Part shown: positions 1-64,000 of the stretch, piece by piece
Layout: every line of letters begins with the position of its first letter
How positions within the stretch are numbered: the first letter of the stretch is position 1
Origin: Pseudomonas sp. KU26590
Lineage (GTDB): Bacteria; Pseudomonadota; Gammaproteobacteria; Pseudomonadales; Pseudomonadaceae
Direction: 5' to 3'
NCBI RefSeq assembly: GCF_026153515.1
Contig: NZ_CP110644.1
Location: 3,873,501-3,937,500, forward strand
Length of the DNA stretch: 64,000 nt
The notes under the pieces: generated by a model
Seen by the model: only the letters and a program-made list of their open reading frames with translations
Database searches by the model: none
What the model was told of the DNA's origin: nothing
Program-made: the position numbers and the translations under genes

Positions 1-290
1 GTCAGGAAGAGAAGCGCCTGCTTGAGCGTCTGGAAAATATCGCCACGCTGGAAGATCTGCAGCGCCTGCAACAGCGGATGTTCGACCAGTTGGGCATCCG
101 CCTGGACATCGGCCCCGGCTTCAATGAAGTGCGCACCATGCGCGGCATGGTCATCGACATCGCCGAGCTGCCCGGCATGTGCCGCAAGACCCGCGCTGCC
201 ATCCCCGCCGCCATCCGCCGGGGCCTCGAAAAGAACCCCGAAATCGCCTGGCGCCTGCTCAACGCCCACGACTTGTTTCGGGATGCCTGA
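1..290 (+). CDS. C-terminal fragment of an unidentified protein
   Basis: An open frame enters from the left edge of the window (codons in phase with base 3) and ends at a TGA at 288-290, giving the last 95 residues of a protein. The fragment starts with a charged, coiled-coil-like stretch rich in Leu, Glu and Arg, followed by a compact segment containing GMVIDIAELPGM and ending NAHDLFRDA. I do not recognise the family from this tail. Regular codon use and the lack of stops from the edge make a real gene likely. The first in-frame ATG at 78 is internal, so the true start lies outside the window. Confidence 0.6.
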   Translation, partial: QEEKRLLERLENIATLEDLQRLQQRMFDQLGIRLDIGPGFNEVRTMRGMVIDIAELPGMCRKTRAAIPAAIRRGLEKNPEIAWRLLNAHDLFRDA

Positions 291-344
291 AGGCGTTGAG
301 ATGGCTGCGAGACCTCTCACTGAAACACCACAAAAAGTCCGGCC

Positions 345-1196
345 TTACTTCTCCCAGTCCGCCTTGTCGATCTTCAATCCGTGCAAACCGTTGTACGCCG
401 CTCGTTTGGGCTGCTCCCAGCCTTGCAGCAGCGTCGGATCAATGTCGTAGATCTCGACGCCCAGCGGCCGGCACACGGTCAGGGGGTCCTGGGCGTCCGG
501 GCCCCACATCGGCAATGAAAGATCGCCCCCGGGGCATGTCGACAATGCGCAGAGCAGGTCGATCTCGGCGAAGAACTCAAGGTAATCCCCTTGTTTTGCC
601 GGGCAGGCTTTCATGAAATACAGGTCGTCGTGGTTCAAGCCGGTGCACTGGAAGATGTTCAGCACATCGTGCACGTCAAATTCGGTCAGGCCATGGGGCA
701 ACACGGCACGGGTCAGATTCGAATGGCAGTGGTGGTGAAAGTCCTCGCCGGTGAGCATCTTGTTGACGTAGGGATCACAGCGGGTGCCGAGCAGGTCATG
801 CAGTCGACCGCCGTGTTCGTCGATGCCGTAACTGGCGAGGCTGTCGTCGGTGATGGTGACCATCGGCCGCAGGAACGGCAGATTCGACCACAACCGGTCA
901 TGGGTCGTGACGTGCGCGCCCTGCAATTGCCGGGTGCGCGCAGCCCACATCCTCTCGCGCGGATCATCGGCGCTCCAGACATTGAAGTCGCCCACTTGCG
1001 GACCCACCGGGGTGGTCACGCGGAACACCTGACCGGCCTTGACCTTCCACGCCCGACCGGTGCGGACTGGCACTTCGAACTGCTCGACCAGCGTGCGGCT
1101 TTCCCGGGCCTCGCGGATGCGTTGGTAAAACGCCGTGTCGACCTGCAGGGCCGAGCCTTTGCTGACCTGATACGCAGCGGGATAGTCTTTGTACAT
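345..1196 (-). CDS. DUF1989 (urea amidolyase-associated type) protein
   Basis: This 283-residue protein has the DUF1989 pattern found in urea-carboxylase/urea-amidolyase-associated proteins: a central HCHSN segment, then DVLNIFQCTGLN, and CPAKQGDYLEFFAEIDLLCA followed by LSTCPGGD near the C-terminus. The spaced His and Cys residues suggest a metal site. The start at 1196 is chosen because AGGAG lies 6 bases upstream; the frame is open to 1322 but that extension lacks a ribosome site and reads unlike protein. Family members accompany urea or guanidine catabolism, but no urea carboxylase, allophanate hydrolase or transporter is visible here, so the substrate is unknown. It diverges from the LacI gene at 1414 across a 217-bp gap. 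Confidence 0.75.
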   Translation of the reverse strand: MYKDYPAAYQVSKGSALQVDTAFYQRIREARESRTLVEQFEVPVRTGRAWKVKAGQVFRVTTPVGPQVGDFNVWSADDPRERMWAARTRQLQGAHVTTHDRLWSNLPFLRPMVTITDDSLASYGIDEHGGRLHDLLGTRCDPYVNKMLTGEDFHHHCHSNLTRAVLPHGLTEFDVHDVLNIFQCTGLNHDDLYFMKACPAKQGDYLEFFAEIDLLCALSTCPGGDLSLPMWGPDAQDPLTVCRPLGVEIYDIDPTLLQGWEQPKRAAYNGLHGLKIDKADWEK

Positions 1197-1413
1197 GGGT
1201 GCTCCTGGCGAATGATTTTCATCTGACACATTGAGCACAGCACAGCCCGTGCCAAGGGCTTTGAGTCGTTCAACACGCAGATCAACAATCTCGGATTTGG
1301 AATTTAATTTCCATCTGTACAAGTAATAGAACAGCGATTAGCATTGCGACAGCCTCACCGAGGCCCCGAATCGACCTCAACAAGACCTCACCGAGAGGCT
1401 TCAGGGGATTCAC

Positions 1414-2439
1414 ATGCTCGAACGCGCCAGACGTTTTTCCATCAAGCAGATCGCAACCCAGGCCGGCGTGAGCAAGGCAACGGTTGATCGCGTCCTGCAT
1501 CAGCGCGGCAGCGTGCATCACCAGACCCACCGCCGCATTCATCAAGCCCTCGAAGAACTCGAAGCCCAGGAAAAGTCCGGGCCTGCGGTGGGCCGCACCT
1601 TCCACATCGACGTTATCCTGCACACACCCAAACGCTTCAGCGACGCGGTGCAGGAGGCGATTCTCGCGCAGCTCGGCAGTCTCGCGCCGTTTCGTATCTT
1701 TCCGCGCTTTCACCTGTATCAGGCCATCGGCCCGCAGCAGATGCACGACCTGATTCTGCGTTGCGTCGGCAAAGGCAGTCAGGGGCTGATCATCAAAGCT
1801 GCAGATGAGTTGCCGATCAACGAAGCGGTGAATCAGGCCACGGCGGCGGGTGTGCCGGTGGTGACGTTTGTTTCCGATCTGCCCCAGAGTGAGCGCATCG
1901 GTTACATCGGCATGGACAATCGCACCGCCGGGCAAACGGCGGCGTACCTGATGTCGCGCTGGCTCGACCATGCCGCCCAAGACGTGGCCGTGGTGATCAG
2001 CAGTGAGCTGTTTCGTGGCGAGGAAGAGCGGGAGATGGGTTTCCGCACCTGGCTGCGCAGCCGTGCGGCCCATCTGCGCGTCGTCGACGTCACCGGAGGG
2101 TTCGGCGTGCATGAGCCGACCTTCGAAAAGGTGACCAGAGCGTTGCAGGACAACCCGTCGATCAAAGCCATTTACAGCGTCGGCGGCGGCAACCGCGCGA
2201 TCGTCGACGCCTTCGCCGCACTCAATCGGCCCCTGGATGTGTTCATCGGGCACGACCTCGATCAGGAAAACCGGCAACTGCTGGCGGAGGAAAAGATTGC
2301 CGCGATCATCGATCACAACTTGCAAACCGACGCGCGCAACGCGTTTGTGCACATCCTGCAGTTTCATCGCCTGTGGAAGGCGGTGCCGATGCCCGTTTCC
2401 CACGTACAGGTGGTCACGCCGTTCAACCTGACCCACTGA
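1414..2439 (+). CDS. LacI-family transcriptional regulator
   Basis: This 341-residue protein opens with a LacI helix-turn-helix (residues about 8-30, IKQIATQAGVSKATVDRVL) and a hinge near 45-60, followed by a periplasmic-binding-protein-like sensor domain containing GLIIKAADE and VVTFVSDLP. A strong ribosome site (AGGGGA) sits 6 bases before the ATG. It lies 58 bp upstream of a Gfo/Idh/MocA dehydrogenase on the same strand, so it probably controls that gene, and the divergent DUF1989 gene may be a second target. The sensor type fits a sugar or cyclitol ligand; inositol is suggested only by the neighbour. Confidence 0.85.
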   Translation: MLERARRFSIKQIATQAGVSKATVDRVLHQRGSVHHQTHRRIHQALEELEAQEKSGPAVGRTFHIDVILHTPKRFSDAVQEAILAQLGSLAPFRIFPRFHLYQAIGPQQMHDLILRCVGKGSQGLIIKAADELPINEAVNQATAAGVPVVTFVSDLPQSERIGYIGMDNRTAGQTAAYLMSRWLDHAAQDVAVVISSELFRGEEEREMGFRTWLRSRAAHLRVVDVTGGFGVHEPTFEKVTRALQDNPSIKAIYSVGGGNRAIVDAFAALNRPLDVFIGHDLDQENRQLLAEEKIAAIIDHNLQTDARNAFVHILQFHRLWKAVPMPVSHVQVVTPFNLTH

Positions 2440-2497
2440 TGTGCAGCCGCACCCGTTACGCCGATCACCCCATAACAACAATCCCGGAGATCCACCC

Positions 2498-3496
2498 ATG
2501 CTACGCATTGCTGTCCTCGGCGCAGGCCGTATCGCCAACATTCACGCGGCCAACGTGGCCGCTAACCCTAACGTGCAACTGACGGTGATCGCTGACCCAT
2601 GGCGCGAAGGCGTCGACACCCTGGCTGGCAAGCTGGGTTGCGCCGCGGCCTACGATTGCGCCGAAGCCATTGCCCGGGACGATGTGGATGCGATTGTCAT
2701 CGGCACGCCGACCGACACCCACATCGACCTGATGCTGCGGGCGGTAAAGCTGGGCAAACCGGTGCTGTGCGAGAAACCCATTGACCTGGATTTCGCCAAA
2801 GCCGCCCGCGCGGTGGAAGAGATCGAGCGCCTGAATGGCAAGGTGATGCTCGGGTTCAACCGCCGTTTTGACCCGGACACCCTGCAGATGCGCAAAGCCA
2901 TTGCCCGCGGTGACGTCGGCGAGGTGCGCCAGGTGGTCATCACCAGCCGGGATCCTGGGTTGGCGCCGGTGGAATACCTGACCCATTCCGGCGGCATCTT
3001 CCGCGACATGACCATCCATGACTTCGACACCGCGCGCACGCTGCTCGGCGAGGAACCCATCGAAGTCATCGCCATCGCCAGCCGCCTCGTGGAGCCCGCA
3101 CTGGCGCAGATCGACGACTACGACAGCGTGATGGTCCTGCTGCGCACCGCGTCGGGCAAGCAGTGCCACATCAATTGCTGCCGCGAAGCCGTGTATGGCT
3201 ACGACCAGCGCCTGGAGGTGTTCGGTTCCAAGGGGATGATCCTCAACGACAACCATCGCCCGAGCACCGTGCGCAGCTACAGCGCCACGCAAACAGAAGT
3301 GCGCGAGCCGCTGGAGAATTTCTTCCTCGAACGCTACGCCGCGTCGTATCGCATCGAGCTGAACCAGTTCATCGACGCGGTGCGCAGCAACGAAACCTTG
3401 CCGACCAACGCCCGGGACGGCTTGCGAGCCTTGCATCTGGCCAACTGCGCCATCGAGTCGATCAAGACCGGGCGGGCTGTGAAGGTGGATATCTGA
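2498..3496 (+). CDS. Gfo/Idh/MocA oxidoreductase, probable inositol 2-dehydrogenase
   Basis: The 332-residue protein has an N-terminal NAD-binding Rossmann fold (LGAGRIA, residues 7-13) and the family catalytic lysine in the EKP motif (E92-K93-P94). The segment GGIFRDMTIHDFD places Asp170 and His174 with the spacing of the Asp/His pair of inositol dehydrogenases. These enzymes oxidise myo-inositol to scyllo-inosose with NAD. The start at 2498 follows CGGAGA 7 bases upstream; the open frame reaches back to 2441 but that part has no ribosome site. Other iol genes are absent from the window, so the substrate could be another polyol or sugar. Confidence 0.75.
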   Translation: MLRIAVLGAGRIANIHAANVAANPNVQLTVIADPWREGVDTLAGKLGCAAAYDCAEAIARDDVDAIVIGTPTDTHIDLMLRAVKLGKPVLCEKPIDLDFAKAARAVEEIERLNGKVMLGFNRRFDPDTLQMRKAIARGDVGEVRQVVITSRDPGLAPVEYLTHSGGIFRDMTIHDFDTARTLLGEEPIEVIAIASRLVEPALAQIDDYDSVMVLLRTASGKQCHINCCREAVYGYDQRLEVFGSKGMILNDNHRPSTVRSYSATQTEVREPLENFFLERYAASYRIELNQFIDAVRSNETLPTNARDGLRALHLANCAIESIKTGRAVKVDI

Positions 3497-3587
3497 GTCC
3501 CAAGGTGTTCAGGGCCCGTTTCTGGGTACGGGCATGAGGGGCCGTAGCAGACGGCCAGCGTACTTCAACCACGGTGCATAACCCGTA

Positions 3588-4356
3588 GGAGCCGGCTTGC
3601 TGCCGAACCGGTCTGGCCACTCCCTGCAGTGTTGAATGAAAGGCCGCCTTCGCCAGCAAGCCGGCTCCTACGGTGAAATCGAGGACATCCAGTGGGACCG
3701 GCTTCAGCCGGGAAGAGGCCAGCGCAAACGCCATCAATTTTGCAGCACTGGCCAGTCTGAGACGGCTTGCTGGCGAACCGGTCCCGCCACTCACTGCGGT
3801 GTTGAATGAAGGGCCGCCTTCGCCAGCAAGCCGGCTCCTACGGTGAAATCGAGGACATCCAGTGGGACCGGCTTCAGCCGGGAAGAGGCCAGCGCAAACG
3901 CCATCAATTTTGCAGCACTGGCCAGTCTGAGAAGGCTTGCTGACGAACCGGTCCCGCCACTCACTGCAGTCTTGAATGAAAGGCCGCCTTCGCCAGCAAG
4001 CCGGCTACTACGGTGAAATCGAGGGCATCCAGTGGGACCGGCTTCAGCCGGGAAGAGGCCAGCGCAAACGCCATCAATTTTGCAGCACTGGCCAGTCTGA
4101 GAAGGCTTGCTGGCGAACCGGTCTGGCCACTCACTGCAGTGTTGAATGAAAGGCCGCCTTCGCCAGCAAGCCGGCTCCTACGGTGAAATCGAGGACATCC
4201 AGTGGGACCGGCTTCAGCCGGGAAGAGGCCAGCGCAAACGCCATCAATTTTGCAGCACTGGCCAGTCTGAGAAGGCTTGCTGGCGAACCCGGCATGTCAA
4301 CCGCAGCAGTGTTGACTGACCAAATGAGTTCGCCAGCAAGCCGGCTGCTACAGAGT
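3588..4356. repeat. Tandem array of 170-bp REP-containing units
   Basis: Four full units and a partial fifth repeat at exactly 170 bp. For example CGGTGAAATC recurs at 3671, 3841, 4011 and 4181, and GGCTTGC at 3594, 3764, 3934, 4104 and 4274. Each unit carries an inverted pair (GGCTTGCTGGCGAA facing TTCGCCAGCAAGCC) and a second REP type (GTGGGACCGGCTTCAGCCGGGA). Units differ by a few substitutions only. The array fills most of the 938-bp space between the inositol-dehydrogenase-like gene and the dnaE2 stop; I see no gene in it. The near identity of units points to recent amplification by unequal exchange or replication slippage. Confidence 0.95.
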
Positions 4357-4434
4357 GGTTGTGGTCAGTCACATCCGCGCGATCGGCCCGGGACTGATCT
4401 CACGTGGTGAGCGGACCGCCACATGCCCTTTGAC

Positions 4435-7400
4435 TCACTTGAAATCCCGACTGCGCACGTCGAGCCCGGTGAGCATCGGCGTGAGGTCGAACAATCGCTG
4501 GGCGATGACGTGGCGCACGCCCTTCTGGAATTCGAACTTGCCGAACACCTGCATCAACTGCGACCCCACCAACACCTTGCGTTGGCGCTCGGCCAGATCA
4601 CGCCAGACCACGACGTTGATCATGCCGTGTTCGTCTTCCAGGGTCACAAAGGTCACGCCGCTGGCGGTGCCGGGGCGTTGTCGACCGACGACAAGCCCGG
4701 CGACGCTGAAGCTTCGGCCGTGCTCTTCATCCAGCAAATCCTTTGAACTGCGAAAACGCTTCGCAGCGAGTTTAGGGCGCAGGAGGGCCAGCGGGTGCGG
4801 GCCGAGCGTGGTGCCGAGGGTGTCGTAGTCCGCCGCAAGATCTTGGGCGACACTCGGCAGTGGCAGCGCGACCTGGGCCTCTTCGCCAAAACAGTCGTCG
4901 CCGAATAGCGGCCGTTGCATCTCGACACCGGCGATCTCCCAGCGCGCCCGATGCCGATGCCCCACCAGCCCCCGCAGCGCACCGGAATCCGCCAGCGCAG
5001 CACGGGCCCTATTGTCCAGTTCGGCACGAATGCACAGGTCGGCCACGTCTTTGAAATCACGTACGCCACGCGCCTGTTCGATGCGCTTGGCGTCCTCCTC
5101 GCGAAAGCCGCGAATGATGCGCAGGCCCATGCGGATCGCGAGGTTCTGGTTGTATTCCCGGCCGGCCACCGGTTCCAGCGAACAGTCCCAGTCGCTGTGT
5201 CGCACGTCCACCGGGTGCACGTCGATCTGGTGGCGCCGGGCGTCCTGCAGCAACTGGTCCGGGCTGTAAAAGCCCATGGGCCAGCTGTTGATCAGCGCGC
5301 AGGTAAAGGCCGCCGGCTCGTGGCATTTGAGCCAGCAACTGGCGTAGGTCAGCAAGGCGAAGCTGGCGGCGTGGGATTCCGGGAAACCATAACTGCCGAA
5401 GCCCTTGATCTGCTCGAAAATGCGCTGGATGAACTCGTCCGGGTAGCCCTTTTCTTTCATGCGCTCGCTGAGGCGGATGCGATGGGGCTCGAGACCGCCA
5501 TGGCGTTTCCAGGCCGCCATGGAACGGCGCAACTGGTCCGCCTCGCCGGGGGAATAATCGGCGGCGACAATCGCCAGTTGCATGACCTGCTCCTGAAACA
5601 GCGGCACGCCCAGGGTGCGCTCAAATACCACTTTCAGTTCGTCGGAGGGGTACGTCACTGCCTCTTCGCCGTTCTTGCGGCGCAGGTACGGATGCACCAT
5701 GCCGCCCTGAATCGGCCCGGGCCGGACGATGGCCACCTCGATCACCAGGTCGTAGAACGTGCTGGGCTTCAACCGCGGCAGCATGGACATCTGCGCCCGT
5801 GACTCGATCTGGAACACGCCGATGGTGTCGGCCCGGGTGATCATGTCGTAGGTCGGTTTGTCCTCGGCGGGGATGGTCGCGAGGGTCAGGTCGTAACCGC
5901 GATAACCCCTGACCAGATCGAAGGTCCGGCGCAGCGCGCTGAGCATGCCCAACGCCAGAATATCGACCTTGAGCAGGCCCACCAGATCGAGGTCGTCCTT
6001 GTCCCATTGAATGATGGTGCGGTCGGCCATAGCGGCGTTTTCCACGGGCACCAGGGTTTCCAGCGGGTGCTCGGAAATCACAAAGCCGCCGGGGTGCTGG
6101 GACAGATGCCGGGGGAAGCCGATGAGTTCGCCGGTGAGTGTCAGCACCCGGCGCAGAGTCAGGCTGTCAGGTTCAAAACCACATTCGCGCAGGCGTTCGG
6201 CGGGCGGCATGCTGTCGCTCCAGCGGCTGAAGCAGTCGGCCAGGGCGTTTATCTGGTCGGGCGGCAAACCGAGGACGCGGGCCACATCCCGGACGGCCCC
6301 CGCACCGTGGTACGTACTGGCAACGGCGGTGAGCGCTGCCCTGCCCCGGCCATATCGACGGAACACGTATTGCAGCACTTCCTCGCGCCGTTCGTGCTCG
6401 AAATCGACATCGATGTCCGGGGGCTCGTCGCGTTCTTCGGAGATGAAACGCTCGAACAGCAGGTTGCTTTTTGATGGGTCCAGCTCGGTGATGCCCAGGG
6501 CGAAACACACCGTGGAGTTGGCCGCCGAGCCACGGCCCTGGCAGAGGATGTGCTGCTCGCGGGCGAAGCTGACGATGTCATGCACCGTGAGGAAGTAACT
6601 CTCGTACCGCTTGGCCGCGATGACCTTCAGCTCTTTTTCGATGTTGCTGCGGGCGACCTCCGGCACGCCCTGAGGCCAGCGACGGCCCGCGCCCTGTTCG
6701 GTCAGATGCCGCAGCCAGCTGCTGGGGGACTGGTCAGGTGGCACCAGTTCATGGGGGTATTCGTAGCGCAACTCACTGAGGTCGAAGGTGCAGCGCCGGG
6801 CGATCTTCACGGTTTCAATCAGCAGGCTCGCCGGGTAAACCTCGCTCAGTACCGACAACGGCCGCAGATGCCGCTCGCCGTTGGCAAACAGCCGATGCCC
6901 TGCTTCCGCCACGGTGGTGTGATGGCGGACAGCGCTCATGGTGTCCTGCAACGCCCGACGACCGCGGGCGTGCATGTGCACGTCGCCACTGGCGACGGCA
7001 GGAATCGCCATGGCCCGCGCCATGCCGAGCAAGGTGTTGAGGCGCTTTCGGTCATCGGGACCGCAATGCAGCTCGACGCTCAGCCACAGGTTCTGCTGAA
7101 AGATCCCGCGCAGCCAGATGCCTTGTTCCCGCCGTGTCGGGACGTCCTGATCAAGATCGGGCAGCCACAGCGCCAAAAGCCCCGAGAGCGGCGGCTGAAA
7201 GTCCTCATGCAGCAAGCGGTATTCACCCTTCTTGCTGCGGCGCCGACCTTGGGTGATCAAGCGACACAAGGCCTGGTAACCGGCGAGATTCTCCACCAGC
7301 AAGACGATTTTCGGCCCGTTCTCGACGGTGATTTCGCTGCCGATGATCAGTGGCAGCTCACATTCCTTCGCGGCCTGCCACGCACGCACGATGCCCGCCA

Positions 7401-7536
7401 GGGTGCATTCGTCGGTAATCGCCAGCGCTTGATAGCCGTGAAGCTTTGCCCGTTCGAACAGCTCCTTTGCACTCGACGCCCCACGCTGAAAGGTGAAGTT
7501 CGACAGGCAATGCAGCTCGGCGTATCCCCCGCTCAT
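4435..7536 (-). CDS. dnaE2: Error-prone DNA polymerase DnaE2 (ImuC)
   Basis: This 1033-residue protein is a C-family DNA polymerase of the DnaE2/ImuC type. It has an N-terminal PHP domain (starting with [11 protein letters not shown]), the palm motif PDIDVDFEH with the catalytic Asp374 and Asp376, and the third catalytic Asp525 in [10 protein letters not shown]-terminal OB-fold region contains [14 protein letters not shown]. DnaE2 carries out damage-induced translesion synthesis together with ImuA and ImuB. The ATG at 7536 overlaps the imuB stop (ATGA), so translation is coupled; the upstream open frame to 7653 lies inside imuB. It ends the lexA2-imuA-imuB-dnaE2 operon. Confidence 0.95.
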
Positions 7537-8960
7537 GCAAACCAGCCGTGCAGCAACAGGCTGCTGTCGCCAACGCTGCGGTAAGCCCAGCCACGCTGGC
7601 CGTTGCGGGTTTCGACGAGGTAGTAGTCGCGACGCACGTCGCCGCCATCCCACCAGCCCGACTCGATGCGCTCCGGCCCGGCCAGCACACGCAAGCCGGG
7701 CTCGGTCATTAATTCGGGCACAGACAACAGCCAGCCGGGGCGCGGCACTTTATGGGTCAGCGCCAGCGGTTTGCTCGGGGAAGCGGGCAACGAAGCGTGT
7801 TCCGGGCGATGGTCGGCATTGAAACCCAGGCCTGCCACGGCTTCATCACCAAGCCGTGCACGCAGGCGCTCGCGCAGTTGCTCCCAGGGCATGGTTTGCT
7901 GCGGACGGTCGTCGAACAGTTCGCGGTGGGTGGGCACGAACGCCGGCAGATCCTTGGCCTGCAACCTCAGCGCGCGAACCGGCGACGGCACTTCGATTTG
8001 CTCCAGACGCCCGCGTGCCAGTTCGAACAACATGTTGGCTTCACGCTCGGCGCTGAGCAGGCCGACGGGAATCTGCGTGTCCGGCGCCACACTACCCGCG
8101 ATCGGCACGTGCTCCAGATGAATCACGAAACGTTGCACGCCGCTGTCGCGCCCGGCCAGAAACACCGCCAGATCGGCAATCATGCGCTTGAGCGGGAACA
8201 GCAGCGCCTGGTGGGACTCGACGTCAAAATTCAGCTCGATCCGGGTATCGAAACGGTCCGGCGGCACATAGCACTCCAGCCCCATGGGCCTGCGTCCGAA
8301 CAGGGTGTCTAGGTGTTGCAGCACGGCTGCCGGAAAACGCCGGGCCAGGGTGTCACGGGGCAACCCATGAACCTGTCGCACGCGGTGCAGCCCCATGCGC
8401 GCCAGTGCGGTGGCCACCTCGGTTGGCAGGCCGATGCGGTTGACCGGCATCTGTGCCAGCACCTCATGCAGCGTGTCGCCATCGGTCACGGCGAGACCAT
8501 CATGGCCGTTGGCAAGCATGCGGGCCGCCAGCGGATTGGGCGCTGCGACGATGCGGTGGGTAAAGCCCAGCTCGGTCAGCTCCTGACGCATTCGCGCCTC
8601 GAACATCGGCCACGGTCCGAACAGGCCGAAGCTGGATTCCACCTCCATCAACAGCACGCGCGGGTATTTGAGGCTGACATGGGAACTGAAACGGTAGGCC
8701 CAGGCCGCCAGCAGACGATGCCAGCGCTCGGTTTCGTCCGGGTCGTATTCGACGGTGGCGAATTCTCGGGTCATGGCGTGAGCTGCCGTCAACGACTGGC
8801 CGGCCCGCAAGCCCATCGCGCGGGCCGCCGGGTTGACCGTCTGCAGCACCCGGCGCTGCGCCGTGCCGCTGATCAGCGCCAGCGGTTCTTCAGGGTTTTC
8901 GCGACGACGCATGACGCCGTCCAGCGCCAGCTGCGGCAGGAGGACACAGGCCCAGAGCAT
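7533..8960 (-). CDS. imuB: Y-family polymerase-like protein ImuB
   Basis: The 475-residue protein resembles Y-family polymerases (DinB/UmuC fold) and is ImuB by its position between imuA and dnaE2. It begins [14 protein letters not shown] and has the fingers/palm-like segment [20 protein letters not shown], then a little-finger region. Known ImuB proteins are catalytically inactive and act as a hub linking the beta clamp, ImuA and DnaE2; the acidic metal-ligand pattern of active DinB is not evident here. The start at 8960 lies 7 bp after the imuA stop with GAGG upstream. The long N-terminal extension of the open frame runs through imuA and is not used. Confidence 0.92.
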
Positions 8961-8967
8961 GGCAACC

Positions 8968-9588
8968 TCACGCGTCAGCGGTGAACGGAACGGGGCAAGA
9001 AGGCGCCAGCCCGCCGCGACACTTGAGCACCCGCAACTGACTGGGGCGCGCGTCAATGGCAATGCGCAGCGCGGCCGGAGACGGATTGGCCGCTGCCTCA
9101 TGCCCGCGACAGGCAAAGGCCAGGGTTTCACCGGTTTCGGCGGCCACCTGCAACCGACGCAAGGCACGGTCATCAACCTTGGTGGGCCAGCACAACACTG
9201 CGCCACAACTGCCCGATCGCAGGCATTGCTCGACCGCCCACAAGGCATCGCGCTCATTGGCGTGGATGATCGACAACTGCCTCAGGTCGATGCCCGCCAT
9301 CTGCCAGGCCTGGGCATAGGGGAGATAGGGAGGCGCGACCAGCACGATGCGTTCGCCGCTGTCAGCGAGCCGCGCCAGGGTCGGCCACATCAGCCGCAAC
9401 TCGCCACTGCCGTTGGCCGCCACCAGCACTTCGGTCATCGCCGCAGGGGGCCAGCCTCCCATGGGCAACGCCGCGTCGAGGGCCGCATGGCCGGTGGGCT
9501 GGGCGGCCACCGAAGCCACCTGCTGCCGCCCCTTCCAGACACGTCGCTCGTCCAGCAGCGCGTCTAGGCTGACCACCGCGCCCATCAT
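8968..9588 (-). CDS. imuA: Translesion synthesis-associated protein ImuA
   Basis: The 206-residue protein is the RecA/SulA-like ImuA of the mutagenesis cassette. It contains LPMGGWPPAAMTEVL in the place of the RecA Walker region and the core sheet segment RIVLVAPPYLPYAQAW. ImuA helps direct ImuB and DnaE2 to damaged DNA. Its ATG at 9588 overlaps the lexA2 stop in an ATGA arrangement; a second Met follows at once, so initiation could be at 9585. It belongs to a tightly coupled SOS operon with lexA2 upstream and imuB downstream. Confidence 0.9.
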   Translation of the reverse strand: MMGAVVSLDALLDERRVWKGRQQVASVAAQPTGHAALDAALPMGGWPPAAMTEVLVAANGSGELRLMWPTLARLADSGERIVLVAPPYLPYAQAWQMAGIDLRQLSIIHANERDALWAVEQCLRSGSCGAVLCWPTKVDDRALRRLQVAAETGETLAFACRGHEAAANPSPAALRIAIDARPSQLRVLKCRGGLAPSCPVPFTADA

Positions 9589-10193
9589 TCCCGGCGCACC
9601 AGGCCACAGAACACGCCTTCGATGGCGAAGTCCTGGTCGGGCCGCACGATGATCGGTTGATACGCAGGGTTGCGCGGCAGCAAGCGCAGCTGATCATCGC
9701 CGCGTTCCAGGCGCTTGATGGTCACTTCGCCGTCCAGCCGGGCCACGATGATCTGCCCGTCGCGCGCTTCGGCGCTTTGCAGGATGCCCACCAGATCGCC
9801 ATCGAAGATGCCGTCGTCGATCATCGAATCCCCGCTCACCCGCAACAGGTAATCCGGGACGCGCATGAAGGTGCGACTGTCCAGCGTGAAGATATCGTGA
9901 TTGTCGAGGTCGGGCCCGATGGGCGCACCGGCGGCCACCCGACCGAGCACAGGGATGTCGAGCATCTGCGGCCGGGGACGGGTGTCCACCAGGCGGATGC
10001 CGCGGGCCTGATTGGCGACGACCTCGATCAAACCGGCATCAGTGAGGGCCACGATGTGCTTGCGCGCGACACTGCGGGAAGCAAAACCGAAGGCTTCGGA
10101 AATTTCAGCCAGGCTGGGAGGCTGGCCGTTCTGGGCGATGCGGTCACGAATGAACGTGAGGATGGCAGCGCGTTTGGGGGATAGGTTCGTCAT
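9585..10193 (-). CDS. lexA2: LexA2, SOS repressor of the imuAB-dnaE2 operon
   Basis: The protein (202 residues from MTNLSPKRAA) has the LexA winged HTH (PPSLAEISEAFGFASRSVARKH, residues about 25-46), the self-cleavage site Ala88-Gly89 in GRVAAGAP, and the Ser123/Lys160 catalytic dyad in SGDSM and VTIKR. It is the second LexA of Pseudomonas, which controls its own mutagenesis operon. Start choice is open. MTNLSP matches the usual beginning of the family, but an ATG at 10202 in frame (MCS prefix) has the better placed GGAAAGAG ribosome site. The LexA2 operator lies across this start region. Confidence 0.93.
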   Translation of the reverse strand: MTNLSPKRAAILTFIRDRIAQNGQPPSLAEISEAFGFASRSVARKHIVALTDAGLIEVVANQARGIRLVDTRPRPQMLDIPVLGRVAAGAPIGPDLDNHDIFTLDSRTFMRVPDYLLRVSGDSMIDDGIFDGDLVGILQSAEARDGQIIVARLDGEVTIKRLERGDDQLRLLPRNPAYQPIIVRPDQDFAIEGVFCGLVRRE

Positions 10194-10196
10194 GGA

Positions 10197-10208
10197 GCAC
10201 ATTTGTAC
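10197..10208 (-). promoter_or_regulatory. LexA2 operator, GTAC-N4-GTGC
   Basis: Read on the minus strand the sequence is GTACAAATGTGC, a perfect match to the GTAC-N4-GTGC operator known for LexA2 of Pseudomonas putida. It sits 3 bases upstream of the lexA2 ATG at 10193 and covers the alternative ATG at 10202, so repressor bound here would also cover the translation start. This supports autoregulation of the whole cassette by its first gene product. Confidence 0.85.
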
Positions 10209-10323
10209 TCTTTCCGACTAAACCTAGCTAGCGCCTCTCGTCGATCCCGCCGCTAATTTTGTAACAGAGCGGCGAATCCTGAGAATCGCCACCCCTTGTT
10301 TCACTGCTTGCGATGAGTGCTCT

Positions 10324-11127
10324 CTAGCGCTCAAACAACGCCTGGATCTGCGGATAGGTCAGGCTGCCTTCGGTGACCGCTTCCGATCGCCCTTCCTGCA
10401 GAAATCCCCGTGCCAGTTGCTCGGCCTGACCCCATAAGGTCTGCGTGATGGTGGACCCGGCGCTCAAACGGCGTACGCCCAATGCGGCCAACGCGTCGGC
10501 GGCGGGCAGTCCCTGCCGCGCCAACAGATTGATGGGCAGATTGACGCCTGCAACGACGGTCTTGATTTGCTCGATATCCACCAATGCCGCCACGAACAGG
10601 CCGTCCGCACCCGCCTCCCGGTACATCTGGCCGCGTTTCAGGCTTTCTTCGACGCGCGCATGTTCAGCAACCAGACTCGCCAGGTAAACGTCGGTGCGGG
10701 CATTGATAAAAACGTCAAATCCGTTGCTGGCGGCCATGCTTTTGATCGCCTCGATCTTGCGGGCGAGCAGCTCCGGCGCGTCGGAACCGTCCTCCAGATT
10801 GATGCCCACCGCGCCCACCTCCAGTACCCGCTTAACGTTTTCCGCCACGGTCTGCGGGTCGTCCGAGTAGCCGTTTTCGATGTCGACTGACAGCGGCACC
10901 TTGATCAGCCGCGCGATGCTGGCCGCAGCGCTTACCGCGATGTCCACCGGAAACACGCGGCCATCGGCATACCCCTGCGCCCAGGCGACCCCGGCGCTGG
11001 TGGTGGCGATGGCCGTGGCGCCGAGGCTTTCGAACAGTCGAGCGCTGCCGGCATCCCAGGCATTGGGCAGGCGCAAAACGGTGGATTGGTGGTGCAGTGA
11101 GCGAAACGTCTGAGCGGAACCGGGCAT
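10324..11127 (-). CDS. Isocitrate lyase/PEP mutase superfamily protein
   Basis: The 267-residue protein follows the ICL/PEPM barrel pattern: LRLPNAWDAGSARLFESLG at the N-terminus, then TTSAGVAWAQGYADG, PLSVDIENGYSDD and GAVGINLEDGSD, and later FVINARTDVYL-like INARTDVY. These Asp and Glu residues form the Mg site of the family. Members cleave or rearrange C-C or C-P bonds in 2-oxo acids and related compounds (oxaloacetate decarboxylase, 2-methylisocitrate lyase-like); the exact substrate cannot be read here. The start at 11127 is favoured because GGAG lies 6 bases upstream; two more in-frame ATGs (11133, 11139) precede it. Confidence 0.8.
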   Translation of the reverse strand: MPGSAQTFRSLHHQSTVLRLPNAWDAGSARLFESLGATAIATTSAGVAWAQGYADGRVFPVDIAVSAAASIARLIKVPLSVDIENGYSDDPQTVAENVKRVLEVGAVGINLEDGSDAPELLARKIEAIKSMAASNGFDVFINARTDVYLASLVAEHARVEESLKRGQMYREAGADGLFVAALVDIEQIKTVVAGVNLPINLLARQGLPAADALAALGVRRLSAGSTITQTLWGQAEQLARGFLQEGRSEAVTEGSLTYPQIQALFER

Positions 11128-11211
11128 GATCATCTCCATTGATTCGGTTTCTGTGCGAGTTGTGACTTCTAGGGTGTGCGTGTGGGTGTACGAGTAGGTG
11201 GGTGCGCCAGT

Positions 11212-11751
11212 CTAGAACAGGGACGCCTGGGTCGAAGCCGTCGCCATGACGCGCTTGCCCCGCCGTGCGGGCTGATAACCCTCAAGCGTCAGCAGCAGGT
11301 GCTTGGCGTCGAGTCCACCGGCAAAACCGGTCAGCGCACCGGAGCTGCCGATCACCCGGTGGCACGGGGCGATGATGGAAATCGGGTTCTTGCCATTGGC
11401 GGCACCGACGGCGCGCACGGCGGCGGGATTACCGATCTGCAGGGCTATGTCGAGATAACTGCGGGTTTCGCCGAAGGGAATAGTCAGCAAGGCCTGCCAG
11501 ACTTTCTGCTGAAATTCAGTGCCATGAAATTCGAGCTCAAGCTCGAAGCGCTGACGCTGTCCGGAGAAGTACTCAGCGAGCTGGTGCTCGGTCCGGTCCA
11601 GGATATCGCTGCCGGCGTCTTCACTCATCGCCCCGAGCAGCACGCGGTTCGGGCGGTCGTTTTGCCACAGCACGGCCGCCAGACGCGGGCCCTTGGCGAT
11701 CAGTTTCAACTGACCGACCGGGGAGTCGATGAAACGGTAGGTGAAGGTCAT
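11212..11751 (-). CDS. ogt: Methylated-DNA-protein-cysteine methyltransferase
   Basis: The 179-residue protein has the Ogt/AGT pattern: an N-terminal alpha/beta domain (MTFTYRFIDSPVGQL), the DNA-binding helix-turn-helix around TEFQQKVWQALLTIPFGETRSY, the Asn hinge region GAANGKNP, and the active site PCHRV with the acceptor Cys130. It removes methyl groups from O6-methylguanine in a single-turnover reaction. It lacks the N-terminal Ada-type zinc domain, so it is the constitutive Ogt form. It stands next to alkA on the same strand, giving an alkylation repair pair beside the translesion operon. Confidence 0.93.
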   Translation of the reverse strand: MTFTYRFIDSPVGQLKLIAKGPRLAAVLWQNDRPNRVLLGAMSEDAGSDILDRTEHQLAEYFSGQRQRFELELEFHGTEFQQKVWQALLTIPFGETRSYLDIALQIGNPAAVRAVGAANGKNPISIIAPCHRVIGSSGALTGFAGGLDAKHLLLTLEGYQPARRGKRVMATASTQASLF

Positions 11752-11899
11752 CGTCTGGCTCCTGCTCTGACTCTTGTTCTGGGTAACAGCGCGCCTGGAT
11801 CATCCGAGATGATCCGAGATGGTTCGGGCGAGTCGAATGCCGACATACTACTCGCGCGCTCTGCACGAACCACCCGGTTCTTGCGCTCAAACTCCTGGG

Positions 11900-12820
11900 T
11901 CAGCCACCCTTCTGCCTGCCCGCCGCATCCGCTGCGGAATTCCAGATGTGCATCGCGGCGTAGGCGCGCCAGGGTTTCCAGCCTTCGGCCCGCGCCTTGT
12001 GCTGCGGCAGGCGAAGCAGCGTCGGCTCCTGCAGGGTCATCAGATTCATCAGCACCAGATCGGCGGCCGGCCAGGCGTCCGGGTCACGCCAGGCGCGCAT
12101 GGCGATGTATTCCACGGTCCAGGGGCCGATGCCGGACATGGCCAGCAACTGTCGCCGCACATCGCCGAGGTCGCCATGGCGGACGTCGAGGGACAGCTCG
12201 CCACAGGCCACCGCCGCCGCGAGACGCTGCAGGGTGTCGACGCGCTTGCCGGGCATGCCGATCTTGTCCAGGTTCGCCTGCGCCAGGGCGTCGGGCGTCG
12301 GGAATCGCCAGGCCAATTGTTCATGCAGCCCCTCGCTGACCTGAACCCCGGCGCGCTGCACCAGGCGACCGACAATCGTCGTGGCACCCTTGACGCTGAC
12401 CTGCTGCCCGACGACCGTGCGCACCGCCAGTTCGAATCCGGAAAACGCCCCCGGGACGCGCAGCCCCGGACGACGCTGCACCAGCGATGCCAGCCACGGG
12501 TCCTGTGACAGGGCTTTGTCGATGACCTGAGGTTCGGCGTACAGATCGAACATGTGTGAAACCGGCACGATCAGCTCATCAATGTGCCGGCTCACCTCAC
12601 CGTGGGCCGTCGCCAGCAGGTGCTGCCCGTCCGCCGCCAGTTCTACCGTCAAGGCACCTTCGCTGCCCATGAACTCGATGTTGCGCATGTAAACGCCCCC
12701 GACCACCGCCTCCACGCCCGCCGTCATCCGCGCCGCGAAGAAATCCAGCATGCGCTGCCAGTCGAACGGCGAATGGAAAGGGATCAGGCGCGAGGCGAGG
12801 GGTTGGAGAGATTGAAGCAT
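11900..12820 (-). CDS. alkA: DNA-3-methyladenine glycosylase II (AlkA)
   Basis: The 306-residue protein shows the AlkA architecture: an N-terminal TBP-like domain (PFDWQRMLDFFAARMTAG), then the HhH glycosylase domain with VRTVVGQQVSVKGA, the hairpin LLAMSGIGPWTVEYIAMR and the catalytic Asp254 in PAADLVLMN. It excises alkylated bases such as 3-methyladenine. The usual Arg/Lys-rich segment after the catalytic Asp is LVLMNLM, with WKPWRAYAAMHIW following as in the family. It lies 148 bp upstream of ogt on the same strand, without overlap. Confidence 0.93.
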   Translation of the reverse strand: MLQSLQPLASRLIPFHSPFDWQRMLDFFAARMTAGVEAVVGGVYMRNIEFMGSEGALTVELAADGQHLLATAHGEVSRHIDELIVPVSHMFDLYAEPQVIDKALSQDPWLASLVQRRPGLRVPGAFSGFELAVRTVVGQQVSVKGATTIVGRLVQRAGVQVSEGLHEQLAWRFPTPDALAQANLDKIGMPGKRVDTLQRLAAAVACGELSLDVRHGDLGDVRRQLLAMSGIGPWTVEYIAMRAWRDPDAWPAADLVLMNLMTLQEPTLLRLPQHKARAEGWKPWRAYAAMHIWNSAADAAGRQKGG

Positions 12821-12924
12821 GGGGAACCGCCGTCAGTCAGGGTCGGCTGACGCTAGCGTAATCAATGGAGGGGCACAAACCTTTCGGGCTGGTAGTCATG
12901 ATTGCGGGTGATCTGACGGGCCTC

Positions 12925-13060
12925 TTCCCGGCTGAAGCCGGTCCTACATGGAATCGCGTTCTAACTGTAGGACCGGCTTTAGCCGGGAAAGCGTCAGGCG
13001 TCACATCGCAAAATTGAGGGTGAGCAAAGTGGCCTATTCCCGGCTGAAGCCGGTCCTACA
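12925..13060. repeat. REP cluster (three REP hairpins)
   Basis: Three REP motifs occupy this gap between the alkA start and the histidine phosphatase stop: TTCCCGGCTGAAGCCGG at 12925, GGACCGGCTTTAGCCGGGAA at 12970 and a third inverted copy at 13037. The second and third, with the conserved spacer between them (GCGTCAGGCGTCAC and a GAGGGTGAGCA segment), form a paired unit that recurs at 48776 and 53056. Confidence 0.9.
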
Positions 13061-13081
13061 ATGCCATCGCGGAGATGCCCA

Positions 13082-13762
13082 TCAGCTCGGGCAGCCCACT
13101 GCCCCGCCATCCAGGTTCTGCTTGTAGTTTTCGTACTGCAGCGTGGCTTTGCCGTCGTTCCACTTGAGCGTGAGCACCAGCACGGAGTCGAAGTCCTCGG
13201 CGACCCAGTCTTTGACCAGTTTTATCTTCTCGCCCGACGCCTCCTCGGCGACCTTGTTGATCAGCTCCGGCAGGTAACCGTGGGACCAGGCGGTGTAGAT
13301 GGTGGCGTCGTGGTATTTGTCGCGCATCAGCTCATCGGCCAGATCACCGGTGTCGTTGGCGGCGAAGTCGATATTGACCGGCAGGCCCAGTTTGATTGCG
13401 CTGGGGCCGACGGTCATGAGCGGGCGAAGGTAGCTGTAGGAATGATCGTGCTCGCCCTCTTCAACATGGCGGCTGGGGTTCGCCGCGAAGATGAAGTCGG
13501 CTTTGCCGAACGTGTTAGGCAGCACCGTGGACAGGTCGATGGCGCGGTTCAGGCCCTGGCAGTTCAGCTGACCCAGGCCGCTTTCGGGCTTCTCGGCGTG
13601 GCGCAGAAACACCAGGGTCTGGGTGCCGTTCTTCGCCTCGGCGTGCACGCCTTTACCGGCGGCGAACCAGAAAATCGCCGAAGCGATCAGCAGGGTCGGC
13701 AACAGAAAATAGGTCATGCGCTGCATCGCGCGGGACCACAGGGGAGACGTTGAAAGGCTCAT
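13082..13762 (-). CDS. Membrane-anchored histidine phosphatase family protein
   Basis: The 226-residue protein has one N-terminal membrane segment (about residues 16-35, MTYFLLPTLLIASAIFWFAA) followed by a histidine phosphatase fold with the active-site motif FLRHAEKPESG. A second conserved His lies in AWSHGYLPELI. The usual RHG is RHA here, as in other Pseudomonas members of this subgroup. The catalytic domain should be periplasmic or membrane-associated. The phosphatase substrate is unknown. No good ribosome site precedes the ATG at 13762; starts at residues 13 or 16 are possible. Confidence 0.75.
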   Translation of the reverse strand: MSLSTSPLWSRAMQRMTYFLLPTLLIASAIFWFAAGKGVHAEAKNGTQTLVFLRHAEKPESGLGQLNCQGLNRAIDLSTVLPNTFGKADFIFAANPSRHVEEGEHDHSYSYLRPLMTVGPSAIKLGLPVNIDFAANDTGDLADELMRDKYHDATIYTAWSHGYLPELINKVAEEASGEKIKLVKDWVAEDFDSVLVLTLKWNDGKATLQYENYKQNLDGGAVGCPS

Positions 13763-14017
13763 ATCGGCATGGAATTCTGATGGCTCGTGATGGGCATGAC
13801 GCCCGATGCAACGTCCTTGTCAGCGTGCGGCTCGGTGCAGTATGGCGAGCAAATATTTCCGTATAACGAATGCCCATCAGATCAGAAAACGCTCAAGAGG
13901 TTGCACGCAACCGCCTGATTTGCCGAATTAATCGCCGAACGGTCAACTGAAGGCCTTATGACATAGGGCGGCGGCCTAATGACCTCGGGTTTCGCCTTCA
14001 GCGAGTTCTAATCCTGC

Positions 14018-14157
14018 CCACGCTCTGCGTGGGTATGCATACGAGGACGCTCCGCGTCCATTCCCGGCTAAAGCCGGTCCCACTAATAGCACGCGTTGCA
14101 TCAGTGAAACCGGTGACGCGGAGCGTCGGGGGGATGCATTCCCACGCAGAGCGTGGG
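14018..14157. repeat. Nested palindrome with central REP
   Basis: The outer arms are CCCACGCTCTGCGTGGG (14018-14034) and CCCACGCAGAGCGTGGG (14141-14157), each itself a hairpin. Inside them lie GGACGCTCCGCGTCC (14044-14058) and GACGCGGAGCGTC (about 14115-14127), and ATGCAT occurs next to both outer arms. A REP motif, TTCCCGGCTAAAGCCGG, sits at 14061 near the centre. A degenerate half copy is found at about 31168-31212. Confidence 0.85.
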
Positions 14158-14215
14158 GAACGATCATCAAGAAAATCACCGCTTACACATTGTGGGACCG
14201 GCTTCAGCCGGGAAG

Positions 14216-14514
14216 CTCTTGATCTGCTCTTGATCCGCTCTTGATCTTGATCTTCCTACGCAAAAAGCCCAGACGACACCCATCGCGACTTGGGTGCAGG
14301 CTGAACGCAGGTCTCGCGCAGTGGGCCGAGCGGCATGGATGCCGCGAGAGCCGCCCCCCGCCATGGATGGCGGATGGCGGCGGGCCCACGGAGCGAGACC
14401 GGAGTGAAGGAACCCGACGAAGTCGGGCCCAACCGAGAGCAAGCACCCTTGGTTACTTGGGGTGCTTTTCCAAGTAACTCGCCGAAGGCGAAATATCTGC
14501 CGTTAGGCAGATGC
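14216..14514 (+). repeat. REP-linked multi-hairpin repeat, copy 1
   Basis: The element starts after a REP motif (14192-14215) with TTGATC-type repeats. It continues with a branched region (stem GGTCTCGC at 14310 with GCGAGACC at 14393, enclosing GCGGCAtggaTGCCGC and CCGCCATggATGGCGG) and then four hairpins: CCCGACgaaGTCGGG, GTTACTTGG/CCAAGTAAC, GCCgaaGGC and ATCTGCCgttaGGCAGAT. Three more copies lie at 26104, 26584 and 31367. Base changes between copies keep the helices paired, so structure is conserved. Confidence 0.9.
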
Positions 14515-14556
14515 TCTTAAAGCGTTATTGACGCCAACCCCGAATCTGGTGTCTCC

Positions 14557-14570
14557 TGAAACCGGTTTCA
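14557..14570. promoter_or_regulatory. PtxS operator upstream of ptxS
   Basis: TGAAACCGGTTTCA is a perfect 14-bp palindrome identical to the PtxS binding motif described in Pseudomonas aeruginosa and P. putida. It lies about 55 bp upstream of the ptxS start, so it should mediate autorepression relieved by 2-ketogluconate. Confidence 0.9.
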
Positions 14571-14625
14571 GAGCCAAATAGCTCTCTCCATTAAGCCTGC
14601 TGATAAATCCAATAAGGTCCAGGCC

Positions 14626-15648
14626 GTGAACAGCATCTCCATCCCGACGCGCACCCGCGTCACCATGAACGACGTCGCCGACCTCGCCGGCGTCTCCAAG
14701 GCCAGCGTCTCGCGCTTCATCGGCGATAACCGCCAACTGCTGTCCGACGCCATCGCCAAACGCATCGAACACGCCATCGACACCCTTGGCTACCGCCCCA
14801 ATCAAATGGCCCGCGGCCTCAAACGCGGCCGCACCCGCCTGATCGGCATGCTCGTCGCCGACATCCGCAACCCCTACTCCATCGCCGTCATGCACGGTGT
14901 CGAAACGGCCTGCCGCAAGCACGGCTACAGCCTCGTCGTGTGCAACACCGACCGCGACGACGAACAGGAACGCCTGCACCTCGCGGCCCTTCGCTCGTAC
15001 AACATCGAAGGCCTGATCGTGAACACCCTCGGCCATCACCTGGACGAACTGCGTGAACTGCACCGCGAACTGCCGATGGTGCTGGTGGACCGCAAGGTCG
15101 ATGAACTGCACAGCGACCTCGTCGGCCTGGATAACGTCGCCGCGATCCGGCAGGCGCTGGACCATCTGCATGAAGCAGGCTATCGCGACGTGCTGATGGT
15201 CACCGAACCCCAGGACGGCACCAGTTCGCGAATCGAGCGGGTCGACGCGTTCAAAGGCCAGATTGCCCAGCGAACCGACATGCGTGGGCAGGTCTGCGAG
15301 ACCGGCGAGTCGTTGCGTGATCGGCTGCGCGACTTCCTCGTGCAACAAGGCCCCGGCCCTAAAGCGCTGTTCACCGCCAACGGCATCGCCACCCTGATCA
15401 CCACCCGCCAACTGCACGAACTGGGCTGCCACCTGTTCAACGACATCGGCCTGATCGCCCTCGACGAGCTGGACTGGTACCCGCTGGTCGGCAGCGGCAT
15501 CACATCGCTCGCGCAACCCACCCATGAAATGGGCATCACCGCCTTCGAGTGCCTGCTCAATCGACTGCGTGGCGACCAGGAGCCGGTGCGTCTGTACGAC
15601 TTCCCCGCGCAGTTGATCGCGCGCGGATCGACCCGACGACAGACCTGA
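14626..15648 (+). CDS. ptxS: PtxS, LacI-type repressor of 2-ketogluconate genes
   Basis: The 340-residue protein has a LacI HTH (VTMNDVADLAGVSKASVSRF, residues about 12-31), the hinge LGYRPNQMARGLKRGRT, and a sugar-binding core (LIGMLVADIRNPYSIAVMHGVE). Its place upstream of kguEKTD and the two matching operators identify it as PtxS, which binds 2-ketogluconate. The start is a GTG at 14626; an ATG at residue 14 (MNDVADLAG) is possible but would cut the N-terminal arm. It is separated from kguE by 117 bp holding the second operator. Confidence 0.92.
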   Translation: MNSISIPTRTRVTMNDVADLAGVSKASVSRFIGDNRQLLSDAIAKRIEHAIDTLGYRPNQMARGLKRGRTRLIGMLVADIRNPYSIAVMHGVETACRKHGYSLVVCNTDRDDEQERLHLAALRSYNIEGLIVNTLGHHLDELRELHRELPMVLVDRKVDELHSDLVGLDNVAAIRQALDHLHEAGYRDVLMVTEPQDGTSSRIERVDAFKGQIAQRTDMRGQVCETGESLRDRLRDFLVQQGPGPKALFTANGIATLITTRQLHELGCHLFNDIGLIALDELDWYPLVGSGITSLAQPTHEMGITAFECLLNRLRGDQEPVRLYDFPAQLIARGSTRRQT

Positions 15649-15738
15649 CAACAGAACTGACAATCCCCAACAGATACCGCAGGTCAGACCCTGCACACCG
15701 ACGCGAACTTTTACCCGGTTCGCTCGTTCGAACAAAAA

Positions 15739-15752
15739 TGTAACCGGTTTCA
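15739..15752. promoter_or_regulatory. PtxS operator upstream of kguE
   Basis: TGTAACCGGTTTCA differs at one position from the perfect PtxS palindrome at 14557. It lies 13 bp before the kguE ATG and directly abuts its AGAGGA ribosome site, so PtxS bound here would block the kguEKTD promoter region or early transcription. Confidence 0.85.
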
Positions 15753-15765
15753 GAGGACAATAATA

Positions 15766-16587
15766 ATGACCCTACCATCCGTTGCCATCAGCCTCGGCGC
15801 CTTCGGTGCAGATCTTGTCCGGGCGCAAGGCCAGGCCAGTTTTATCCCGTTACTCGTCGATGCTGGCGTCAAGCGCATCGAGCTGCGTGAGGAGCTGTTC
15901 AGCCCCGGCATCAACGATCAAGACTTCCCTGCCCTCGCCCACGCCATTCAGGCCCAGGGATTGGAATGCCTGTACTCGGCGCCCCTTGAGTTGTGGCTAG
16001 AAGGCAACAGTCAACCGAACCCCGCACTTAAGCCAACCCTTGAACGCGCCACCGAGTGCGGTGCGTTCTGGCTCAAAGTGTCGCTGGGGCATTTTGGCGA
16101 GCACTGCGACGTTGCCGCGCTGGCCGATCGCCTGGCGCCCTACGACGTTCACTTGCTGGTGGAAAACGACCAGACCGAACACGGCGGCCGCATCGAGCCT
16201 TTCGTGCAGTTCTTTGCGCAGATCACCGCACTGCAAATGCCCATCGGCATGACCTTCGACATCGGCAACTGGCGCTGGCAGGACCAGTCCGCCAGCGACG
16301 CCGCGCAACAGCTGGGGCGTTACGTTGAGTACCTGCACTGCAAGGCGATCACGCTGAACGCAGCGGGCAAGCTCATCGCCGTGCCGCCTTCGCCGGCGGA
16401 TCTGCAGCAGTGGGAGCAGCTCATCAAGCACATGCCAGTGAACCTGCCCCGCGCCGTTGAATACCCGCTGCAAGGCGAGGACCTGCTGCAGGTGACCCGC
16501 GAACAGGTTGCCCTGCTCGCCCGCCTTGGCCAGTCGCGACCCACTCACTCCAACGCGACGGAAACGGAGGCGCTGAGCCATGTCTGA
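15766..16587 (+). CDS. kguE: KguE, TIM-barrel epimerase/isomerase-like protein
   Basis: The 273-residue protein is an AP-endonuclease/xylose-isomerase-like TIM barrel (AP2Ec type). It contains [30 protein letters not shown] and [14 protein letters not shown], whose acidic residues fit the metal site of the fold. It is the first gene of the 2-ketogluconate operon; its precise reaction is not established. AGAGGA lies 8 bases before the ATG. It overlaps kguK by 8 bp. Confidence 0.9.
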
Positions 16588-17545
16588 GATCGACATTCTG
16601 TCCTTCGGCGAAACCATGACCATGCTGGTGGCCGAGCAAACCGGAGATCTGGCGCAGGTCCGCCACTTCGAGAAACGCATCGCCGGCGCCGACAGCAACG
16701 TGGCGATCGGCCTGTCGCGGCTCGGCTTCAAAGTGGCGTGGTTGAGCCGGGTCGGCAACGATTCCATGGGCCGCTTCGTCACCGACAGCCTGCAGCAGGA
16801 AGGCGTCGATTGTGCCCACGTCACCGTGGACGCCGCCCACCCCACCGGCTTCCAGTTCAAATCACTGGAGCTGGAAGGCGCCGACCCGGTGGTCGAGTAC
16901 TTCCGTCGCGGCTCGGCGGCCAGTCACCTGTCGGTCAACGACATCGTCCCCGAGCTGCTGAAGGCACGGCACCTGCACGCCACTGGCATTCCGGCGGCAC
17001 TGTCCGACACCTGCCGGGAGCTTTCCCACGTGTTGATGACGCAAATGCGCGACGCCGGTCGCAGCGTGTCGTTCGACCCCAATCTGCGGCCTTCGCTGTG
17101 GTCGAGCCAGGCGACGATGATCCGCGAAGTGAACCACCTCGCCAGCCACGCCCACTGGGTCATGCCGGGGCTGGCCGAGGGTGAATTGCTCACCGGTTTC
17201 GACACGCCGGCTGACATCGCCCGTTTCTACCTGGACATGGGCGTAGAGGCGGTGATCATCAAGCTCGGCGCCAAGGGCGCGTATTACCGCACCCAGCTCA
17301 ATGAGGCGTTCTTGCCCGGCGTGCCGGTGGCCAACGTGGTCGACACCGTGGGCGCAGGCGATGGCTTCGCCGTCGGCGTGATCAGCGCACTGCTGGAAAA
17401 CCTCGGGTTCGAACAGGCCACTGCCCGTGGCAACTGGGTCGGCAGCCAGGCGGTGCAAAGCCGTGGCGACATGGAAGGCCTGCCCACCCGTGCTTGGCTC
17501 GAGGCCGCCGACATCTCGGGAGGCGCACGACGACAGAGCGCCTGA
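16580..17545 (+). CDS. kguK: KguK, 2-ketogluconokinase (PfkB family)
   Basis: The 321-residue protein is a ribokinase/PfkB sugar kinase with the N-terminal substrate motif [10 protein letters not shown] and [14 protein letters not shown], and the C-terminal signature [12 protein letters not shown] with catalytic Asp261. It phosphorylates 2-ketogluconate at C6 using ATP after import by KguT. Its start lies inside the end of kguE (8-bp overlap), indicating coupled translation. Confidence 0.93.
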
Positions 17546-17614
17546 CACCTCGCTTTCGCACACCGAACCTCCATCACCTGCTGCGACAAAAACAACATGC
17601 TCAGGGAGCCTGAA

Positions 17615-18931
17615 ATGGAAAAGCTACTCGAATCCGTGAAACACGCCGGCCTCAAACGTCGCTGGCTATTGATCATGCCCATCGTCTTCATCACCTACAG
17701 CCTGGCGTACCTGGACCGCGCCAACTACGGCTTCGCCGCGGCCTCGGGGATGGCCGAAGACCTGCACATCACGCCGGGCATGTCGTCCTTGCTGGGGGCG
17801 TTGTTCTTCCTCGGCTACTTCTTCTTCCAAGTGCCCGGCGCGATCTATGCGCAGAAGAAGAGCGTCAAGAAACTCATCTTCGTCAGCCTGATTCTGTGGG
17901 GCGGCCTGGCCACACTGACCGGCATCGTCTCCAACGCCTACATGCTGATCGGCATCCGTTTCATGCTCGGCGTGGTCGAAGCGGCCGTCATGCCGGCCAT
18001 GCTGGTGTACCTCTGCTACTGGTTCACCAAGGCCGAACGCTCGCGCGCCAACACCGTGCTGATCCTCGGCAACCCGGTGACCATGCTGTGGATGTCGGTG
18101 GTCTCCGGCTATCTGGTGGCGCACTTCAGCTGGCGCTGGATGTTCATCGTCGAAGGTTTGCCGGCAGTGATCTGGGCGTTTATCTGGTGGCGTCTGGTGG
18201 ACGAGCGTCCGGCCCAGGCCAAGTGGCTGACCGCTGAAGAAAAGACCGAACTGCAAGCGCGCCTCGACGCCGAACAGGTCGGTATCAAACCGGTGAAAAA
18301 CTACGCCGAAGCCTTCCGCTCTCCGCGCGTCCTGCTGCTGGCCGCGCAGTATTTCTGCTGGAGCATCGGCGTTTACGGTTTCGTGCTGTGGCTGCCGACG
18401 ATCATCAAGAAAGGCATGCAGATGGACATGGTCGAAGCCGGCTGGCTCTCGGCCATGCCGTATCTGGCGGCCGTGATCGGCATGGTGCTGGTGTCGTGGG
18501 CGTCGGATAAAACCCAGAAGCGCAAAGCGTTTGTCTGGCCGCCACTGCTGCTGGCCGCCGTCGCGTTTTACGGCTCCTACGCACTGGGCACCGAACACTT
18601 CTGGTGGTCCTACTCGCTGCTGGTCATTGCCGGCGCCTGCATGTATGCGCCCTATGGCCCGTTCTTCGCCATCGTCCCGGAAATCCTCCCGGCCAACGTC
18701 GCGGGCGGCGCCATGGCATTGATCAACAGCCTCGGCGCGCTGGGTTCGTTCGCCGGCTCCTACCTCGTCGGCTACCTCAACGGCGTCACCGGCACCCTGA
18801 GCGCTTCGTACCTGTTCATGAGCGGCGCGCTGCTGGTGTCGGTGGTGCTGACGCTGCTGCTCAAGCCGGACAGCAAGGCCCGGCCCCTGAGCGACAAGCC
18901 CGGCGCTCGTCCTGCGCCTGCCCATTCTTGA
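17615..18931 (+). CDS. kguT: KguT, MFS 2-ketogluconate transporter
   Basis: The 438-residue protein is a 12-helix major facilitator of the anion:cation symporter type. It opens with RRWLLIMPIVFITYSLAYLD and RANYGFAAASGMAEDL, and carries the loop between helices 2 and 3 (GYFFFQVPGAIYAQKKS) typical of hexuronate/ketogluconate porters. It brings 2-ketogluconate across the inner membrane. AGGGAG at 17603 is 6 bases before the ATG at 17615, which decides this start over the one at 17597. Confidence 0.92.
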   Translation: MEKLLESVKHAGLKRRWLLIMPIVFITYSLAYLDRANYGFAAASGMAEDLHITPGMSSLLGALFFLGYFFFQVPGAIYAQKKSVKKLIFVSLILWGGLATLTGIVSNAYMLIGIRFMLGVVEAAVMPAMLVYLCYWFTKAERSRANTVLILGNPVTMLWMSVVSGYLVAHFSWRWMFIVEGLPAVIWAFIWWRLVDERPAQAKWLTAEEKTELQARLDAEQVGIKPVKNYAEAFRSPRVLLLAAQYFCWSIGVYGFVLWLPTIIKKGMQMDMVEAGWLSAMPYLAAVIGMVLVSWASDKTQKRKAFVWPPLLLAAVAFYGSYALGTEHFWWSYSLLVIAGACMYAPYGPFFAIVPEILPANVAGGAMALINSLGALGSFAGSYLVGYLNGVTGTLSASYLFMSGALLVSVVLTLLLKPDSKARPLSDKPGARPAPAHS

Positions 18932-18946
18932 TCGGGAATCCTTTTG

Positions 18947-19927
18947 ATGACGAACCATGTTGTGCTCTACAAGAAACTCTCGGCCCCGTTGATGCAACGC
19001 CTGCAGGGCCACGCCGAGGTCACGCTGATCGATGACCCGAAATCCAGCGCCGGCCTGGCCCGCCTGCGCGACGCCCTGCCCCACGCCGATGCCCTGCTCG
19101 GCGCGAGCGTAAAGCTGGACGCTGAATTGCTGGACCTGGCGCCGAAGCTCAAGGCGGTGTCCAGCGTCTCGGTGGGCGTCGATAACTACGACATCGAGTA
19201 CCTGACCCGGCGCGGCATTCTCCTCACCAACACGCCGGATGTGCTGACCGAAACCACAGCCGACACCGGTTTCGCCCTGATCATGGCCACGGCGCGCCGG
19301 GTGGTGGAGCTGGCGAATATGGTTCGCGACGGACAGTGGAAGCAGAACATTGGGCCGCTGCATTTCGGCTCAGACGTGCACGGCAAGACCCTGGGGATCA
19401 TCGGCATGGGGCGGATTGGCGAGGCGGTGGCGCAACGGGGTCATTTCGGTTTCGGGATGCCAGTGATCTATCACAGTCACTCACCGAAGCCGGCGGTGGA
19501 AGCCCGGTTTGACGCGGGCTATCGCACGTTGAATGAATTGCTGCGCGAGGCTGATTTTGTCTGCCTGACCGTGCCGCTGACCGCCGAAACCGAGGGGCTG
19601 ATCGGTGCCGAGCAGTTCGCGCTGATGCGCCCGGAGACGATCTTCATCAACATCGCCCGGGGCAAGGTGGTGGACGAGCAGGCGCTGATCGCCGCGTTGC
19701 AGAACGGCCAGATACGGGCGGCGGGCCTGGACGTCTTCGAACACGAGCCCGTGAACCCGGACTCGCCGTTACTGAGGATGGACAACGTGGTGGCCACGCC
19801 ACACATGGGCTCGGCGACCCATGAGACCCGCGAGGCCATGGCCCGCTGCGCCGTGGACAACGTGCTGGCGGCCCTGGCAGGCAAGCGGCCGAAGGATCTG
19901 GTCAACCCCGAAGCTTGGCGCGGTTGA
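18947..19927 (+). CDS. kguD: KguD, 2-keto-6-phosphogluconate reductase
   Basis: The 326-residue protein is a D-isomer-specific 2-hydroxyacid dehydrogenase: the Rossmann motif is GIIGMGRIG, and the catalytic Arg, Glu and His are in NIARGKVVDE, DVFEHEP and ATPHMGSAT. It reduces 2-keto-6-phosphogluconate to 6-phosphogluconate with NADPH, feeding the Entner-Doudoroff pathway. It follows kguT by 15 bp. The ATG at 18947 is used; a TTG precedes it in frame. It resembles glyoxylate/hydroxypyruvate reductases, but the operon fixes the role. Confidence 0.92.
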   Translation: MTNHVVLYKKLSAPLMQRLQGHAEVTLIDDPKSSAGLARLRDALPHADALLGASVKLDAELLDLAPKLKAVSSVSVGVDNYDIEYLTRRGILLTNTPDVLTETTADTGFALIMATARRVVELANMVRDGQWKQNIGPLHFGSDVHGKTLGIIGMGRIGEAVAQRGHFGFGMPVIYHSHSPKPAVEARFDAGYRTLNELLREADFVCLTVPLTAETEGLIGAEQFALMRPETIFINIARGKVVDEQALIAALQNGQIRAAGLDVFEHEPVNPDSPLLRMDNVVATPHMGSATHETREAMARCAVDNVLAALAGKRPKDLVNPEAWRG

Positions 19928-20278
19928 GGATCCAGACGGCAGGAGCCGGCTCGAGCACGCGCACAAAACTGTAGGAGCGCGCTTGCCCGCGAAAGCATTG
20001 GGTCAAACAACGCCGACGTCACAGACCCGCCGCCTTCGCGACCGTCGTAACCTCCGATTGCTCCTACAGGATAGTTTGCGTTCGACGCAGTGAAAGGGTG
20101 AGCCGAAGATCCCACCCGAAGCCGGCTTGCTGCGGGCCGCGATCGGACGAATCCGCTGGGTCAGGCTAAATGGCTGGCGCTGGCAGATCGCATTCGCGGG
20201 CAAGCGCGCTTCTACCATGGACCTCGGCAATGCATGTAATCGTCGGCGCACACAAAATCCCGGCGTGCGCCGTCTGCG
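19928..20278. repeat. Intergenic region with REP-like inverted pair
   Basis: The gap between the convergent kguD and chemoreceptor genes holds two facing copies of a second REP type: GTAGGAGCGCGCTTGCCCGC near 19971 and its inverse GCGGGCAAGCGCGCTTCTAC near 20196. A third, degenerate segment (GAAGCCGGCTTGCTGCGGGCCGCGA) lies at 20117. Such pairs can act as bidirectional transcription ends. No gene is seen. Confidence 0.75.
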
Positions 20279-21904
20279 TTAAATCACAAACCGCGCCACC
20301 ATGGCTTTCAGGTCCACCGCCAGTCGTGACAGCTCATGGCTGGCCGCGCTGGTCTGGTTAGCGCCCGCCGCCGTTTGCGCGGCGAGGTCGCGGATGTTGA
20401 CCAGATTGCGGTCCACTTCCCTCGACACCTGCGCCTGTTGTTCCGATGCACTGGCGATCACCAGGTTGCGTTCGTTGATCTGCGCAATGGCTTCGGTAAT
20501 CAACTCCAGTGCATCGCCCGCGGAACTCGCCAGGCTCAGCGTGGTGCGGGTGCTGTCGGTGTTGTGTGCCATTGATTGCACGGCGTCGCCGGTGCGGGTC
20601 TGAATGCCGGCGACCATCTGTTCGATTTCCGTGGTCGATTGCGCCGTGCGGTCGGCCAGCGCGCGGACTTCGTCGGCGACCACGGCAAACCCGCGACCCG
20701 CCTCCCCCGCACGAGCGGCTTCGATGGCGGCGTTGAGTGCCAACAGGTTGGTCTGCTCGGCGATCGAACGAATCACGTCCAGCACCTTGCCAATGTCACG
20801 ACCCTGGGCCGCCAGGCCTTCGACCAATCCGGACGTGGCCTGGAGCCGTTGGGCCATGTCCTCAATTGACTTGACCGTCTCGACCACCCGATCACGGCCC
20901 TGACGCGCGGTCTGGTTCGACTGCGTTGACGCTTCGGACGTCGACACCGCGTTGCGCGCGACTTCCTCGACCGCCGCCGTCATCTCGTTGACCGCCGTTG
21001 CCGCCTGCTCAATTTCGTTGTTCTGCTGCTGCAAACCGCGTGAGGACTCTTCTGTCACCGCGCTCAGCTCTTCAGCCGCCGACGCCAGCTGCGTGGACGA
21101 GCCGGAAATCAACTCGATGGTCTGGCGCAGGCTACGCTGCATCGTCGCCAGGGCACGCAACAGCTGCGCCGCTTCATCCTTGCCGTCGACTTCGATGGGA
21201 CGGGTCAGATCACCGGCTGCAATGTCTTCTGCGGCGCGAACCGCTCGGGTCATCGGGTTGACGATACTTCGGGTGAGCAACCACGCGAGCAGTATCGTCA
21301 GCAGCACGGAGGCAACCGAAACAGCGATGATGCTCACGTTGGCGCTGTCGTATTCCTGCCTGGAAAAAGCCGCTGCATCAGTGGCGCCTTTCTTGTTGAT
21401 GGCAATCAGTTGATTGATCTGAACACCCATGAGGTCGGTGGCCTCTTTCATACGGGTGTTGATCATCGCGCGCATTTCTTCAGTCTTGTCCTGACGCGAC
21501 AAGTCCAGCACCTTGGCCTGAACATCAAGGAACGTTGCAAGTGTTGCTTCAAACTGGTTGTACACCGCTAGCTCTTCGCCATCCGCAGGCAGCGCTGAGT
21601 AGTTTTTCCTGGCGTTCTGCAACTTGCCGATCAGTTCGGCAATGCGCGCCTCGGTTTCACGCAGCGACGCAGGCTCACGGTTGACCAGGGTTCGGAATGA
21701 GGTGATGCGCAAGCGCAAAGTGTTTTCCAGCATCTCGCTCAGACTGGCGATGCTGGGCAGTTGGTTGGACTCCATGTCGATGGTGGCCTGGCGAATCGCC
21801 GCCATCCGGTTGACCGAGAAAACGCTCAAGCCAATGACCAGTGCGGCAATGAACGCGAATCCCAGGAATGCGCGAGGCGCAATGTTCATGTTTCTTATCG
21901 ACAT
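20279..21904 (-). CDS. Methyl-accepting chemotaxis protein
   Basis: The 541-residue receptor has transmembrane helix 1 at about 12-31, a four-helix-bundle periplasmic sensor of about 155 residues, transmembrane helix 2 at about 190-211, a HAMP domain ([22 protein letters not shown]) and the cytoplasmic signalling domain. The conserved hairpin tip [19 protein letters not shown] is at about 383-401. It passes ligand signals to CheA/CheW; the ligand is not known. No C-terminal CheR-binding pentapeptide is present. It stands alone, between REP-like repeats and a DUF1652 gene. Confidence 0.93.
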
Positions 21905-22118
21905 GGATGATCTCTCTGGAAGGCAAATGTGGCGTCGAGTCTTTTTATTGACGCTCGCCCTGCTATCGGCCGCGCATCATCTTTCATGCGGGAACTTTAA
22001 TCACTGAGAGACCTATATTTACGCTAACTAACGGGGTGCCAGCGCTTTTAGATAGCTATAACGATTCAGCCCTTGTTAAACCATGCGCCTGGATATAAGC
22101 GGTTCATGACAAAGTTAA
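21905..22118. other. Upstream region of the chemoreceptor, no gene seen
   Basis: This stretch is the promoter region of the minus-strand chemoreceptor. I see no gene and no repeat in it. Confidence 0.4.
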
Positions 22119-22316
22119 ATGAAACATGAAATTCTCAGTTATGCAGGATTTATTTCCCGACACTGTCAGAACGCGGTGCTACCTTTACCTGACTCGTGGT
22201 CTGCGGGCCAGGCGTACTCAAGCGACGTGTCGATCGCTGCAGAAGCCTGGACAGACCAGCCGTTTTCGTACCCTGCGGAGCTTGTGAAGTGCTTGATTGA
22301 ACGAGGTGGGCCATGA
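22119..22316 (+). CDS. Possible small protein preceding the DUF1652 gene
   Basis: A 65-residue open frame (MKHEILSYAG...) ends in an ATGA overlap with the DUF1652 gene at 22313, the arrangement of coupled genes. No ribosome site is visible before its ATG and I recognise no family, so it may be chance. If real it would be a short, mostly polar protein with one Trp-Ser-Ala-Gly segment in the middle. Confidence 0.25.
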   Translation: MKHEILSYAGFISRHCQNAVLPLPDSWSAGQAYSSDVSIAAEAWTDQPFSYPAELVKCLIERGGP

Positions 22317-22576
22317 ACAAAGTCACGTTCCCGAACGCCTGCCAGCTGATGCGCTGGCATTTTCATCCGGTGGGCTTCGAAGCCAACATGGATGCGCCCG
22401 GCAGCATGGTGGCCCGTCTTTTTGACCGGGCCAGCGGCGAGACCGTCATTGCCATCGCCGCCATCCCCTGCGCCACCGTGATGAATGCGGCAGACGTGGA
22501 ACGCATCATTGAGGCCATTGAGCTGGAGGTCGAAACCTTCATTCCGAGGCGCTCTCTGTACCTCAATCGGGCCTGA
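22313..22576 (+). CDS. DUF1652 domain protein
   Basis: The 87-residue protein matches the DUF1652 pattern common in Pseudomonas: a short N-terminal helix (CQLMRWHFHPVGFEAN), the strand segment GSMVARLFDRASGETVIAIAAIP, and a C-terminal helix (ERIIEAIELEVE). Function is unknown. AGGTGGG precedes the ATG. Its last 14 bp overlap the 3' end of the convergent helicase gene, so the two reading frames share sequence on opposite strands. Confidence 0.75.
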   Translation: MNKVTFPNACQLMRWHFHPVGFEANMDAPGSMVARLFDRASGETVIAIAAIPCATVMNAADVERIIEAIELEVETFIPRRSLYLNRA

Positions 22577-25121
22577 GCGACTGGGCGTTCTGCCCTGTTC
22601 GACTGCCCTCATCCACGGGTGCGCCAAGTGAAGCGGCCCCTCGGCGATCATCGAAAAATGCCTTGTCTCCTGCAACCCGCGCCGAGGCGCGCGGGTTATT
22701 CCCATCGTCATTGCCCGCAGCGTCGATGAACCAGTAACAGTGGCGAACGGCGCGGGTGATGGCCACATAGGCCAGGCGCAACACCTCATCTTTCTGCGCA
22801 TTGTCGAACGCTTCCAGATCCCCTTCCCGCCCCAGACCCGCCAGCTGATAGACCTGATTCTTGTAGGGCGATTGCGTCAGATGCTGACAGTCACCGAGCA
22901 GAAACACCGCGTCGGCCTGTAGGCCCTTCGCGCTGTGATAGGTCAGTTGCTTCAGGCGACGATCCTGGGGCGGGAGCCTGTAATCGGCATCGGCGAGATC
23001 CTGCAGCGCTTGCGGCAAGCGGCTGCGTTCGCTGCCTTTGCGGTACAGCAGCAGCACGGAGTCGCCGGCCTGGTAATGCTCGGTCAGGCTGGCCAGCAAT
23101 CGGTCGTCATCGCGGTCCAGCACGGTCACCGGCATCAGCTCCTGCTCCGGGCCGCTGGCGCGGGCTTTCTTGCCGCTGATCGCCGGCGCGGCGCGAACGA
23201 TGTGTTCGGCGGCGTCGATGATGTGCTGGTGGCTGCGGAAGTTGTCGCTGAGCATGACCTTGGTGGTCGATGGCGAGGAAAACTCCTTGGCAAACTCCAT
23301 GAAGAACTTCGGCGAACTGCCCCGCCAGCCGTAGATCGACTGCCAGTCATCGCCCACGCACAGCAGCGATGAACGCTGCGCTCCACGACCGACATGCAGC
23401 GCCGGGCCGCGACTGCGGATCTCGCGCAGACTGGCGCGGATCCACGAGACGATTTGCGGCGAGACGTCCTGAAACTCATCGATCATCAAATGCGACAGCG
23501 GTCGCAGCCCTGCATCGCTGACCAGCTTCAGGTTCTCCGGGGAGTTTTCGCCGAACAGCGAGAACATCCGGTTGTAGGTCATCACCGGCGGCGATTGCTC
23601 CAGCAGGTGATTCTCGAAGGCCTTCCAGAACAGGCTCAGCGCTTCGAAGAAAAACCGGTCAGGGTCCTGATCGGAAAAGCTCATCTGCGCTACGGCGTCC
23701 GGCACGTCCAGCCCGAGGTTTTCGATGAAGCTGGCCGCAGCCACGAAACAGTCCAGCAGGGGCGCCGCGCTCAGCTCGCCTTTGACTTTGTAATCGAACC
23801 CCGGGCCCGCCACTGCCGCGCCGGACAATGACTGCATCATGCCCCGCGAGGCCTGGTAGTTTTCCAGCCAGATGACCGGCTTGCGGCAGAACGCCTGGAA
23901 CAGCGTGCGCTTGATCACCCACTCGGCCCACACCGGCAGCTTGGCGTCCGGGCGGCGCAGGTGCTGGTCCTCGCTCGGGTCGAAGCCAAGGACGATCCAG
24001 GCATCCAGCTCGGCCGCATAACCGTGGACATGGAAGGTCAGGCCGCTGACCTCGACGGTCTGGCGCATCGGCTCGACGCCCTGAATCGGCCACGCGCCGG
24101 CCCGAATCCACAGGTCTTCGATAACGTCACACAGCTCCTCGTCGCGCTTGGACGACAGGCCCATCACAGTGATGCGCTTCTGCACGTCCGGGTGATCGCG
24201 GTCCAGCTCTTTCAGTTGCAGGGACTGCCGGTACAAGGGCGCCATGACTTCGCGAAAGCGCGGATTGGCGGCGTACAGATCGCGGTAGCAGAGGTTCATC
24301 TGCTGGCGTTGCGCGTCATTGATGCGCAGGTCGAAAGGGTTGCTGTCGGCACTGTCGTCGAACAGCTGGCCGGACTGGCTGCTGAGGTTCTCGAACGCCT
24401 GCAATTGCTCGAAACCCGGGAGGCTGCGCACCAGCGGCAGGATCCGCGAGTGGAAGGTGCGCACCACCTCGCGGGCCTGACGCGGGGTCAGCTCATGGCC
24501 CCACAGCGCCATGATCTCGATGAGCTTGTTGATGAAGTCCTTGCGCGACTCGCGGGTGAAGGTCACCACGGTCATCGAGTCCAGCTCAAAGCCCAGGTAG
24601 TGGTTGAGCAGCAGCACCCGCAACACCAGCGAGGTCGACTTGCCCGCGCCAGCGCCAGCGATCACGTAGGTCGACGGGGTGTCGCTGAAAATCATCTTCC
24701 ACTGGGCGGCGGTGGGTTGCGCGTGGGCGGGCAGTTTCTCGGCGACGTCTGCCTTGATCCGCTTCTTCAGCTCGTTAGTCAGTGGCAGGCGCCAGTCGTC
24801 GAACAGGTGATCGTCAACCCTCGGACTGCGGTGCTCAAGGGGCCGGGTGTCGCGGATGACCAGCACCTGACGGCCTGCTTCGATGCCATCCAGATGACCC
24901 TCGGCGTAACCCTCGTTCATGCCCTCGGCATGGCCGTTGAGGTATCCATCGGCGTGGCCCTGGTGCCAGGACGGCACGTGCTGCGCCTGCATGCGCGACA
25001 AGCCGCCACCCATCATGCGGGCCATGAGCCGTTTGAAGAACGGCAGGCGTTCGGGGGTGTTCAGGTCGGGCGGCAGTGGGTTTGGTTCGGTGGGTAGCTC
25101 GGCGGAAAAATCGTGTGGCAC
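22563..25121 (-). CDS. UvrD/Rep-like ATP-dependent DNA helicase
   Basis: The 852-residue protein is a superfamily 1 helicase: Walker A GAGAGKST (156-163), motif Ia VVTFTRESR, motif II DEFQDVSP (548-555), motif III VGDDWQSIYGWRG, motif V LTYHSAKGLQADAVFLLGD and motif VI RLAYVAITRA. The first 110 residues are unusual, with a repeated Gly-His/Tyr-x-x-Gly pattern (HADGYLNGHAEGMNEGYAEG, about 56-75). This pattern resembles that of flagellar and secretion stator proteins and has no known role in helicases. The start is a GTG with GGAG 6 bases upstream. It probably acts in DNA repair; the partner is unknown. Confidence 0.88.
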   Translation of the reverse strand: MPHDFSAELPTEPNPLPPDLNTPERLPFFKRLMARMMGGGLSRMQAQHVPSWHQGHADGYLNGHAEGMNEGYAEGHLDGIEAGRQVLVIRDTRPLEHRSPRVDDHLFDDWRLPLTNELKKRIKADVAEKLPAHAQPTAAQWKMIFSDTPSTYVIAGAGAGKSTSLVLRVLLLNHYLGFELDSMTVVTFTRESRKDFINKLIEIMALWGHELTPRQAREVVRTFHSRILPLVRSLPGFEQLQAFENLSSQSGQLFDDSADSNPFDLRINDAQRQQMNLCYRDLYAANPRFREVMAPLYRQSLQLKELDRDHPDVQKRITVMGLSSKRDEELCDVIEDLWIRAGAWPIQGVEPMRQTVEVSGLTFHVHGYAAELDAWIVLGFDPSEDQHLRRPDAKLPVWAEWVIKRTLFQAFCRKPVIWLENYQASRGMMQSLSGAAVAGPGFDYKVKGELSAAPLLDCFVAAASFIENLGLDVPDAVAQMSFSDQDPDRFFFEALSLFWKAFENHLLEQSPPVMTYNRMFSLFGENSPENLKLVSDAGLRPLSHLMIDEFQDVSPQIVSWIRASLREIRSRGPALHVGRGAQRSSLLCVGDDWQSIYGWRGSSPKFFMEFAKEFSSPSTTKVMLSDNFRSHQHIIDAAEHIVRAAPAISGKKARASGPEQELMPVTVLDRDDDRLLASLTEHYQAGDSVLLLYRKGSERSRLPQALQDLADADYRLPPQDRRLKQLTYHSAKGLQADAVFLLGDCQHLTQSPYKNQVYQLAGLGREGDLEAFDNAQKDEVLRLAYVAITRAVRHCYWFIDAAGNDDGNNPRASARVAGDKAFFDDRRGAASLGAPVDEGSRTGQNAQSLRPD

Positions 25122-25399
25122 GCGGGCTCCGGGTATCAGCGTTTTCGACAGGGCGCCTATGGTCGCCCCATTCTTGTTTCAGCTCCAGTGAAATGCTTTG
25201 CCGTCAGGGAGTTAGCCGATCAAGGGCAGCGTGTTTATCGCCTGCTTACCCGTCTATACATCGAATTAACCGATTGCATTCATGCAGAACTTACGCTTTT
25301 TATCGATATTTGGTTGATGGATCATTAGTCCATCGACTGAACAAGTCATCACCAGCGGCGCCCTGCCACAGGCCTGGCCCTGCTTCGGAGGAACTGATC

Positions 25400-26095
25400 A
25401 TGCTGCAACTTCGACCTTTTAAATCCCTAGGCGGCGCAGACCACGGTTGGCTGAACGCCCATCACCATTTCTCGTTTGCCAGTTACTACGACGAGAGCCG
25501 CATGAACTGGGGCCAGCTGCGTGTGTGGAACGATGACGTAATCGAAGCCGGCACGGGCTTTCCGCGTCATCCGCACCGGGACATGGAGATCATTACTTAT
25601 GTGCGTGAGGGCGCCATTACTCACGAGGACAGCCTGGGTAACCGTGGCCGTACCGAAGCGGGCGATGTGCAGGTGATGAGTGCCGGCACGGGTGTGGCCC
25701 ACAGTGAATACAATCTGGAGTCGAAGGAGACGCGGATTTTCCAGATCTGGATCATGCCGGACGAGGTCGGTGCTCCGCCGTCCTGGGGTGCCAAGCCGTT
25801 CCCGAAAGGCGACCGCGAAGGCTTTGTGACGCTGGCGAGCGGCAAGGCGGACGATGATATCGAGCTGCGGATTCGGGCGAATGCCCGGTTGGTGGCGGCG
25901 AATCTGAAGGCCGGTGAGACGGCTGAATACGTACTGGATGCGGGCCGCCGGGCTTATATGGTGCCTGCGACAGGCGTTGTCGAGGTCAACGGCGTTCGTG
26001 CTGAAGCGCGCGATGGTGTGGCGGTTGAAGATGAGCGTGTGTTGCGGGTGACGGCCCTCGAAGACAGCGAGATCGTCCTCGTGGATGTGGCTTGA
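25400..26095 (+). CDS. Pirin family protein (YhhW type)
   Basis: The 231-residue protein is a bicupin pirin. The metal-binding motif FPRHPHRDMEIITYV gives two His and a Glu, and GTGVAHSEYN supplies the third His. YhhW-type pirins can show quercetin 2,3-dioxygenase activity and are otherwise stress or redox proteins of unclear role. GGAGGA at 25387 is 7 bases before the ATG at 25400; the open frame extends upstream to 25076 but that part lies over the helicase start and is not coding. Multi-hairpin repeats follow. Confidence 0.92.
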   Translation: MLQLRPFKSLGGADHGWLNAHHHFSFASYYDESRMNWGQLRVWNDDVIEAGTGFPRHPHRDMEIITYVREGAITHEDSLGNRGRTEAGDVQVMSAGTGVAHSEYNLESKETRIFQIWIMPDEVGAPPSWGAKPFPKGDREGFVTLASGKADDDIELRIRANARLVAANLKAGETAEYVLDAGRRAYMVPATGVVEVNGVRAEARDGVAVEDERVLRVTALEDSEIVLVDVA

Positions 26096-26103
26096 AAAGC
26101 GGT

Positions 26104-26412
26104 AGATCAAGATCAAGGGCGTCTGCCTAAGGGCAGACTGTTTCGCCTTCGGCGAGTTACTTGGAAAAGCACCCCAAGTAACCAAGGGTGCTTGCTCTCG
26201 GTTGGGCCCGACTTCGTCGGGTTCCTTCACTCCGGTCCCGCTCCGTGGGCCCGCCGCCATCCGCCATCCATGGCGGGGGGCGGCTCTCGCGGCATCCATG
26301 CCGCTCGGCCCACTCCGCGAAACCTCCGTTCAGCCTGCACCAAAGTCGCGATTGGCGGTGACTGGGATTTTTGTGTACGAAGATCACAAGCAGAGCCAAA
26401 GCAGATCAAAGA
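26104..26412 (-). repeat. REP-linked multi-hairpin repeat, copy 2 (inverted)
   Basis: On the minus strand this is a full copy of the element at 14216. The outer stem reads GGTTTCGC with GCGGGACC, which pairs with two G-T wobble positions where copy 1 has Watson-Crick pairs. The inner hairpins GCGGCAtggaTGCCGC and CCGCCATggATGGCGG are intact, and the last hairpin is GTCTGCCcttaGGCAGAC. Its REP companion (CCCGGCTAAAGCCAGTCCCAC) lies at 26415, in the same relative position as in copy 1. Copy 2 and copy 3 face each other across about 170 bp. Confidence 0.9.
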
Positions 26413-26583
26413 CTTCCCGGCTAAAGCCAGTCCCACTGGGTGAATGCGATTTCACTGTAGGAGCCGGCTTGCTGGCGAAAGCGGTGGGTCAGGTATGAAT
26501 AGAGCCACTGACAGAATGCATTCGCCAGCAAGCCGGCTCCCACAGACCGAATTCCTGCAGTAGGACCGGCTTTAGCCGGGAAG
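26413..26583. repeat. REP cluster between inverted multi-hairpin copies
   Basis: Four REP-like motifs lie here: TTCCCGGCTAAAGCCAGTCC at 26416, GTAGGAGCCGGCTTGCTGGCG at 26457, its inverse CGCCAGCAAGCCGGCTCCCAC at 26522 and GTAGGACCGGCTTTAGCCGGG at 26560. They form the centre of a large inverted arrangement between the pirin and phosphoglucomutase 3' ends. Confidence 0.88.
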
Positions 26584-26888
26584 CCTTTGATCTGCACTTG
26601 ATCTTGATCTTGATCTTGATCTTGATCTTCTGCCGCGATGGCTCAAACACCACAAATCGCGACTTGGGTGCAGGCCGAACGCAGACGACGCGCAGTGGGC
26701 CGAGCGGCATGGATGCCGCGAGAGCGCCGCCAGGACATGGATATCCGTTCGGCGCGGGCCCACGGAGCGTCGTCGGAATGAGGGAACCCGACGAAGTCGG
26801 GCCTAACCAGGAGCAAGCACCTTTGGTTACTTGGGGTGCTTTTCCAGGTAACTCGCCGAAGGCGAAACGTCTGCCGTTAGGCAGACTC
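26584..26888 (+). repeat. REP-linked multi-hairpin repeat, copy 3
   Basis: A full copy of the element, starting with an extended hexamer tract of five CTTGAT units at about 26598-26627. The outer stem is GACGACGC with GCGTCGTC, different in sequence from copy 1 but still fully paired. The second inner hairpin is GGACATggATATCC with one mismatch. The final hairpin is GTCTGCCgttaGGCAGAC. It ends about 40 bp before the phosphoglucomutase stop codon. Confidence 0.9.
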
Positions 26889-26927
26889 TCTCAGCCACGC
26901 CGCGATCTCAGGGACGACACAAAAGCT

Positions 26928-28571
26928 TCAAGGCGCTATAGCGCCGTCCACGAGCACTTGCGCCTCAGCCACCAGACGCTTGAGGTGATCCTCGCCCTTG
27001 AAGCTCTCGGCATAGATCTTGTAGATATCCTCAGTCCCCGACGGCCGCGCGGCAAACCAGCCGTTCTCGGTAATGACCTTCAGGCCACCAATCGCCTGAT
27101 CGTTGCCCGGCGCCTTGCTCAGGATACTTTCGATCTTCTCCCCCGCCAGCTCAGTGGACGTCACCTGCTCCGGCGACAGCTTGCTCAACAGCGCCTTCTG
27201 CTCGAAGTTGGCCTTCGCCTCGACCCGGGTCGACACCGGCTCGCCCAACTCATCGGTCAACGACTTGTACATCTCGCTCGGGTCACGGCCCTTGCGCGCG
27301 CGGATTTCCGCTGCCAGCAATGCCGGGATCAAACCATCCTTGTCCGTCGTCCAGACCGTCCCGTCACGACGCAGGAACGACGCACCGGCGCTTTCCTCAC
27401 CGCCAAAGCCCAGCGAACCCTCGAACAAGCCTTCGGCGAAGAACTTGAAGCCCACCGGCACTTCATACAGGCGGCGGCCCAGACGCTGGGACACACGATC
27501 AATCATGCCGCTGCTGACCACCGTCTTGCCGACAGCGGCATCCGCACGCCATTCAGGACGGTTCTGGAACAGGTAATCGATGGACACCGCCAGATAGTTG
27601 TTCGGCGCCAACAGGCCGCCGGTCGGCGTGACGATGCCGTGGCGATCGTGGTCCGGGTCGCAGGCGAAGGCCACCTGGAAGCGATCCTTCAAACCGATCA
27701 GGCTCTGCATCGCGAAGTTGGACGACGGGTCCATGCGGATCTTGCCGTCCCAGTCCACGCTCATGAAGCGGAAAGTCGGGTCGACGAACTTGTTCACCAC
27801 TTCCAGATTCAGGCCGTAGTGCTCACCGATCGCCGACCAGTAATTCACGCCCGCCCCACCCAGCGGATCAACGCCCAAGTGCAGGTTGGCGCCACGAATG
27901 GCGTCCATGTCGATGACGTTTTTCAGGTCCGCCACGTAGGTGTTGATGTAGTCGTGGCGATGGGTGGTGTCGGCGCGCAGGGCTTTCTCGTAGGTGATGC
28001 GCTGGACGTTGACGATGCGCTCGGCGAGCAATTGGTTGGCTTTGTTCTCGATCCACTTGGTGATGTGCGAATCAGCCGGGCCGCCGTTGGGCGGGTTGTA
28101 CTTGAAGCCGCCACTCTCCGGCGGGTTGTGCGAAGGCGTGATGACGATGCCGTCGGCCAGGCCCGTGGTGCGCCCGCGGTTGTAGCAGATGATGGCGTGG
28201 GAGATCGCCGGCGTCGGGGTGTACTCGTCACCCTCGGAAATCATCACGTTGACGCCGTTGGCCGCCAGCACTTCCAGCGCCGAAGCGGCCGCCGGGGTTG
28301 ACAGGGCGTGGGTGTCAGCGCCGAGGAACAGCGGCCCGTCGATACCGTTGGCCTGGCGGTACAGGCAGATCGCCTGACTGATGGCCAGCACGTGCCACTC
28401 GTTGAAACTCAATTCAAAGGAGCTGCCGCGGTGCCCGGAGGTACCGAAGGCAACACGCTGGGTCGCCACCGACGCGTCGGGCTGACCGGTGTAATAGGCC
28501 GTCACCAGACGAGGAAGATCGACCAGCAATTCTGCAGGCGCCAGTTTGCCCGCGAATGGACTGATACTCAT
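26928..28571 (-). CDS. pgm: Phosphoglucomutase (alpha-D-glucose-specific)
   Basis: The 547-residue protein is an alpha-D-phosphohexomutase: FGTSGHRG near residue 45, the phosphoserine motif TPSHNPP with Ser147, the Mg loop DPDHDRHG near 305, the sugar-binding GGEESAG and the C-terminal phosphate site [13 protein letters not shown]. It interconverts glucose 1-phosphate and glucose 6-phosphate. The start at 28571 has GGAGG 6 bases upstream; the frame is open further upstream but reads unlike protein. The length fits the Pgm type rather than the shorter AlgC type. Confidence 0.95.
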
Positions 28572-28745
28572 GCGAAACCTCCGTGGATGAAAAATAGGGA
28601 AATGACAAAAAGAAAAGGTCCCGACGGGGCGGGAAACAACCTTAACCGCCGCCTGAAACGCCATTAGCGCGGCAGTTTACTGGCAGTTGGACCATGGCGC
28701 GCGGCTATTGATCCGTAACGTCCTGAGACATTTAGCTGACCCACA

Positions 28746-31076
28746 TCACAGCTGCCACCATGCCGGCAAGAGCTGCTGAATCTTGCGCTCGGCGAAACGA
28801 TCGTCGATCAACACCACCACGCCGCGATCGTCCAGACCCCGAATCACTCGGCCGGCCGCCTGCACCACTTTCTGCATGCCGGGGTAGAGATAGGTGTAGT
28901 CGTAACCGGCGGCAAACAACAGACTCATCCGCTGTTTAAGTTGCTCATTGACCGGGTTGATCTGCGCCAGACCCAGGGTGGCGATGAACGCCCCGATCAA
29001 TCGCGCGCCCGGCAAGTCGATTCCCTCGCCGAACGCCCCGCCCAGCACCGCAAAACCGATGCCTTGGCTGGCCGGCGTAAAGCGCTCCAGAAACGCCTGC
29101 CGTTCGGCCTCCGCCATGCCCCGGGACTGCTTCCACACCGGCACATCAGGGTGGCTGCGCTCCATCAACTCGGCCACTTGCTGCAGGTAATCGAAGCTAC
29201 TGAAGAACGCCAGATAATTGCCCGGTCGCGCCTCGAACTGCCGCGCCATCAACTCGACGATGGGCGCCAGCGACGCCTGCCGGTGGGTGTAGCGGGTGGA
29301 AATGCGGCTGACGATCTCGACGTCCAGCTGCGAGCGTTGAAACGGCGACTCGACATCGACCCACGCCGTGGTGTCGGGCAGGCCCAGCAAGTCCCGGTAG
29401 AAATGCCGTGGATTGAGGGTCGCGGAGAACAGCACCGCGCTGATCGCGGCCGTCAGGCGCGGACGCACAAAACCGGCCGGCACGACGTTGCGCAGGCACA
29501 GCCGGGACAGCGACTTGCTGCCCAGCTCACGCTTACTGATATCGAACAGGAAGTGCTCGTCGAACAGCTCGGCAATACGACCGAACTGGATCGCCTCGAA
29601 ATAGAAGCTTTGCAGCTCGCCGTTGGCCGCGTGGGAGTGCTCGTTGAAATAGTCGCCGAACGCCGTGATGCACAAATTGAGGCTGTTGAGAAATTTGGCC
29701 GGTGTGGCGGCGTAGGCCTGGTAAGGGGCGACTTGTTCCTTGTGCAGGGCATTCCAGTCGCGGTTGAGCCGCTGCAAGGCTTTTTTCACCGGCTCCGGCG
29801 CACTCTGCCGCACCTGGTTCATGCTGTGCTGATCCAGGGTCGCGCTGTACATCGACCGCGCCCGTTCAACCATGTTGTGCGCCTCGTCCACCAGCACGGC
29901 GACGCGCCACTGATTGAACTGACTGAGCCCGAACAGCATGCCGCTGAGGTCGAAATAGTAGTTGTAATCGGCGATCACCACGTCCGACCAGCGCGCCAGT
30001 TCCTGGCTCAGGTAATACGGACAGACCTGATGACCCAGCGCCACCTCACGCACGCCCGCCTGATCGAGCCACGGCTTGGTCATTGCCTCGCTGCGTGCGG
30101 CCGGTAGCCGGTCGTAAAAACCTTTGGCGAGCGGGCATGAATCCCCGTTGCAGGCCTTGTCCGGGTATTCGCAGGCCTTGTCCCGGGCAACCATTTCCAG
30201 CACCCGCAGGTTCAGCTCCGGAGCACTCCGCCCAATCACGCTCAAGGCATCCAGCGCCAGCTTGCGTCCGGGCGTCTTCGCAGTGAGAAAGAACACCTTG
30301 TCCAGTTTGCGCGTCGGCGCGGCTTTGAGCATCGGGAACACCGTGCCGATGGTCTTGCCGATGCCGGTGGGCGCCTGAGCCATCAAACAGCGCCCGGTGC
30401 TGACCGCCTTGTACACCGACTCGGCCAACGCCCGCTGCCCGGTACGGAAATCGGCGTGGGGGAACTTCAGAGCGCTCAGCGCGTGGTCGCGGGCATCGCG
30501 GTGGGCCAGTTCCTGCCGCGCCCACTGCAGAAAGATCCCTGCCTGAGTTTCGAAGAACGCCTGTAACTCGGCCGCCGTGAAACGCTGCTGAATGAGCGTC
30601 TCCTGCTCACTGATGATGTTGAAATACACCAGCGCAAGATTGACCTCGGCCAACTGCAACTGTTGGCAAAGCAGCCAGCCATAGACCTTCGCCTGGGCCC
30701 AGTGCAGCTGCCGGTGGTTGGCGGGCATGCTGCTCAGATCGCCGCGATAGGTCTTGATCTCCTCGAGCTGGTTCAGCGCAGCATCGTAGCCATCTGCCCT
30801 GCCCCGAATCTTCAGCTCATGAAAAACCCCGCTCAACGCCACCTCGGCCTGATACTGCGGCCCCCGCCGCGCCGCCACCGTCCGATGCCCGGCAATCCCT
30901 TCCTGCGCCGTGGGCGACGGCGTAAACCGCAAATCCAGATCCCCCGCCTTTGCCGTGAACTCACACAACTCCCGCACCGCGACCCGATACCCCGTCTCCG
31001 GATCGACAGCCGCCACCGCCCCAGGCTCGACAGAAGCTGCGCGGGTATCGGGGGAAATGCTGGGAATGGAAGTCAC
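28746..31076 (-). CDS. XPD/DinG-like helicase with nuclease-like N-terminal domain
   Basis: The 776-residue protein is a superfamily 2 iron-sulfur helicase: Walker A APTGIGKT near 240, a cysteine cluster (CEYPDKACNGDSC near 300, with a later VCPYY), DEAH box VLVDEAHNM near 397, and C-terminal motifs LGGAFGEGIDLPG and QAAGRVIRG. The N-terminal 200 residues carry ELKIRGRADGYD followed by LEEIKTYRG, the Asp...Glu-x-Lys pattern of a Cas4/RecB-like PD-(D/E)XK nuclease. The product is therefore probably a nuclease-helicase acting on branched or flapped DNA. The frame begins with GTG at 31076 without a clear ribosome site, so the exact start is uncertain. Confidence 0.85.
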   Translation of the reverse strand: MTSIPSISPDTRAASVEPGAVAAVDPETGYRVAVRELCEFTAKAGDLDLRFTPSPTAQEGIAGHRTVAARRGPQYQAEVALSGVFHELKIRGRADGYDAALNQLEEIKTYRGDLSSMPANHRQLHWAQAKVYGWLLCQQLQLAEVNLALVYFNIISEQETLIQQRFTAAELQAFFETQAGIFLQWARQELAHRDARDHALSALKFPHADFRTGQRALAESVYKAVSTGRCLMAQAPTGIGKTIGTVFPMLKAAPTRKLDKVFFLTAKTPGRKLALDALSVIGRSAPELNLRVLEMVARDKACEYPDKACNGDSCPLAKGFYDRLPAARSEAMTKPWLDQAGVREVALGHQVCPYYLSQELARWSDVVIADYNYYFDLSGMLFGLSQFNQWRVAVLVDEAHNMVERARSMYSATLDQHSMNQVRQSAPEPVKKALQRLNRDWNALHKEQVAPYQAYAATPAKFLNSLNLCITAFGDYFNEHSHAANGELQSFYFEAIQFGRIAELFDEHFLFDISKRELGSKSLSRLCLRNVVPAGFVRPRLTAAISAVLFSATLNPRHFYRDLLGLPDTTAWVDVESPFQRSQLDVEIVSRISTRYTHRQASLAPIVELMARQFEARPGNYLAFFSSFDYLQQVAELMERSHPDVPVWKQSRGMAEAERQAFLERFTPASQGIGFAVLGGAFGEGIDLPGARLIGAFIATLGLAQINPVNEQLKQRMSLLFAAGYDYTYLYPGMQKVVQAAGRVIRGLDDRGVVVLIDDRFAERKIQQLLPAWWQL

Positions 31077-31691
31077 TGAAAAGGCTGGCCGTCGATCGGA
31101 ACACTGGACGGACGTACAGATAACAGCTCAACGCGGTCGAGGCAAACGGAAATGGATTGGCGGCCGGATTTCGGCGCGGAGCGCCAAGGGATGCATCCCC
31201 ACGCAGAGCATGGGTACGATGAACGCGTGCAGTCTGGAGCTGGTTTTCACCATCAAAATTTATGGCGCACCTACTGGCCTCTTCCCGGCTAAAGCCGGTC
31301 CCACGAAAAGCAGCGCGTGCAGTCAGTAGGATTGACTCTGACTGTAGGACCGGCTTTAGCCGGGAAGCTGTTGATCCGCTGTTGATCTGCTTTTGATCTC
31401 CATACACAAAAAGCCCAGACACCACCAAACGCGACTTGGGTGCAGGCCGAACGTAGACGACGCGCAGTGGGCCGAGCCGCATGGATGCGGCGAGAGCGCC
31501 GTCAGGACATGGATGTCCGTTCGGCGCGGGCCCACGGAGCGTCGTCGAAGTGAGGGAACCCGACGAAGTCGGGCCAAACCAGGAGCAAGCACCCTTGGTT
31601 ACTTGGGGTGCTTTTCCAAGTAACTCGCCGAAGGCGAAACCCGAGGCCGTTAGGCCGACGCCCTTGATCTTGATCTACATAAGCCACGCAA
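31077..31691. other. Intergenic region, only repeats seen
   Basis: The 615 bp between the helicase start and the MocR-like stop carry a half copy of the nested palindrome (about 31168-31212), two REP motifs (TTCCCGGCTAAAGCCGGTCC at 31284; a facing one at 31343-31366) and copy 4 of the multi-hairpin element. No gene is supported. Confidence 0.75.
31367..31677 (+). repeat. REP-linked multi-hairpin repeat, copy 4
   Basis: A full copy of the element found at 14216. Here the first inner hairpin is GCCGCAtggaTGCGGC where the other copies have GCGGCAtggaTGCCGC, a double compensatory change. The second inner hairpin GGACATggATGTCC is perfectly paired, and the outer stem is GACGACGC with GCGTCGTC. 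The element is flanked on both sides by TTGATC-type hexamers, at its start and again at 31664. Confidence 0.9.
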
Positions 31692-33089
31692 CTAAAGAAG
31701 CCGCTCTTGCACCAACGCATTGCGAATAATCACCAGCATCGACTCAATATTCTGATCCCAATCCACCGTCCCGCTGATCCGCAAACACTGCTGATGCAAC
31801 CCCCGCACACTGAACAACTCCCCCGGCGCCACCACGATCCGCTGCTCCAGCAACCGATCGAACACCCGCGCCGTATCCACCCGATGCACACTCTCCAGCC
31901 AGATCGACGCCCCACCCCGAGGACGCACAAACGCCACCTCATCCCCCAGATACTGCTCCACCCCGCTGACCAACTCACCGACCCGTTGCTCAAGCCCGCC
32001 CCGTAAATCCCGCAGGTGCCGGTCCAGCTGCCCCGACGCGTACAACCGCGCAATCGCCTTCTGCCGGACCGGCGGCAAACGGAACGAACGCAACACCCAC
32101 TGCTGATGCAACAGCGTTCGTGAATGCCGGCTCAACAGATACCCGAACGGCGCCTCCAGCCCGATCATCTTGTCGAACGCACCCACCACCAACAGCCGCT
32201 GCGGATCAATCAACTCCCGGAATGGCGAACGGTCATCCTCGAAATACAGGGCGCCATGGGTATCGTTCTCCAGCACCCACAACCCATGCAGGTTCAACAC
32301 CTGCGCCATCCGCGCGCGCTGGGCGCACGGCATCCTCTGCCCGCGAACCGGGTCCATCTGCGACGACACAATCGCCATCTTCACGTCTTCCCGCTGGATC
32401 ACCGCACCCAGCTCATCGACGTCGACCCCCCCTTGAGCGTCGGTACAGACTTCAATCACCTGAATCCCGTATGCCTGCAGCGTACGCAGGATGCTCCAGC
32501 CGCACGGCGACTCCACCAGCACGGCGCCGTCGCGCAGTTGCAGGGCTTCGATCACGGTCTTCAGCACACCGGTTTTGTCCGGCCCGATGAACACGTTGTC
32601 CGGGTGCCAGCAATGCTCGGTCGACGAGGTGTAGTGAGCCGCCAGCGCCGTGCGCAACTCGACATCGCCGAAGGGTTGAAAACGCGGGTCGGGCTGGCAG
32701 GGATAATGACGCATGAGGTCGCGCTCAACGCTCAGCAGCGCGCCGTGAAGTGACACCAGCAGCGTCGGCTCATCGGCGCCGAAGACGAACATGTCCGGGC
32801 GCCGGGCGCTGGCATGAAAGCGCGTGAACACGTCACCGCCTTCCAGCGGCAGATCGTTGCAGGGGTTGGGCAGCGCGAAATAGCCGGATTTGGGTACGGA
32901 GCAGATGCGCCCTTCCTTTTCGAGAAGGCTGTAGGCGTTCTGCACCGTGGAAATCGACACCCGCAGCCGTCGTGCCAGCAACCGCAACGAAGGCAGGCGC
33001 ACAGCCGGCCCGGCGGACAGCTCGTTGGTCAGCCTGAGCAGGTAGCGGTACACCATCTGGTAGGCAAAATCGGTCTTGTTGTTATTCAT
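31692..33089 (-). CDS. MocR-like GntR/aminotransferase-fold regulator
   Basis: The 465-residue protein joins a GntR winged HTH (residues about 5-75, LPSLRLLARRLRVSISTVQN) to an aminotransferase class I domain. The expected PLP lysine is Lys307 in VVGAFDKMIGLEAPFGYL; the residue before it is Asp where the family usually has Ser. MocR proteins regulate transcription using PLP as cofactor, often for vitamin B6, amino-acid or amine genes. The start at 33089 is the first ATG near GGGGGTG. It is 103 bp downstream of the PP-loop gene on the same strand and may be co-transcribed with it, or control it. Confidence 0.85.
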   Translation of the reverse strand: MNNNKTDFAYQMVYRYLLRLTNELSAGPAVRLPSLRLLARRLRVSISTVQNAYSLLEKEGRICSVPKSGYFALPNPCNDLPLEGGDVFTRFHASARRPDMFVFGADEPTLLVSLHGALLSVERDLMRHYPCQPDPRFQPFGDVELRTALAAHYTSSTEHCWHPDNVFIGPDKTGVLKTVIEALQLRDGAVLVESPCGWSILRTLQAYGIQVIEVCTDAQGGVDVDELGAVIQREDVKMAIVSSQMDPVRGQRMPCAQRARMAQVLNLHGLWVLENDTHGALYFEDDRSPFRELIDPQRLLVVGAFDKMIGLEAPFGYLLSRHSRTLLHQQWVLRSFRLPPVRQKAIARLYASGQLDRHLRDLRGGLEQRVGELVSGVEQYLGDEVAFVRPRGGASIWLESVHRVDTARVFDRLLEQRIVVAPGELFSVRGLHQQCLRISGTVDWDQNIESMLVIIRNALVQERLL

Positions 33090-33192
33090 CGAACACCCCC
33101 ATCCGTGCGCCAGGCGCAGGGTCATTGAGAAAGCGCCGCGTCCACCGCCCGAGGCTCAGCGCAGCACGTCGCATCAGTTCATCGGGCAGCCT

Positions 33193-34695
33193 TCAGCGCC
33201 CCGAAATCAATTCCGTGGTCAGGGCGCCAGTGTGCGGATCGACCGTCGCCACCCGGCGTTTGTCGGGATCGCTGGCGCGTACCCGGGCGATGATCGATCG
33301 GTCGTCGTTGAAGTCCACATGGCGTTTGGCGTACAGCGATTGCAGGCCCTTCAGGCTCAGACCGCTGACTTCCACCAGCCAGTGCGGCACCAGGTCCGGG
33401 ACGAGCTGTCCGGCGAGCGTCTTGTGCAGATCGCTGAGCCCGACCAGCATGCCGGGGTGATAGCGACGCAGGAAATCCTCAAGCCGCGCGCCTCCGTCCA
33501 CAAAGGGTGAAAACAGCAGGCACACCCATTGGGTCTCGCCCAGGCCAAACGCCTCCTGGCCGTAGCCTTCGGCAAGCTGGCGGCGATCGCCGATTTTTTC
33601 CGGGCTGTCGTAGGCTGCCAGCGCCTGGGCGATCAATCGCGCCGGCATCCGTTTGCGGCGCATCATGGCTGCCGCCAGCTCCAGGTACTCGGCGATGCCG
33701 TCGCTGTACGCCCGCCCCTCAATGAATTCGGCCTTTAGCCCGCGCAGATGGGCCATCAACAGCGGGTTGGCACAGTCGGACTCACTGAAGTTAAACGCCA
33801 GGTCATCGAACCGGAAGCCCAGAAAGTCAGTGAGCAGCCCCCAGTGTTCTTCCGTGCGAAAGCCAATGAGGTCCGCGGCGGTCAGCAAGGTCGGGGCGAT
33901 GGTTCGGTTCAGGTAGATCGGTGGCCGGCCATAGTCCGACGCGTCGGCTGACTCGCCGTACAGCTCCTCGTAGTAAGCGCGACCCACACGGTCGATGACG
34001 CTCAACGCGCCGCTGAAACCCAACGTGTGCCAAGGCTCGATTTTCTGCCCGCCATGGCGCGCCAGACGCATGATCCACGTCGCATATTGCTTCTGCTCCT
34101 TGAGCGAGTCGCCGCTGATCACCGCATTGACGCCGTCCCCCCAGCTGGCGGCGCGGACCATGAAATCCGCCATGCCCAGATAACAGCTGTTGCAGAAGGT
34201 GGTCCGCGCATCACCCGCCGTCAGGTGCCCGCCCAGCAGCAGGTCGGAGCGATTCTGCTCACGACCCGCCGTCGAAAATGGCAAGTCGGGCTCGAAGATC
34301 TGCACGTACTGATGATCGATCACCAGCAGCTCGACCCTCGGGTCGTCGTGCAGAAACAGTGCTGAATAACAGCGGTCGATGTTGCCCATCACCGCCGAGG
34401 TAATGCCCGCATGGCGCATATTGGCCACCCGCAGCCTGAACGTTGCCGGCCCCCGTGCGGCAATGCTCAGTTGCGCGGCACGCAACATGGCCACGGTATA
34501 GGCGCTGTCCTTGCCACCGCTGAAGGCGACCAGCGCTTTATAACCGCCGATCCTGTCAATTCCGCCCGCAGCAACAATCAGACGCTGAATCAATAACTGA
34601 AGCGCGGTTCGTTCGTTGCGATTCATATAGCCCGAGAGGCGTTGCAGCACTTGCTGATAGACGTAGTTCATTGCCTGTTCATGCATTGAACTCAT
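33193..34695 (-). CDS. PP-loop ATP pyrophosphatase of unknown substrate
   Basis: The 500-residue protein has the PP-loop signature AFSGGKDSAY (SGGKDS at 59-64) of N-type ATP pyrophosphatases, which adenylate a substrate before sulfur or nitrogen transfer. A CxxC pair (CNSC, Cys168 and Cys171) and ISGDSLKEQKQ (193-203) follow in the catalytic half. The last 250 residues match no domain I recognise, and the length exceeds TtcA, LarE or PAPS reductase. The ATG at 34695 overlaps the stop of a 47-residue open frame (ATGA). Possible roles are sulfur insertion into a small molecule or peptide, or RNA modification. Confidence 0.75.
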   Translation of the reverse strand: MSSMHEQAMNYVYQQVLQRLSGYMNRNERTALQLLIQRLIVAAGGIDRIGGYKALVAFSGGKDSAYTVAMLRAAQLSIAARGPATFRLRVANMRHAGITSAVMGNIDRCYSALFLHDDPRVELLVIDHQYVQIFEPDLPFSTAGREQNRSDLLLGGHLTAGDARTTFCNSCYLGMADFMVRAASWGDGVNAVISGDSLKEQKQYATWIMRLARHGGQKIEPWHTLGFSGALSVIDRVGRAYYEELYGESADASDYGRPPIYLNRTIAPTLLTAADLIGFRTEEHWGLLTDFLGFRFDDLAFNFSESDCANPLLMAHLRGLKAEFIEGRAYSDGIAEYLELAAAMMRRKRMPARLIAQALAAYDSPEKIGDRRQLAEGYGQEAFGLGETQWVCLLFSPFVDGGARLEDFLRRYHPGMLVGLSDLHKTLAGQLVPDLVPHWLVEVSGLSLKGLQSLYAKRHVDFNDDRSIIARVRASDPDKRRVATVDPHTGALTTELISGR

Positions 34696-34835
34696 GGTTT
34701 CAATACCTGGTTGATCAGCCCGGCCACACTGTCCTCCATGAAAGGCTTAATAGGTAGGCAGACGACGGACCCAACAGTGACGGGCGCGGCGGATTGATTA
34801 TCACGCGACGCAGACGGCGACAGATCAACTAGCAT
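34692..34835 (-). CDS. 47-residue peptide coupled to the PP-loop gene
   Basis: A short open frame beginning MLVDLSPSASRDNQSAAPV and ending with GLINQVLKP has AAGGA upstream of its ATG at 34835 (AGGA 8 bases before it) and ends in ATGA overlap with the PP-loop gene. It holds a single Cys (VVCLPIKPF) in a hydrophobic stretch near residue 26. Size and coupling suit a precursor peptide for modification, a small carrier or partner protein, or a regulatory leader. A longer frame to 34949 lacks a ribosome site. I recognise no family. Confidence 0.5.
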   Translation of the reverse strand: MLVDLSPSASRDNQSAAPVTVGSVVCLPIKPFMEDSVAGLINQVLKP

Positions 34836-35073
34836 CTTCTCGTTCCTTGAGCAGTTAATTATTGGAACTATTATCGACGCTTGAAGCACAATTACAAGCC
34901 AGCCGTCACCGACACGTGAAGGTTCTCTTTTCCACGAATCCGTATCCAAATTAAACAGGGATGTTTAAATGAGCGTTTATTTAACAGAACAGTAGCTTGA
35001 TTCAAGGGCACTTAAATATTCATCAACATCACACACTTAGTGCTTTGATCAATAAATTAAACACCCCATAAAC
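34836..35073. promoter_or_regulatory. AT-rich upstream region with inverted repeat
   Basis: The space before the peptide gene is visibly more AT-rich than its surroundings. It carries the perfect inverted repeat TTAAACA-GGGA-TGTTTAA at 34951-34968, with related TTTAACA and TTAAACA segments at 34979 and 35057. This is a good candidate operator, perhaps for the MocR-like protein. No gene is seen here apart from the unsupported upstream extension of the peptide frame. Confidence 0.5.
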
Positions 35074-35104
35074 AAAAAAGCCCTCCAGAATATTCGGGAA
35101 GGCT
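35074..35104 (-). terminator. Rho-independent terminator of the oxidoreductase gene
   Basis: On the minus strand AGCCTTCC and GGAGGGCT form a stem around CGAATATTCT, followed by a run of six T. It lies about 120 bp after the stop of the oxidoreductase gene and should end that transcript before the PP-loop cluster. Confidence 0.8.
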
Positions 35105-35223
35105 CAAGTGAGACAACATGACCCGTGACTGACAGGGCGGACACCTTCAAACCGGGCTCCGACACCTCAATGCCGACGCTTGGTCAAAAGCGTCGAGCAT
35201 GCAATGAGCGCGATGGTCTGCAC

Positions 35224-36246
35224 TCAGGATGGATCAACCTCAATCACCACGCGACCGCCCACCGGGCAACCGTCCATCAAACGGTGGGCTTCGATCAATT
35301 GATCGAAGGGAAACACCTTGGTGATCTGCGGCACCAGCATGCCATCAGCCGTCATCTGGTTGATGTCGCGCAACGCACGCTTGATCGCCTCTTCGTCCTG
35401 CTTGATGCCCAGCTCAGGCTTGCCGGTGAAGTTGCCCACGCAGTGCACAAAGAACTGGATGTTCTTCTGAAACGCTGCACACGCCGGGAATGGCGTCTGG
35501 TTACCGCCTTGCAGGCCATAGAGAATCAGACTGCCCCGTGGCGCCAGCACATCACCCAAGATCGACATCTGCGGGCCACCCAGACCGTCGAGGACAATGT
35601 CCACGCCACGGTTGTCGGTGTAGCGGTTAATCGTCAGAAGCAAATCCTCTTCTTCGGTCACGATCACCTTGTCCGCACCCATTTTCAACAGGTATTCGCG
35701 GCACGCGTCGGTCTTGGTCGCCGCGATCACCTTGATGCCGAGCGCCTTGCCTAGTTGCAGGAACGCAGGGCCCGCGCAATGGCTGGCATCGGTGACCAGC
35801 GCCGTTTGCCCGGGTTTTGCCCGTGCCAGTTCGACGAAAGCAAAGTACGCCACCAGCATCGGCGTGTAGTGAACGGCCGCCTCATTGGGCGTGAGCACGT
35901 CCGGATAGCGGGTCACTGAAGTCCGGGGCATCAGAATCAGCTCGCCGTAGACCGGGTACACATTGACGTCAGCCGAAGGGAAACTGGCGACCTTGTCGCC
36001 CACTTTCAGGTCGGTCACGCCATCGCCGATGGCGGTAATGACGCCCGCCATTTCGGAACCCAGACCGGCCGGCAGGCGCGCCTGGGATGAAGCCAGATTT
36101 TGTCGCCACAGCACGTCGTACCAGGTAACGCCGATCGCCTGAACGCGTACTTGCACCTCACCGGGGGCAGGCAACGCGACCGGCAGCTCTTCTACTTTGA
36201 GCACCTCGGCCGGACCGAACTGATGAAAACGGATCGTGCGGGACAT
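35224..36246 (-). CDS. Zinc-independent MDR quinone oxidoreductase-like protein
   Basis: The 340-residue protein is a medium-chain dehydrogenase/reductase of the quinone oxidoreductase type. It has the N-terminal GroES-like domain (FGPAEVLKVEELPV, GSEMAGVITAIGDGV) and a Rossmann domain with TDASHCAGPAFLQLGKALG, where the usual GxGxxG is altered. The usual Cys/His zinc ligands of alcohol dehydrogenases are not seen, so NADPH-dependent reduction of quinones or enones is likely. GAGG lies 7 bases before the ATG. A LysR gene diverges from it at 36721 and may regulate it. Confidence 0.85.
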   Translation of the reverse strand: MSRTIRFHQFGPAEVLKVEELPVALPAPGEVQVRVQAIGVTWYDVLWRQNLASSQARLPAGLGSEMAGVITAIGDGVTDLKVGDKVASFPSADVNVYPVYGELILMPRTSVTRYPDVLTPNEAAVHYTPMLVAYFAFVELARAKPGQTALVTDASHCAGPAFLQLGKALGIKVIAATKTDACREYLLKMGADKVIVTEEEDLLLTINRYTDNRGVDIVLDGLGGPQMSILGDVLAPRGSLILYGLQGGNQTPFPACAAFQKNIQFFVHCVGNFTGKPELGIKQDEEAIKRALRDINQMTADGMLVPQITKVFPFDQLIEAHRLMDGCPVGGRVVIEVDPS

Positions 36247-36720
36247 TTCGAACCTCGCCTTATGAACCTTGATGCCATGAACTCTATCCGGACGCCGCCG
36301 GTAACACTATCAGTGGCTATTAATAGTCAACATGCCTGCTGTCGATTCTGATGATGCAGGCGCCCGCTGAATCCGAAGCGGCCGTCCCGGGCCTGCAGGC
36401 CGCACATTGTTGGGTGCTCGCCGCGACATTGCAACCCGAAGGTCGAACATCAATGAATCCAGGGCTCCACGCCGCCTGCATCGGAGCCGATTACAAAGGG
36501 CCAGTACCTAGGGATTGGTGTCTTTTTACCCGTCAAGGTCTCATGGGCGCCTATCAGCGGCATGGCGCAAAGCGCATTTATACCGGTGTGGGAAAATTCA
36601 ACAATGCAGACAATCGGTATTTACCCGTAATATCCCTGCCTGAGGTGAACACGTGGCGCGCGTCTGGGCCGCCGCTGCTGTTTTGAACATGTATCGACCT
36701 ATGCCCCCGAGACCCCCGTC
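36247..36720. promoter_or_regulatory. Divergent regulatory region, no gene supported
   Basis: The 474-bp space between the MDR gene and the divergent LysR gene contains the palindrome CTATTAATAG at 36317-36326, about 70 bp upstream of the MDR start, which is compatible with a LysR-type site. A 111-codon frame at 36351-36686 has no ribosome site and reads unlike protein, so I leave it out. Confidence 0.4.
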
Positions 36721-37635
36721 ATGAATCGCAACGACCTGCGTCGCGTCGACCTCAATCTGCTCATCGTTTTCGAAACACTGATGCATGAACGCAGCGTCAC
36801 CCGCGCTGCCGAGAAGCTGTTCCTCGGCCAGCCGGCGATCAGTGCGGCGTTGTCGCGATTGCGCGGGCTGTTCGACGATCCGCTGTTCGTGCGCACCGGG
36901 CGCAGTATGGAACCCACTGCTCGGGCCATCGAGATCTTCGGCCTGCTGTCCCCTGCCCTGGACTCCATTTCCACCGCTGTCAGCCGCGCTGCCGACTTTG
37001 ACCCGGCCACCAGCACGGCGGTGTTCCGCATCGGGCTGTCCGATGAAGTCGAGTTCGCCCTGCTGCCGTCACTGCTCAAGCGCCTGCGCTCGGAGGCACC
37101 GGGCATCGTGCTGGTGGTGCGTCGCACCAACTACATCCTCATGCCGGCGCTGTTGTCTTCCGGCGAAATCTCCATCGGCGTCAGCTACACCGACGACCTC
37201 CCCGCCAACGCCAAGCGCAAAGTGCTGCGCCGCAGCAAACCCAAACTGCTGCGCGCCGATACCATGCCGGGGCCGATCACCCTGGACGACTTCTGCGCCC
37301 GCCCCCACGCCCTGGTGTCCTTCGCCGGCGACCTGGGCGGGTTCATCGACGAACACCTGGAAAAAATCGGCCGCAAACGTCACGTGGTGCTGGCGGTGCC
37401 GCAGTTCAACGGGCTGGCGACGCTGATTGCCGGGACCGACATCGTCGCGACCGTGCCGGACTACGCCGCCGCCGTGCTGACGGCTGCAGGGGGGGTGCGC
37501 TCGGAAGAGTTGCCGATTGAATCGCGTACGTTTGAGCTGCACATGGCCTGGCGCGGGTCGCAGGACAATGATCCGGGGGAAAGATGGTTAAGGTCGCGGA
37601 TTCAGATGTTTTTTGGGGATCCGGATAGCTTGTGA
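36721..37635 (+). CDS. LysR-family transcriptional regulator
   Basis: The 304-residue protein has the LysR HTH at its N-terminus (DLNLLIVFETLMHERSVTRA, then LFLGQPAISAALSRLR, residues about 9-50) and a substrate-binding domain with FRIGLSDEVEFALLP. The N-terminal form (RRVDLNLL) is that of the PcaQ/NodD-like subgroup. Effector unknown. It faces away from the MDR oxidoreductase at 35224, the usual arrangement for a LysR protein and its target. Confidence 0.88.
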   Translation: MNRNDLRRVDLNLLIVFETLMHERSVTRAAEKLFLGQPAISAALSRLRGLFDDPLFVRTGRSMEPTARAIEIFGLLSPALDSISTAVSRAADFDPATSTAVFRIGLSDEVEFALLPSLLKRLRSEAPGIVLVVRRTNYILMPALLSSGEISIGVSYTDDLPANAKRKVLRRSKPKLLRADTMPGPITLDDFCARPHALVSFAGDLGGFIDEHLEKIGRKRHVVLAVPQFNGLATLIAGTDIVATVPDYAAAVLTAAGGVRSEELPIESRTFELHMAWRGSQDNDPGERWLRSRIQMFFGDPDSL

Positions 37636-37675
37636 TGGATGGCCCGTGGACATTTATTGAAGAGCAGCGCCAACA

Positions 37676-38053
37676 ATGAAACATCCAACTCCCTGCTACG
37701 CGCTGTTCACTGTGATGCTTTCACTGTTCTGCCAACCCGTCCTGGCATCGTCGTGGCAAATCTGCAGGATGGAGTTGCGTATTACTGATGTCGTGACACA
37801 ACCCTTTCCACAATTGCAGGCCGATATCCTGAAAGTAAGCGCAAAGGCGGCCAATGTCATCTGCCCGAAGCAGGGCACGACTTTCATGTTTACGCCCGAA
37901 ACGTCGGACTATCAGGCGGTGATTCCACGCCGAAGCTGGCCAAAAAAAGGGCAAGTGGTGCGCTTTGATTACCGGTACCTGGACGGCACCTGTAAAGGCG
38001 ACGGTAATGCTTATCCTTGCCGCATCAAGCACTACTCGCTGCCGAGGCAATGA
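37676..38053 (+). CDS. Small secreted protein of unknown function
   Basis: The 125-residue protein has a signal peptide (residues about 1-25, CYALFTVMLSLFCQPVLA, cleavage after VLASS) and four Cys in the mature part (ICR, VIC, DGTC, YPC), which could form two disulfides in the periplasm. Many Lys and Arg make the C-terminal half basic. I do not recognise the family. It starts the accessory island, 40 bp after the LysR gene on the same strand. Confidence 0.65.
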   Translation: MKHPTPCYALFTVMLSLFCQPVLASSWQICRMELRITDVVTQPFPQLQADILKVSAKAANVICPKQGTTFMFTPETSDYQAVIPRRSWPKKGQVVRFDYRYLDGTCKGDGNAYPCRIKHYSLPRQ

Positions 38054-38102
38054 AAGTTGAATCATAAAAAGCTACTGGGCTATCTTCCCGGCAATTTGCG
38101 GC

Positions 38103-38252
38103 TCAGCCGGCCACCGACAGAACCGCCTCTTCTTCCCGATAGTTGGCATGAAACACTGCAGCGTACAAAGGGCTGACGCCTTCATCGAGCAGGATTTGCA
38201 ATGTACGTCTGGCGGCGTCGAACAGCGCCTGTTCCAGAGCTTTCCAATTCAT
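38103..38252 (-). CDS. Truncated DUF4303-like immunity-type protein
   Basis: This 49-residue frame begins MNWKALEQALFDAARRTL and stops after VLSVAG. Its pattern (amphipathic helix, LLDEGVSPLYAAVFHANY strand) resembles the N-terminus of DUF4303 proteins such as the one at 39851. AAGGAG lies 7 bases before its ATG (an earlier in-frame ATG is at 38255), in the 27-bp gap after the 38280 gene, so it is translated from the same operon. It is likely a shortened remnant of a 170-residue protein; the sequence after the stop keeps no obvious similarity in other frames. Confidence 0.5.
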   Translation of the reverse strand: MNWKALEQALFDAARRTLQILLDEGVSPLYAAVFHANYREEEAVLSVAG

Positions 38253-38279
38253 CATTCAGCTCCTTGCTGACTACTGGGT

Positions 38280-38840
38280 TCAGCCGAGCAGGTCGAGCAT
38301 GCCATCAAGGGTGCTTTCCAGAAGCGCCAATTCGATGTGGGTGCCATCGCCATATTCGGCGGTGCGCAGCGCGCATTCTATTATCACCGTGAGTCCCAGA
38401 CGTCCCCGGTGGCCCGGGTATTTACGCAGCTTGAGTTCAACCCGGGTCGGGCTTAGCCAGGTGCTGCGGTCTGCCGACCACAGATCATCCTCGAAGCCAA
38501 ACACCACGTTCCCGTTTTGGGTATCAATGATTTGCGGCGGGAACACCCAATGGGAGTTGCCTGCTTCCCACGGGATCGCCTGGACTTGGTAGCGACCGTC
38601 TGGAGACAGGGACAGTATTTCGATGTCGCTCACGTGTGTGTGCTCTTGTAACGGGCGCTGGGCCGGGGTATTGCGAAACAATAAAGAAAGCGCCCCGCCG
38701 CTACCAGTCTCCCCTCCACTCTTCGAGAAACTCGGTGTCTCTGGACAGACCGACTCTTTCCCCAACTGGTAAAACGCCTCCATCAGGGACTCGCGCTCTA
38801 CGGTTTCAATCTCATTTTCAAATTGGTTGATCTGCAGCAT
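38280..38840 (-). CDS. Hypothetical protein in immunity island
   Basis: From the ATG at 38840 the product has 186 residues. The first part is helical and acidic (MLQINQFENEIETVERESL), then comes a Gly/Ser-rich link and a beta-rich C-terminal domain with IEILSLSPDGRYQVQAIPW, VFGFEDDLWSADRSTW and LKLRKYPGHRGRLGLTV. The frame is open to a TTG at 38888. The family is not recognised; size, acidity and company suggest an immunity protein. Its start overlaps the end of a degraded upstream frame by about 20 bp. Confidence 0.6.
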   Translation of the reverse strand: MLQINQFENEIETVERESLMEAFYQLGKESVCPETPSFSKSGGETGSGGALSLLFRNTPAQRPLQEHTHVSDIEILSLSPDGRYQVQAIPWEAGNSHWVFPPQIIDTQNGNVVFGFEDDLWSADRSTWLSPTRVELKLRKYPGHRGRLGLTVIIECALRTAEYGDGTHIELALLESTLDGMLDLLG

Positions 38841-39110
38841 CGCGCTTTCGAAGAGCCAGCTTCGTTTCGTCCATGACCCGGAAATCAATCGGGTAGTGCT
38901 GCTCCCACTTGTGACATGGCTCCAGAACCCTTTTCGCGACGTTTCGAATCAGCAGACTATTGAACCATCATTTCAAAAGCCGATCTCTAATGCGACGATG
39001 AGCCCGAGCCGCGCAAGGAAGAGTACCTTCTTGAATGTCCTCAGCCTGATTAAAGGCAACGCGCCGTCAGGCCAATGGTTCTGAAGGGACTCGCTGCGAG
39101 CATGATTATC
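38818..39110 (-). pseudogene. Degraded coding remnant upstream of the 38280 gene
   Basis: On the minus strand two protein-like stretches lie in different frames without a start codon: SLQNHWPDGALPLIRLRTF...LIVALEIGF, ending with TGA at about 38972, and then LLIRNVAKRVLEPCHKWEQ...DAADQPI, ending with TGA at 38818-38820. The second overlaps the start of the 38280 gene by about 20 bp, as genes in an operon do. This suggests one former gene broken by a frameshift. No family could be assigned. Confidence 0.35.
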
Positions 39111-39151
39111 CAGTCACTGAAGATCATCTACCCCCTATCACTGGAGCACAC

Positions 39152-39601
39152 ATGAAATACGACGATGCCTCTTGGCACTACGGGGGCACCTTCCCCAAAC
39201 ATCTGCCAAAGACAGCTGGCGCCACGCATATCGGTATGTTTCTCGCATGGATGCTGATCAATGGCCTGGCCAGCGAAGAACTGGAGGAAGACGCCGAGAG
39301 CGAACTCGCCCAACTCAAGGATCGCACCCTCACCGGGGCACAGTTCGTAATGACCGTGCTGGACGAAAAACTGACTGACCAGGAGTTCTCTGAAGCCGGC
39401 AATGCGTTTGCCGTTGCTTATTACGAAGGTTTGAACAACGACAGTCGGTACGTTGACGACTACCTGCTGACCTTCGGTGTCGGCCTTGAAACCCTCTACG
39501 GCGTTGAGGACAGCTGGGCTAATTACGATCAGCTGTCGGGCGTGATGGACGCACGCTTCGCGGCCTGGAATGCAGCCGGGCGGCCTGAATTTTTTAATTG
39601 A
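39152..39601 (+). CDS. DUF7832-like protein, probable immunity protein
   Basis: The 149-residue acidic protein begins MKYDDASWHYGGTFPKHLP, the beginning typical of a family found in polymorphic-toxin immunity loci (DUF7832 type). It continues with a helical Glu-rich segment (EELEEDAESELAQL) and ends RPEFFN. GGAG lies 5 bases before the ATG. No toxin gene adjoins it, so it is an orphan immunity candidate. The assignment rests on the N-terminal pattern. Confidence 0.65.
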   Translation: MKYDDASWHYGGTFPKHLPKTAGATHIGMFLAWMLINGLASEELEEDAESELAQLKDRTLTGAQFVMTVLDEKLTDQEFSEAGNAFAVAYYEGLNNDSRYVDDYLLTFGVGLETLYGVEDSWANYDQLSGVMDARFAAWNAAGRPEFFN

Positions 39602-39850
39602 ACGTGCTTTCGATGACCTGCTGGCGCAGTTGGCAGCAACCCCTACGGCAGTGCCCGCCAGCCTTGAGCTGATCGCATCACTGTCCTCACCCCTTAGGCT
39701 GTGATTGTTGTCTGCCTGGTGGCGGTGGTTTGGCGCTTGACTGAAGAGCCCGACGTTAGGCGCTATAGAAAGACGCTACGTTTCTGAAATGACGCCCAGA
39801 CCTGCGCTGATGCCCCAATAATGGTTAGCCAAACCTGCGACGAGAGACCC

Positions 39851-40357
39851 ATGTCCACTTTGAATATCGTGCATTTTCAACGAGATGTCCTCAGCGCGTC
39901 CATGAGCGCCATCGAACAGTTTCGAGCGGACTTTCCGAAGACGCAGGTCTGTGGATTCGCGCTGTATTCCGACGCCGATGCACGAACACTGGCACCCTCT
40001 TTCAACACTCAAGACTATCTGGCCCGCGTCCAAGCCGAATACCCGGGTGAGGAGCAATACTTCAAGTGGTCCCCCGCCGAATGGAGCCACGAAGCCTACG
40101 GCGGGGAATTCTTTAACGATCTGTCGAAAATGCTCTGGAACATGGCCGACGCGACCACCGAAAGCAATTTCGTGGCGCATCGCAGGCATATATTTGAGCA
40201 ATGTGTCATCGCCCTGAAAAAACTGACGACGACGTTCGACACGGCCATTTATGTATTTTTGGTGTCTGACTTTGAAAGCATAGAAGATCAGATTGCCTGG
40301 GTAACCGCTCTTAACACTCCAGACCAGGCCGACGAGTTCAGGACATGGATGGAATAA
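39851..40357 (+). CDS. DUF4303 protein, probable immunity protein
   Basis: The 168-residue protein has the DUF4303 pattern: an N-terminal helix (FQRDVLSASMSAIEQF), a VCGFALYSDADA strand, the central YFKWSPAEWSHEAYGGEFFN motif and a C-terminal VFLVSDFESIEDQ. DUF4303 proteins occur as immunity partners in polymorphic toxin systems. The start at 39851 follows CGAGAGA; the frame is open from 39821. No cognate toxin is nearby. The remnant at 38103 may be a shortened relative. Confidence 0.7.
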   Translation: MSTLNIVHFQRDVLSASMSAIEQFRADFPKTQVCGFALYSDADARTLAPSFNTQDYLARVQAEYPGEEQYFKWSPAEWSHEAYGGEFFNDLSKMLWNMADATTESNFVAHRRHIFEQCVIALKKLTTTFDTAIYVFLVSDFESIEDQIAWVTALNTPDQADEFRTWME

Positions 40358-40415
40358 GCGTCCAGCTGGAGACTCGGATCACTGGATAGTCAATATGTTT
40401 GCAAGGACTCCAATC

Positions 40416-41006
40416 ATGAGCCTCGTCGATACTTACCTCGCCGGTCTGCGCAAGGCATTGCCAGCCGAAAAACTCAGTGAGCTGAAGCATGCGCACGGGG
40501 CTTGTGCAGCAGACGTGCAGCGGCTAACCGAGCGTTATCCATTGTGCTCCGCGAGCCTGGTGGAACTGCTTGGCCGGATTGACGGCACACATTATCGGGA
40601 TTACCCGGACGGCAAAGTCTTGGTGCTGGTACTAGGCTCCGATGTATTGGAGTACCCCTACTACCTGAGTTCGATCGATCAAATCCTTGAAGAAAGTGAC
40701 ACGTACACCCGGAGCATTGCGCAAATATATGCAGGCTATCTGGATGAGATGCCCGACTTGATCGGCCCCGGAATCGACATAACGCTGGGCATGCATGAGC
40801 GGCTATGTTTCTCACATTGCATGAACAATGGGGGAAGCTCGAAGCTGTACATCGACTTCAATCCCACGCCAGGCGGCACGGTGGGTCAGGTCATGCGCTT
40901 TCTGCATGACCCGGATAACTATGAGGTGATTGCGCCGAGCTTCGATCACTACCTGCAACAGCTGATCGATGACGACTACGCCTTCCTGTTCGACGATGAA
41001 GATTAA
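40416..41006 (+). CDS. SMI1/KNR4 (SUKH) family protein
   Basis: The 196-residue acidic protein fits the SUKH immunity superfamily: YPLCSASLVELLGRIDGTHY near the N-terminus, the strand VLVLGSDVLEYPYYL, then LYIDFNPTPGGTVGQVMRF and a C-terminal acidic tail FDDED. SUKH proteins neutralise nuclease and other toxins delivered by contact-dependent or type VI systems. AAGGA lies upstream of the ATG at 40416. It is the last gene before the IS element. Confidence 0.8.
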   Translation: MSLVDTYLAGLRKALPAEKLSELKHAHGACAADVQRLTERYPLCSASLVELLGRIDGTHYRDYPDGKVLVLVLGSDVLEYPYYLSSIDQILEESDTYTRSIAQIYAGYLDEMPDLIGPGIDITLGMHERLCFSHCMNNGGSSKLYIDFNPTPGGTVGQVMRFLHDPDNYEVIAPSFDHYLQQLIDDDYAFLFDDED

Positions 41007-41022
41007 GTCCGCGTGCCGCTAA

Positions 41023-42215
41023 GGAAACTCTGAAAAAGACTTCCAAATCTGGTGAAATACGCCAGTCCCAAGCACTGAACGGTTGAGTCCCGATGAAGCA
41101 GATGTCCTTCGCTGACGCCGAATACGCTGGCAAACGCAAACAAACCCGCCGTGAACGCTTCCTGATCGAGATGGATCAGGTCGTGCCCTGGAATGGCTTG
41201 GTCAAACTGATCGAGCCGCACTATCCAACGGGAGAAGGTGGTCGTCCGGCATACCCGTTGATGGCGATGTTGCGGGTTCATCTGATGCAGAACTGGTTCG
41301 GTTATAGCGACCCAGCTATGGAAGAATCGCTGTACGAAACTACGATTCTGCGCCAGTTTGCCGGGCTGCATCTGGATCGGATTCCAGACGAAACCACGAT
41401 CCTCAACTTCCGCAGATTGCTCGAAAAACATGAGCTGGCCGGTGGGATTTTGCAGGTCATCAATGGCTATTTGGGCGACCGTGGTTTGTTGTTGCGCCAA
41501 GGCACCGTGGTCGATGCGACGATCATTCATGCGCCGAGTTCGACCAAGAACAAGGACGGCAAACGCGACCCTGAAATGCATCAAACCAAGAAGGGAAATC
41601 AATACTATTTCGGGATGAAATCGCACATCGGTGTCGATGCCGAATCCGGTTTGGTGCATAGCGTAGTGGGCACTGCGGCGAATGTGGCGGACGTAACCCA
41701 GGTCGATCAGTTACTGCACGGAGAAGAAACTTACGTCTCTGGCGATGCCGGTTACACCGGCGTCGAAAAGCGCCCCGAGCATCAAGATCGCCAAATGATC
41801 TGGTCGATTGCTGCGCGGCCCAGCAGCTATAAAAAGCATGCAAAGAAGAGTCTGATCGGGCGCATGCGTCGCAAAATCGAATACGCGAAAGCTCAACTGC
41901 GCGCCAAGGTTGAGCATCCGTTTCGAGTAATCAAGCGCCAGTTTGGTTATACGAAAGTACGCTTCCGAGGCCTGCTGAAAAACACTGCGCAGCAGACCAC
42001 GCTGTTTGCTCTGTCGAACCTGTGGATGATGCGAAAACGATTACTCAATGCAGGAGAGGTACGCCTTTAATGCGGAAAATGAGTGCTGAAAAGCGCTTGT
42101 ACGCAGAAAAAAGCGGGGATTGAGAGAGCAAAAGGTCTAATTTTCGATTGAGTCGACATTTTTTGAGCCTCAAGCAACGGGGCTGTTAAAAACGCGTGCC
42201 TACTTCAGACCTTCC
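41023..42215 (+). mobile_element. Complete IS5-family insertion sequence (1193 bp)
   Basis: The element is bounded by imperfect terminal inverted repeats, GGAAACTCTGAAAAAGAC on the left and, read inward from the right, GGAAGGTCTGAAGTAGGC (13 of 18 match). A 4-bp direct repeat CTAA flanks it (41019-41022 and 42216-42219), the target size of the IS5 group. A single intact transposase gene fills it. The insertion lies 12 bp after the SUKH stop codon. Confidence 0.93.
41093..42070 (+). CDS. IS5-family transposase
   Basis: The 325-residue protein is a full-length DDE transposase of the IS5 type. It has the N-terminal domain (KQMSFADAEY and VKLIEPHYPTGEGGRPAYPL), the first catalytic Asp in GTVVDATIIHAPSS, the second in SGDAGYTGVEKR, and the Glu in AKAQLRAKVEHPFRVIKRQF (the YREK-like signature). 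No frameshift is seen, so the element may still be active. Confidence 0.95.
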   Translation: MKQMSFADAEYAGKRKQTRRERFLIEMDQVVPWNGLVKLIEPHYPTGEGGRPAYPLMAMLRVHLMQNWFGYSDPAMEESLYETTILRQFAGLHLDRIPDETTILNFRRLLEKHELAGGILQVINGYLGDRGLLLRQGTVVDATIIHAPSSTKNKDGKRDPEMHQTKKGNQYYFGMKSHIGVDAESGLVHSVVGTAANVADVTQVDQLLHGEETYVSGDAGYTGVEKRPEHQDRQMIWSIAARPSSYKKHAKKSLIGRMRRKIEYAKAQLRAKVEHPFRVIKRQFGYTKVRFRGLLKNTAQQTTLFALSNLWMMRKRLLNAGEVRL

Positions 42216-42280
42216 CTAAGGATCTGCGGACCCTGAACGGCAAACGCGGCAACTTCAATCCATGGCGGAAGCGCCCAGAC

Positions 42281-42709
42281 TCAAGCCATAGATTCCAGCT
42301 TATCGTCAGCAACCGCGGACCGCCGCAGTTCCAGAATCGTGCGTTCATGCACCGCGCCCCACTCGCGCATGGCACTCACCAATGGCACGAGAGAGTTGCC
42401 CAGTTGCGTCAGCGAATACTCCACCTTGGGCGGTACTTCGCGGTAGATCTCGCGATGAATAACCCCGTCAGTTTCCAGCTCTCTCAGTTGCAGTGTCAGC
42501 ATCCTCTGGGTGATGTCAGGTATTGAGCGACGCAGCTCATTGAAGCGCTGCGTGCCTGACATCAGGTGGAACAGGATGAGCGATTTCCACTTTCCGCCAA
42601 TGACATCGACCGTAAACGCGACGGGGCATGCGAACGCTTCAAGTTCGTCCTGAGGATTACATTTCTTCACGTTTATCACCACGGTATAAAAAGTGTGCCT
42701 ACAGCACAT
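42281..42709 (-). CDS. HxlR-family transcriptional regulator
   Basis: The 142-residue frame carries the HxlR winged [45 protein letters not shown] and [16 protein letters not shown]. An N-terminal Cys (ACPV) is conserved in this family and often senses electrophiles or oxidants. The natural start could be a GTG at 42670 (before KKCNPQDEL) rather than the ATG at 42709. It diverges from an Old Yellow Enzyme gene, a common pairing in which HxlR represses the enzyme until a reactive electrophile appears. Confidence 0.88.
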
Positions 42710-42782
42710 TATTGTGCGTACTTACTCGCCAGTGCTGCGTACGCTAGCATCATTCCATATTGATCACTATGGAATCCGCCAG
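42710..42782. promoter_or_regulatory. Divergent promoter with GTGCGTAC/CTGCGTAC direct repeat
   Basis: Between the HxlR and Old Yellow Enzyme genes, GTGCGTAC at 42713 and CTGCGTAC at 42737 repeat at a 24-bp spacing. This is a plausible HxlR operator, since the family binds paired GTAC-containing sites. Confidence 0.5.
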
Positions 42783-43826
42783 ATGAGCTTGTTGCTGTCC
42801 CCTTGCGAAATCAAAGGCCTCACACTGAAAAACCGCGTTGTTATGTCCCCTATGTGCATGCACATGGCGGCGGACGATGGCTTCGTCACTGACTGGCACC
42901 GCGTTCATTACGGCGCTCGCGCGTTGGGTCAGGCGGGGCTGATTTTTCCAGAAACACTGGCTGTCCACGCTGACGGGCGTATCGGCGCCGGTGACCTCGG
43001 TATCTGGAGCGATGAACACGTCGTCGGCTTGAAAGCGCTGGTTGAGTTGCTTCATGGCTTTGGCGCAAAGGCCGGCGCCCAGATCGGCCATGCCGGGCGC
43101 AACGCTGATCTGCCCAATCTGATCCACATCGCGCCATCGGCCATTCCCTTCACCGACACCAGCCCGGTTCCCCGTGCACTCGCGGCGGAGGAAATTCCGG
43201 GGCTGGTCAAGCTTTACGGCGATGCCGCACGACGCGCCAGCGCCGCCGGATTCGACGTCCTTGAGATCCATGCCGCGCACGGTTATTTGCTGAACGAGTT
43301 TCTCTCGCCCCTGGCCAATACCCGCGACGACGAATATGGCGGCGATGCCAAACGTCGCTATCGTTTCCTGCGCGAAGTGCTGGAGGAAGTCAAAACCCAT
43401 TGGGGGGATCGCCCACTGTTCGTTCGCATATCAAGTTCTGATTATGCGCAAGGCGGCAACACGCCTGAGTCGTTCCTTGAATACGGTCGGTGGATGAAAG
43501 AGCAAGGTGTCGACCTGATCGACTGCAGTTCCGGCGGTATCAAGATGGTCAAGGTGCGGACCTACCCGGGCTATCAGGTGCCGGCCGCAGAGTTGCTGCG
43601 CAAAGAACTGCATATTGCTACAGGCGCCGTGGGTGTGATTCAGAGTGGACGCCACGCCGAAGAAATTCTACAAAACGGCCGAGCTGACCTGGTGTTCGTG
43701 GGCCGGCAAATCCTGCGGGATCCATTCTGGGTTCGCACCGCTGCCGATGATCTAAAAGAAATCATCGAAATACCTACCGCCTACACGCGTTATGGATCTG
43801 TCTGGCTGGATACCACTGCTCATTGA
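42783..43826 (+). CDS. NADH:flavin oxidoreductase (Old Yellow Enzyme, YqjM type)
   Basis: The 347-residue FMN barrel begins LLSPCEIKGLTLKNRVVMSPMCMH, with Cys in the FMN-contacting position typical of thermophilic-like YqjM enzymes. It has AGAQIGHAGRNADLP with the His of the substrate pair, the conserved HAAHGYLLNEFLSP and NTRDDEYGGDAKRRYRF, and a C-terminal GRQILRDPFW. These enzymes reduce activated C=C bonds of electrophiles using NAD(P)H. The start at 42783 is chosen as the family N-terminus; the frame is open from 42693. It probably forms an operon with the next gene. Confidence 0.92.
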   Translation: MSLLLSPCEIKGLTLKNRVVMSPMCMHMAADDGFVTDWHRVHYGARALGQAGLIFPETLAVHADGRIGAGDLGIWSDEHVVGLKALVELLHGFGAKAGAQIGHAGRNADLPNLIHIAPSAIPFTDTSPVPRALAAEEIPGLVKLYGDAARRASAAGFDVLEIHAAHGYLLNEFLSPLANTRDDEYGGDAKRRYRFLREVLEEVKTHWGDRPLFVRISSSDYAQGGNTPESFLEYGRWMKEQGVDLIDCSSGGIKMVKVRTYPGYQVPAAELLRKELHIATGAVGVIQSGRHAEEILQNGRADLVFVGRQILRDPFWVRTAADDLKEIIEIPTAYTRYGSVWLDTTAH

Positions 43827-43839
43827 TAAGAGTGAACAC

Positions 43840-44334
43840 ATGAAAATGACTTCAATGACGAGTTGGCTTTTTGTCGCCCTGATTTCCAGTCTGGGCGCAA
43901 TTGCTCAGGCAGATACCCAACCCCATGAAAAACAAGTGAGTCATACCGTCGTGAATAAACCTACCTACGTAGATGAATACCAGGCCATCACCGAGGTGCT
44001 CAATAAATACATCGAAGGCTGCAAGCAGGCCAAAAGCAGCATCATGAAACCCGCTTTCGACGAGCAGGCGACGATGTACAGCGTCGGTGCCGATGGCAAG
44101 CTCGCAGGCGGTGCGATTCCGATTCTGTTCAAGGGCATCGATGAGGATTTTCGGCCGTCTCCTGAGGCCAAGGCCGCTATAACCCGTATCGAGATCGTGG
44201 GTGCTGCAGCCAGCGCCCGGATCGACGCCAATGACATGTCAGGCCTCTCTTTCACTGACTTCTTCCATCTGCTGAAAGTCGAGGGCAAGTGGACGGTGGT
44301 CAGCAAGATTTTCCAGGCCCATGATGGGTCTTGA
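43840..44334 (+). CDS. Secreted NTF2-like (lumazine-binding type) protein
   Basis: The 164-residue protein has a signal peptide (SWLFVALISSLGAIAQA, residues about 7-23) and an NTF2-like fold: EYQAITEVLNKYIEGCKQ, then the strand AFDEQATMYSVGADGKLAGG, and a C-terminal DFFHLLKVEGKWTVVSKIF. The pattern is that of the putative lumazine-binding family (NTF2-like). AAGAG lies 7 bases before the ATG, 13 bp after the Old Yellow Enzyme stop, so the two are probably one transcript. Its role is unknown; it may bind a ligand related to the enzyme. Confidence 0.75.
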   Translation: MKMTSMTSWLFVALISSLGAIAQADTQPHEKQVSHTVVNKPTYVDEYQAITEVLNKYIEGCKQAKSSIMKPAFDEQATMYSVGADGKLAGGAIPILFKGIDEDFRPSPEAKAAITRIEIVGAAASARIDANDMSGLSFTDFFHLLKVEGKWTVVSKIFQAHDGS

Positions 44335-44402
44335 TGGAGCCCACATAGATTGACGTCCCGAGGTGGGTGCTTGTCGCGCCGACGGCAACTCTCCAGCACT
44401 AC

Positions 44403-44459
44403 CTCGTTACTGTTTTCGCGTACCATCCCCTTCTCGTTACCGTTTTTTAGCTCTCGTTA
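44403..44459 (+). promoter_or_regulatory. Three CTCGTTA direct repeats before the Fic gene
   Basis: CTCGTTA occurs at 44403, 44433 and 44453, spaced 30 and 20 bp, i.e. close to whole helical turns. The first two share a longer CTCGTTAC-C/T-GTTTT form. They lie just upstream of the Fic start, so they may be an operator, possibly for the C-terminal winged-helix-like part of the Fic protein itself. Confidence 0.5.
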
Positions 44460-44471
44460 GGGGATTCGACC

Positions 44472-46016
44472 ATGCAGGCAGGCTTCAAGGCACTTGCCGA
44501 TCACTACGCCATCGTTCTCGCACAACCCCTGCGTGTTGAATCGGTGATCGCCACGACACGCATGAGCCGCGAGAGCAACGGCCACGTCGAAAACAAGTAC
44601 CCCGCCAGCTACCAGCCAATCGACACCTTTGCGGGGCATTTCGAGTTTGGGCTGAAATACGAGGAAATTCACCTCGAGTTTTTCGCCCGTCTGTTTGCTG
44701 CGGTCGGACCGGAGCCCATCGAAGCCTGGTGCCGACAAGCGCCTTTTGGGCAATACGCCCGTCGGACCGGCTTTTTGTACGAGTGGCTAACAGGCCAGCA
44801 ACTGGATGTACCCGATGTCACCAACGGCGGTTATGTCGATGCCGTTTCATCGCAGCAGTACCTGACTCGCGTTGAGCCTCTGCGGATACGGCGCTGGCGC
44901 ATCAACGACAATCTACCCGGCGCACCGGAGTTCTGCCCTCTGGTCCGTCGTACCGATGCCGTACAGCAAGCGCTGCAGTTTGACCTGGATGAGGCACTGC
45001 GCCAGCTGAACCAGACCTTCGGCGCTGACATCCTGATGCGCACGGCAAGTTGGCTGACGTTCAAGGAATCACGTGCAAGCTTTCTGATCGAGAAAGAAGC
45101 GGACCAGGCCGACAGGATCCAGCGGTTTGCCCACGTGATCGCCAGATACTGTGGACAGATCAAAGATCCTTTGAGCAACACCAGCCTCCACACGTTGCAA
45201 ACCGGTATTTTGGGTCACGAGTCCATTGGGCTGGGTTTGCGTCGCTCGCCGGTGTTCGTAGGACAGGCGACCATGCGCGAGGACATCGTGCATTACATTG
45301 CGCCGCCATTTGAGGTGCTGAGCCAACTGCTCGAAGGACTGAAAGCATTCGAACTGGCCACACAAGGCGCCGAGCCGCTGGCTCGAGCGGCGGCGATTGC
45401 ATTCGCTTTCGTGTATATCCACCCCATGCGAGACGGCAATGGCCGGATCCACCGGTTTCTGATCAACGACACGCTGATCCGCGATAAGGCAGTACCAGAA
45501 GGGGTGATCCTGCCGGTTTCGGCGACCATCACCAGCTCAATCGATTTCAGGGCGCGCTACGACCGGACACTGGAAGTGTTTTCGCGTCCCTTCATGCAGC
45601 GCTACGCCGCGTCCTACCGGTTTGGCGAACTCTTCGTCTATGAGGACGGCACCTCGAGCAACCTGGTGTTCGATGACTATGCCGACGCTCAATTTGCATG
45701 GCGCTATCTCGATTTAACCGAACACGTCCTTTATACGGCAGAGGTCGTGGCCCATACGATCCGTACCGAGATGGCCGATGAGGCCCGTGTGCTGGTTATT
45801 TTCCAGCGTGCTCAGGAGCGCCTCAAAGAGGTGCTTGAAATGCCGGATCAGGACGCGAACCGTATCATTCGTTCTCTCAAAGAAAACGGCTGGCAGGTCT
45901 CCGGCAAATTGAAGAAAGCGTATCCGCTCCTGGACGACACTGATCGGGCCGAACGTGTGGTGGCGGCCGTGCGCTCGGCATTCGAAGAACGAGAATCGGG
46001 TCGCAGCGAAGAGTGA
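44472..46016 (+). CDS. Fic-family protein (AMPylase type)
   Basis: The 514-residue protein has an N-terminal Fic_N-like region (YPASYQPIDTFAGHFEFGLKYE), the Fic active-site motif HPMRDGNGRIHR starting at His317, and a C-terminal helical/winged-HTH-like region (NRIIRSLKENGWQVSGKLKK). The inhibitory-helix motif preceding the core reads S203-FLI-E207-K208, so the inhibitory Glu is kept but the usual following Gly/Asn is Lys. Fic enzymes transfer AMP to Thr/Tyr/Ser of target proteins. AGGGGA lies before the ATG. The target is unknown, and no FicA-like partner gene adjoins it. Confidence 0.88.
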   Translation: MQAGFKALADHYAIVLAQPLRVESVIATTRMSRESNGHVENKYPASYQPIDTFAGHFEFGLKYEEIHLEFFARLFAAVGPEPIEAWCRQAPFGQYARRTGFLYEWLTGQQLDVPDVTNGGYVDAVSSQQYLTRVEPLRIRRWRINDNLPGAPEFCPLVRRTDAVQQALQFDLDEALRQLNQTFGADILMRTASWLTFKESRASFLIEKEADQADRIQRFAHVIARYCGQIKDPLSNTSLHTLQTGILGHESIGLGLRRSPVFVGQATMREDIVHYIAPPFEVLSQLLEGLKAFELATQGAEPLARAAAIAFAFVYIHPMRDGNGRIHRFLINDTLIRDKAVPEGVILPVSATITSSIDFRARYDRTLEVFSRPFMQRYAASYRFGELFVYEDGTSSNLVFDDYADAQFAWRYLDLTEHVLYTAEVVAHTIRTEMADEARVLVIFQRAQERLKEVLEMPDQDANRIIRSLKENGWQVSGKLKKAYPLLDDTDRAERVVAAVRSAFEERESGRSEE

Positions 46017-46021
46017 TTGAT

Positions 46022-46951
46022 TCAACCCGCCCGTCCGCCCAACGCCAGCCTGGCGTCACCGCCCGCCTCCCCCCAAAACGCCTCCGCCGCCTGACTCAGC
46101 TGCGCCTTTGGCCGGGTCAGGTGAATCTCCAGCGGAATGTCCCAGCTTTCATCGAGCGCTCTGACCAGGCGCCCTTCCAGCACTTCCTGCTCGGTGAGGC
46201 TTTTCGGCAGCCACGCCACGCCTTTGCTCTCTAGCGCCATGGACATCAGCACCGCCGCAAGGTGACTGCTGAATAGCGGTTTGAGGTGAAGGTAATCTTC
46301 CTTGCCCCGCAGTCTGTGCGCGACGATACGTCCCAGACCGGATTCATGGGTGTACGCCAGATACGGCAGTGCCGCAGTCGCGGTGCCGAAACGGGTCGAC
46401 GTGCTCGCCAGGGGCACCAACACGTCTTCACCCACCTTCTTGCTGATGAACTGATCAGGGGCAAGCAGCGGCGGAACGTCAGGGTGACGGTGGCAGAGCA
46501 GAAACTGCACCTGGCCGTGGATCAGCATCTGCTCGCAAACGGCCATGCTGTCCGAGTGCAGTTGCACAGCCTCGATGAGCGCGCCGTTTTCCGAGCTTCG
46601 CAGCCACTTGGGAAAGAAGGTGAACGACAGCGAATGGGTGGCCGCGAATTTGAGTGACCGTGCGGCCATCCCGGCTGCTTCTTGCGCCTCGTTGCGCATC
46701 CGGTACAGGTGCCGGGCGGCCTCCTGGGCACTGGGCAAAATCTGCCGGCCGGCTTCCGTCAGCGTTGCGCCTTGGGGTGTGCGCACGAACAGCTCCACCC
46801 CCATCCAGTTCTCCAGCGAGCGGACCCTGCGGCTAAAGGCCGGCTGGGTGACATGCCGTGCTTCGGCGGCACGGACGAAGCTGCCGTACTCCGCCAGCGC
46901 TGAAAGGTCTTCAAGCCAGACGAGTTCCAAGGGGCCATGCCTCCTTTGCAT
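46022..46951 (-). CDS. LysR-family regulator, probably of D-tartrate dehydratase
   Basis: The LysR HTH (WLEDLSALAEYGSFVRAA, then HVTQPAFSRRVRSLENW) is followed by a substrate-binding domain with FAATHSLSFTFFPKWL and GRIVAHRLRGKEDY. The annotated ATG at 46951 gives 309 residues. However, AAGGAGG lies 9 bases before an in-frame TTG at 46930 (LVWLEDL start), which may be the true start. It diverges from the tartrate dehydratase gene across an 80-bp gap, so it likely controls that gene in response to the substrate. Confidence 0.85.
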   Translation of the reverse strand: MQRRHGPLELVWLEDLSALAEYGSFVRAAEARHVTQPAFSRRVRSLENWMGVELFVRTPQGATLTEAGRQILPSAQEAARHLYRMRNEAQEAAGMAARSLKFAATHSLSFTFFPKWLRSSENGALIEAVQLHSDSMAVCEQMLIHGQVQFLLCHRHPDVPPLLAPDQFISKKVGEDVLVPLASTSTRFGTATAALPYLAYTHESGLGRIVAHRLRGKEDYLHLKPLFSSHLAAVLMSMALESKGVAWLPKSLTEQEVLEGRLVRALDESWDIPLEIHLTRPKAQLSQAAEAFWGEAGGDARLALGGRAG

Positions 46952-47030
46952 AGGGTGCGGCATTAATAGCATTGGGCGGGTGGCGTCGCAAAGCCTAACG
47001 TGGGGCCACGAACAACAAGAGGAGCTCGTC

Positions 47031-48200
47031 ATGCGCATCGTCGACATCCGTGAGAAAACCGTTTCGATTGCCTCGCCCATCGCCAACGCGTACATCGATT
47101 TTTCCAAGATGACCTGCTCGGTGGTTGCGGTGATCACCGATGTGATTCGCGACGGTAAACCCGTCATCGGTTACGGCTTCAATTCCAACGGTCGCTATGG
47201 CCAGGGCGCGCTGATGCGGGATCGCTTTCTGGCGCGCATTACCGAAGCAGACCCCGACACCTTCGTCGATCACGAAAACAATAACCTCGACCCGTTTGCC
47301 ATCTGGAAAGCGCTGATGGCCAACGAAAAGCCGGGCGGCCACGGTGAGCGCTCGGTCGCGGTGGGCACTATCGACATGGCGGTGTGGGACGCGGTCGCCA
47401 AGATTGAAGGAAAACCGCTGTATCGCCTGCTGGCTGACCGTTACCGCAACGGCGTGGCCGATGACAAAGTCTGGGTCTATGCCGCAGGCGGCTATTACTA
47501 CCCCGGCAAGGACCAGACCAAGCTCAAGGCAGAGATGCAGAGCTACCTGGATCGCGGTTATGACGTGGTCAAAATGAAGATTGGCGCGGTGCCACTGGAC
47601 GAAGACATCCGCCGTATCGAAGCGGTGCTGGAGGTGGTCGGGGACGGCCGTCGGCTGGCGGTCGATGCCAACGGCCGTTTTGATCTGGAAACCGGCATTG
47701 CCTACGCCGAAGCGATCAAGCCGTACAACCTCTTCTGGTACGAAGAAGTCGGTGATCCGCTGGATTACGGGCTCCAGGCCGAACTCGCCAATCATTACGA
47801 ATTGCCCATGGCCACCGGTGAAAACCTGTTCTCCCATCAGGACGCCCGCAACCTGCTGCGCCACGGCGGCATGCGCCCTGATCGCGACTTTCTGCAGTTC
47901 GACTGCGCGTTGTCCTACGGACTGGTGGAGTACATGCGCACCCTGAAGGTGATGGAAGACATGGGCTGGTCGTCCCGCCGCGTGGTGCCCCACGGTGGTC
48001 ACCAGATGTCCTTGAACATCGCCGCCGGCCTGCACCTGGGCGGCAACGAATCCTACCCGGACGTCTTCCAGCCCTTCGGCGGTTTCGCTGACGGGATCAA
48101 GGTGGAAAACAGCTATGTCGGGTTGCCGGATATTCCTGGGGTTGGCTTTGAAGCGAAGTCCGCCTTGTACGCCGTGATGCGCGAGTTGGGTGAAGGCTGA
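47031..48200 (+). CDS. tarD: D(-)-tartrate dehydratase (enolase superfamily)
   Basis: The 389-residue protein closely follows the D(-)-tartrate dehydratase of Bradyrhizobium japonicum in length and along its sequence. It opens IVDIREKTVSIASPIANAY, carries GYGFNSNGRYGQG and GGHGERSVAVGTIDMAVWD, has the catalytic KMK at 181-183, then VDANGRF and the metal-binding Glu residues, and PHGGHQMSLNIAAG near the end. It dehydrates D-tartrate to oxaloacetate using Mg. AGAGGAG lies 6 bases before the ATG. No transporter is adjacent. Other enolase superfamily dehydratases are less similar. Confidence 0.9.
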   Translation: MRIVDIREKTVSIASPIANAYIDFSKMTCSVVAVITDVIRDGKPVIGYGFNSNGRYGQGALMRDRFLARITEADPDTFVDHENNNLDPFAIWKALMANEKPGGHGERSVAVGTIDMAVWDAVAKIEGKPLYRLLADRYRNGVADDKVWVYAAGGYYYPGKDQTKLKAEMQSYLDRGYDVVKMKIGAVPLDEDIRRIEAVLEVVGDGRRLAVDANGRFDLETGIAYAEAIKPYNLFWYEEVGDPLDYGLQAELANHYELPMATGENLFSHQDARNLLRHGGMRPDRDFLQFDCALSYGLVEYMRTLKVMEDMGWSSRRVVPHGGHQMSLNIAAGLHLGGNESYPDVFQPFGGFADGIKVENSYVGLPDIPGVGFEAKSALYAVMRELGEG

Positions 48201-48295
48201 CCGGCGATGGCGTCGGTGGTCGGCAGTTGGGATGCACTCGCGAGACTCGGCGCACCGGGCGGGATGAGAGCGGGTCCTGCTTGCTCTAAAAAGAA

Positions 48296-48742
48296 TTATG
48301 GCAGCAGCGACAGTGACCGCAGCAACTCATGCAACCCCTCCGGCACCAGCACGCCGTCGTGGCTCAACCTGTTGCTGTCGAGCCACACGGCGGTGAATCT
48401 TTCGCCGTTACTCTCCTGCCCTTCCAGGCCGTTTTGTTCGTAGACTTGCGGGTCCATGAATTCGGCGTCGTACACCTGAACCACTTCATGGCCGGGGTTA
48501 CCGAGGTAGGTGAACAGGCTTTCCAGGGTGCCGAGCAGACGAACGTTACGGATCGGAAGATTCAGCTCTTCGCGGATTTCCCGAACGATGGCGTCGGCAC
48601 TCCGCTCACCGAATTCGATGCCGCCGCCCAGAGGACGAAACAGCGTTTGCTGCTTCACTGGGTCGGGGAACGCGTTGACGAGAATCTTGCCTTGGTGATG
48701 GAAGACGCAGATGGCGATGTTGCGAATGCGAGGTGGCGACAT
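48296..48742 (-). CDS. NUDIX hydrolase
   Basis: The 148-residue protein has a complete NUDIX box in the segment GGGIEFGERSADAIVREIRE followed by EL, positions about 40-60, and LFRPLGG before it. NUDIX enzymes hydrolyse nucleoside diphosphates linked to another group X; the substrate cannot be read here. It is convergent with the tartrate dehydratase gene, and a REP pair (48776-48870) lies upstream of its start. Confidence 0.9.
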   Translation of the reverse strand: MSPPRIRNIAICVFHHQGKILVNAFPDPVKQQTLFRPLGGGIEFGERSADAIVREIREELNLPIRNVRLLGTLESLFTYLGNPGHEVVQVYDAEFMDPQVYEQNGLEGQESNGERFTAVWLDSNRLSHDGVLVPEGLHELLRSLSLLP

Positions 48743-48775
48743 GGGGTTTCCAGTGTGTGAATGCTGAAGTCGGAT

Positions 48776-48870
48776 GCAGGACAGGCTTTAGCCGGGAAGA
48801 CGTTGGGCGCCACGCCGCAAATGTGAGGGTGCTCATGCCGGCCTCTTCCCGGCTAAAGCCGGTCCCACTA
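48776..48870. repeat. Paired REP unit (BIME)
   Basis: GGCTTTAGCCGGGAA near 48784 faces TTCCCGGCTAAAGCC at 48845. The spacer carries GGGCGCCACGCCGCAAATGTG followed by AGGGTGCTCAT, shared with the pair at 53056 (GCTGCAAATGTGAGGGTGTTC) and partly with that at 12967. Confidence 0.88.
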
Positions 48871-48911
48871 AGAGCACCGCGTATCCCGATAGTCGGGGCA
48901 GTCAACTGCAT

Positions 48912-51314
48912 TCAAAAACCGATGGTTGCTGACAGCAGGTAGGTTCTGGGAGTGGCCAGCGTCAGGCCGGGCTCGCTGTCATCCGAGGCGCCGGCGGAGG
49001 CCCAGTAACGCTTGTCCATGACGTTTTCGATATTGGCCCGCAGCGTGATGTCCTTCTGGTCGACCTTGAAGGCATAACGCGCACCTGCATCGAAACGCTC
49101 GGAAGAACCGATGCTTTTGCTGTTGGCCTGGTCCAGATACTGCGAACTGGTGTAGATGCCCCGCCCCGTAAGGGTCAGGCCCTTGACCTGCGGCACGTCC
49201 CACTCGGCACCCAGGTTGACATTGTATTCGGGCGTGGCAGGTGCCCGGTTGCCATCGAACTGACCGTTAACGGTATGGGTGAGTGTGCTGTCGATGTACA
49301 TCACCCCGCCCAGCAGGCGGAAGCCCTTGAGGGGTTCACCGAACATCGTTAGCTCGACGCCGTCATTCTGACGTTTGCCATTGGGGCCGAAGACCCGCGA
49401 CGTGGTGTTGGTCTCGTAAGCCGGCTGTTTGATACGGAACACACTGGCGGTGAACGCATACGATCCCAGGTCATACTTGGCACCGACTTCAACCTGGCGA
49501 CTGACGAAGGGCGGGAATATCTCGTCTTCGTTAATCGAGGTCGACGGCGCGATCTTGCCCTGGCTCAGGCCTTCCATGTAGTTGGCGTACACCGAAAAGT
49601 CATCAGTGACCTTGAACAGAATGCCCCCTGAAGGCGAGACCTTCTCTTCGTCGTAGGCGGTGTCGCCCTTGACGTTGTCAGTCCAGTCATCAACCTTGAC
49701 CCGCTGCCAGCGCGCGCCGAGTGTCAGCAGCAGGCGGTCATCGAAGAAACCCAGTGTGTCGGTCAAGGCCACGCCGCTAAAACGGTTTTCGGTGTAGACC
49801 TTGGCGTCGGATCGAGTCGGGTTGACCGGTGTCGGCGTCTCGACCGGGTCGTAAAGATTGCTGGGCGAGGACGCATAGCGCGCGCCGCCGTTCTCGAAGT
49901 CCATGTAGAAATAGCTGGCAGACAGATTGACCTCGTGGCTGACCGGACCGGTGTGGAACCAGTTGCGCACCCCGGCGTTGGCCGTCCGGACATTTTCGTC
50001 ACGGGTAAAGTCGCGGGGCTGCACGCTGAAATCGCCCGCATTGTTCGTCACCGACACCGCATGGCGCAGGAACTCATGGTTGCTTTTGCGCGCACCGACG
50101 CCGCCATAGAGCATGACCGAATCATTGACGTCGTACTCGGCATTCACCGCCCCGAACGTGTCACGGGTGCGCGCCTTGCTCCAGGCCTGCGCATAGTTGT
50201 CTCGCACATCGTTGGCGTTTGGCACTTTGGCATTGGCACCGACCTGCACGCGCTCCTGGGGTGCGTCGGTATCACGTTCGGTGTGGCCGATATCGGTCGA
50301 CAGGCGCAAACGCTCGCCGCGGAAGTCCAGCCCCAGCACAGCCATCTCGCGGTCGACGCTCTGGTGATCCCACTCGGTATCGCCGGACTGCTTCACGCCG
50401 TTGAAGCGGATGCCAAATTTGTCGTCTTCACCGAACCGGCGAGCCACATCCACGGCGCCACCGACCTGCCCCTTGGAGGCATAGCTGGTGGTGAATTCAG
50501 TGATTGGCTTGTCGGTTGCCCGTTTCGGCACCACGTTGATGCCGCCGCCGACACTGCCACGCGGCGAGATGCCGTTGATCATCTGGCTCGGGCCTTTGAG
50601 GATGTCGACCCGCTCGGCCATTTCCATGTCGATGGTGTAGGTGGGCAGAATGCCGTAAAGACCGTTGTAGGAAACGTCACTGTTGAACAGGCTGAAACCA
50701 CGAATGGTGAACTGTTCGTAGCGTCCGCCCGCCGGGTTGGTGGAGCGCACCGACGGATCACTGGCAATCAGGTCGCCCAACGTGCGGGCCTGCTGGTTTT
50801 TCACCGCATCCTTGGTGTAAGTGGTCATGCTGAACGGCGTTTCCATGAAATCCCGCGAGCCGAGCATGCCTTGTGAGCCTTTGCGCGCTACTTGACCGCC
50901 TGCATATTCCTGACCGTCTGTGGAGCCGCCGTCGCCGACAATCGACGTCGGCGCCAGCTGCATGCTCGTGCTCTGAACGGCTGGAATCAGCGTGTACGCG
51001 TGATCGCCGACGGACACCAATTGCAGACCGGTGCCCTGCAACAGTCGCGCAAAGCCTTCTTCGACGGCAAAGTCGCCCGACAACCCGGCGCTGTTGCGTC
51101 CGTTCACCAGCGCAGGGTCTACCGACAGGTTAACGCCAGCCTGCCCGGCAAACCGGGTCAGCGCGGCGCTCAGCGTGCCAGCGGGCACTTCATAGGCGCG
51201 CCTGTTCGCGGTGTCGGCCCAACTGGTCGAGATGAACAGAGGCGTTGAGTTCAGGGTCAGTAGCAGACTGAAATGCAGCAGCGGCCGCAAACGATGGGAA
51301 GAAACTGCGGACAT
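48912..51314 (-). CDS. TonB-dependent siderophore receptor with STN domain
   Basis: The 800-residue outer-membrane receptor has a signal peptide (about 1-33, ending SWADTA), a secretin/TonB N-terminal domain (YEVPAGTLSAALTRFAGQAG, about 40-110) that contacts FecR, a plug (TRTLGDLI-like QQARTLGDLIASDPSVR, and GSVGGGINVVPKR), and a beta-barrel ending with Phe in YLLSATIGF. The sequence is that of a FecA/FpvA-type ferric-siderophore transducer. It is the third gene of an ECF sigma, FecR, receptor unit. The ligand is unknown. Confidence 0.93.
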   Translation of the reverse strand: MSAVSSHRLRPLLHFSLLLTLNSTPLFISTSWADTANRRAYEVPAGTLSAALTRFAGQAGVNLSVDPALVNGRNSAGLSGDFAVEEGFARLLQGTGLQLVSVGDHAYTLIPAVQSTSMQLAPTSIVGDGGSTDGQEYAGGQVARKGSQGMLGSRDFMETPFSMTTYTKDAVKNQQARTLGDLIASDPSVRSTNPAGGRYEQFTIRGFSLFNSDVSYNGLYGILPTYTIDMEMAERVDILKGPSQMINGISPRGSVGGGINVVPKRATDKPITEFTTSYASKGQVGGAVDVARRFGEDDKFGIRFNGVKQSGDTEWDHQSVDREMAVLGLDFRGERLRLSTDIGHTERDTDAPQERVQVGANAKVPNANDVRDNYAQAWSKARTRDTFGAVNAEYDVNDSVMLYGGVGARKSNHEFLRHAVSVTNNAGDFSVQPRDFTRDENVRTANAGVRNWFHTGPVSHEVNLSASYFYMDFENGGARYASSPSNLYDPVETPTPVNPTRSDAKVYTENRFSGVALTDTLGFFDDRLLLTLGARWQRVKVDDWTDNVKGDTAYDEEKVSPSGGILFKVTDDFSVYANYMEGLSQGKIAPSTSINEDEIFPPFVSRQVEVGAKYDLGSYAFTASVFRIKQPAYETNTTSRVFGPNGKRQNDGVELTMFGEPLKGFRLLGGVMYIDSTLTHTVNGQFDGNRAPATPEYNVNLGAEWDVPQVKGLTLTGRGIYTSSQYLDQANSKSIGSSERFDAGARYAFKVDQKDITLRANIENVMDKRYWASAGASDDSEPGLTLATPRTYLLSATIGF

Positions 51315-51382
51315 AAAGGGAAGCTCTCGTCATTTTGTTCACTACCTGGAATGACCAGTGGGACGAAAAAAAGGGACAGGCT

Positions 51383-52348
51383 TCACGCATTATTTTTTGC
51401 GGGTGTGTTTTTTCGTGGAGCCAGGGTGACCCAGTAGCGGGTACGCATGTGAATGTCTACCGGCAGACTGGCTGCCAGCAGCGAGAGGACCCGGTCAGTG
51501 TTATCGAGCTGGAAACTGCCGGTGACCCGCAACCCTTCAAGCTCGGGCTCCCAGCGCAGCAGACCGGGGCGGTATCGACCGAGCTCTCGAAGAAAATTGC
51601 CCAACGGCTGGTTCTGCGCAGTCAGCACGCCGTCACGCCAGCCGGGCAGCATGGCGTCGAAGGCGGTGACCGGCCCTGCGCCGTTTCGTTGCAGGCTGAT
51701 CTGCTGTTGCGCCTGCAAAACCAGCGCAGGGCCTTGCAGCGGATGCACCTGCACCGAGCCGCGGACCACCGAGACCCGGCAGTCGCTCGCGTCAAGACGG
51801 ACGCAGACTTCACCCTGACTGACCACAACACGACCGTATGGACCGTCGATGGACAAAGGCGCGCTGCCCGTCACGTTGAGTGCGATTTCTCCGCGTATCA
51901 GCGTGATCTGCCGGGCACCCAGATCGACATTGACGGCGCTGTCAGTGTTCAGTTCCAGGACGCTGCCATTGGCCAGTGTCAGCCGCCGGTGTTCGCCAAT
52001 GGCGGTGTGCAGGTCGGCGCGCCAGACCTCCAGCGGTAACTGACGTCCCAACAGCCATACCGCCGGAGCCAGTGCGGCAACGCCCAATATACTTTTAAGC
52101 GCGGTGCGTCGAGCCTTGTCGGGACGGTCCAGCGTCGCCATCGCCAGATTGGCGGGCAAGGCCGAAAAGCGCTGACGCAGCTGCTGAGCTTTTTGCCAGG
52201 CACGCTCGTTGCCAACCGAACTGTCGCGCCAGTGCTGCAGCATGACGTGATCTTCCTCACTGGCACTGCCAGATTCCAGCAGGGCCAGCCATCGTGCAGC
52301 CCTGCGAACCACCTCGCGCTCTTCGTTCGAGGGTGCCGAACGAATCAC
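51383..52348 (-). CDS. FecR-family anti-sigma/signalling protein
   Basis: The 321-residue protein starts with a cytoplasmic DUF4880 region (EEREVVRRAARWLALLESG) that binds the sigma factor. It has one transmembrane segment near 84-103 (LKSILGVAALAPAVWLLGR), the FecR domain (GEHRRLTLANGSVLELNTDS, then GEIALNVT), and a C-terminal secretin-like domain that meets the receptor. It passes the signal from the loaded receptor to the sigma factor. The GTG start at 52348 overlaps the sigma stop in a GTGA arrangement; the frame also allows a TTG one codon earlier. Confidence 0.9.
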   Translation of the reverse strand: MIRSAPSNEEREVVRRAARWLALLESGSASEEDHVMLQHWRDSSVGNERAWQKAQQLRQRFSALPANLAMATLDRPDKARRTALKSILGVAALAPAVWLLGRQLPLEVWRADLHTAIGEHRRLTLANGSVLELNTDSAVNVDLGARQITLIRGEIALNVTGSAPLSIDGPYGRVVVSQGEVCVRLDASDCRVSVVRGSVQVHPLQGPALVLQAQQQISLQRNGAGPVTAFDAMLPGWRDGVLTAQNQPLGNFLRELGRYRPGLLRWEPELEGLRVTGSFQLDNTDRVLSLLAASLPVDIHMRTRYWVTLAPRKNTPAKNNA

Positions 52349-52854
52349 CAATCCACCAGCAGGCAGTGCTCATAGGCTTGGGCCATGTAGCGCTTGACGG
52401 TGCGCTCGGACACCTCCAGGCGCTGCGCAATGTCGCGATAGCCCAGGCCTTCGAGCTGACTCCAGAGAAATGCCCGGCGTACCGGCGCTGGCAGACCGTC
52501 CAGCAATTGGTCGAGTGCCTGCAGGGTTTCCAGCAGCAGCCAACGCTGCTCGGGAGACGGCACACTGTCCTCAGGCAACTGGGCCAGCGCCTCCAGATAA
52601 GCCTGTTCAAGACTGCGCCGCGTGTAGAAATTGCTGAGCAGGCGCTTGCCCACGGTCAGCAAAAACGCCCGTGGTTCCCGCATATCGGCGATCTGTTGCG
52701 AGCTGGACAGCACCCGTAAAAAGGTATCCTGACTCAGGTCTGCAGCATCCCAGGCATTGCCCATACGCCTGCGCAGCCAGTGTTCAAGCCAGCCGTGGTG
52801 GTCGCGGTACAGGGAGTGAAGGGTCTGCGGAGGTAGCGTCGCTGTGTCAATCAT
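52345..52854 (-). CDS. FecI-like ECF sigma factor
   Basis: The 169-residue ECF sigma factor has region 2 (LYRDHHGWLEHWLRRRMGNA, then AADLSQDTFLRVL) and region 4 (LPAPVRRAFLWSQLEGLGYR and RLEVSERTVKRYMAQA). It directs transcription of the receptor gene downstream. The start at 52854 has AAGG 8 bases upstream; the open frame to 52884 is an extension without support. A Fur box lies 30 bp upstream. Confidence 0.92.
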   Translation of the reverse strand: MIDTATLPPQTLHSLYRDHHGWLEHWLRRRMGNAWDAADLSQDTFLRVLSSSQQIADMREPRAFLLTVGKRLLSNFYTRRSLEQAYLEALAQLPEDSVPSPEQRWLLLETLQALDQLLDGLPAPVRRAFLWSQLEGLGYRDIAQRLEVSERTVKRYMAQAYEHCLLVDW

Positions 52855-52883
52855 GACAAGAGCCTTGAGCGATGGATGCGCCA

Positions 52884-52902
52884 AATGAGAATGATTCTAA
52901 TC
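52884..52902 (-). promoter_or_regulatory. Fur box upstream of the ECF sigma gene
   Basis: AATGAGAATGATTCTAATC closely matches the 19-bp Fur box consensus (GATAATGATAATCATTATC) as three NAT(A/T)AT-like hexamers. It lies 30 bp before the sigma start, so iron should repress the whole unit. Confidence 0.85.
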
Positions 52903-53055
52903 ACTGGCCTATGCCGAGTCCACGCTCTTTTTTAAATGGCCCCTTTCGATTGCCCACATCATCCGTGATTGGGGCCTGAAACGCGGGACAGGCCGTGAAT
53001 TTGCTGCGCACGCCAATAGGCCTGCTACGGTTCCCACTGAGCACCCGCGTGCATT

Positions 53056-53150
53056 AGCGGGACTGGCTTTAGCCGGGAATGAATCAGTGATCACGCTGCA
53101 AATGTGAGGGTGTTCATTGCGACCCCTTCCCGGCTAAAGCCGGTCCTACT
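53056..53150. repeat. Paired REP unit (BIME)
   Basis: GACTGGCTTTAGCCGGGAAT at 53061 faces CCTTCCCGGCTAAAGCCGGTC at 53125. The spacer is the one seen at 48776. The unit lies between the divergent ECF sigma and mexE-like genes. Confidence 0.88.
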
Positions 53151-53233
53151 AAATCACCGCGCATCCGGGCAAAACAGGCTTATGCTGCATGAAGGTGCAG
53201 ACTATCGATTACAGACCTTTTATTACGCCGAAC

Positions 53234-53248
53234 ATCATTAATACTGAT
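53234..53248. promoter_or_regulatory. Candidate LysR-type (MexT-like) site before mexE
   Basis: ATCATTAATACTGAT has the ATCA...TGAT arms of a LysR T-N11-A box and lies about 85 bp upstream of the efflux operon start, in the 183-bp region between the REP pair and mexE. MexT, a LysR activator, binds comparable sites before mexEF-oprN, but its gene is not in this window, so the assignment is tentative. Confidence 0.4.
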
Positions 53249-53332
53249 AGTTACCTTCGCGCCATTCGATTCGTGCAATAACACCCCCGAGAACATTATC
53301 CGCCCATCTCAATAACATCGGCGGATTCTCCC

Positions 53333-54574
53333 ATGCTTCAGTCTTTAACTCCTTTGCGCTATCCCCTCGCCGCGTTGACCCTGGTGGTCATCAGCGCGTG
53401 CGGCCGGACGCCTGAAGCGACGGTTGCGCCGGCGGCGGCGAAAGTCAACGTGGCCAAGGTGATCGAGCAACCGGTCAACGAGTGGGACGAAGTCACTGCC
53501 CGCCTCGAATCGCCGGAAACCGTTCAGGTTCGCCCGCGTGTTTCCGGCCAGATTGATTCGGTTGCGTTCACTGACGGCGAGCTGGTGAAAAAAGGCGACC
53601 TGCTGTTCCAGATCGACCCCCGCCCGTTCGAAGCCGAAGTGCATCGTCTGGAAGCGCAACTGCAGCAATCCAGGGCCGCAGCCCAGCGCAGCACCAACGA
53701 AGCACAGCGCGGCGAACGTCTGCGCACCAACAATGCGATCTCCGCCGAACTCGCCGACTCACGCACCACCACCGCCCAGGAATCCAAAGCCGCCGTTGCC
53801 GCCATCCAGGCGCAGCTTGATCTGGCGCGCCTGAACCTGAGCTTCACCCGCGTCACTGCGCCGATCACCGGCCGCGTCAGCCGCGCGGAAATCACCGCCG
53901 GCAACATCGTCACCGCCGACCAGAGCATCCTCACCAGCCTGGTCTCGACCGACAAGGTCTACGCCTACTTCGACGCCGATGAGCGCGTGTTCCTCAAGTA
54001 CAACCAGTTGGCCCGCGACGGCAAACGCGGCGCGACCACGCCGGTGTACATGGGCCTGTCCAATGAAGCGGAAAACCCGCACCTGGGTCAGATGAACTTC
54101 GTCGACAACCAGGTCAATCCGCGCACCGGCACCATCCGTGGCCGCGCCGTGTTCGACAACAGCAAGGGCGAATACACCCCGGGCCTGTACGCACGCCTGA
54201 AGCTGGTCGGCAGCGGCACCTACTCGGCCATGCTGATCAAGGACGAAGCGGTCGGCACTGACCTTGGCAAGAAATTCGTGCTGGTGGTCGACAAGGACAA
54301 CAAGGCGATCTACCGCAGCGTCGATCTGGGGCCCAAGCTTGAGGGCTTGCGCATCGTGCGCAGCGGCCTGAGCAAAGACGACCGCATCGTCGTCACCGGC
54401 CTGCAGCGCGTACGTCCGGGTTCGCCGGTTGACCCGCAGGACACGCCGATGGCCAGCGCCGAAACACTCACCGCACTGCAACAACAACGCCAGGCGTTAG
54501 AAGCCAGCAACCAACCCAAGGCCCAGCCGAAGCTGGACGCCAAGGTGGCTGCTTCCGCCACGCCACGCGGTTAA
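53333..54574 (+). CDS. mexE: MexE-type RND periplasmic adaptor
   Basis: The 413-residue lipoprotein has a lipobox (VVISACG, Cys at 23), then the membrane fusion protein plan: VIEQPVNEWDEVTARLESPE, the barrel-sandwich PRVSGQIDSVAFTDGELVKK, a coiled-coil hairpin with AQRGERLRTNNAISAELADS, the TAPITGRVSRAEITAGN return and the beta-barrel LVSTDKVYAYFDADERVFLKY. Length and motif wording follow MexE of P. aeruginosa closely. It links the inner-membrane pump to the outer-membrane channel. It is first in a three-gene operon; mexF follows by 12 bp. Confidence 0.9.
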   Translation: MLQSLTPLRYPLAALTLVVISACGRTPEATVAPAAAKVNVAKVIEQPVNEWDEVTARLESPETVQVRPRVSGQIDSVAFTDGELVKKGDLLFQIDPRPFEAEVHRLEAQLQQSRAAAQRSTNEAQRGERLRTNNAISAELADSRTTTAQESKAAVAAIQAQLDLARLNLSFTRVTAPITGRVSRAEITAGNIVTADQSILTSLVSTDKVYAYFDADERVFLKYNQLARDGKRGATTPVYMGLSNEAENPHLGQMNFVDNQVNPRTGTIRGRAVFDNSKGEYTPGLYARLKLVGSGTYSAMLIKDEAVGTDLGKKFVLVVDKDNKAIYRSVDLGPKLEGLRIVRSGLSKDDRIVVTGLQRVRPGSPVDPQDTPMASAETLTALQQQRQALEASNQPKAQPKLDAKVAASATPRG

Positions 54575-54586
54575 GGGACACACTCG

Positions 54587-57500
54587 ATGAATTTCTCCAA
54601 GTTCTTTATCACGCGACCGATCTTCGCGGCGGTGCTCTCGCTGCTGATCCTGATCGCCGGCGCGATCTCGCTGTTCCAGCTGCCGATCAGTGAATACCCG
54701 GAAGTCGTGCCGCCGACCGTTGTCGTGCGCGCCAACTTCCCCGGCGCCAACCCGAAAGTGATCGGCGAAACCGTCGCCGCGCCACTGGAACAGGCGATCA
54801 CCGGCGTCGAGAACATGCTCTACATGTCCTCCCAGGCCACGGCCGACGGCAAGCTGACCCTGACCATCACGTTTGCGCTGGGGACCAACCTCGACACCGC
54901 GCAAGTGCAGGTGCAGAACCGGGTCACCCGGACCGAGCCGAAGCTGCCGGAAGAAGTAACGCGCATCGGTATCACCGTGGACAAGGCCTCGCCTGACCTG
55001 ACCATGGTGGTCCACTTGACCTCGCCGGATCAGCGCTACGACATGCTGTACCTGTCCAACTACGCGGTCCTCAACATCAAGGACGAGCTGGCGCGCCTGA
55101 ACGGTGTCGGCGACGTGCAGCTGTTCGGCATGGGCGACTACTCGCTGCGTGTCTGGCTCGATCCGAACAAAACCGCTTCGCGCAACATCACGGCGACCGA
55201 CGTGGTCAACGCCATTCGCGAGCAGAACCGTCAGGTGGCTGCCGGTCAACTGGGCGCACCGCCCTCCCCGAGCGCCACCAGCTTCCAGATGTCGATCAAC
55301 ACCCAGGGCCGTCTGGTCTCTGAAGAAGAGTTTGAGAACATCATCGTTCGCGCCGGCGACAACGGCGAAATCACCCGGGTCAAAGACATTGCTCGCGTCG
55401 AACTGGGCTCCAGCCAGTACGCACTGCGTTCGTTGCTGAACAACCAGCCGGCGGTGGCGATCCCGATCTTCCAGCGCCCAGGCTCCAACGCCATCGACAT
55501 TTCCAACGAAGTGCGCGGCGAGATGGAACAGCTGAAGAAGAACTTCCCGGAAGGCATGGACTACAGCATCGTCTATGACCCGACGATCTTCGTGCGCGGC
55601 TCCATCGAAGCGGTGGTACACACGCTGTTCGAAGCGCTGATCCTCGTTGTACTCGTGGTGATCCTGTTCCTGCAGACCTGGCGTGCCTCGATCATCCCGC
55701 TGGTTGCCGTGCCGGTGTCATTGATCGGTACGTTTGCAGTCATGCACCTGTTCGGCTTCTCCCTCAACGCGCTGTCGCTGTTCGGGCTGGTACTGGCGAT
55801 CGGTATCGTGGTGGACGACGCCATCGTGGTGGTGGAGAACGTCGAGCGGAACATCGAGCTCGGCCATCCGCCGATGGAGGCCACACAGATCGCTATGCGT
55901 GAAGTGACCGGCCCGATCATCGCCACGGCGCTGGTGCTGTGTGCGGTGTTCATTCCGGCGGCCTTCATCTCGGGCCTGACCGGGCAATTCTATAAACAGT
56001 TCGCGCTGACCATCGCCATCTCGACGGTGATCTCGGCCTTCAACTCCCTGACCCTGTCGCCGGCGCTGGCCGCGGTTCTGCTACGCGCTCACGATGCGCC
56101 GAAAGACCGCTTCTCCCGCGTCCTCGACAAACTGTTTGGCGGCTGGCTGTTCCGACCGTTCAACCGCTTCTTCGTCAAGGCCAGTAACGGCTATGTGAAC
56201 TCGGTCGGCCGGGTCATCCGCTTCAGCGGTGTGGCGCTGGTGGTGTACGCAGGCCTGATCGTCATGACCTGGCTGGGTTTCTCCACCACGCCAACCGGTT
56301 TCGTGCCGGCCCAGGACAAACAGTACCTGGTCGCCTTCGCACAATTGCCGGACGCCGCGAGCCTGGACCGTACCGAAGATGTGATCAAGAAGATGTCTGC
56401 CATCGCCCTGGAACAACCGGGCGTGGAAAACGCGATTGCCTTCCCCGGCCTGTCGATCAACGGGTTCACCAACAGCCCCAACTCCGGCATCGTCTTCGTC
56501 GCGCTCAAATCCTTTGATGAGCGCAAGTTGGCCAGTGAGTCTGCAGGCGCCATCGCCGGTGCCCTCAACGCCAAATACGCCGGGATTCAGGAAGCCTACA
56601 TGGCGATCTTCCCGCCACCGCCGGTACAAGGCCTGGGCACGATCGGCGGTTTCCGTCTGCAGATCGAGGACCGTGGCAACCTCGGTTACGACGAGCTGTA
56701 CAAAGAGACGATGAACATCATCGGCAAAAGCCGCAGCGTGCCGGAACTGGCCGCGCTGTTCACCAGCTACACGGTGAACGTGCCCCAGGTCGATGCCGCC
56801 ATCGACCGCGAAAAAGCCAAGACCCTTGGCGTGCCGATCAGCGACATCTTCGACACCCTGCAGGTCTACCTGGGCTCGCTGTACGCCAACGACTTCAACC
56901 GTTTCGGCCGGACCTATCAGGTCAACGTGCAGGCTGAACAGCAGTTCCGTCAGGACGCTGAGCAGATCGGTCAGCTGAAAGTGCGCAACAACCGCGGCGA
57001 AATGATCCCGTTGGCGACGCTGTTGAAAGTCACCAACACCTCGGGCCCGGACCGCGTCATGCACTACAACGGCTTCATCACCGCCGAGATCAACGGCGCG
57101 GCGGGTCCGGGTTTCAGCTCGGGTCAGGCGCAGGTGGCGATGGAAAAACTGCTCAAGGAAGAACTGCCCAACGGCATGACCTACGAGTGGACCGACCTCA
57201 CCTACCAACAGATCCTGTCGGGCAACACCGCGTTGCTGGTCTTCCCGCTCTGCGTACTGCTGGCGTTCCTGGTACTGGCGGCGCTGTATGAAAGCTGGAG
57301 CCTGCCGCTGGCGGTGATCCTGATCGTGCCGATGACCCTGTTGTCGGCCATTGCCGGTGTGATCATTGCCGGAAGCGACAACAACATCTTCACCCAGATC
57401 GGCCTGATCGTACTGGTGGGCCTGGCGTGCAAGAACGCGATTCTGATCGTCGAGTTCGCCAAGGATGAGCAAGACAAGGGCAAGACCCCGCTGGAGGCTG

Positions 57501-57778
57501 TGCTTGAAGCCTGCCGCCTGCGTCTGCGGCCGATCCTGATGACCTCCTTCGCGTTCATCATGGGTGTGGTTCCGCTGGTCCTTTCCAGTGGCGCCGGTGC
57601 CGAAATGCGTCATGCCATGGGCGTGGCGGTGTTCTCCGGGATGCTCGGGGTGACCTTCTTCGGCCTGCTGTTGACGCCGGTCTTCTATGTACTGATTCGT
57701 AACTACGTTGGACGCAAAGAGGCACGCAAGGCGGCCAAGGCTCAACGCATTCAGACCACCGCCCCGGAGGCTCATTGA
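54587..57778 (+). CDS. mexF: MexF-type RND multidrug efflux pump
   Basis: The 1063-residue HAE1 RND transporter starts MNFSKFFITRPIFAAVLSLL, has 12 transmembrane helices in the usual 1+5+1+5 order, two large periplasmic loops and the proton-relay Asp pair in VLAIGIVVDDAIVVVENVER (TM4). GPIIATALVLCAVFIPAAF and LVGLACKNAILIVEFAKDEQ are further hallmarks. It exports drugs such as quinolones and chloramphenicol by proton exchange when joined to MexE and OprN. The substrate range here is inferred by similarity. The stop overlaps the next gene by one base. Confidence 0.95.
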   Translation: MNFSKFFITRPIFAAVLSLLILIAGAISLFQLPISEYPEVVPPTVVVRANFPGANPKVIGETVAAPLEQAITGVENMLYMSSQATADGKLTLTITFALGTNLDTAQVQVQNRVTRTEPKLPEEVTRIGITVDKASPDLTMVVHLTSPDQRYDMLYLSNYAVLNIKDELARLNGVGDVQLFGMGDYSLRVWLDPNKTASRNITATDVVNAIREQNRQVAAGQLGAPPSPSATSFQMSINTQGRLVSEEEFENIIVRAGDNGEITRVKDIARVELGSSQYALRSLLNNQPAVAIPIFQRPGSNAIDISNEVRGEMEQLKKNFPEGMDYSIVYDPTIFVRGSIEAVVHTLFEALILVVLVVILFLQTWRASIIPLVAVPVSLIGTFAVMHLFGFSLNALSLFGLVLAIGIVVDDAIVVVENVERNIELGHPPMEATQIAMREVTGPIIATALVLCAVFIPAAFISGLTGQFYKQFALTIAISTVISAFNSLTLSPALAAVLLRAHDAPKDRFSRVLDKLFGGWLFRPFNRFFVKASNGYVNSVGRVIRFSGVALVVYAGLIVMTWLGFSTTPTGFVPAQDKQYLVAFAQLPDAASLDRTEDVIKKMSAIALEQPGVENAIAFPGLSINGFTNSPNSGIVFVALKSFDERKLASESAGAIAGALNAKYAGIQEAYMAIFPPPPVQGLGTIGGFRLQIEDRGNLGYDELYKETMNIIGKSRSVPELAALFTSYTVNVPQVDAAIDREKAKTLGVPISDIFDTLQVYLGSLYANDFNRFGRTYQVNVQAEQQFRQDAEQIGQLKVRNNRGEMIPLATLLKVTNTSGPDRVMHYNGFITAEINGAAGPGFSSGQAQVAMEKLLKEELPNGMTYEWTDLTYQQILSGNTALLVFPLCVLLAFLVLAALYESWSLPLAVILIVPMTLLSAIAGVIIAGSDNNIFTQIGLIVLVGLACKNAILIVEFAKDEQDKGKTPLEAVLEACRLRLRPILMTSFAFIMGVVPLVLSSGAGAEMRHAMGVAVFSGMLGVTFFGLLLTPVFYVLIRNYVGRKEARKAAKAQRIQTTAPEAH

Positions 57779-59175
57779 TGAAGGCTGCAAAACTCTTCCT
57801 GCCGAGCCTGTTGGTGCTGGCGCTGGCGGCCTGCGCCGTCGGCCCGGACTACAAGAAACCGGAAACCGCGGCGGCCAACATCCAGGCCGCCACACAGCGG
57901 GCCTATGACCGCAGCCACATCGAGACCATCTGGTGGCAGCAGTTCGACGACCCGACCCTGAACAAACTGGTCGCCGAATCGCTGCAGGGCAACCGCGAGT
58001 TGCGCGTCGCCTTCGCCCGTCTGAAGGCGTCCCGTGCGATTCGGGACGACATCAGCAACGACGCCATGCCGGTGGTCACCAGCCGCGCCAGCAGCCAGAT
58101 CGGCCGCGCTCAGGTGCCGGGTGAAACCGAGAAACGGGTCAATCAGGAACGTTACGACCTGGGCCTGGACATGGCCTGGGAACTGGACCTGTTCGGCCGC
58201 ATTCAGCGCGAACTGGAAGCCAGCGACGCCGACCAGCAGGCCGCCGAGGCCAACCTCTATCAGCTGCAGGTGACAATGATCGCCGAACTGGTGGACGCTT
58301 ACGGCCAGCTGCGCGGCGCCCAACTGCGCGAGAACATTGCCCGGGACAACCTGAAAAACCAGCAGGAATCCCGCAGAGTGACCGCACAACTGCGTGACGA
58401 AGGCGTGGGCAACGAACTCGACGTGGTGCGTTCCGATGCACGTCTGGCGGCGGTGGAAGCCACCATTCCGCAGCTTCAGGCGGAACAGGTGCGCGAACGC
58501 AACCGCATCGCCACCCTGCTCGGCGAACGTCCGGACGCCATGACCGTGACCCTCGCCCCGGCCAAACTGCCGGCGATCTCCAAGGCCCTGCCGATCGGTG
58601 ACCCGACCAAGCTGCTGGAAAACCGTCCGGACGTGCGCAGTGCCGAACGGCAACTGGCAGCGCAGACCGCGCGCATTGGCGTGCAGACCGCCGACCTTTT
58701 CCCACGGGTCAGCCTCAGCGGTTTCCTTGGTTTCACGGCCAGCCGTGGTTCGCAGATCGGCTCCGGCGCAGCTCAGGCGTGGGGCCTCGGCCCAAGCATC
58801 ACCTGGGCGGCGTTTGACCTGGGCAGCGTAAGGGCGCGGATTCGCGGCGCCAACGCCGATGCCGAAGGCGCACTGGCCAATTACGAGCAGCAAGTGCTGT
58901 TGGCCCTGGAAGAAACCGAAAATGCCTTCAGCGACTACGACAAGCGTCAGCAGCGTCTGGTGTCGCTGGTGCGGCAGAGTGAAGCCAGCCGTTCGGCGGC
59001 CAATCTGGCGAACATCCAGTACCGTGAAGGCACGGCTGACTTCCTCGTGTTGCTGGACGCCGAACGTGAGCGTCTGGCCGCCGAAGACAGCCAGGCCCTG
59101 GCCGAGATCGATCTGTATCGCGGCATCGTCGCGATCTACAAAGCCCTCGGTGGTGGCTGGCAGCCGAACGCCTGA
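57778..59175 (+). CDS. oprN: OprN-type outer-membrane efflux lipoprotein
   Basis: The 465-residue NodT/TolC-type outer membrane factor has a signal with lipobox (LVLALAACAVGPDYKKP), two OEP repeats, the helical motif YDLGLDMAWELDLFGRIQRELE, and the second-half WAAFDLGSVRARIRGANA. It forms the outer-membrane duct of the pump. The ATG at 57778 overlaps the mexF stop (TGATG) and GGAGG lies 7 bases before it. A terminator follows at 59233. Confidence 0.9.
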   Translation: MKAAKLFLPSLLVLALAACAVGPDYKKPETAAANIQAATQRAYDRSHIETIWWQQFDDPTLNKLVAESLQGNRELRVAFARLKASRAIRDDISNDAMPVVTSRASSQIGRAQVPGETEKRVNQERYDLGLDMAWELDLFGRIQRELEASDADQQAAEANLYQLQVTMIAELVDAYGQLRGAQLRENIARDNLKNQQESRRVTAQLRDEGVGNELDVVRSDARLAAVEATIPQLQAEQVRERNRIATLLGERPDAMTVTLAPAKLPAISKALPIGDPTKLLENRPDVRSAERQLAAQTARIGVQTADLFPRVSLSGFLGFTASRGSQIGSGAAQAWGLGPSITWAAFDLGSVRARIRGANADAEGALANYEQQVLLALEETENAFSDYDKRQQRLVSLVRQSEASRSAANLANIQYREGTADFLVLLDAERERLAAEDSQALAEIDLYRGIVAIYKALGGGWQPNA

Positions 59176-59232
59176 CGTCATGGGATGAACGGCAGGGTCG
59201 CTCAAACGGCGGCCCATCTGTAGCCATGAAGG

Positions 59233-59264
59233 AGCCCCGGACCCACAAGGTTCGGGGCTTTTTT
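59233..59264 (+). terminator. Rho-independent terminator of the efflux operon
   Basis: AGCCCCGGACC and GGTTCGGGGCT form a stem around CACAA, followed by TTTTT. It lies 57 bp after the oprN stop. Confidence 0.92.
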
Positions 59265-59378
59265 CTGGACCGTTGATAAACACCGATCGAGCGGCCGAGG
59301 GCCCCATCACTCCCCACAGCGTTTGACACTCGGCGGTCTCTCCCCGAAGCTGCTGCACACGCACACACGGAAACCGAT

Positions 59379-60476
59379 ATGTCTGAATCGTCTTCCCGGC
59401 GCACACCCGCTCAGCTCAAGGCTCGACGCCGCTGGCAGGTGGTCATTGCGCTGGCGCTGTTGCTGCTGATCATCGCCATGGCGATGCTGGTGCGAAACTG
59501 GCATGCGCCGCCGGCTGCCCCGCAGGTCAATCACAGCTACGCCGAAGCACTGGAGCAGGCCCATGGCGGCAAGCCAGGCGCCGCGCGGGTGCTGTATCAA
59601 CAATTCACCCGTACCGACCTGTCCGACATTCGTCGTGCGGGGCTGCTCGCCGAACTGGTTAATTACCCCAGCGCGCAGGCGGTGAAAATTCTGCGCGGCG
59701 ATCTCACGCGCCCCGCTCCGCTGGTTCAACAGGCGGCCATCCAGGCGGTGACGGCCATGCTGCCGGAAGAACAACGCAGCATGCTGATCGGTCCGCTGCT
59801 GGACGATGCCGACGATGAGGTGCGCTTCGGCGCGGTGCGGGCTCTGCTGCCGTTGAGCCCGGATGAAGTGGGCCTGTACTACGGCGCGTTGCAGGAAGCC
59901 GCTCAGCAATATGAACAGGCCCTGATCGCCGAGCCGCCGAGCGCGCAACGCCAGCTCGCGCTCTCGCGGCTCTACGTCAACAACGGCACGCCGCAAAAAG
60001 CGATCGAGGCGCTGGAACTGGCCGCAAAACTGGAACCCGACAACCTGGAGACCGGATTGGCGCTGGTGCAGTTGCTCGACCGCCAGGGCCAGGCCGATCG
60101 CTCGCGTCAGTTGCTCGCCCAGTGGCTGGAAAAACAGCCCCAGTCGTCCCTCGCGCAACACGCACTCGGCCAATGGCTGCTGCGTCATAAACAAACCGAA
60201 TACGCCCTGCTCCCGCTGACCCGGGCCATTGAGCTGGAACCGGACAACATCGGTTACCGTTACGATCTGGCCGTCGCGCTCCACGATCTCGACCAGCTCG
60301 AAGCCGCCCAGCGTCAACTGGAGGACATCCTCCGGCGCCAACCCGCCGACCGCCGCGCGAGGATTCTGCTGATTCGTTACTGGACCGAGGCCGGGCAGCT
60401 ACAGAAAGTGCAGGTGCTGCTGGCTGAACTGGAACAGCTGAACGCCGATGATCCTGCCCTGCAGCAAGGGCTCTAA
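59379..60476 (+). CDS. Membrane-anchored TPR/HEAT-repeat protein
   Basis: The 365-residue protein has one N-terminal transmembrane segment (about 20-39, WQVVIALALLLLIIAMAMLV) with a positive cytoplasmic N-tail. It then has a HEAT-like stretch (AAIQAVTAMLPEEQ, DDEVRFGAVRALLPL) and tetratricopeptide repeats in the C-terminal half (AIEALELAAKLEPDNLETG; ALLPLTRAIELEPDNIGYR; AQRQLEDILRRQPADRRAR). This fits a periplasmic scaffold or assembly factor. The partner is unknown. It is preceded by the efflux terminator, so it has its own promoter. Confidence 0.8.
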   Translation: MSESSSRRTPAQLKARRRWQVVIALALLLLIIAMAMLVRNWHAPPAAPQVNHSYAEALEQAHGGKPGAARVLYQQFTRTDLSDIRRAGLLAELVNYPSAQAVKILRGDLTRPAPLVQQAAIQAVTAMLPEEQRSMLIGPLLDDADDEVRFGAVRALLPLSPDEVGLYYGALQEAAQQYEQALIAEPPSAQRQLALSRLYVNNGTPQKAIEALELAAKLEPDNLETGLALVQLLDRQGQADRSRQLLAQWLEKQPQSSLAQHALGQWLLRHKQTEYALLPLTRAIELEPDNIGYRYDLAVALHDLDQLEAAQRQLEDILRRQPADRRARILLIRYWTEAGQLQKVQVLLAELEQLNADDPALQQGL

Positions 60477-60541
60477 GACAGTCTGTACACGTTTCGATCA
60501 GGCTGAAGCACCCGTGCACTACTCACTGGCAGAGGATATTT

Positions 60542-61243
60542 ATGGCCGTGCAAACATCAGCGCCGATCATCGTTTTCGATGTGAACGAAACGTTGCTTGA
60601 TATCACCACCCTTGAGCCGCTGTTTGAGCGTGTCTTTGGTGACCGAGCGATTTTGCGCGAGTGGTTCGCCAACCTCATCCTCTACTCGCAAACGATGACG
60701 CTCAGTGGCCGTTACAGCCCTTTTGGCACACTGGCGGTGGGCATTCTGCGCATGCTCGCGTCTATCCATCATGTCGCCCTCGACGCCACTGATATTGACG
60801 AACTGCAGGCTCGGATGAGCACCCTGCCAGCACACCCTGATGTGCTGCCCGCCCTTAACTGCTTGCGTGACGCCGGCTTTCGGCTGGTGACGCTGAGTAA
60901 CTCGGCCAGCGGTGCATCCCCTTCGGCCCTCGAGCGCGCCGGGTTAGCGACATTTTTTGAGCGCAGTTTCAGTGTTGAGGCCGTTAAAAAATTCAAGCCT
61001 GCACCGGAAACCTATCAGATGGTTGCCAGGGAGCTGAATGTCGAACTGGCGGACTTGCTTCTGGTCGCGTGTCATCTTTGGGATACGGCAGGCGCGCAAG
61101 CTGCGGGGTGCCTTGGCGCCCTGCTGACCCGGCCGCACAACGCACCGCTGTTCATGGACGAAGTGCCAATGCCAGACCTGATGGCACCCGAGTTGGGAGG
61201 CCTGACCGAGCAGATCATTCAACGCTGGGGCGGACAGGCGTAG
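60542..61243 (+). CDS. Haloacid dehalogenase type II-like HAD hydrolase
   Basis: The 233-residue protein is a HAD hydrolase with nucleophile Asp13 in VFDVNETLLD, a helical cap (YSQTMTLSGRYSPFG), motif II LVTLSNSASGASP and motif III KKFKPAPETYQMVA. The order and length match the L-2-haloacid dehalogenase group, although such enzymes are often phosphatases. AGAGGA lies before the ATG. It stands alone on the plus strand. Confidence 0.85.
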   Translation: MAVQTSAPIIVFDVNETLLDITTLEPLFERVFGDRAILREWFANLILYSQTMTLSGRYSPFGTLAVGILRMLASIHHVALDATDIDELQARMSTLPAHPDVLPALNCLRDAGFRLVTLSNSASGASPSALERAGLATFFERSFSVEAVKKFKPAPETYQMVARELNVELADLLLVACHLWDTAGAQAAGCLGALLTRPHNAPLFMDEVPMPDLMAPELGGLTEQIIQRWGGQA

Positions 61244-61666
61244 CCTGAGGCCTTCCTGGCCGGCGTGGTTCGCCCGGTGCAAAGAGACGGCTGTTTGCCG
61301 CTGCTCTTCTAGATGGATAGTTTCCAACGACGCTAAAGTATAAGAAATTACTTACAACGAATTGCGCCCATTATTGTTTTTTTGTCAGACCCGCTTATCG
61401 TCATCGGGATGTTTCACTTAACAATAAGTCATCCGCTATTTTACAACGCGTAAAAAACGTGCATTATTTGCTCGCACCACAACTGAACTACCCCGTCGTG
61501 ATACCAGCGTTCATCTCATGAAGTTAGTGCCGACGGCTGACCCTGATGTCCAGGGCGCGGTAGAACGTGGTGAAACCAAAAGCAGCAGACCCAGAGGCGC
61601 GTCCTTGCTGCTTGCATTGTTGCTTGTATTGCGCTGACAACAGCCATTAATTGCCGGAGTATCATT
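61244..61666. other. AT-rich upstream region of the MvaT gene
   Basis: No gene is seen. The middle part is AT-rich. TATAAG-AAATTA-CTTACA at 61339-61356 differs at one base from the GacA upstream element (TGTAAG-N6-CTTACA), but it lies about 310 bp from the next start and its role is uncertain. Confidence 0.4.
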
Positions 61667-62032
61667 GTGTCCAGACTTGCCGAATTTCGCGCAGCAGAAA
61701 AAGCCCTTCAGGAGCAGCTGGCCCAGCTGGAGTCTCTGAAGAACGACGTCGGATTGAAAAAGGAGATCGAGTTCGAGCAACAGCTGCAGGCCCTGATGAG
61801 CACGTACGACAAGACCTTGCGCGACATCATCGCCATCCTGGACCCTCATACCGGTGCGTCCAACTCCACGCCAGCGGCCCCGAAACGCCGTCGTCCGCGG
61901 GTCGTCAAGGTCTATCAGAATCCCCACACCGGCGAAGTCATCGAGACCAAAGGCGGCAACCATCGCGGTTTGAAAAACTGGAAATTACAGTACGGCGCTG
62001 AAACCGTTGATGCCTGGTTGCGCGGCCGCTAG
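61667..62032 (+). CDS. MvaT-family H-NS-like protein
   Basis: The 121-residue protein is an MvaT/MvaU-type xenogeneic silencer. It has the N-terminal coiled coil (LAEFRAAEKALQEQLAQLE, then EFEQQLQALMSTYDKTLRDI), a short linker rich in Ala, Pro, Arg and Lys, and the AT-rich DNA-binding domain with VYQNPHTGEVIETKGGNHRGLKNW. It starts at a GTG at 61667 with GGAG 7 bases upstream. Pseudomonads carry several paralogues, so I give no symbol. Such proteins silence acquired AT-rich DNA, like parts of the 34-42 kb region here. Confidence 0.92.
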   Translation: MSRLAEFRAAEKALQEQLAQLESLKNDVGLKKEIEFEQQLQALMSTYDKTLRDIIAILDPHTGASNSTPAAPKRRRPRVVKVYQNPHTGEVIETKGGNHRGLKNWKLQYGAETVDAWLRGR

Positions 62033-62349
62033 TGCTGCACTCCCAACAACATTGGAGAGGACGCTCTGCTCGCGGGGCTTCTCTGCAAGTGTAGGGATAG
62101 GGCAATGAAACAAGCGCGTTAACGCTGATGATAGCAACCGACGTCTTGCGGATTTTAAATAATGCGTGCGGGTGCAGCCCCGGCATTGAATATTCAACCT
62201 GACAATTAGCTGAACAGATTTCTATTAGCGAGATATATCGCTTTCCTTACACCGATGGCTTAAAGCATCCTCGAATGTTTAGCTAGGCCAGCTTTCTTAA
62301 TACCATCAAGTAGGGTTGGGTGAGCGTTAAAGCTGGCTATAAGCCTTCA

Positions 62350-62482
62350 TACATCGACGGATGAAATTTTCCCCTCTACGGATGATTGGCTCCTGAGCTT
62401 CACATTTTTTTCACACCGGCTTGTACAGGATAGAGGCTACTAAAGGATTAGTGCCCCAATGCCCGCTTCGGCGGGCTTCTTT
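62350..62482 (+). ncRNA. Putative sRNA with four GGA motifs and terminator
   Basis: A promoter-like pair TTGGGT (62316-62321) and TATAAG (62338-62343) with 16-bp spacing suggests a start near 62350. The stretch then contains ACGGATG twice (GGA at 62359 and 62380), ACAGGATAG (62428) and AAAGGATTA (62445), and ends in GCCCGC-TTCG-GCGGGC-TTCTTT at 62461-62482. Repeated GGA motifs with a terminator are typical of RsmA/CsrA-binding sRNAs, though I could not match it to RsmX, RsmY or RsmZ. It could also be a terminator-bearing leader of unrelated use. Confidence 0.35.
62461..62482 (+). terminator. Rho-independent terminator
   Basis: GCCCGC-TTCG-GCGGGC is a six-pair stem with a UUCG tetraloop, followed by TTCTTT. 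It closes the putative sRNA or any read-through from the MvaT gene. Confidence 0.75.
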
Positions 62483-62513
62483 ATGCCCGCGATTTGTGTA
62501 ACCCCGCCTCGAT

Positions 62514-63068
62514 CTAAGGCGCCGACCCCAGGCGCAGGCCATTCCTGATCTGCAACACTTCGTCTTTATGGGCCGCATAGCCTTGCGCCGAGCCGGCGTA
62601 TGACAACGACCACGCCAGTTCCGGACTGGCCGCCGCCACCAGCGTCTGGGTCATGACGTGATTGCCGTTCTGGGTGATCGTGCACGTGGTCTCCATCGCC
62701 GGGACGTTGCTCAGTGTGCTGTCCTTCATCCGCGTGCAGACACTCTGAAAGCCGCCGCGGGCAAAATTGACTTGCACCGCCTTGCGCATTTCCAGCAACA
62801 CGCTCTGTACGTTGACCGAATGACCGGGCTGCAGCTGCGTCTGGGTCAGCTCGACCACCATGGCCGGATCACCGTTCTGATCGTTTTTGACTGCACGCTG
62901 TCGTAGTTGCACGGCCGGCTGGCCCTCGCTCGCCGGCGGCTGGGGCAGCGCTTCAACGTCCCAGCCTTCGGGCCAGATGACCATGGCGTCCGCCGAAGAC
63001 GCGACGCCCGGGATCATCAGCACGAAACAGAAAGCAACGCGGGCGCATGAGCGCAATGAGAGATGCAT
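62514..63068 (-). CDS. DUF4946 secreted protein
   Basis: The 184-residue protein has a signal peptide (about 1-26, VAFCFVLMIPGVASSADA) and a mature part with VIWPEGWDVEALPQPPASE at its start, the wording of the DUF4946 family of Pseudomonas. Two Cys (VCTRMK and TTCTIT) in the mature part may form a disulfide. Function unknown. It is convergent with the sRNA candidate. Confidence 0.7.
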   Translation of the reverse strand: MHLSLRSCARVAFCFVLMIPGVASSADAMVIWPEGWDVEALPQPPASEGQPAVQLRQRAVKNDQNGDPAMVVELTQTQLQPGHSVNVQSVLLEMRKAVQVNFARGGFQSVCTRMKDSTLSNVPAMETTCTITQNGNHVMTQTLVAAASPELAWSLSYAGSAQGYAAHKDEVLQIRNGLRLGSAP

Positions 63069-63217
63069 GGGCGGTACCTGAATGTCGAGCCGAGAAGTGT
63101 GAGCCGGTCATCCCTTGCCCACAAGCGGAACGCCGCGCTTTATGCGCCTTCGGTTTGGCGCGCCGGCCATGAGCCCGTATCATTACGCAACATTTTAGCG
63201 TTAACCCGGAGACCACC

Positions 63218-63748
63218 ATGAGTCTGCACGACCTGAACACTTTCCCCGGCGTCACGGCCACCCCGGACGCCTCGACCGCACAATTCGTGTTCAACCACAC
63301 CATGTTGCGCGTCAAGGACGCCACCGCTTCCCTCGACTTCTATACCCGCGTGCTGGGCTTTAGCCTGGTGGAAAAACGCGACTTCGCGGAAGCGGAATTC
63401 AGCCTGTACTTCCTGGCGCTGGTGGACAAAGCGCAAATCCCGCAGGACGATGCTGCGCGCAACGTCTGGATGAAAGGCATCCCCGGCGTGCTCGAACTGA
63501 CCCACAACCACGGCACCGAAAAAGACCCTGAGTTTTCCTATCACAACGGCAACGCCGACCCGCGCGGCTTCGGGCACATCTGCATCTCGGTGCCCGACGT
63601 GAAGGCTGCCTGCGCGCGCTTTGAGGCACTGGGCGTGGACTTCCAGAAACGCCTGACCGACGGCCGCATGAAAAGCCTGGCCTTCCTCAAAGACCCGGAT
63701 GGCTACTGGGTCGAAATCATCCAGCCAACGCCGGTAACGGGCGAGTAA
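63218..63748 (+). CDS. gloA: Lactoylglutathione lyase (glyoxalase I)
   Basis: The 176-residue protein is a vicinal-oxygen-chelate enzyme with metal ligands His27 (FNHTMLRV), Glu93 (VLELTHNHG), His120 (GFGHICIS) and Glu166 (YWVEIIQP). It converts the methylglyoxal-glutathione hemithioacetal to S-lactoylglutathione. Its length and N-terminal extension fit the long, Zn-type class of Pseudomonas. GGAG lies 6 bases before the ATG. Confidence 0.94.
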
Positions 63749-63837
63749 TCACGATCGCTCGGTGGGACGGGCCTTAATAGGGATAGGACTGGCTGCGACC
63801 TCGACTGTGGGACCGGCCATGACCTCGACTCTGGGAC

Positions 63838-63895
63838 CGGCCCTGACCTCGACCGTAGGACTGGCTTTAGCCGGGAAAGCGTCAGGCGTCACGCC
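63838..63895. repeat. REP unit reaching into the next gene's stop codon
   Basis: GTAGGACTGGCTTTAGCCGGG at 63856 is followed by AAAGCGTCAGGCGTCACGCCGC, the same tail that follows the REP at 12967. The tail contains the stop codon of the minus-strand gene entering from the right edge. Just upstream GGGACCGGCC occurs twice (63809, 63834) with GACCTCGAC repeats. Confidence 0.8.
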
Positions 63896-64000
63896 GCTTC
63901 TGTCGTTTGATGCACATCAATCAGACTTTCATCCACCAACACCTCGCCCTCCAGATCATCATCGGCATGCCCACTGATGACCTCGGCGATGAACGTCAGC
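63889..64000 (-). CDS. C-terminal fragment of an unidentified protein
   Basis: On the minus strand an open frame runs from the right edge to a TGA at 63889-63891, giving the last 36 residues, LTFIAEVISGHADDD followed by an acidic tail ending VHQTTEAA. The codon pattern looks real. The last residues and the stop lie in the tail of a REP unit, so the repeat may have replaced or extended the original 3' end. The family is not recognisable from this fragment. Confidence 0.5.
   Translation of the reverse strand, partial: LTFIAEVISGHADDDLEGEVLVDESLIDVHQTTEAA

Follow-up and report, generated by a model that had tools for sequence, protein, structure and literature searches.

The genome of Pseudomonas sp. 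KU26590 carries about eighty copies of an intergenic repeat of about 300 bp, and the core of this repeat is the orphan RNA family TwoAYGGAY of Rfam (RF01731). The structured repeat is real and strongly conserved: the sense strand of its core, about 110 nt, keeps its structure while its sequence changes, and folds into two nested helices carrying two hairpins, the loops of which keep the pattern C-A(N)GGA(N)-G. The reading that we favour, as slightly more likely than not, is a family of TwoAYGGAY copies dispersed over the chromosome that would bind Rsm proteins when transcribed and would be kept alike by conversion bound to replication polarity. As an RNA family the core was already known; an account of it as a dispersed repeat was not found in the open-licence literature.

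Four copies of the repeat in the window

The window, the whole stretch of 64,000 nucleotides that was analysed (contig NZ_CP110644.1, positions 3,873,501 to 3,937,500), had been described in the initial annotation as holding four copies, and nhmmer finds all four at these places (Table 1). Direct reading confirmed the outer stems (GGTCTCGC/GCGAGACC, GGTTTCGC/GCGGGACC and GACGACGC/GCGTCGTC) and both ATGGAT hairpins. The remaining hairpin descriptions were mostly accurate, with two corrections: the second hairpin of copy 3 is GGAC-ATGGAT-ATCC with a broken closing pair (C·A), and the last hairpin, given as ATCTGCC or GTCTGCC type, is in copy 4 of another type (GAGGCC/GGCCGAC region). In copy 1 the core spans 14298-14407, and the GGA-to-GGA distance between its two loops is 28 nt. 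Small ORFs cross the element. Runs of TTGATC-type hexamers are present 5' of the core, for example at 14216-14256, at 26584-26628 and in locus L153; at least one TTGATC lies within 140 nt upstream in 78 of the 80 KU26590 copies, and similar TTGCTT/TTGATC arrays are present in other species.

Table 1. Copies of the repeat in the window and their parts (window numbering; gathering, the Rfam cut-off of 43 bits)
Feature	Position	Strand	Basis and remarks
REP-like palindrome immediately 5' of copy 1	14194..14215	+	sequence
Copy 1, subtype I, hairpin 2 of CCGCC type	14217..14520	+	nhmmer, 354.5 bits; sequence reading
Copy 1, outer helix P1, GGTCTCGC 14310-14317 with GCGAGACC 14393-14400	14310..14400	+	pair counts in 71 KU26590 cores; encloses the remaining core
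Copy 1, match to RF01731 TwoAYGGAY	14323..14387	+	43.1 bits (gathering 43)
Copy 1, loop 1, ATGGAT, putative RsmA/RsmE-type site	14335..14340	+	sequence and conservation
Copy 1, loop 2, ATGGAT, putative RsmA/RsmE-type site	14363..14368	+	sequence and conservation
Copy 2, subtype I	26104..26410	-	nhmmer; 3' end 9 bp from stop of convergent gene 25076-26095
Copy 2, match to RF01731	26247..26311	-	43.1 bits; loops 26294-26299 and 26266-26271
Copy 3, subtype II, head to head with copy 2	26585..26901	+	nhmmer; 3' end 27 bp from stop of convergent gene 26928-28664
Copy 3, match to RF01731	26697..26761	+	30.7 bits, below gathering; loops 26709-26714 and 26737-26742 (closing pair broken in the second)
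Copy 4, subtype II	31369..31676	+	nhmmer; 3' end 16 bp from stop of convergent gene 31692-33125
Copy 4, match to RF01731	31469..31533	+	35.3 bits, below gathering; loops 31481-31486 and 31509-31514

The core is the Rfam family TwoAYGGAY

The cut-off of RF01731 is exceeded by copies 1 and 2, and copies 3 and 4 fall below it (Table 1). Six of seven loci from other genomes score above the cut-off, with up to 54.7 bits, the exception being L145. Matches to mir-3158 and MIR8032 were far below gathering and were rejected. The Rfam clan CL00106 groups TwoAYGGAY with RsmY and rsmX. TwoAYGGAY is listed without a function (PMC2864571), and it has been proposed, on motif grounds, to sequester CsrA (PMC4333381).

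The repeat shares with the family the two hairpins with AYGGAY-type loops, the AG linker and the enclosing stems; it differs in that the motif is here only one part of a repeat of about 300 bp and about 80 copies, often in opposite-strand pairs and with extra hairpins on the 3' side. The initial annotation had considered that the element might already be described as a structured one: this is so for the core, as RF01731, whereas no description of TwoAYGGAY as a dispersed repeat, or of an Rsm-binding repeat, was found in the open-licence literature. Two intergenic repeats of P. fluorescens, R200 (320 bp; present 47 times in SBW25 and 8 times in Pf-5) and R26 (352 bp; 20 copies in Pf0-1), would fit in size, intergenic place and copy number in a comparison by description only (PMC2718517).

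The sense strand of the core is the folded strand

Copy 1 (253 nt) folds with -130.1 kcal/mol, compared to -97.7 kcal/mol (sd 5.5) for shuffled sequences (z -5.9), and copy 4 behaves similarly (z -5.6). The antisense strand of copy 1 also folds well (z -7.5), as a palindrome must, and folding energy alone can thus not pick the strand. The strand is indicated by the wobble pairs: in the 71 distinct cores of KU26590, G·U occurs in 46 cells on the sense strand and A·C in nine, and in 103 distinct cores from other genomes (four antisense or partial matches dropped) the counts are 162 and five, from an alignment that was fitted to the structure and leans toward G·U. These cells are not independent events; the ratio is 31:2 in subtype I and a weak 12:7 in subtype II (see below for the subtypes). 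This excess of G·U over A·C marks the sense strand as the one that folds.

Among the 71 KU26590 cores, 98.6% of 2129 cells pair, versus 85.9% in shuffles, and the covariation score is 0.319, versus 0.101 in shuffles and at most 0.058 when the structure is slid. The number of pairs changed on both sides (12 of 30) lies within the range of the shuffles (mean 10.6; reached by 34 of 500). Part of the covariation within the genome is caused by whole hairpin modules that were exchanged between copies.

Covariation across species was evaluated with a home-made tree-based null modelled on that of R-scape. The alignment, built from sequence only, had 120 rows and included 20 of the 71 KU26590 cores plus the reference; eight rows had been dropped (four antisense or partial, three insertion-bearing, and L095, which belongs to another family). 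Six column pairs covary at E<0.05, all of them among the 30 structural pairs and none elsewhere; the other 24 structural pairs do not reach E<0.05 in this test. With the score of the KU26590 cores above shuffles and six covarying structural pairs across species, the proposal that both sides of the helices change together is borne out. The proposal of a structured RNA is likewise upheld, by the identity of the core with TwoAYGGAY, the excess of G·U over A·C, the cross-species covarying pairs and the conserved GGA loops.

The GA...GA that flanks hairpin 1 is invariant in the 71 KU26590 cores and variable over the genus (columns 31, 32 and 50); tandem G·A pairs in a stem have been given for TwoAYGGAY (PMC4333381). 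Several further hairpins follow 3' of the core.

The loops have the form of Rsm recognition sites

All 160 loops of the KU26590 copies keep A-N-G-G-A-T, with changes of N in six. Over the genus, loop 1 is C-A-N-G-G-A-Y-G and varies almost only at N and Y: the numbers of changes are C 0, A 0, N 10, G 0, G 1, A 0, Y 4 and G 0, compared to 6.7 per column in the stems. Loop 2 appears slightly less conserved in the genus alignment because short loops are misaligned. Counting three insertion-bearing loops, GGA is kept in 102 of the 103 distinct cores from other genomes, in each loop. In the 206 loops of these cores, N is U in 131, G in 36, A in 11 and absent in 23, and the remaining five comprise two loops without GGA and three with insertions. 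The A-G linker joining the hairpins is conserved in 120 and 119 of the 120 rows. Among 50 matches read from the genomes G114 and G120, one G120 copy (L362) has lost the GGA of loop 1, and three of 12 distant gammaproteobacterial copies (L390, L393 and L394) have ACGAC as loop 2. The partner A of N does not change when N does, and thus the U-A pair of a DNA hairpin is not kept inside the loop.

A(N)GGA, best placed in a hairpin loop, is the published site of CsrA/RsmA (PMC4066749, PMC7366521), and RsmE of SBW25, offered hairpins as single-stranded DNA probes, effectively bound only those with ATGGA and AGGGA (PMC9928087). By sequence, the loops of the repeat match this recognition form of RsmA/RsmE/CsrA, with N mostly U or G, the forms that RsmE reportedly binds well.

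KU26590 has four genes of the CsrA family, and both RsmY and rsmX; adjoining rsmX is a group II intron-like Rfam match (L174 1671-1744, minus strand; 40.9 bits, cut-off 40). CsrA is present in all 18 carriers tested besides KU26590 (17 from the class sample and G024) and in 15 of 17 non-carriers: its presence does not discriminate carriers and hardly supports the Rsm reading. In P. putida KT2440, intergenic regions beside copies of ISPpu8 were co-purified with RsmA, RsmE and RsmI, and all three proteins co-purified a long palindromic intergenic RNA that was taken for an ISPpu8 target; the published peaks of the three proteins include a place downstream of PP_3547. In the view of the authors, rsmY and rsmZ are the principal, and possibly the sole, Rsm antagonists of KT2440 (PMC7937890). 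The co-purified regions are a lead, as candidate copies of the present repeat.

Copy number and spread

In the 6.18-Mb KU26590 genome, nhmmer searches over the fetched loci gave 85 matches, of which 80 score at least 190 bits and are near-full copies. A custom 110-nt model (R1) identified 82 copies, a search with RF01731 yielded 78 matches at E up to 10 (nine above its cut-off), and blastn with copy 1 gave at least 46 matches (40 of 98 candidates scored). A genus survey had a match in 143 of 199 genomes, KU26590 included, with per-genome counts of up to at least 19, and the R1 model matched in 11 of 18 relatives of the same genus, with one to 43 matches each: copy number is very uneven between species. 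One sequence form is found, among the matches listed, in P. kilonensis, P. brassicacearum, P. mandelii, P. frederiksbergensis, P. corrugata and P. jessenii.

Outside the genus, TwoAYGGAY is present in multiple copies also in other gammaproteobacterial families. A sample of 274 genomes of Gammaproteobacteria had an RF01731 match in 18, KU26590 included, 14 of them above the cut-off; five genomes besides KU26590 have at least nine matches each, and two (G366 and G477) have copies with close neighbours on the opposite strand. A similar 3' hairpin was recognised by eye in seven of 12 distant copies, indicating that the composite element may predate the genus.

Two subtypes follow replication polarity

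The copies of KU26590 fall into two subtypes that differ in the outer stem. Of the 47 copies of subtype I (GGTCTC-like), 34 are head-on to replication, and of the 31 copies of subtype II (GACGAC-like), 25 have the opposite polarity (Fisher p 6.6e-6); two copies fit neither. Polarity was assigned with the origin assumed at base 1 and the terminus at half length, as the origin could not be placed from the GC skew of the fetched loci. Of the 23 head-to-head pairs, 16 consist of one copy of each subtype, five of the same subtype, and two include an unassigned copy. The same arrangement is seen in two other genomes: all 40 matches of G114 lie in 20 opposite-strand pairs, the higher-scoring member having the same polarity in 17, and 52 of 53 matches of G120 lie in 26 such pairs, with the same polarity of the higher-scoring member in all 26. 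The two subtypes thus represent concerted evolution of the copies, and their polarity follows the replication arm; this is a process at the level of DNA. Our hypothesis is that conversion, running through single-stranded DNA at the fork, mostly connects copies that share a polarity.

Little recent movement at the sites compared

A REP-like palindrome, which is a separate neighbour, stands 5' of the core in 66 of the 80 KU26590 copies. REP and REPIN sequences resemble the repeat in being palindromic, extragenic and present in many copies; the repeat differs from them in its sequence, its GGA loops and its sites, which are common to different species. It is about ten times as long as a REP.

These observations raise the alternative of a mobile DNA, in which the hairpins would serve as single-stranded substrate for a REP/RAYT- or IS200/IS605-like enzyme or for a process at the fork, and the RNA fold would be a by-product. 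Besides the REP-like neighbour, the opposite polarities of the subtypes in KU26590, G114 and G120 and the uneven copy number fit this explanation. However, all five KU26590 sites with long synteny in the related genome G030 are occupied there, one with an extra copy that KU26590 lacks (two further sites had no long syntenic match), indicating little recent movement. Also, the two subtypes lie on opposite replication strands and share one sense fold and the GGA loops; the excess of G·U over A·C is seen in each of them, weakly in subtype II; the A-U/U-A pairs expected inside the loop of a DNA hairpin are not kept; and the element is nearly absent from plasmids and phages, where searches with three element types identified only one P. 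antarctica plasmid, one short match to a P. aeruginosa plasmid and one phage record. We consider mobile DNA an unlikely explanation. Of the corresponding earlier proposals, mobilisation together with REP would fit the REP-like neighbour but gains little from the five sites, all occupied in G030 too, and a folded single-stranded DNA substrate would be compatible with the polarity of the subtypes but leaves the invariant GGA beside a free N unexplained.

The phage record (MT121968.1, 11.9 kb) has a copy of 78% identity at 5289-5481 that could be host sequence. At the site of copies 2 and 3, the flanks are only 67 to 260 bp apart in seven of 14 other genomes, compared to 836 bp here, which is too short for the pair. 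In G120, an IS3-family element is inserted between two 3' hairpins, at the same point in the three loci read (L145 from about 1732, L376 and L384), and ten pairs spaced by 1.9-2.2 kb suggest that such an element has used the repeat as target many times; insertion sequences do thus use the repeat as a target. The possibility that this element is ISPpu8 was rejected, as it is IS3-type, whereas ISPpu8 is listed as IS4; none of 120 listed protein matches bears the name ISPpu8, and plasmids gave no match.

Position relative to genes

According to crude gene calls, which missed at least the gene at 25076-26095, 55 of the 80 KU26590 copies have a convergent gene on their 3' side, with the stop codon within 40 bp in 39 of these; the 3' neighbour of copy 1 shares the orientation of the copy. 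On the 5' side, the neighbour is co-directional for 52 copies and divergent for 28. Simple scans recognised neither a sigma-70-like promoter of the copies' own nor a terminator at their 3' ends, and a stand-alone sRNA gene is therefore not claimed. A candidate terminator (AGCACCC...GGGTGCTTTT) was dropped: it is absent from the scan list and its hairpin differs between species. Sense RNA would thus come from read-through or from promoters that the scans did not recognise, and with 28 divergent 5' neighbours many copies would not be read through in sense.

The frequent convergent gene, the nearby stop codons and the further hairpins 3' of the core would suit an element that acts, independently of Rsm, on mRNA ends or stability or on read-through between convergent genes, and the intergenic repeats of P. 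fluorescens are reported to show a general tail-to-tail bias (PMC2718517). Such a 3'-end function appears quite unlikely, as no terminator was recognised by the scans at the 3' ends and the conserved unpaired bases of the loops would have no explanation.

Conversion and constraint

Module types combine freely among copies. Across six of seven copies with orthologues in G030 (in the seventh the motif was not found), the core differs at 61 of 659 sites, compared to 119 of 612 on the 5' side and 206 of 880 on the 3' side, and 43 of the 61 core differences fall into two copies with swapped modules: these two G030 cores have 25 and 18 differences to their KU26590 orthologues and only two and three to other KU26590 copies. 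In one orthologous pair, an A-U pair of hairpin 2 corresponds to G-C, with both sides changed by mutation or conversion. Among 50 of 93 matches read, G114 has 12 identical cores and G120 has ten. A Rfam c4-a1b1 match (49.6 bits) lies between two element copies at L119 2185-2237 on the minus strand. The initial annotation had offered inverted-repeat conversion as the source of the paired changes, which is only partly right: hairpin modules are swapped between copies, and the copies evolve by conversion plus constraint. That the repeat has no function, with pairing kept only by conversion among copies and inverted arms, would agree with the free combination of modules, the two G030 cores and the identical cores, and is highly improbable, since it leaves unexplained why the stems change and the unpaired GGA and AG linker stay almost constant, why G·U exceeds A·C and how the element has spread over many families.

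Possible function as an Rsm-binding repeat

Judged by its loops and their conservation, Rsm binding would be the best-supported function of the repeat. A copy would be transcribed mostly by read-through from a neighbouring gene, and its two loops may be held by one Rsm dimer; tens of copies together would form a spread-out sink for RsmA/RsmE beside RsmY and RsmX. Alternatively, each copy may act as a local anchor for RsmA/RsmE in a 3'-UTR. Copies would stay alike, as two subtypes, by conversion mainly within one replication polarity.

The sponge RNAs RsmX, RsmY, RsmZ, CsrB and CsrC are alike in presenting GGA hairpin loops to RsmA, RsmE or CsrA, and RsmY and rsmX are in the same Rfam clan as TwoAYGGAY. 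Each of them is, however, encoded by one gene that has a GacA-controlled promoter of its own, and they offer more GGA sites, whereas the present element occupies about 80 loci with two loop sites each and has no promoter recognised by the scans. RsmU of Xanthomonas is an RsmA-binding RNA that originates from a 3'-UTR, much as copies that are read through would in the present proposal; its effect persisted after its GGA motifs had been altered (PMC7694677); RsmW of P. aeruginosa is a further RsmA-binding RNA (PMC4950607). Unlike the present element, both are single loci and no repeat family. Against the proposed Rsm function stand the two loop sites per copy, compared to several in RsmY/RsmZ, the few losses of GGA, the scores of copies 3 and 4 below the Rfam cut-off, the negative scans for promoters and terminators, the 28 divergent 5' neighbours, the presence of CsrA in most non-carriers and the view of the KT2440 authors on rsmY and rsmZ.

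A wider version, possible though doubtful, is that TwoAYGGAY as a whole is a distributed Csr/Rsm sponge of Gammaproteobacteria: scattered transcripts would jointly buffer RsmA/RsmE, conversion would act separately per replication polarity, and the capacity would be genome-wide and tunable between lineages instead of being set by a single gene.

Since 2010, RF01731 has stayed without an established function, with only a motif-based guess. The abundance of the repeat, at conserved sites, in culturable Pseudomonas rich in Gac/Rsm components, with loops of the two forms reportedly bound well by RsmE, makes the CsrA guess directly testable, and the pairing of subtypes with its replication polarity is a separate, measurable clue to how repeats spread or convert. 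If Rsm binding holds true, a class of intergenic repeats would gain a role, and Rsm regulation would gain a further layer of about 80 decoy loci, the number of which differs widely between species.
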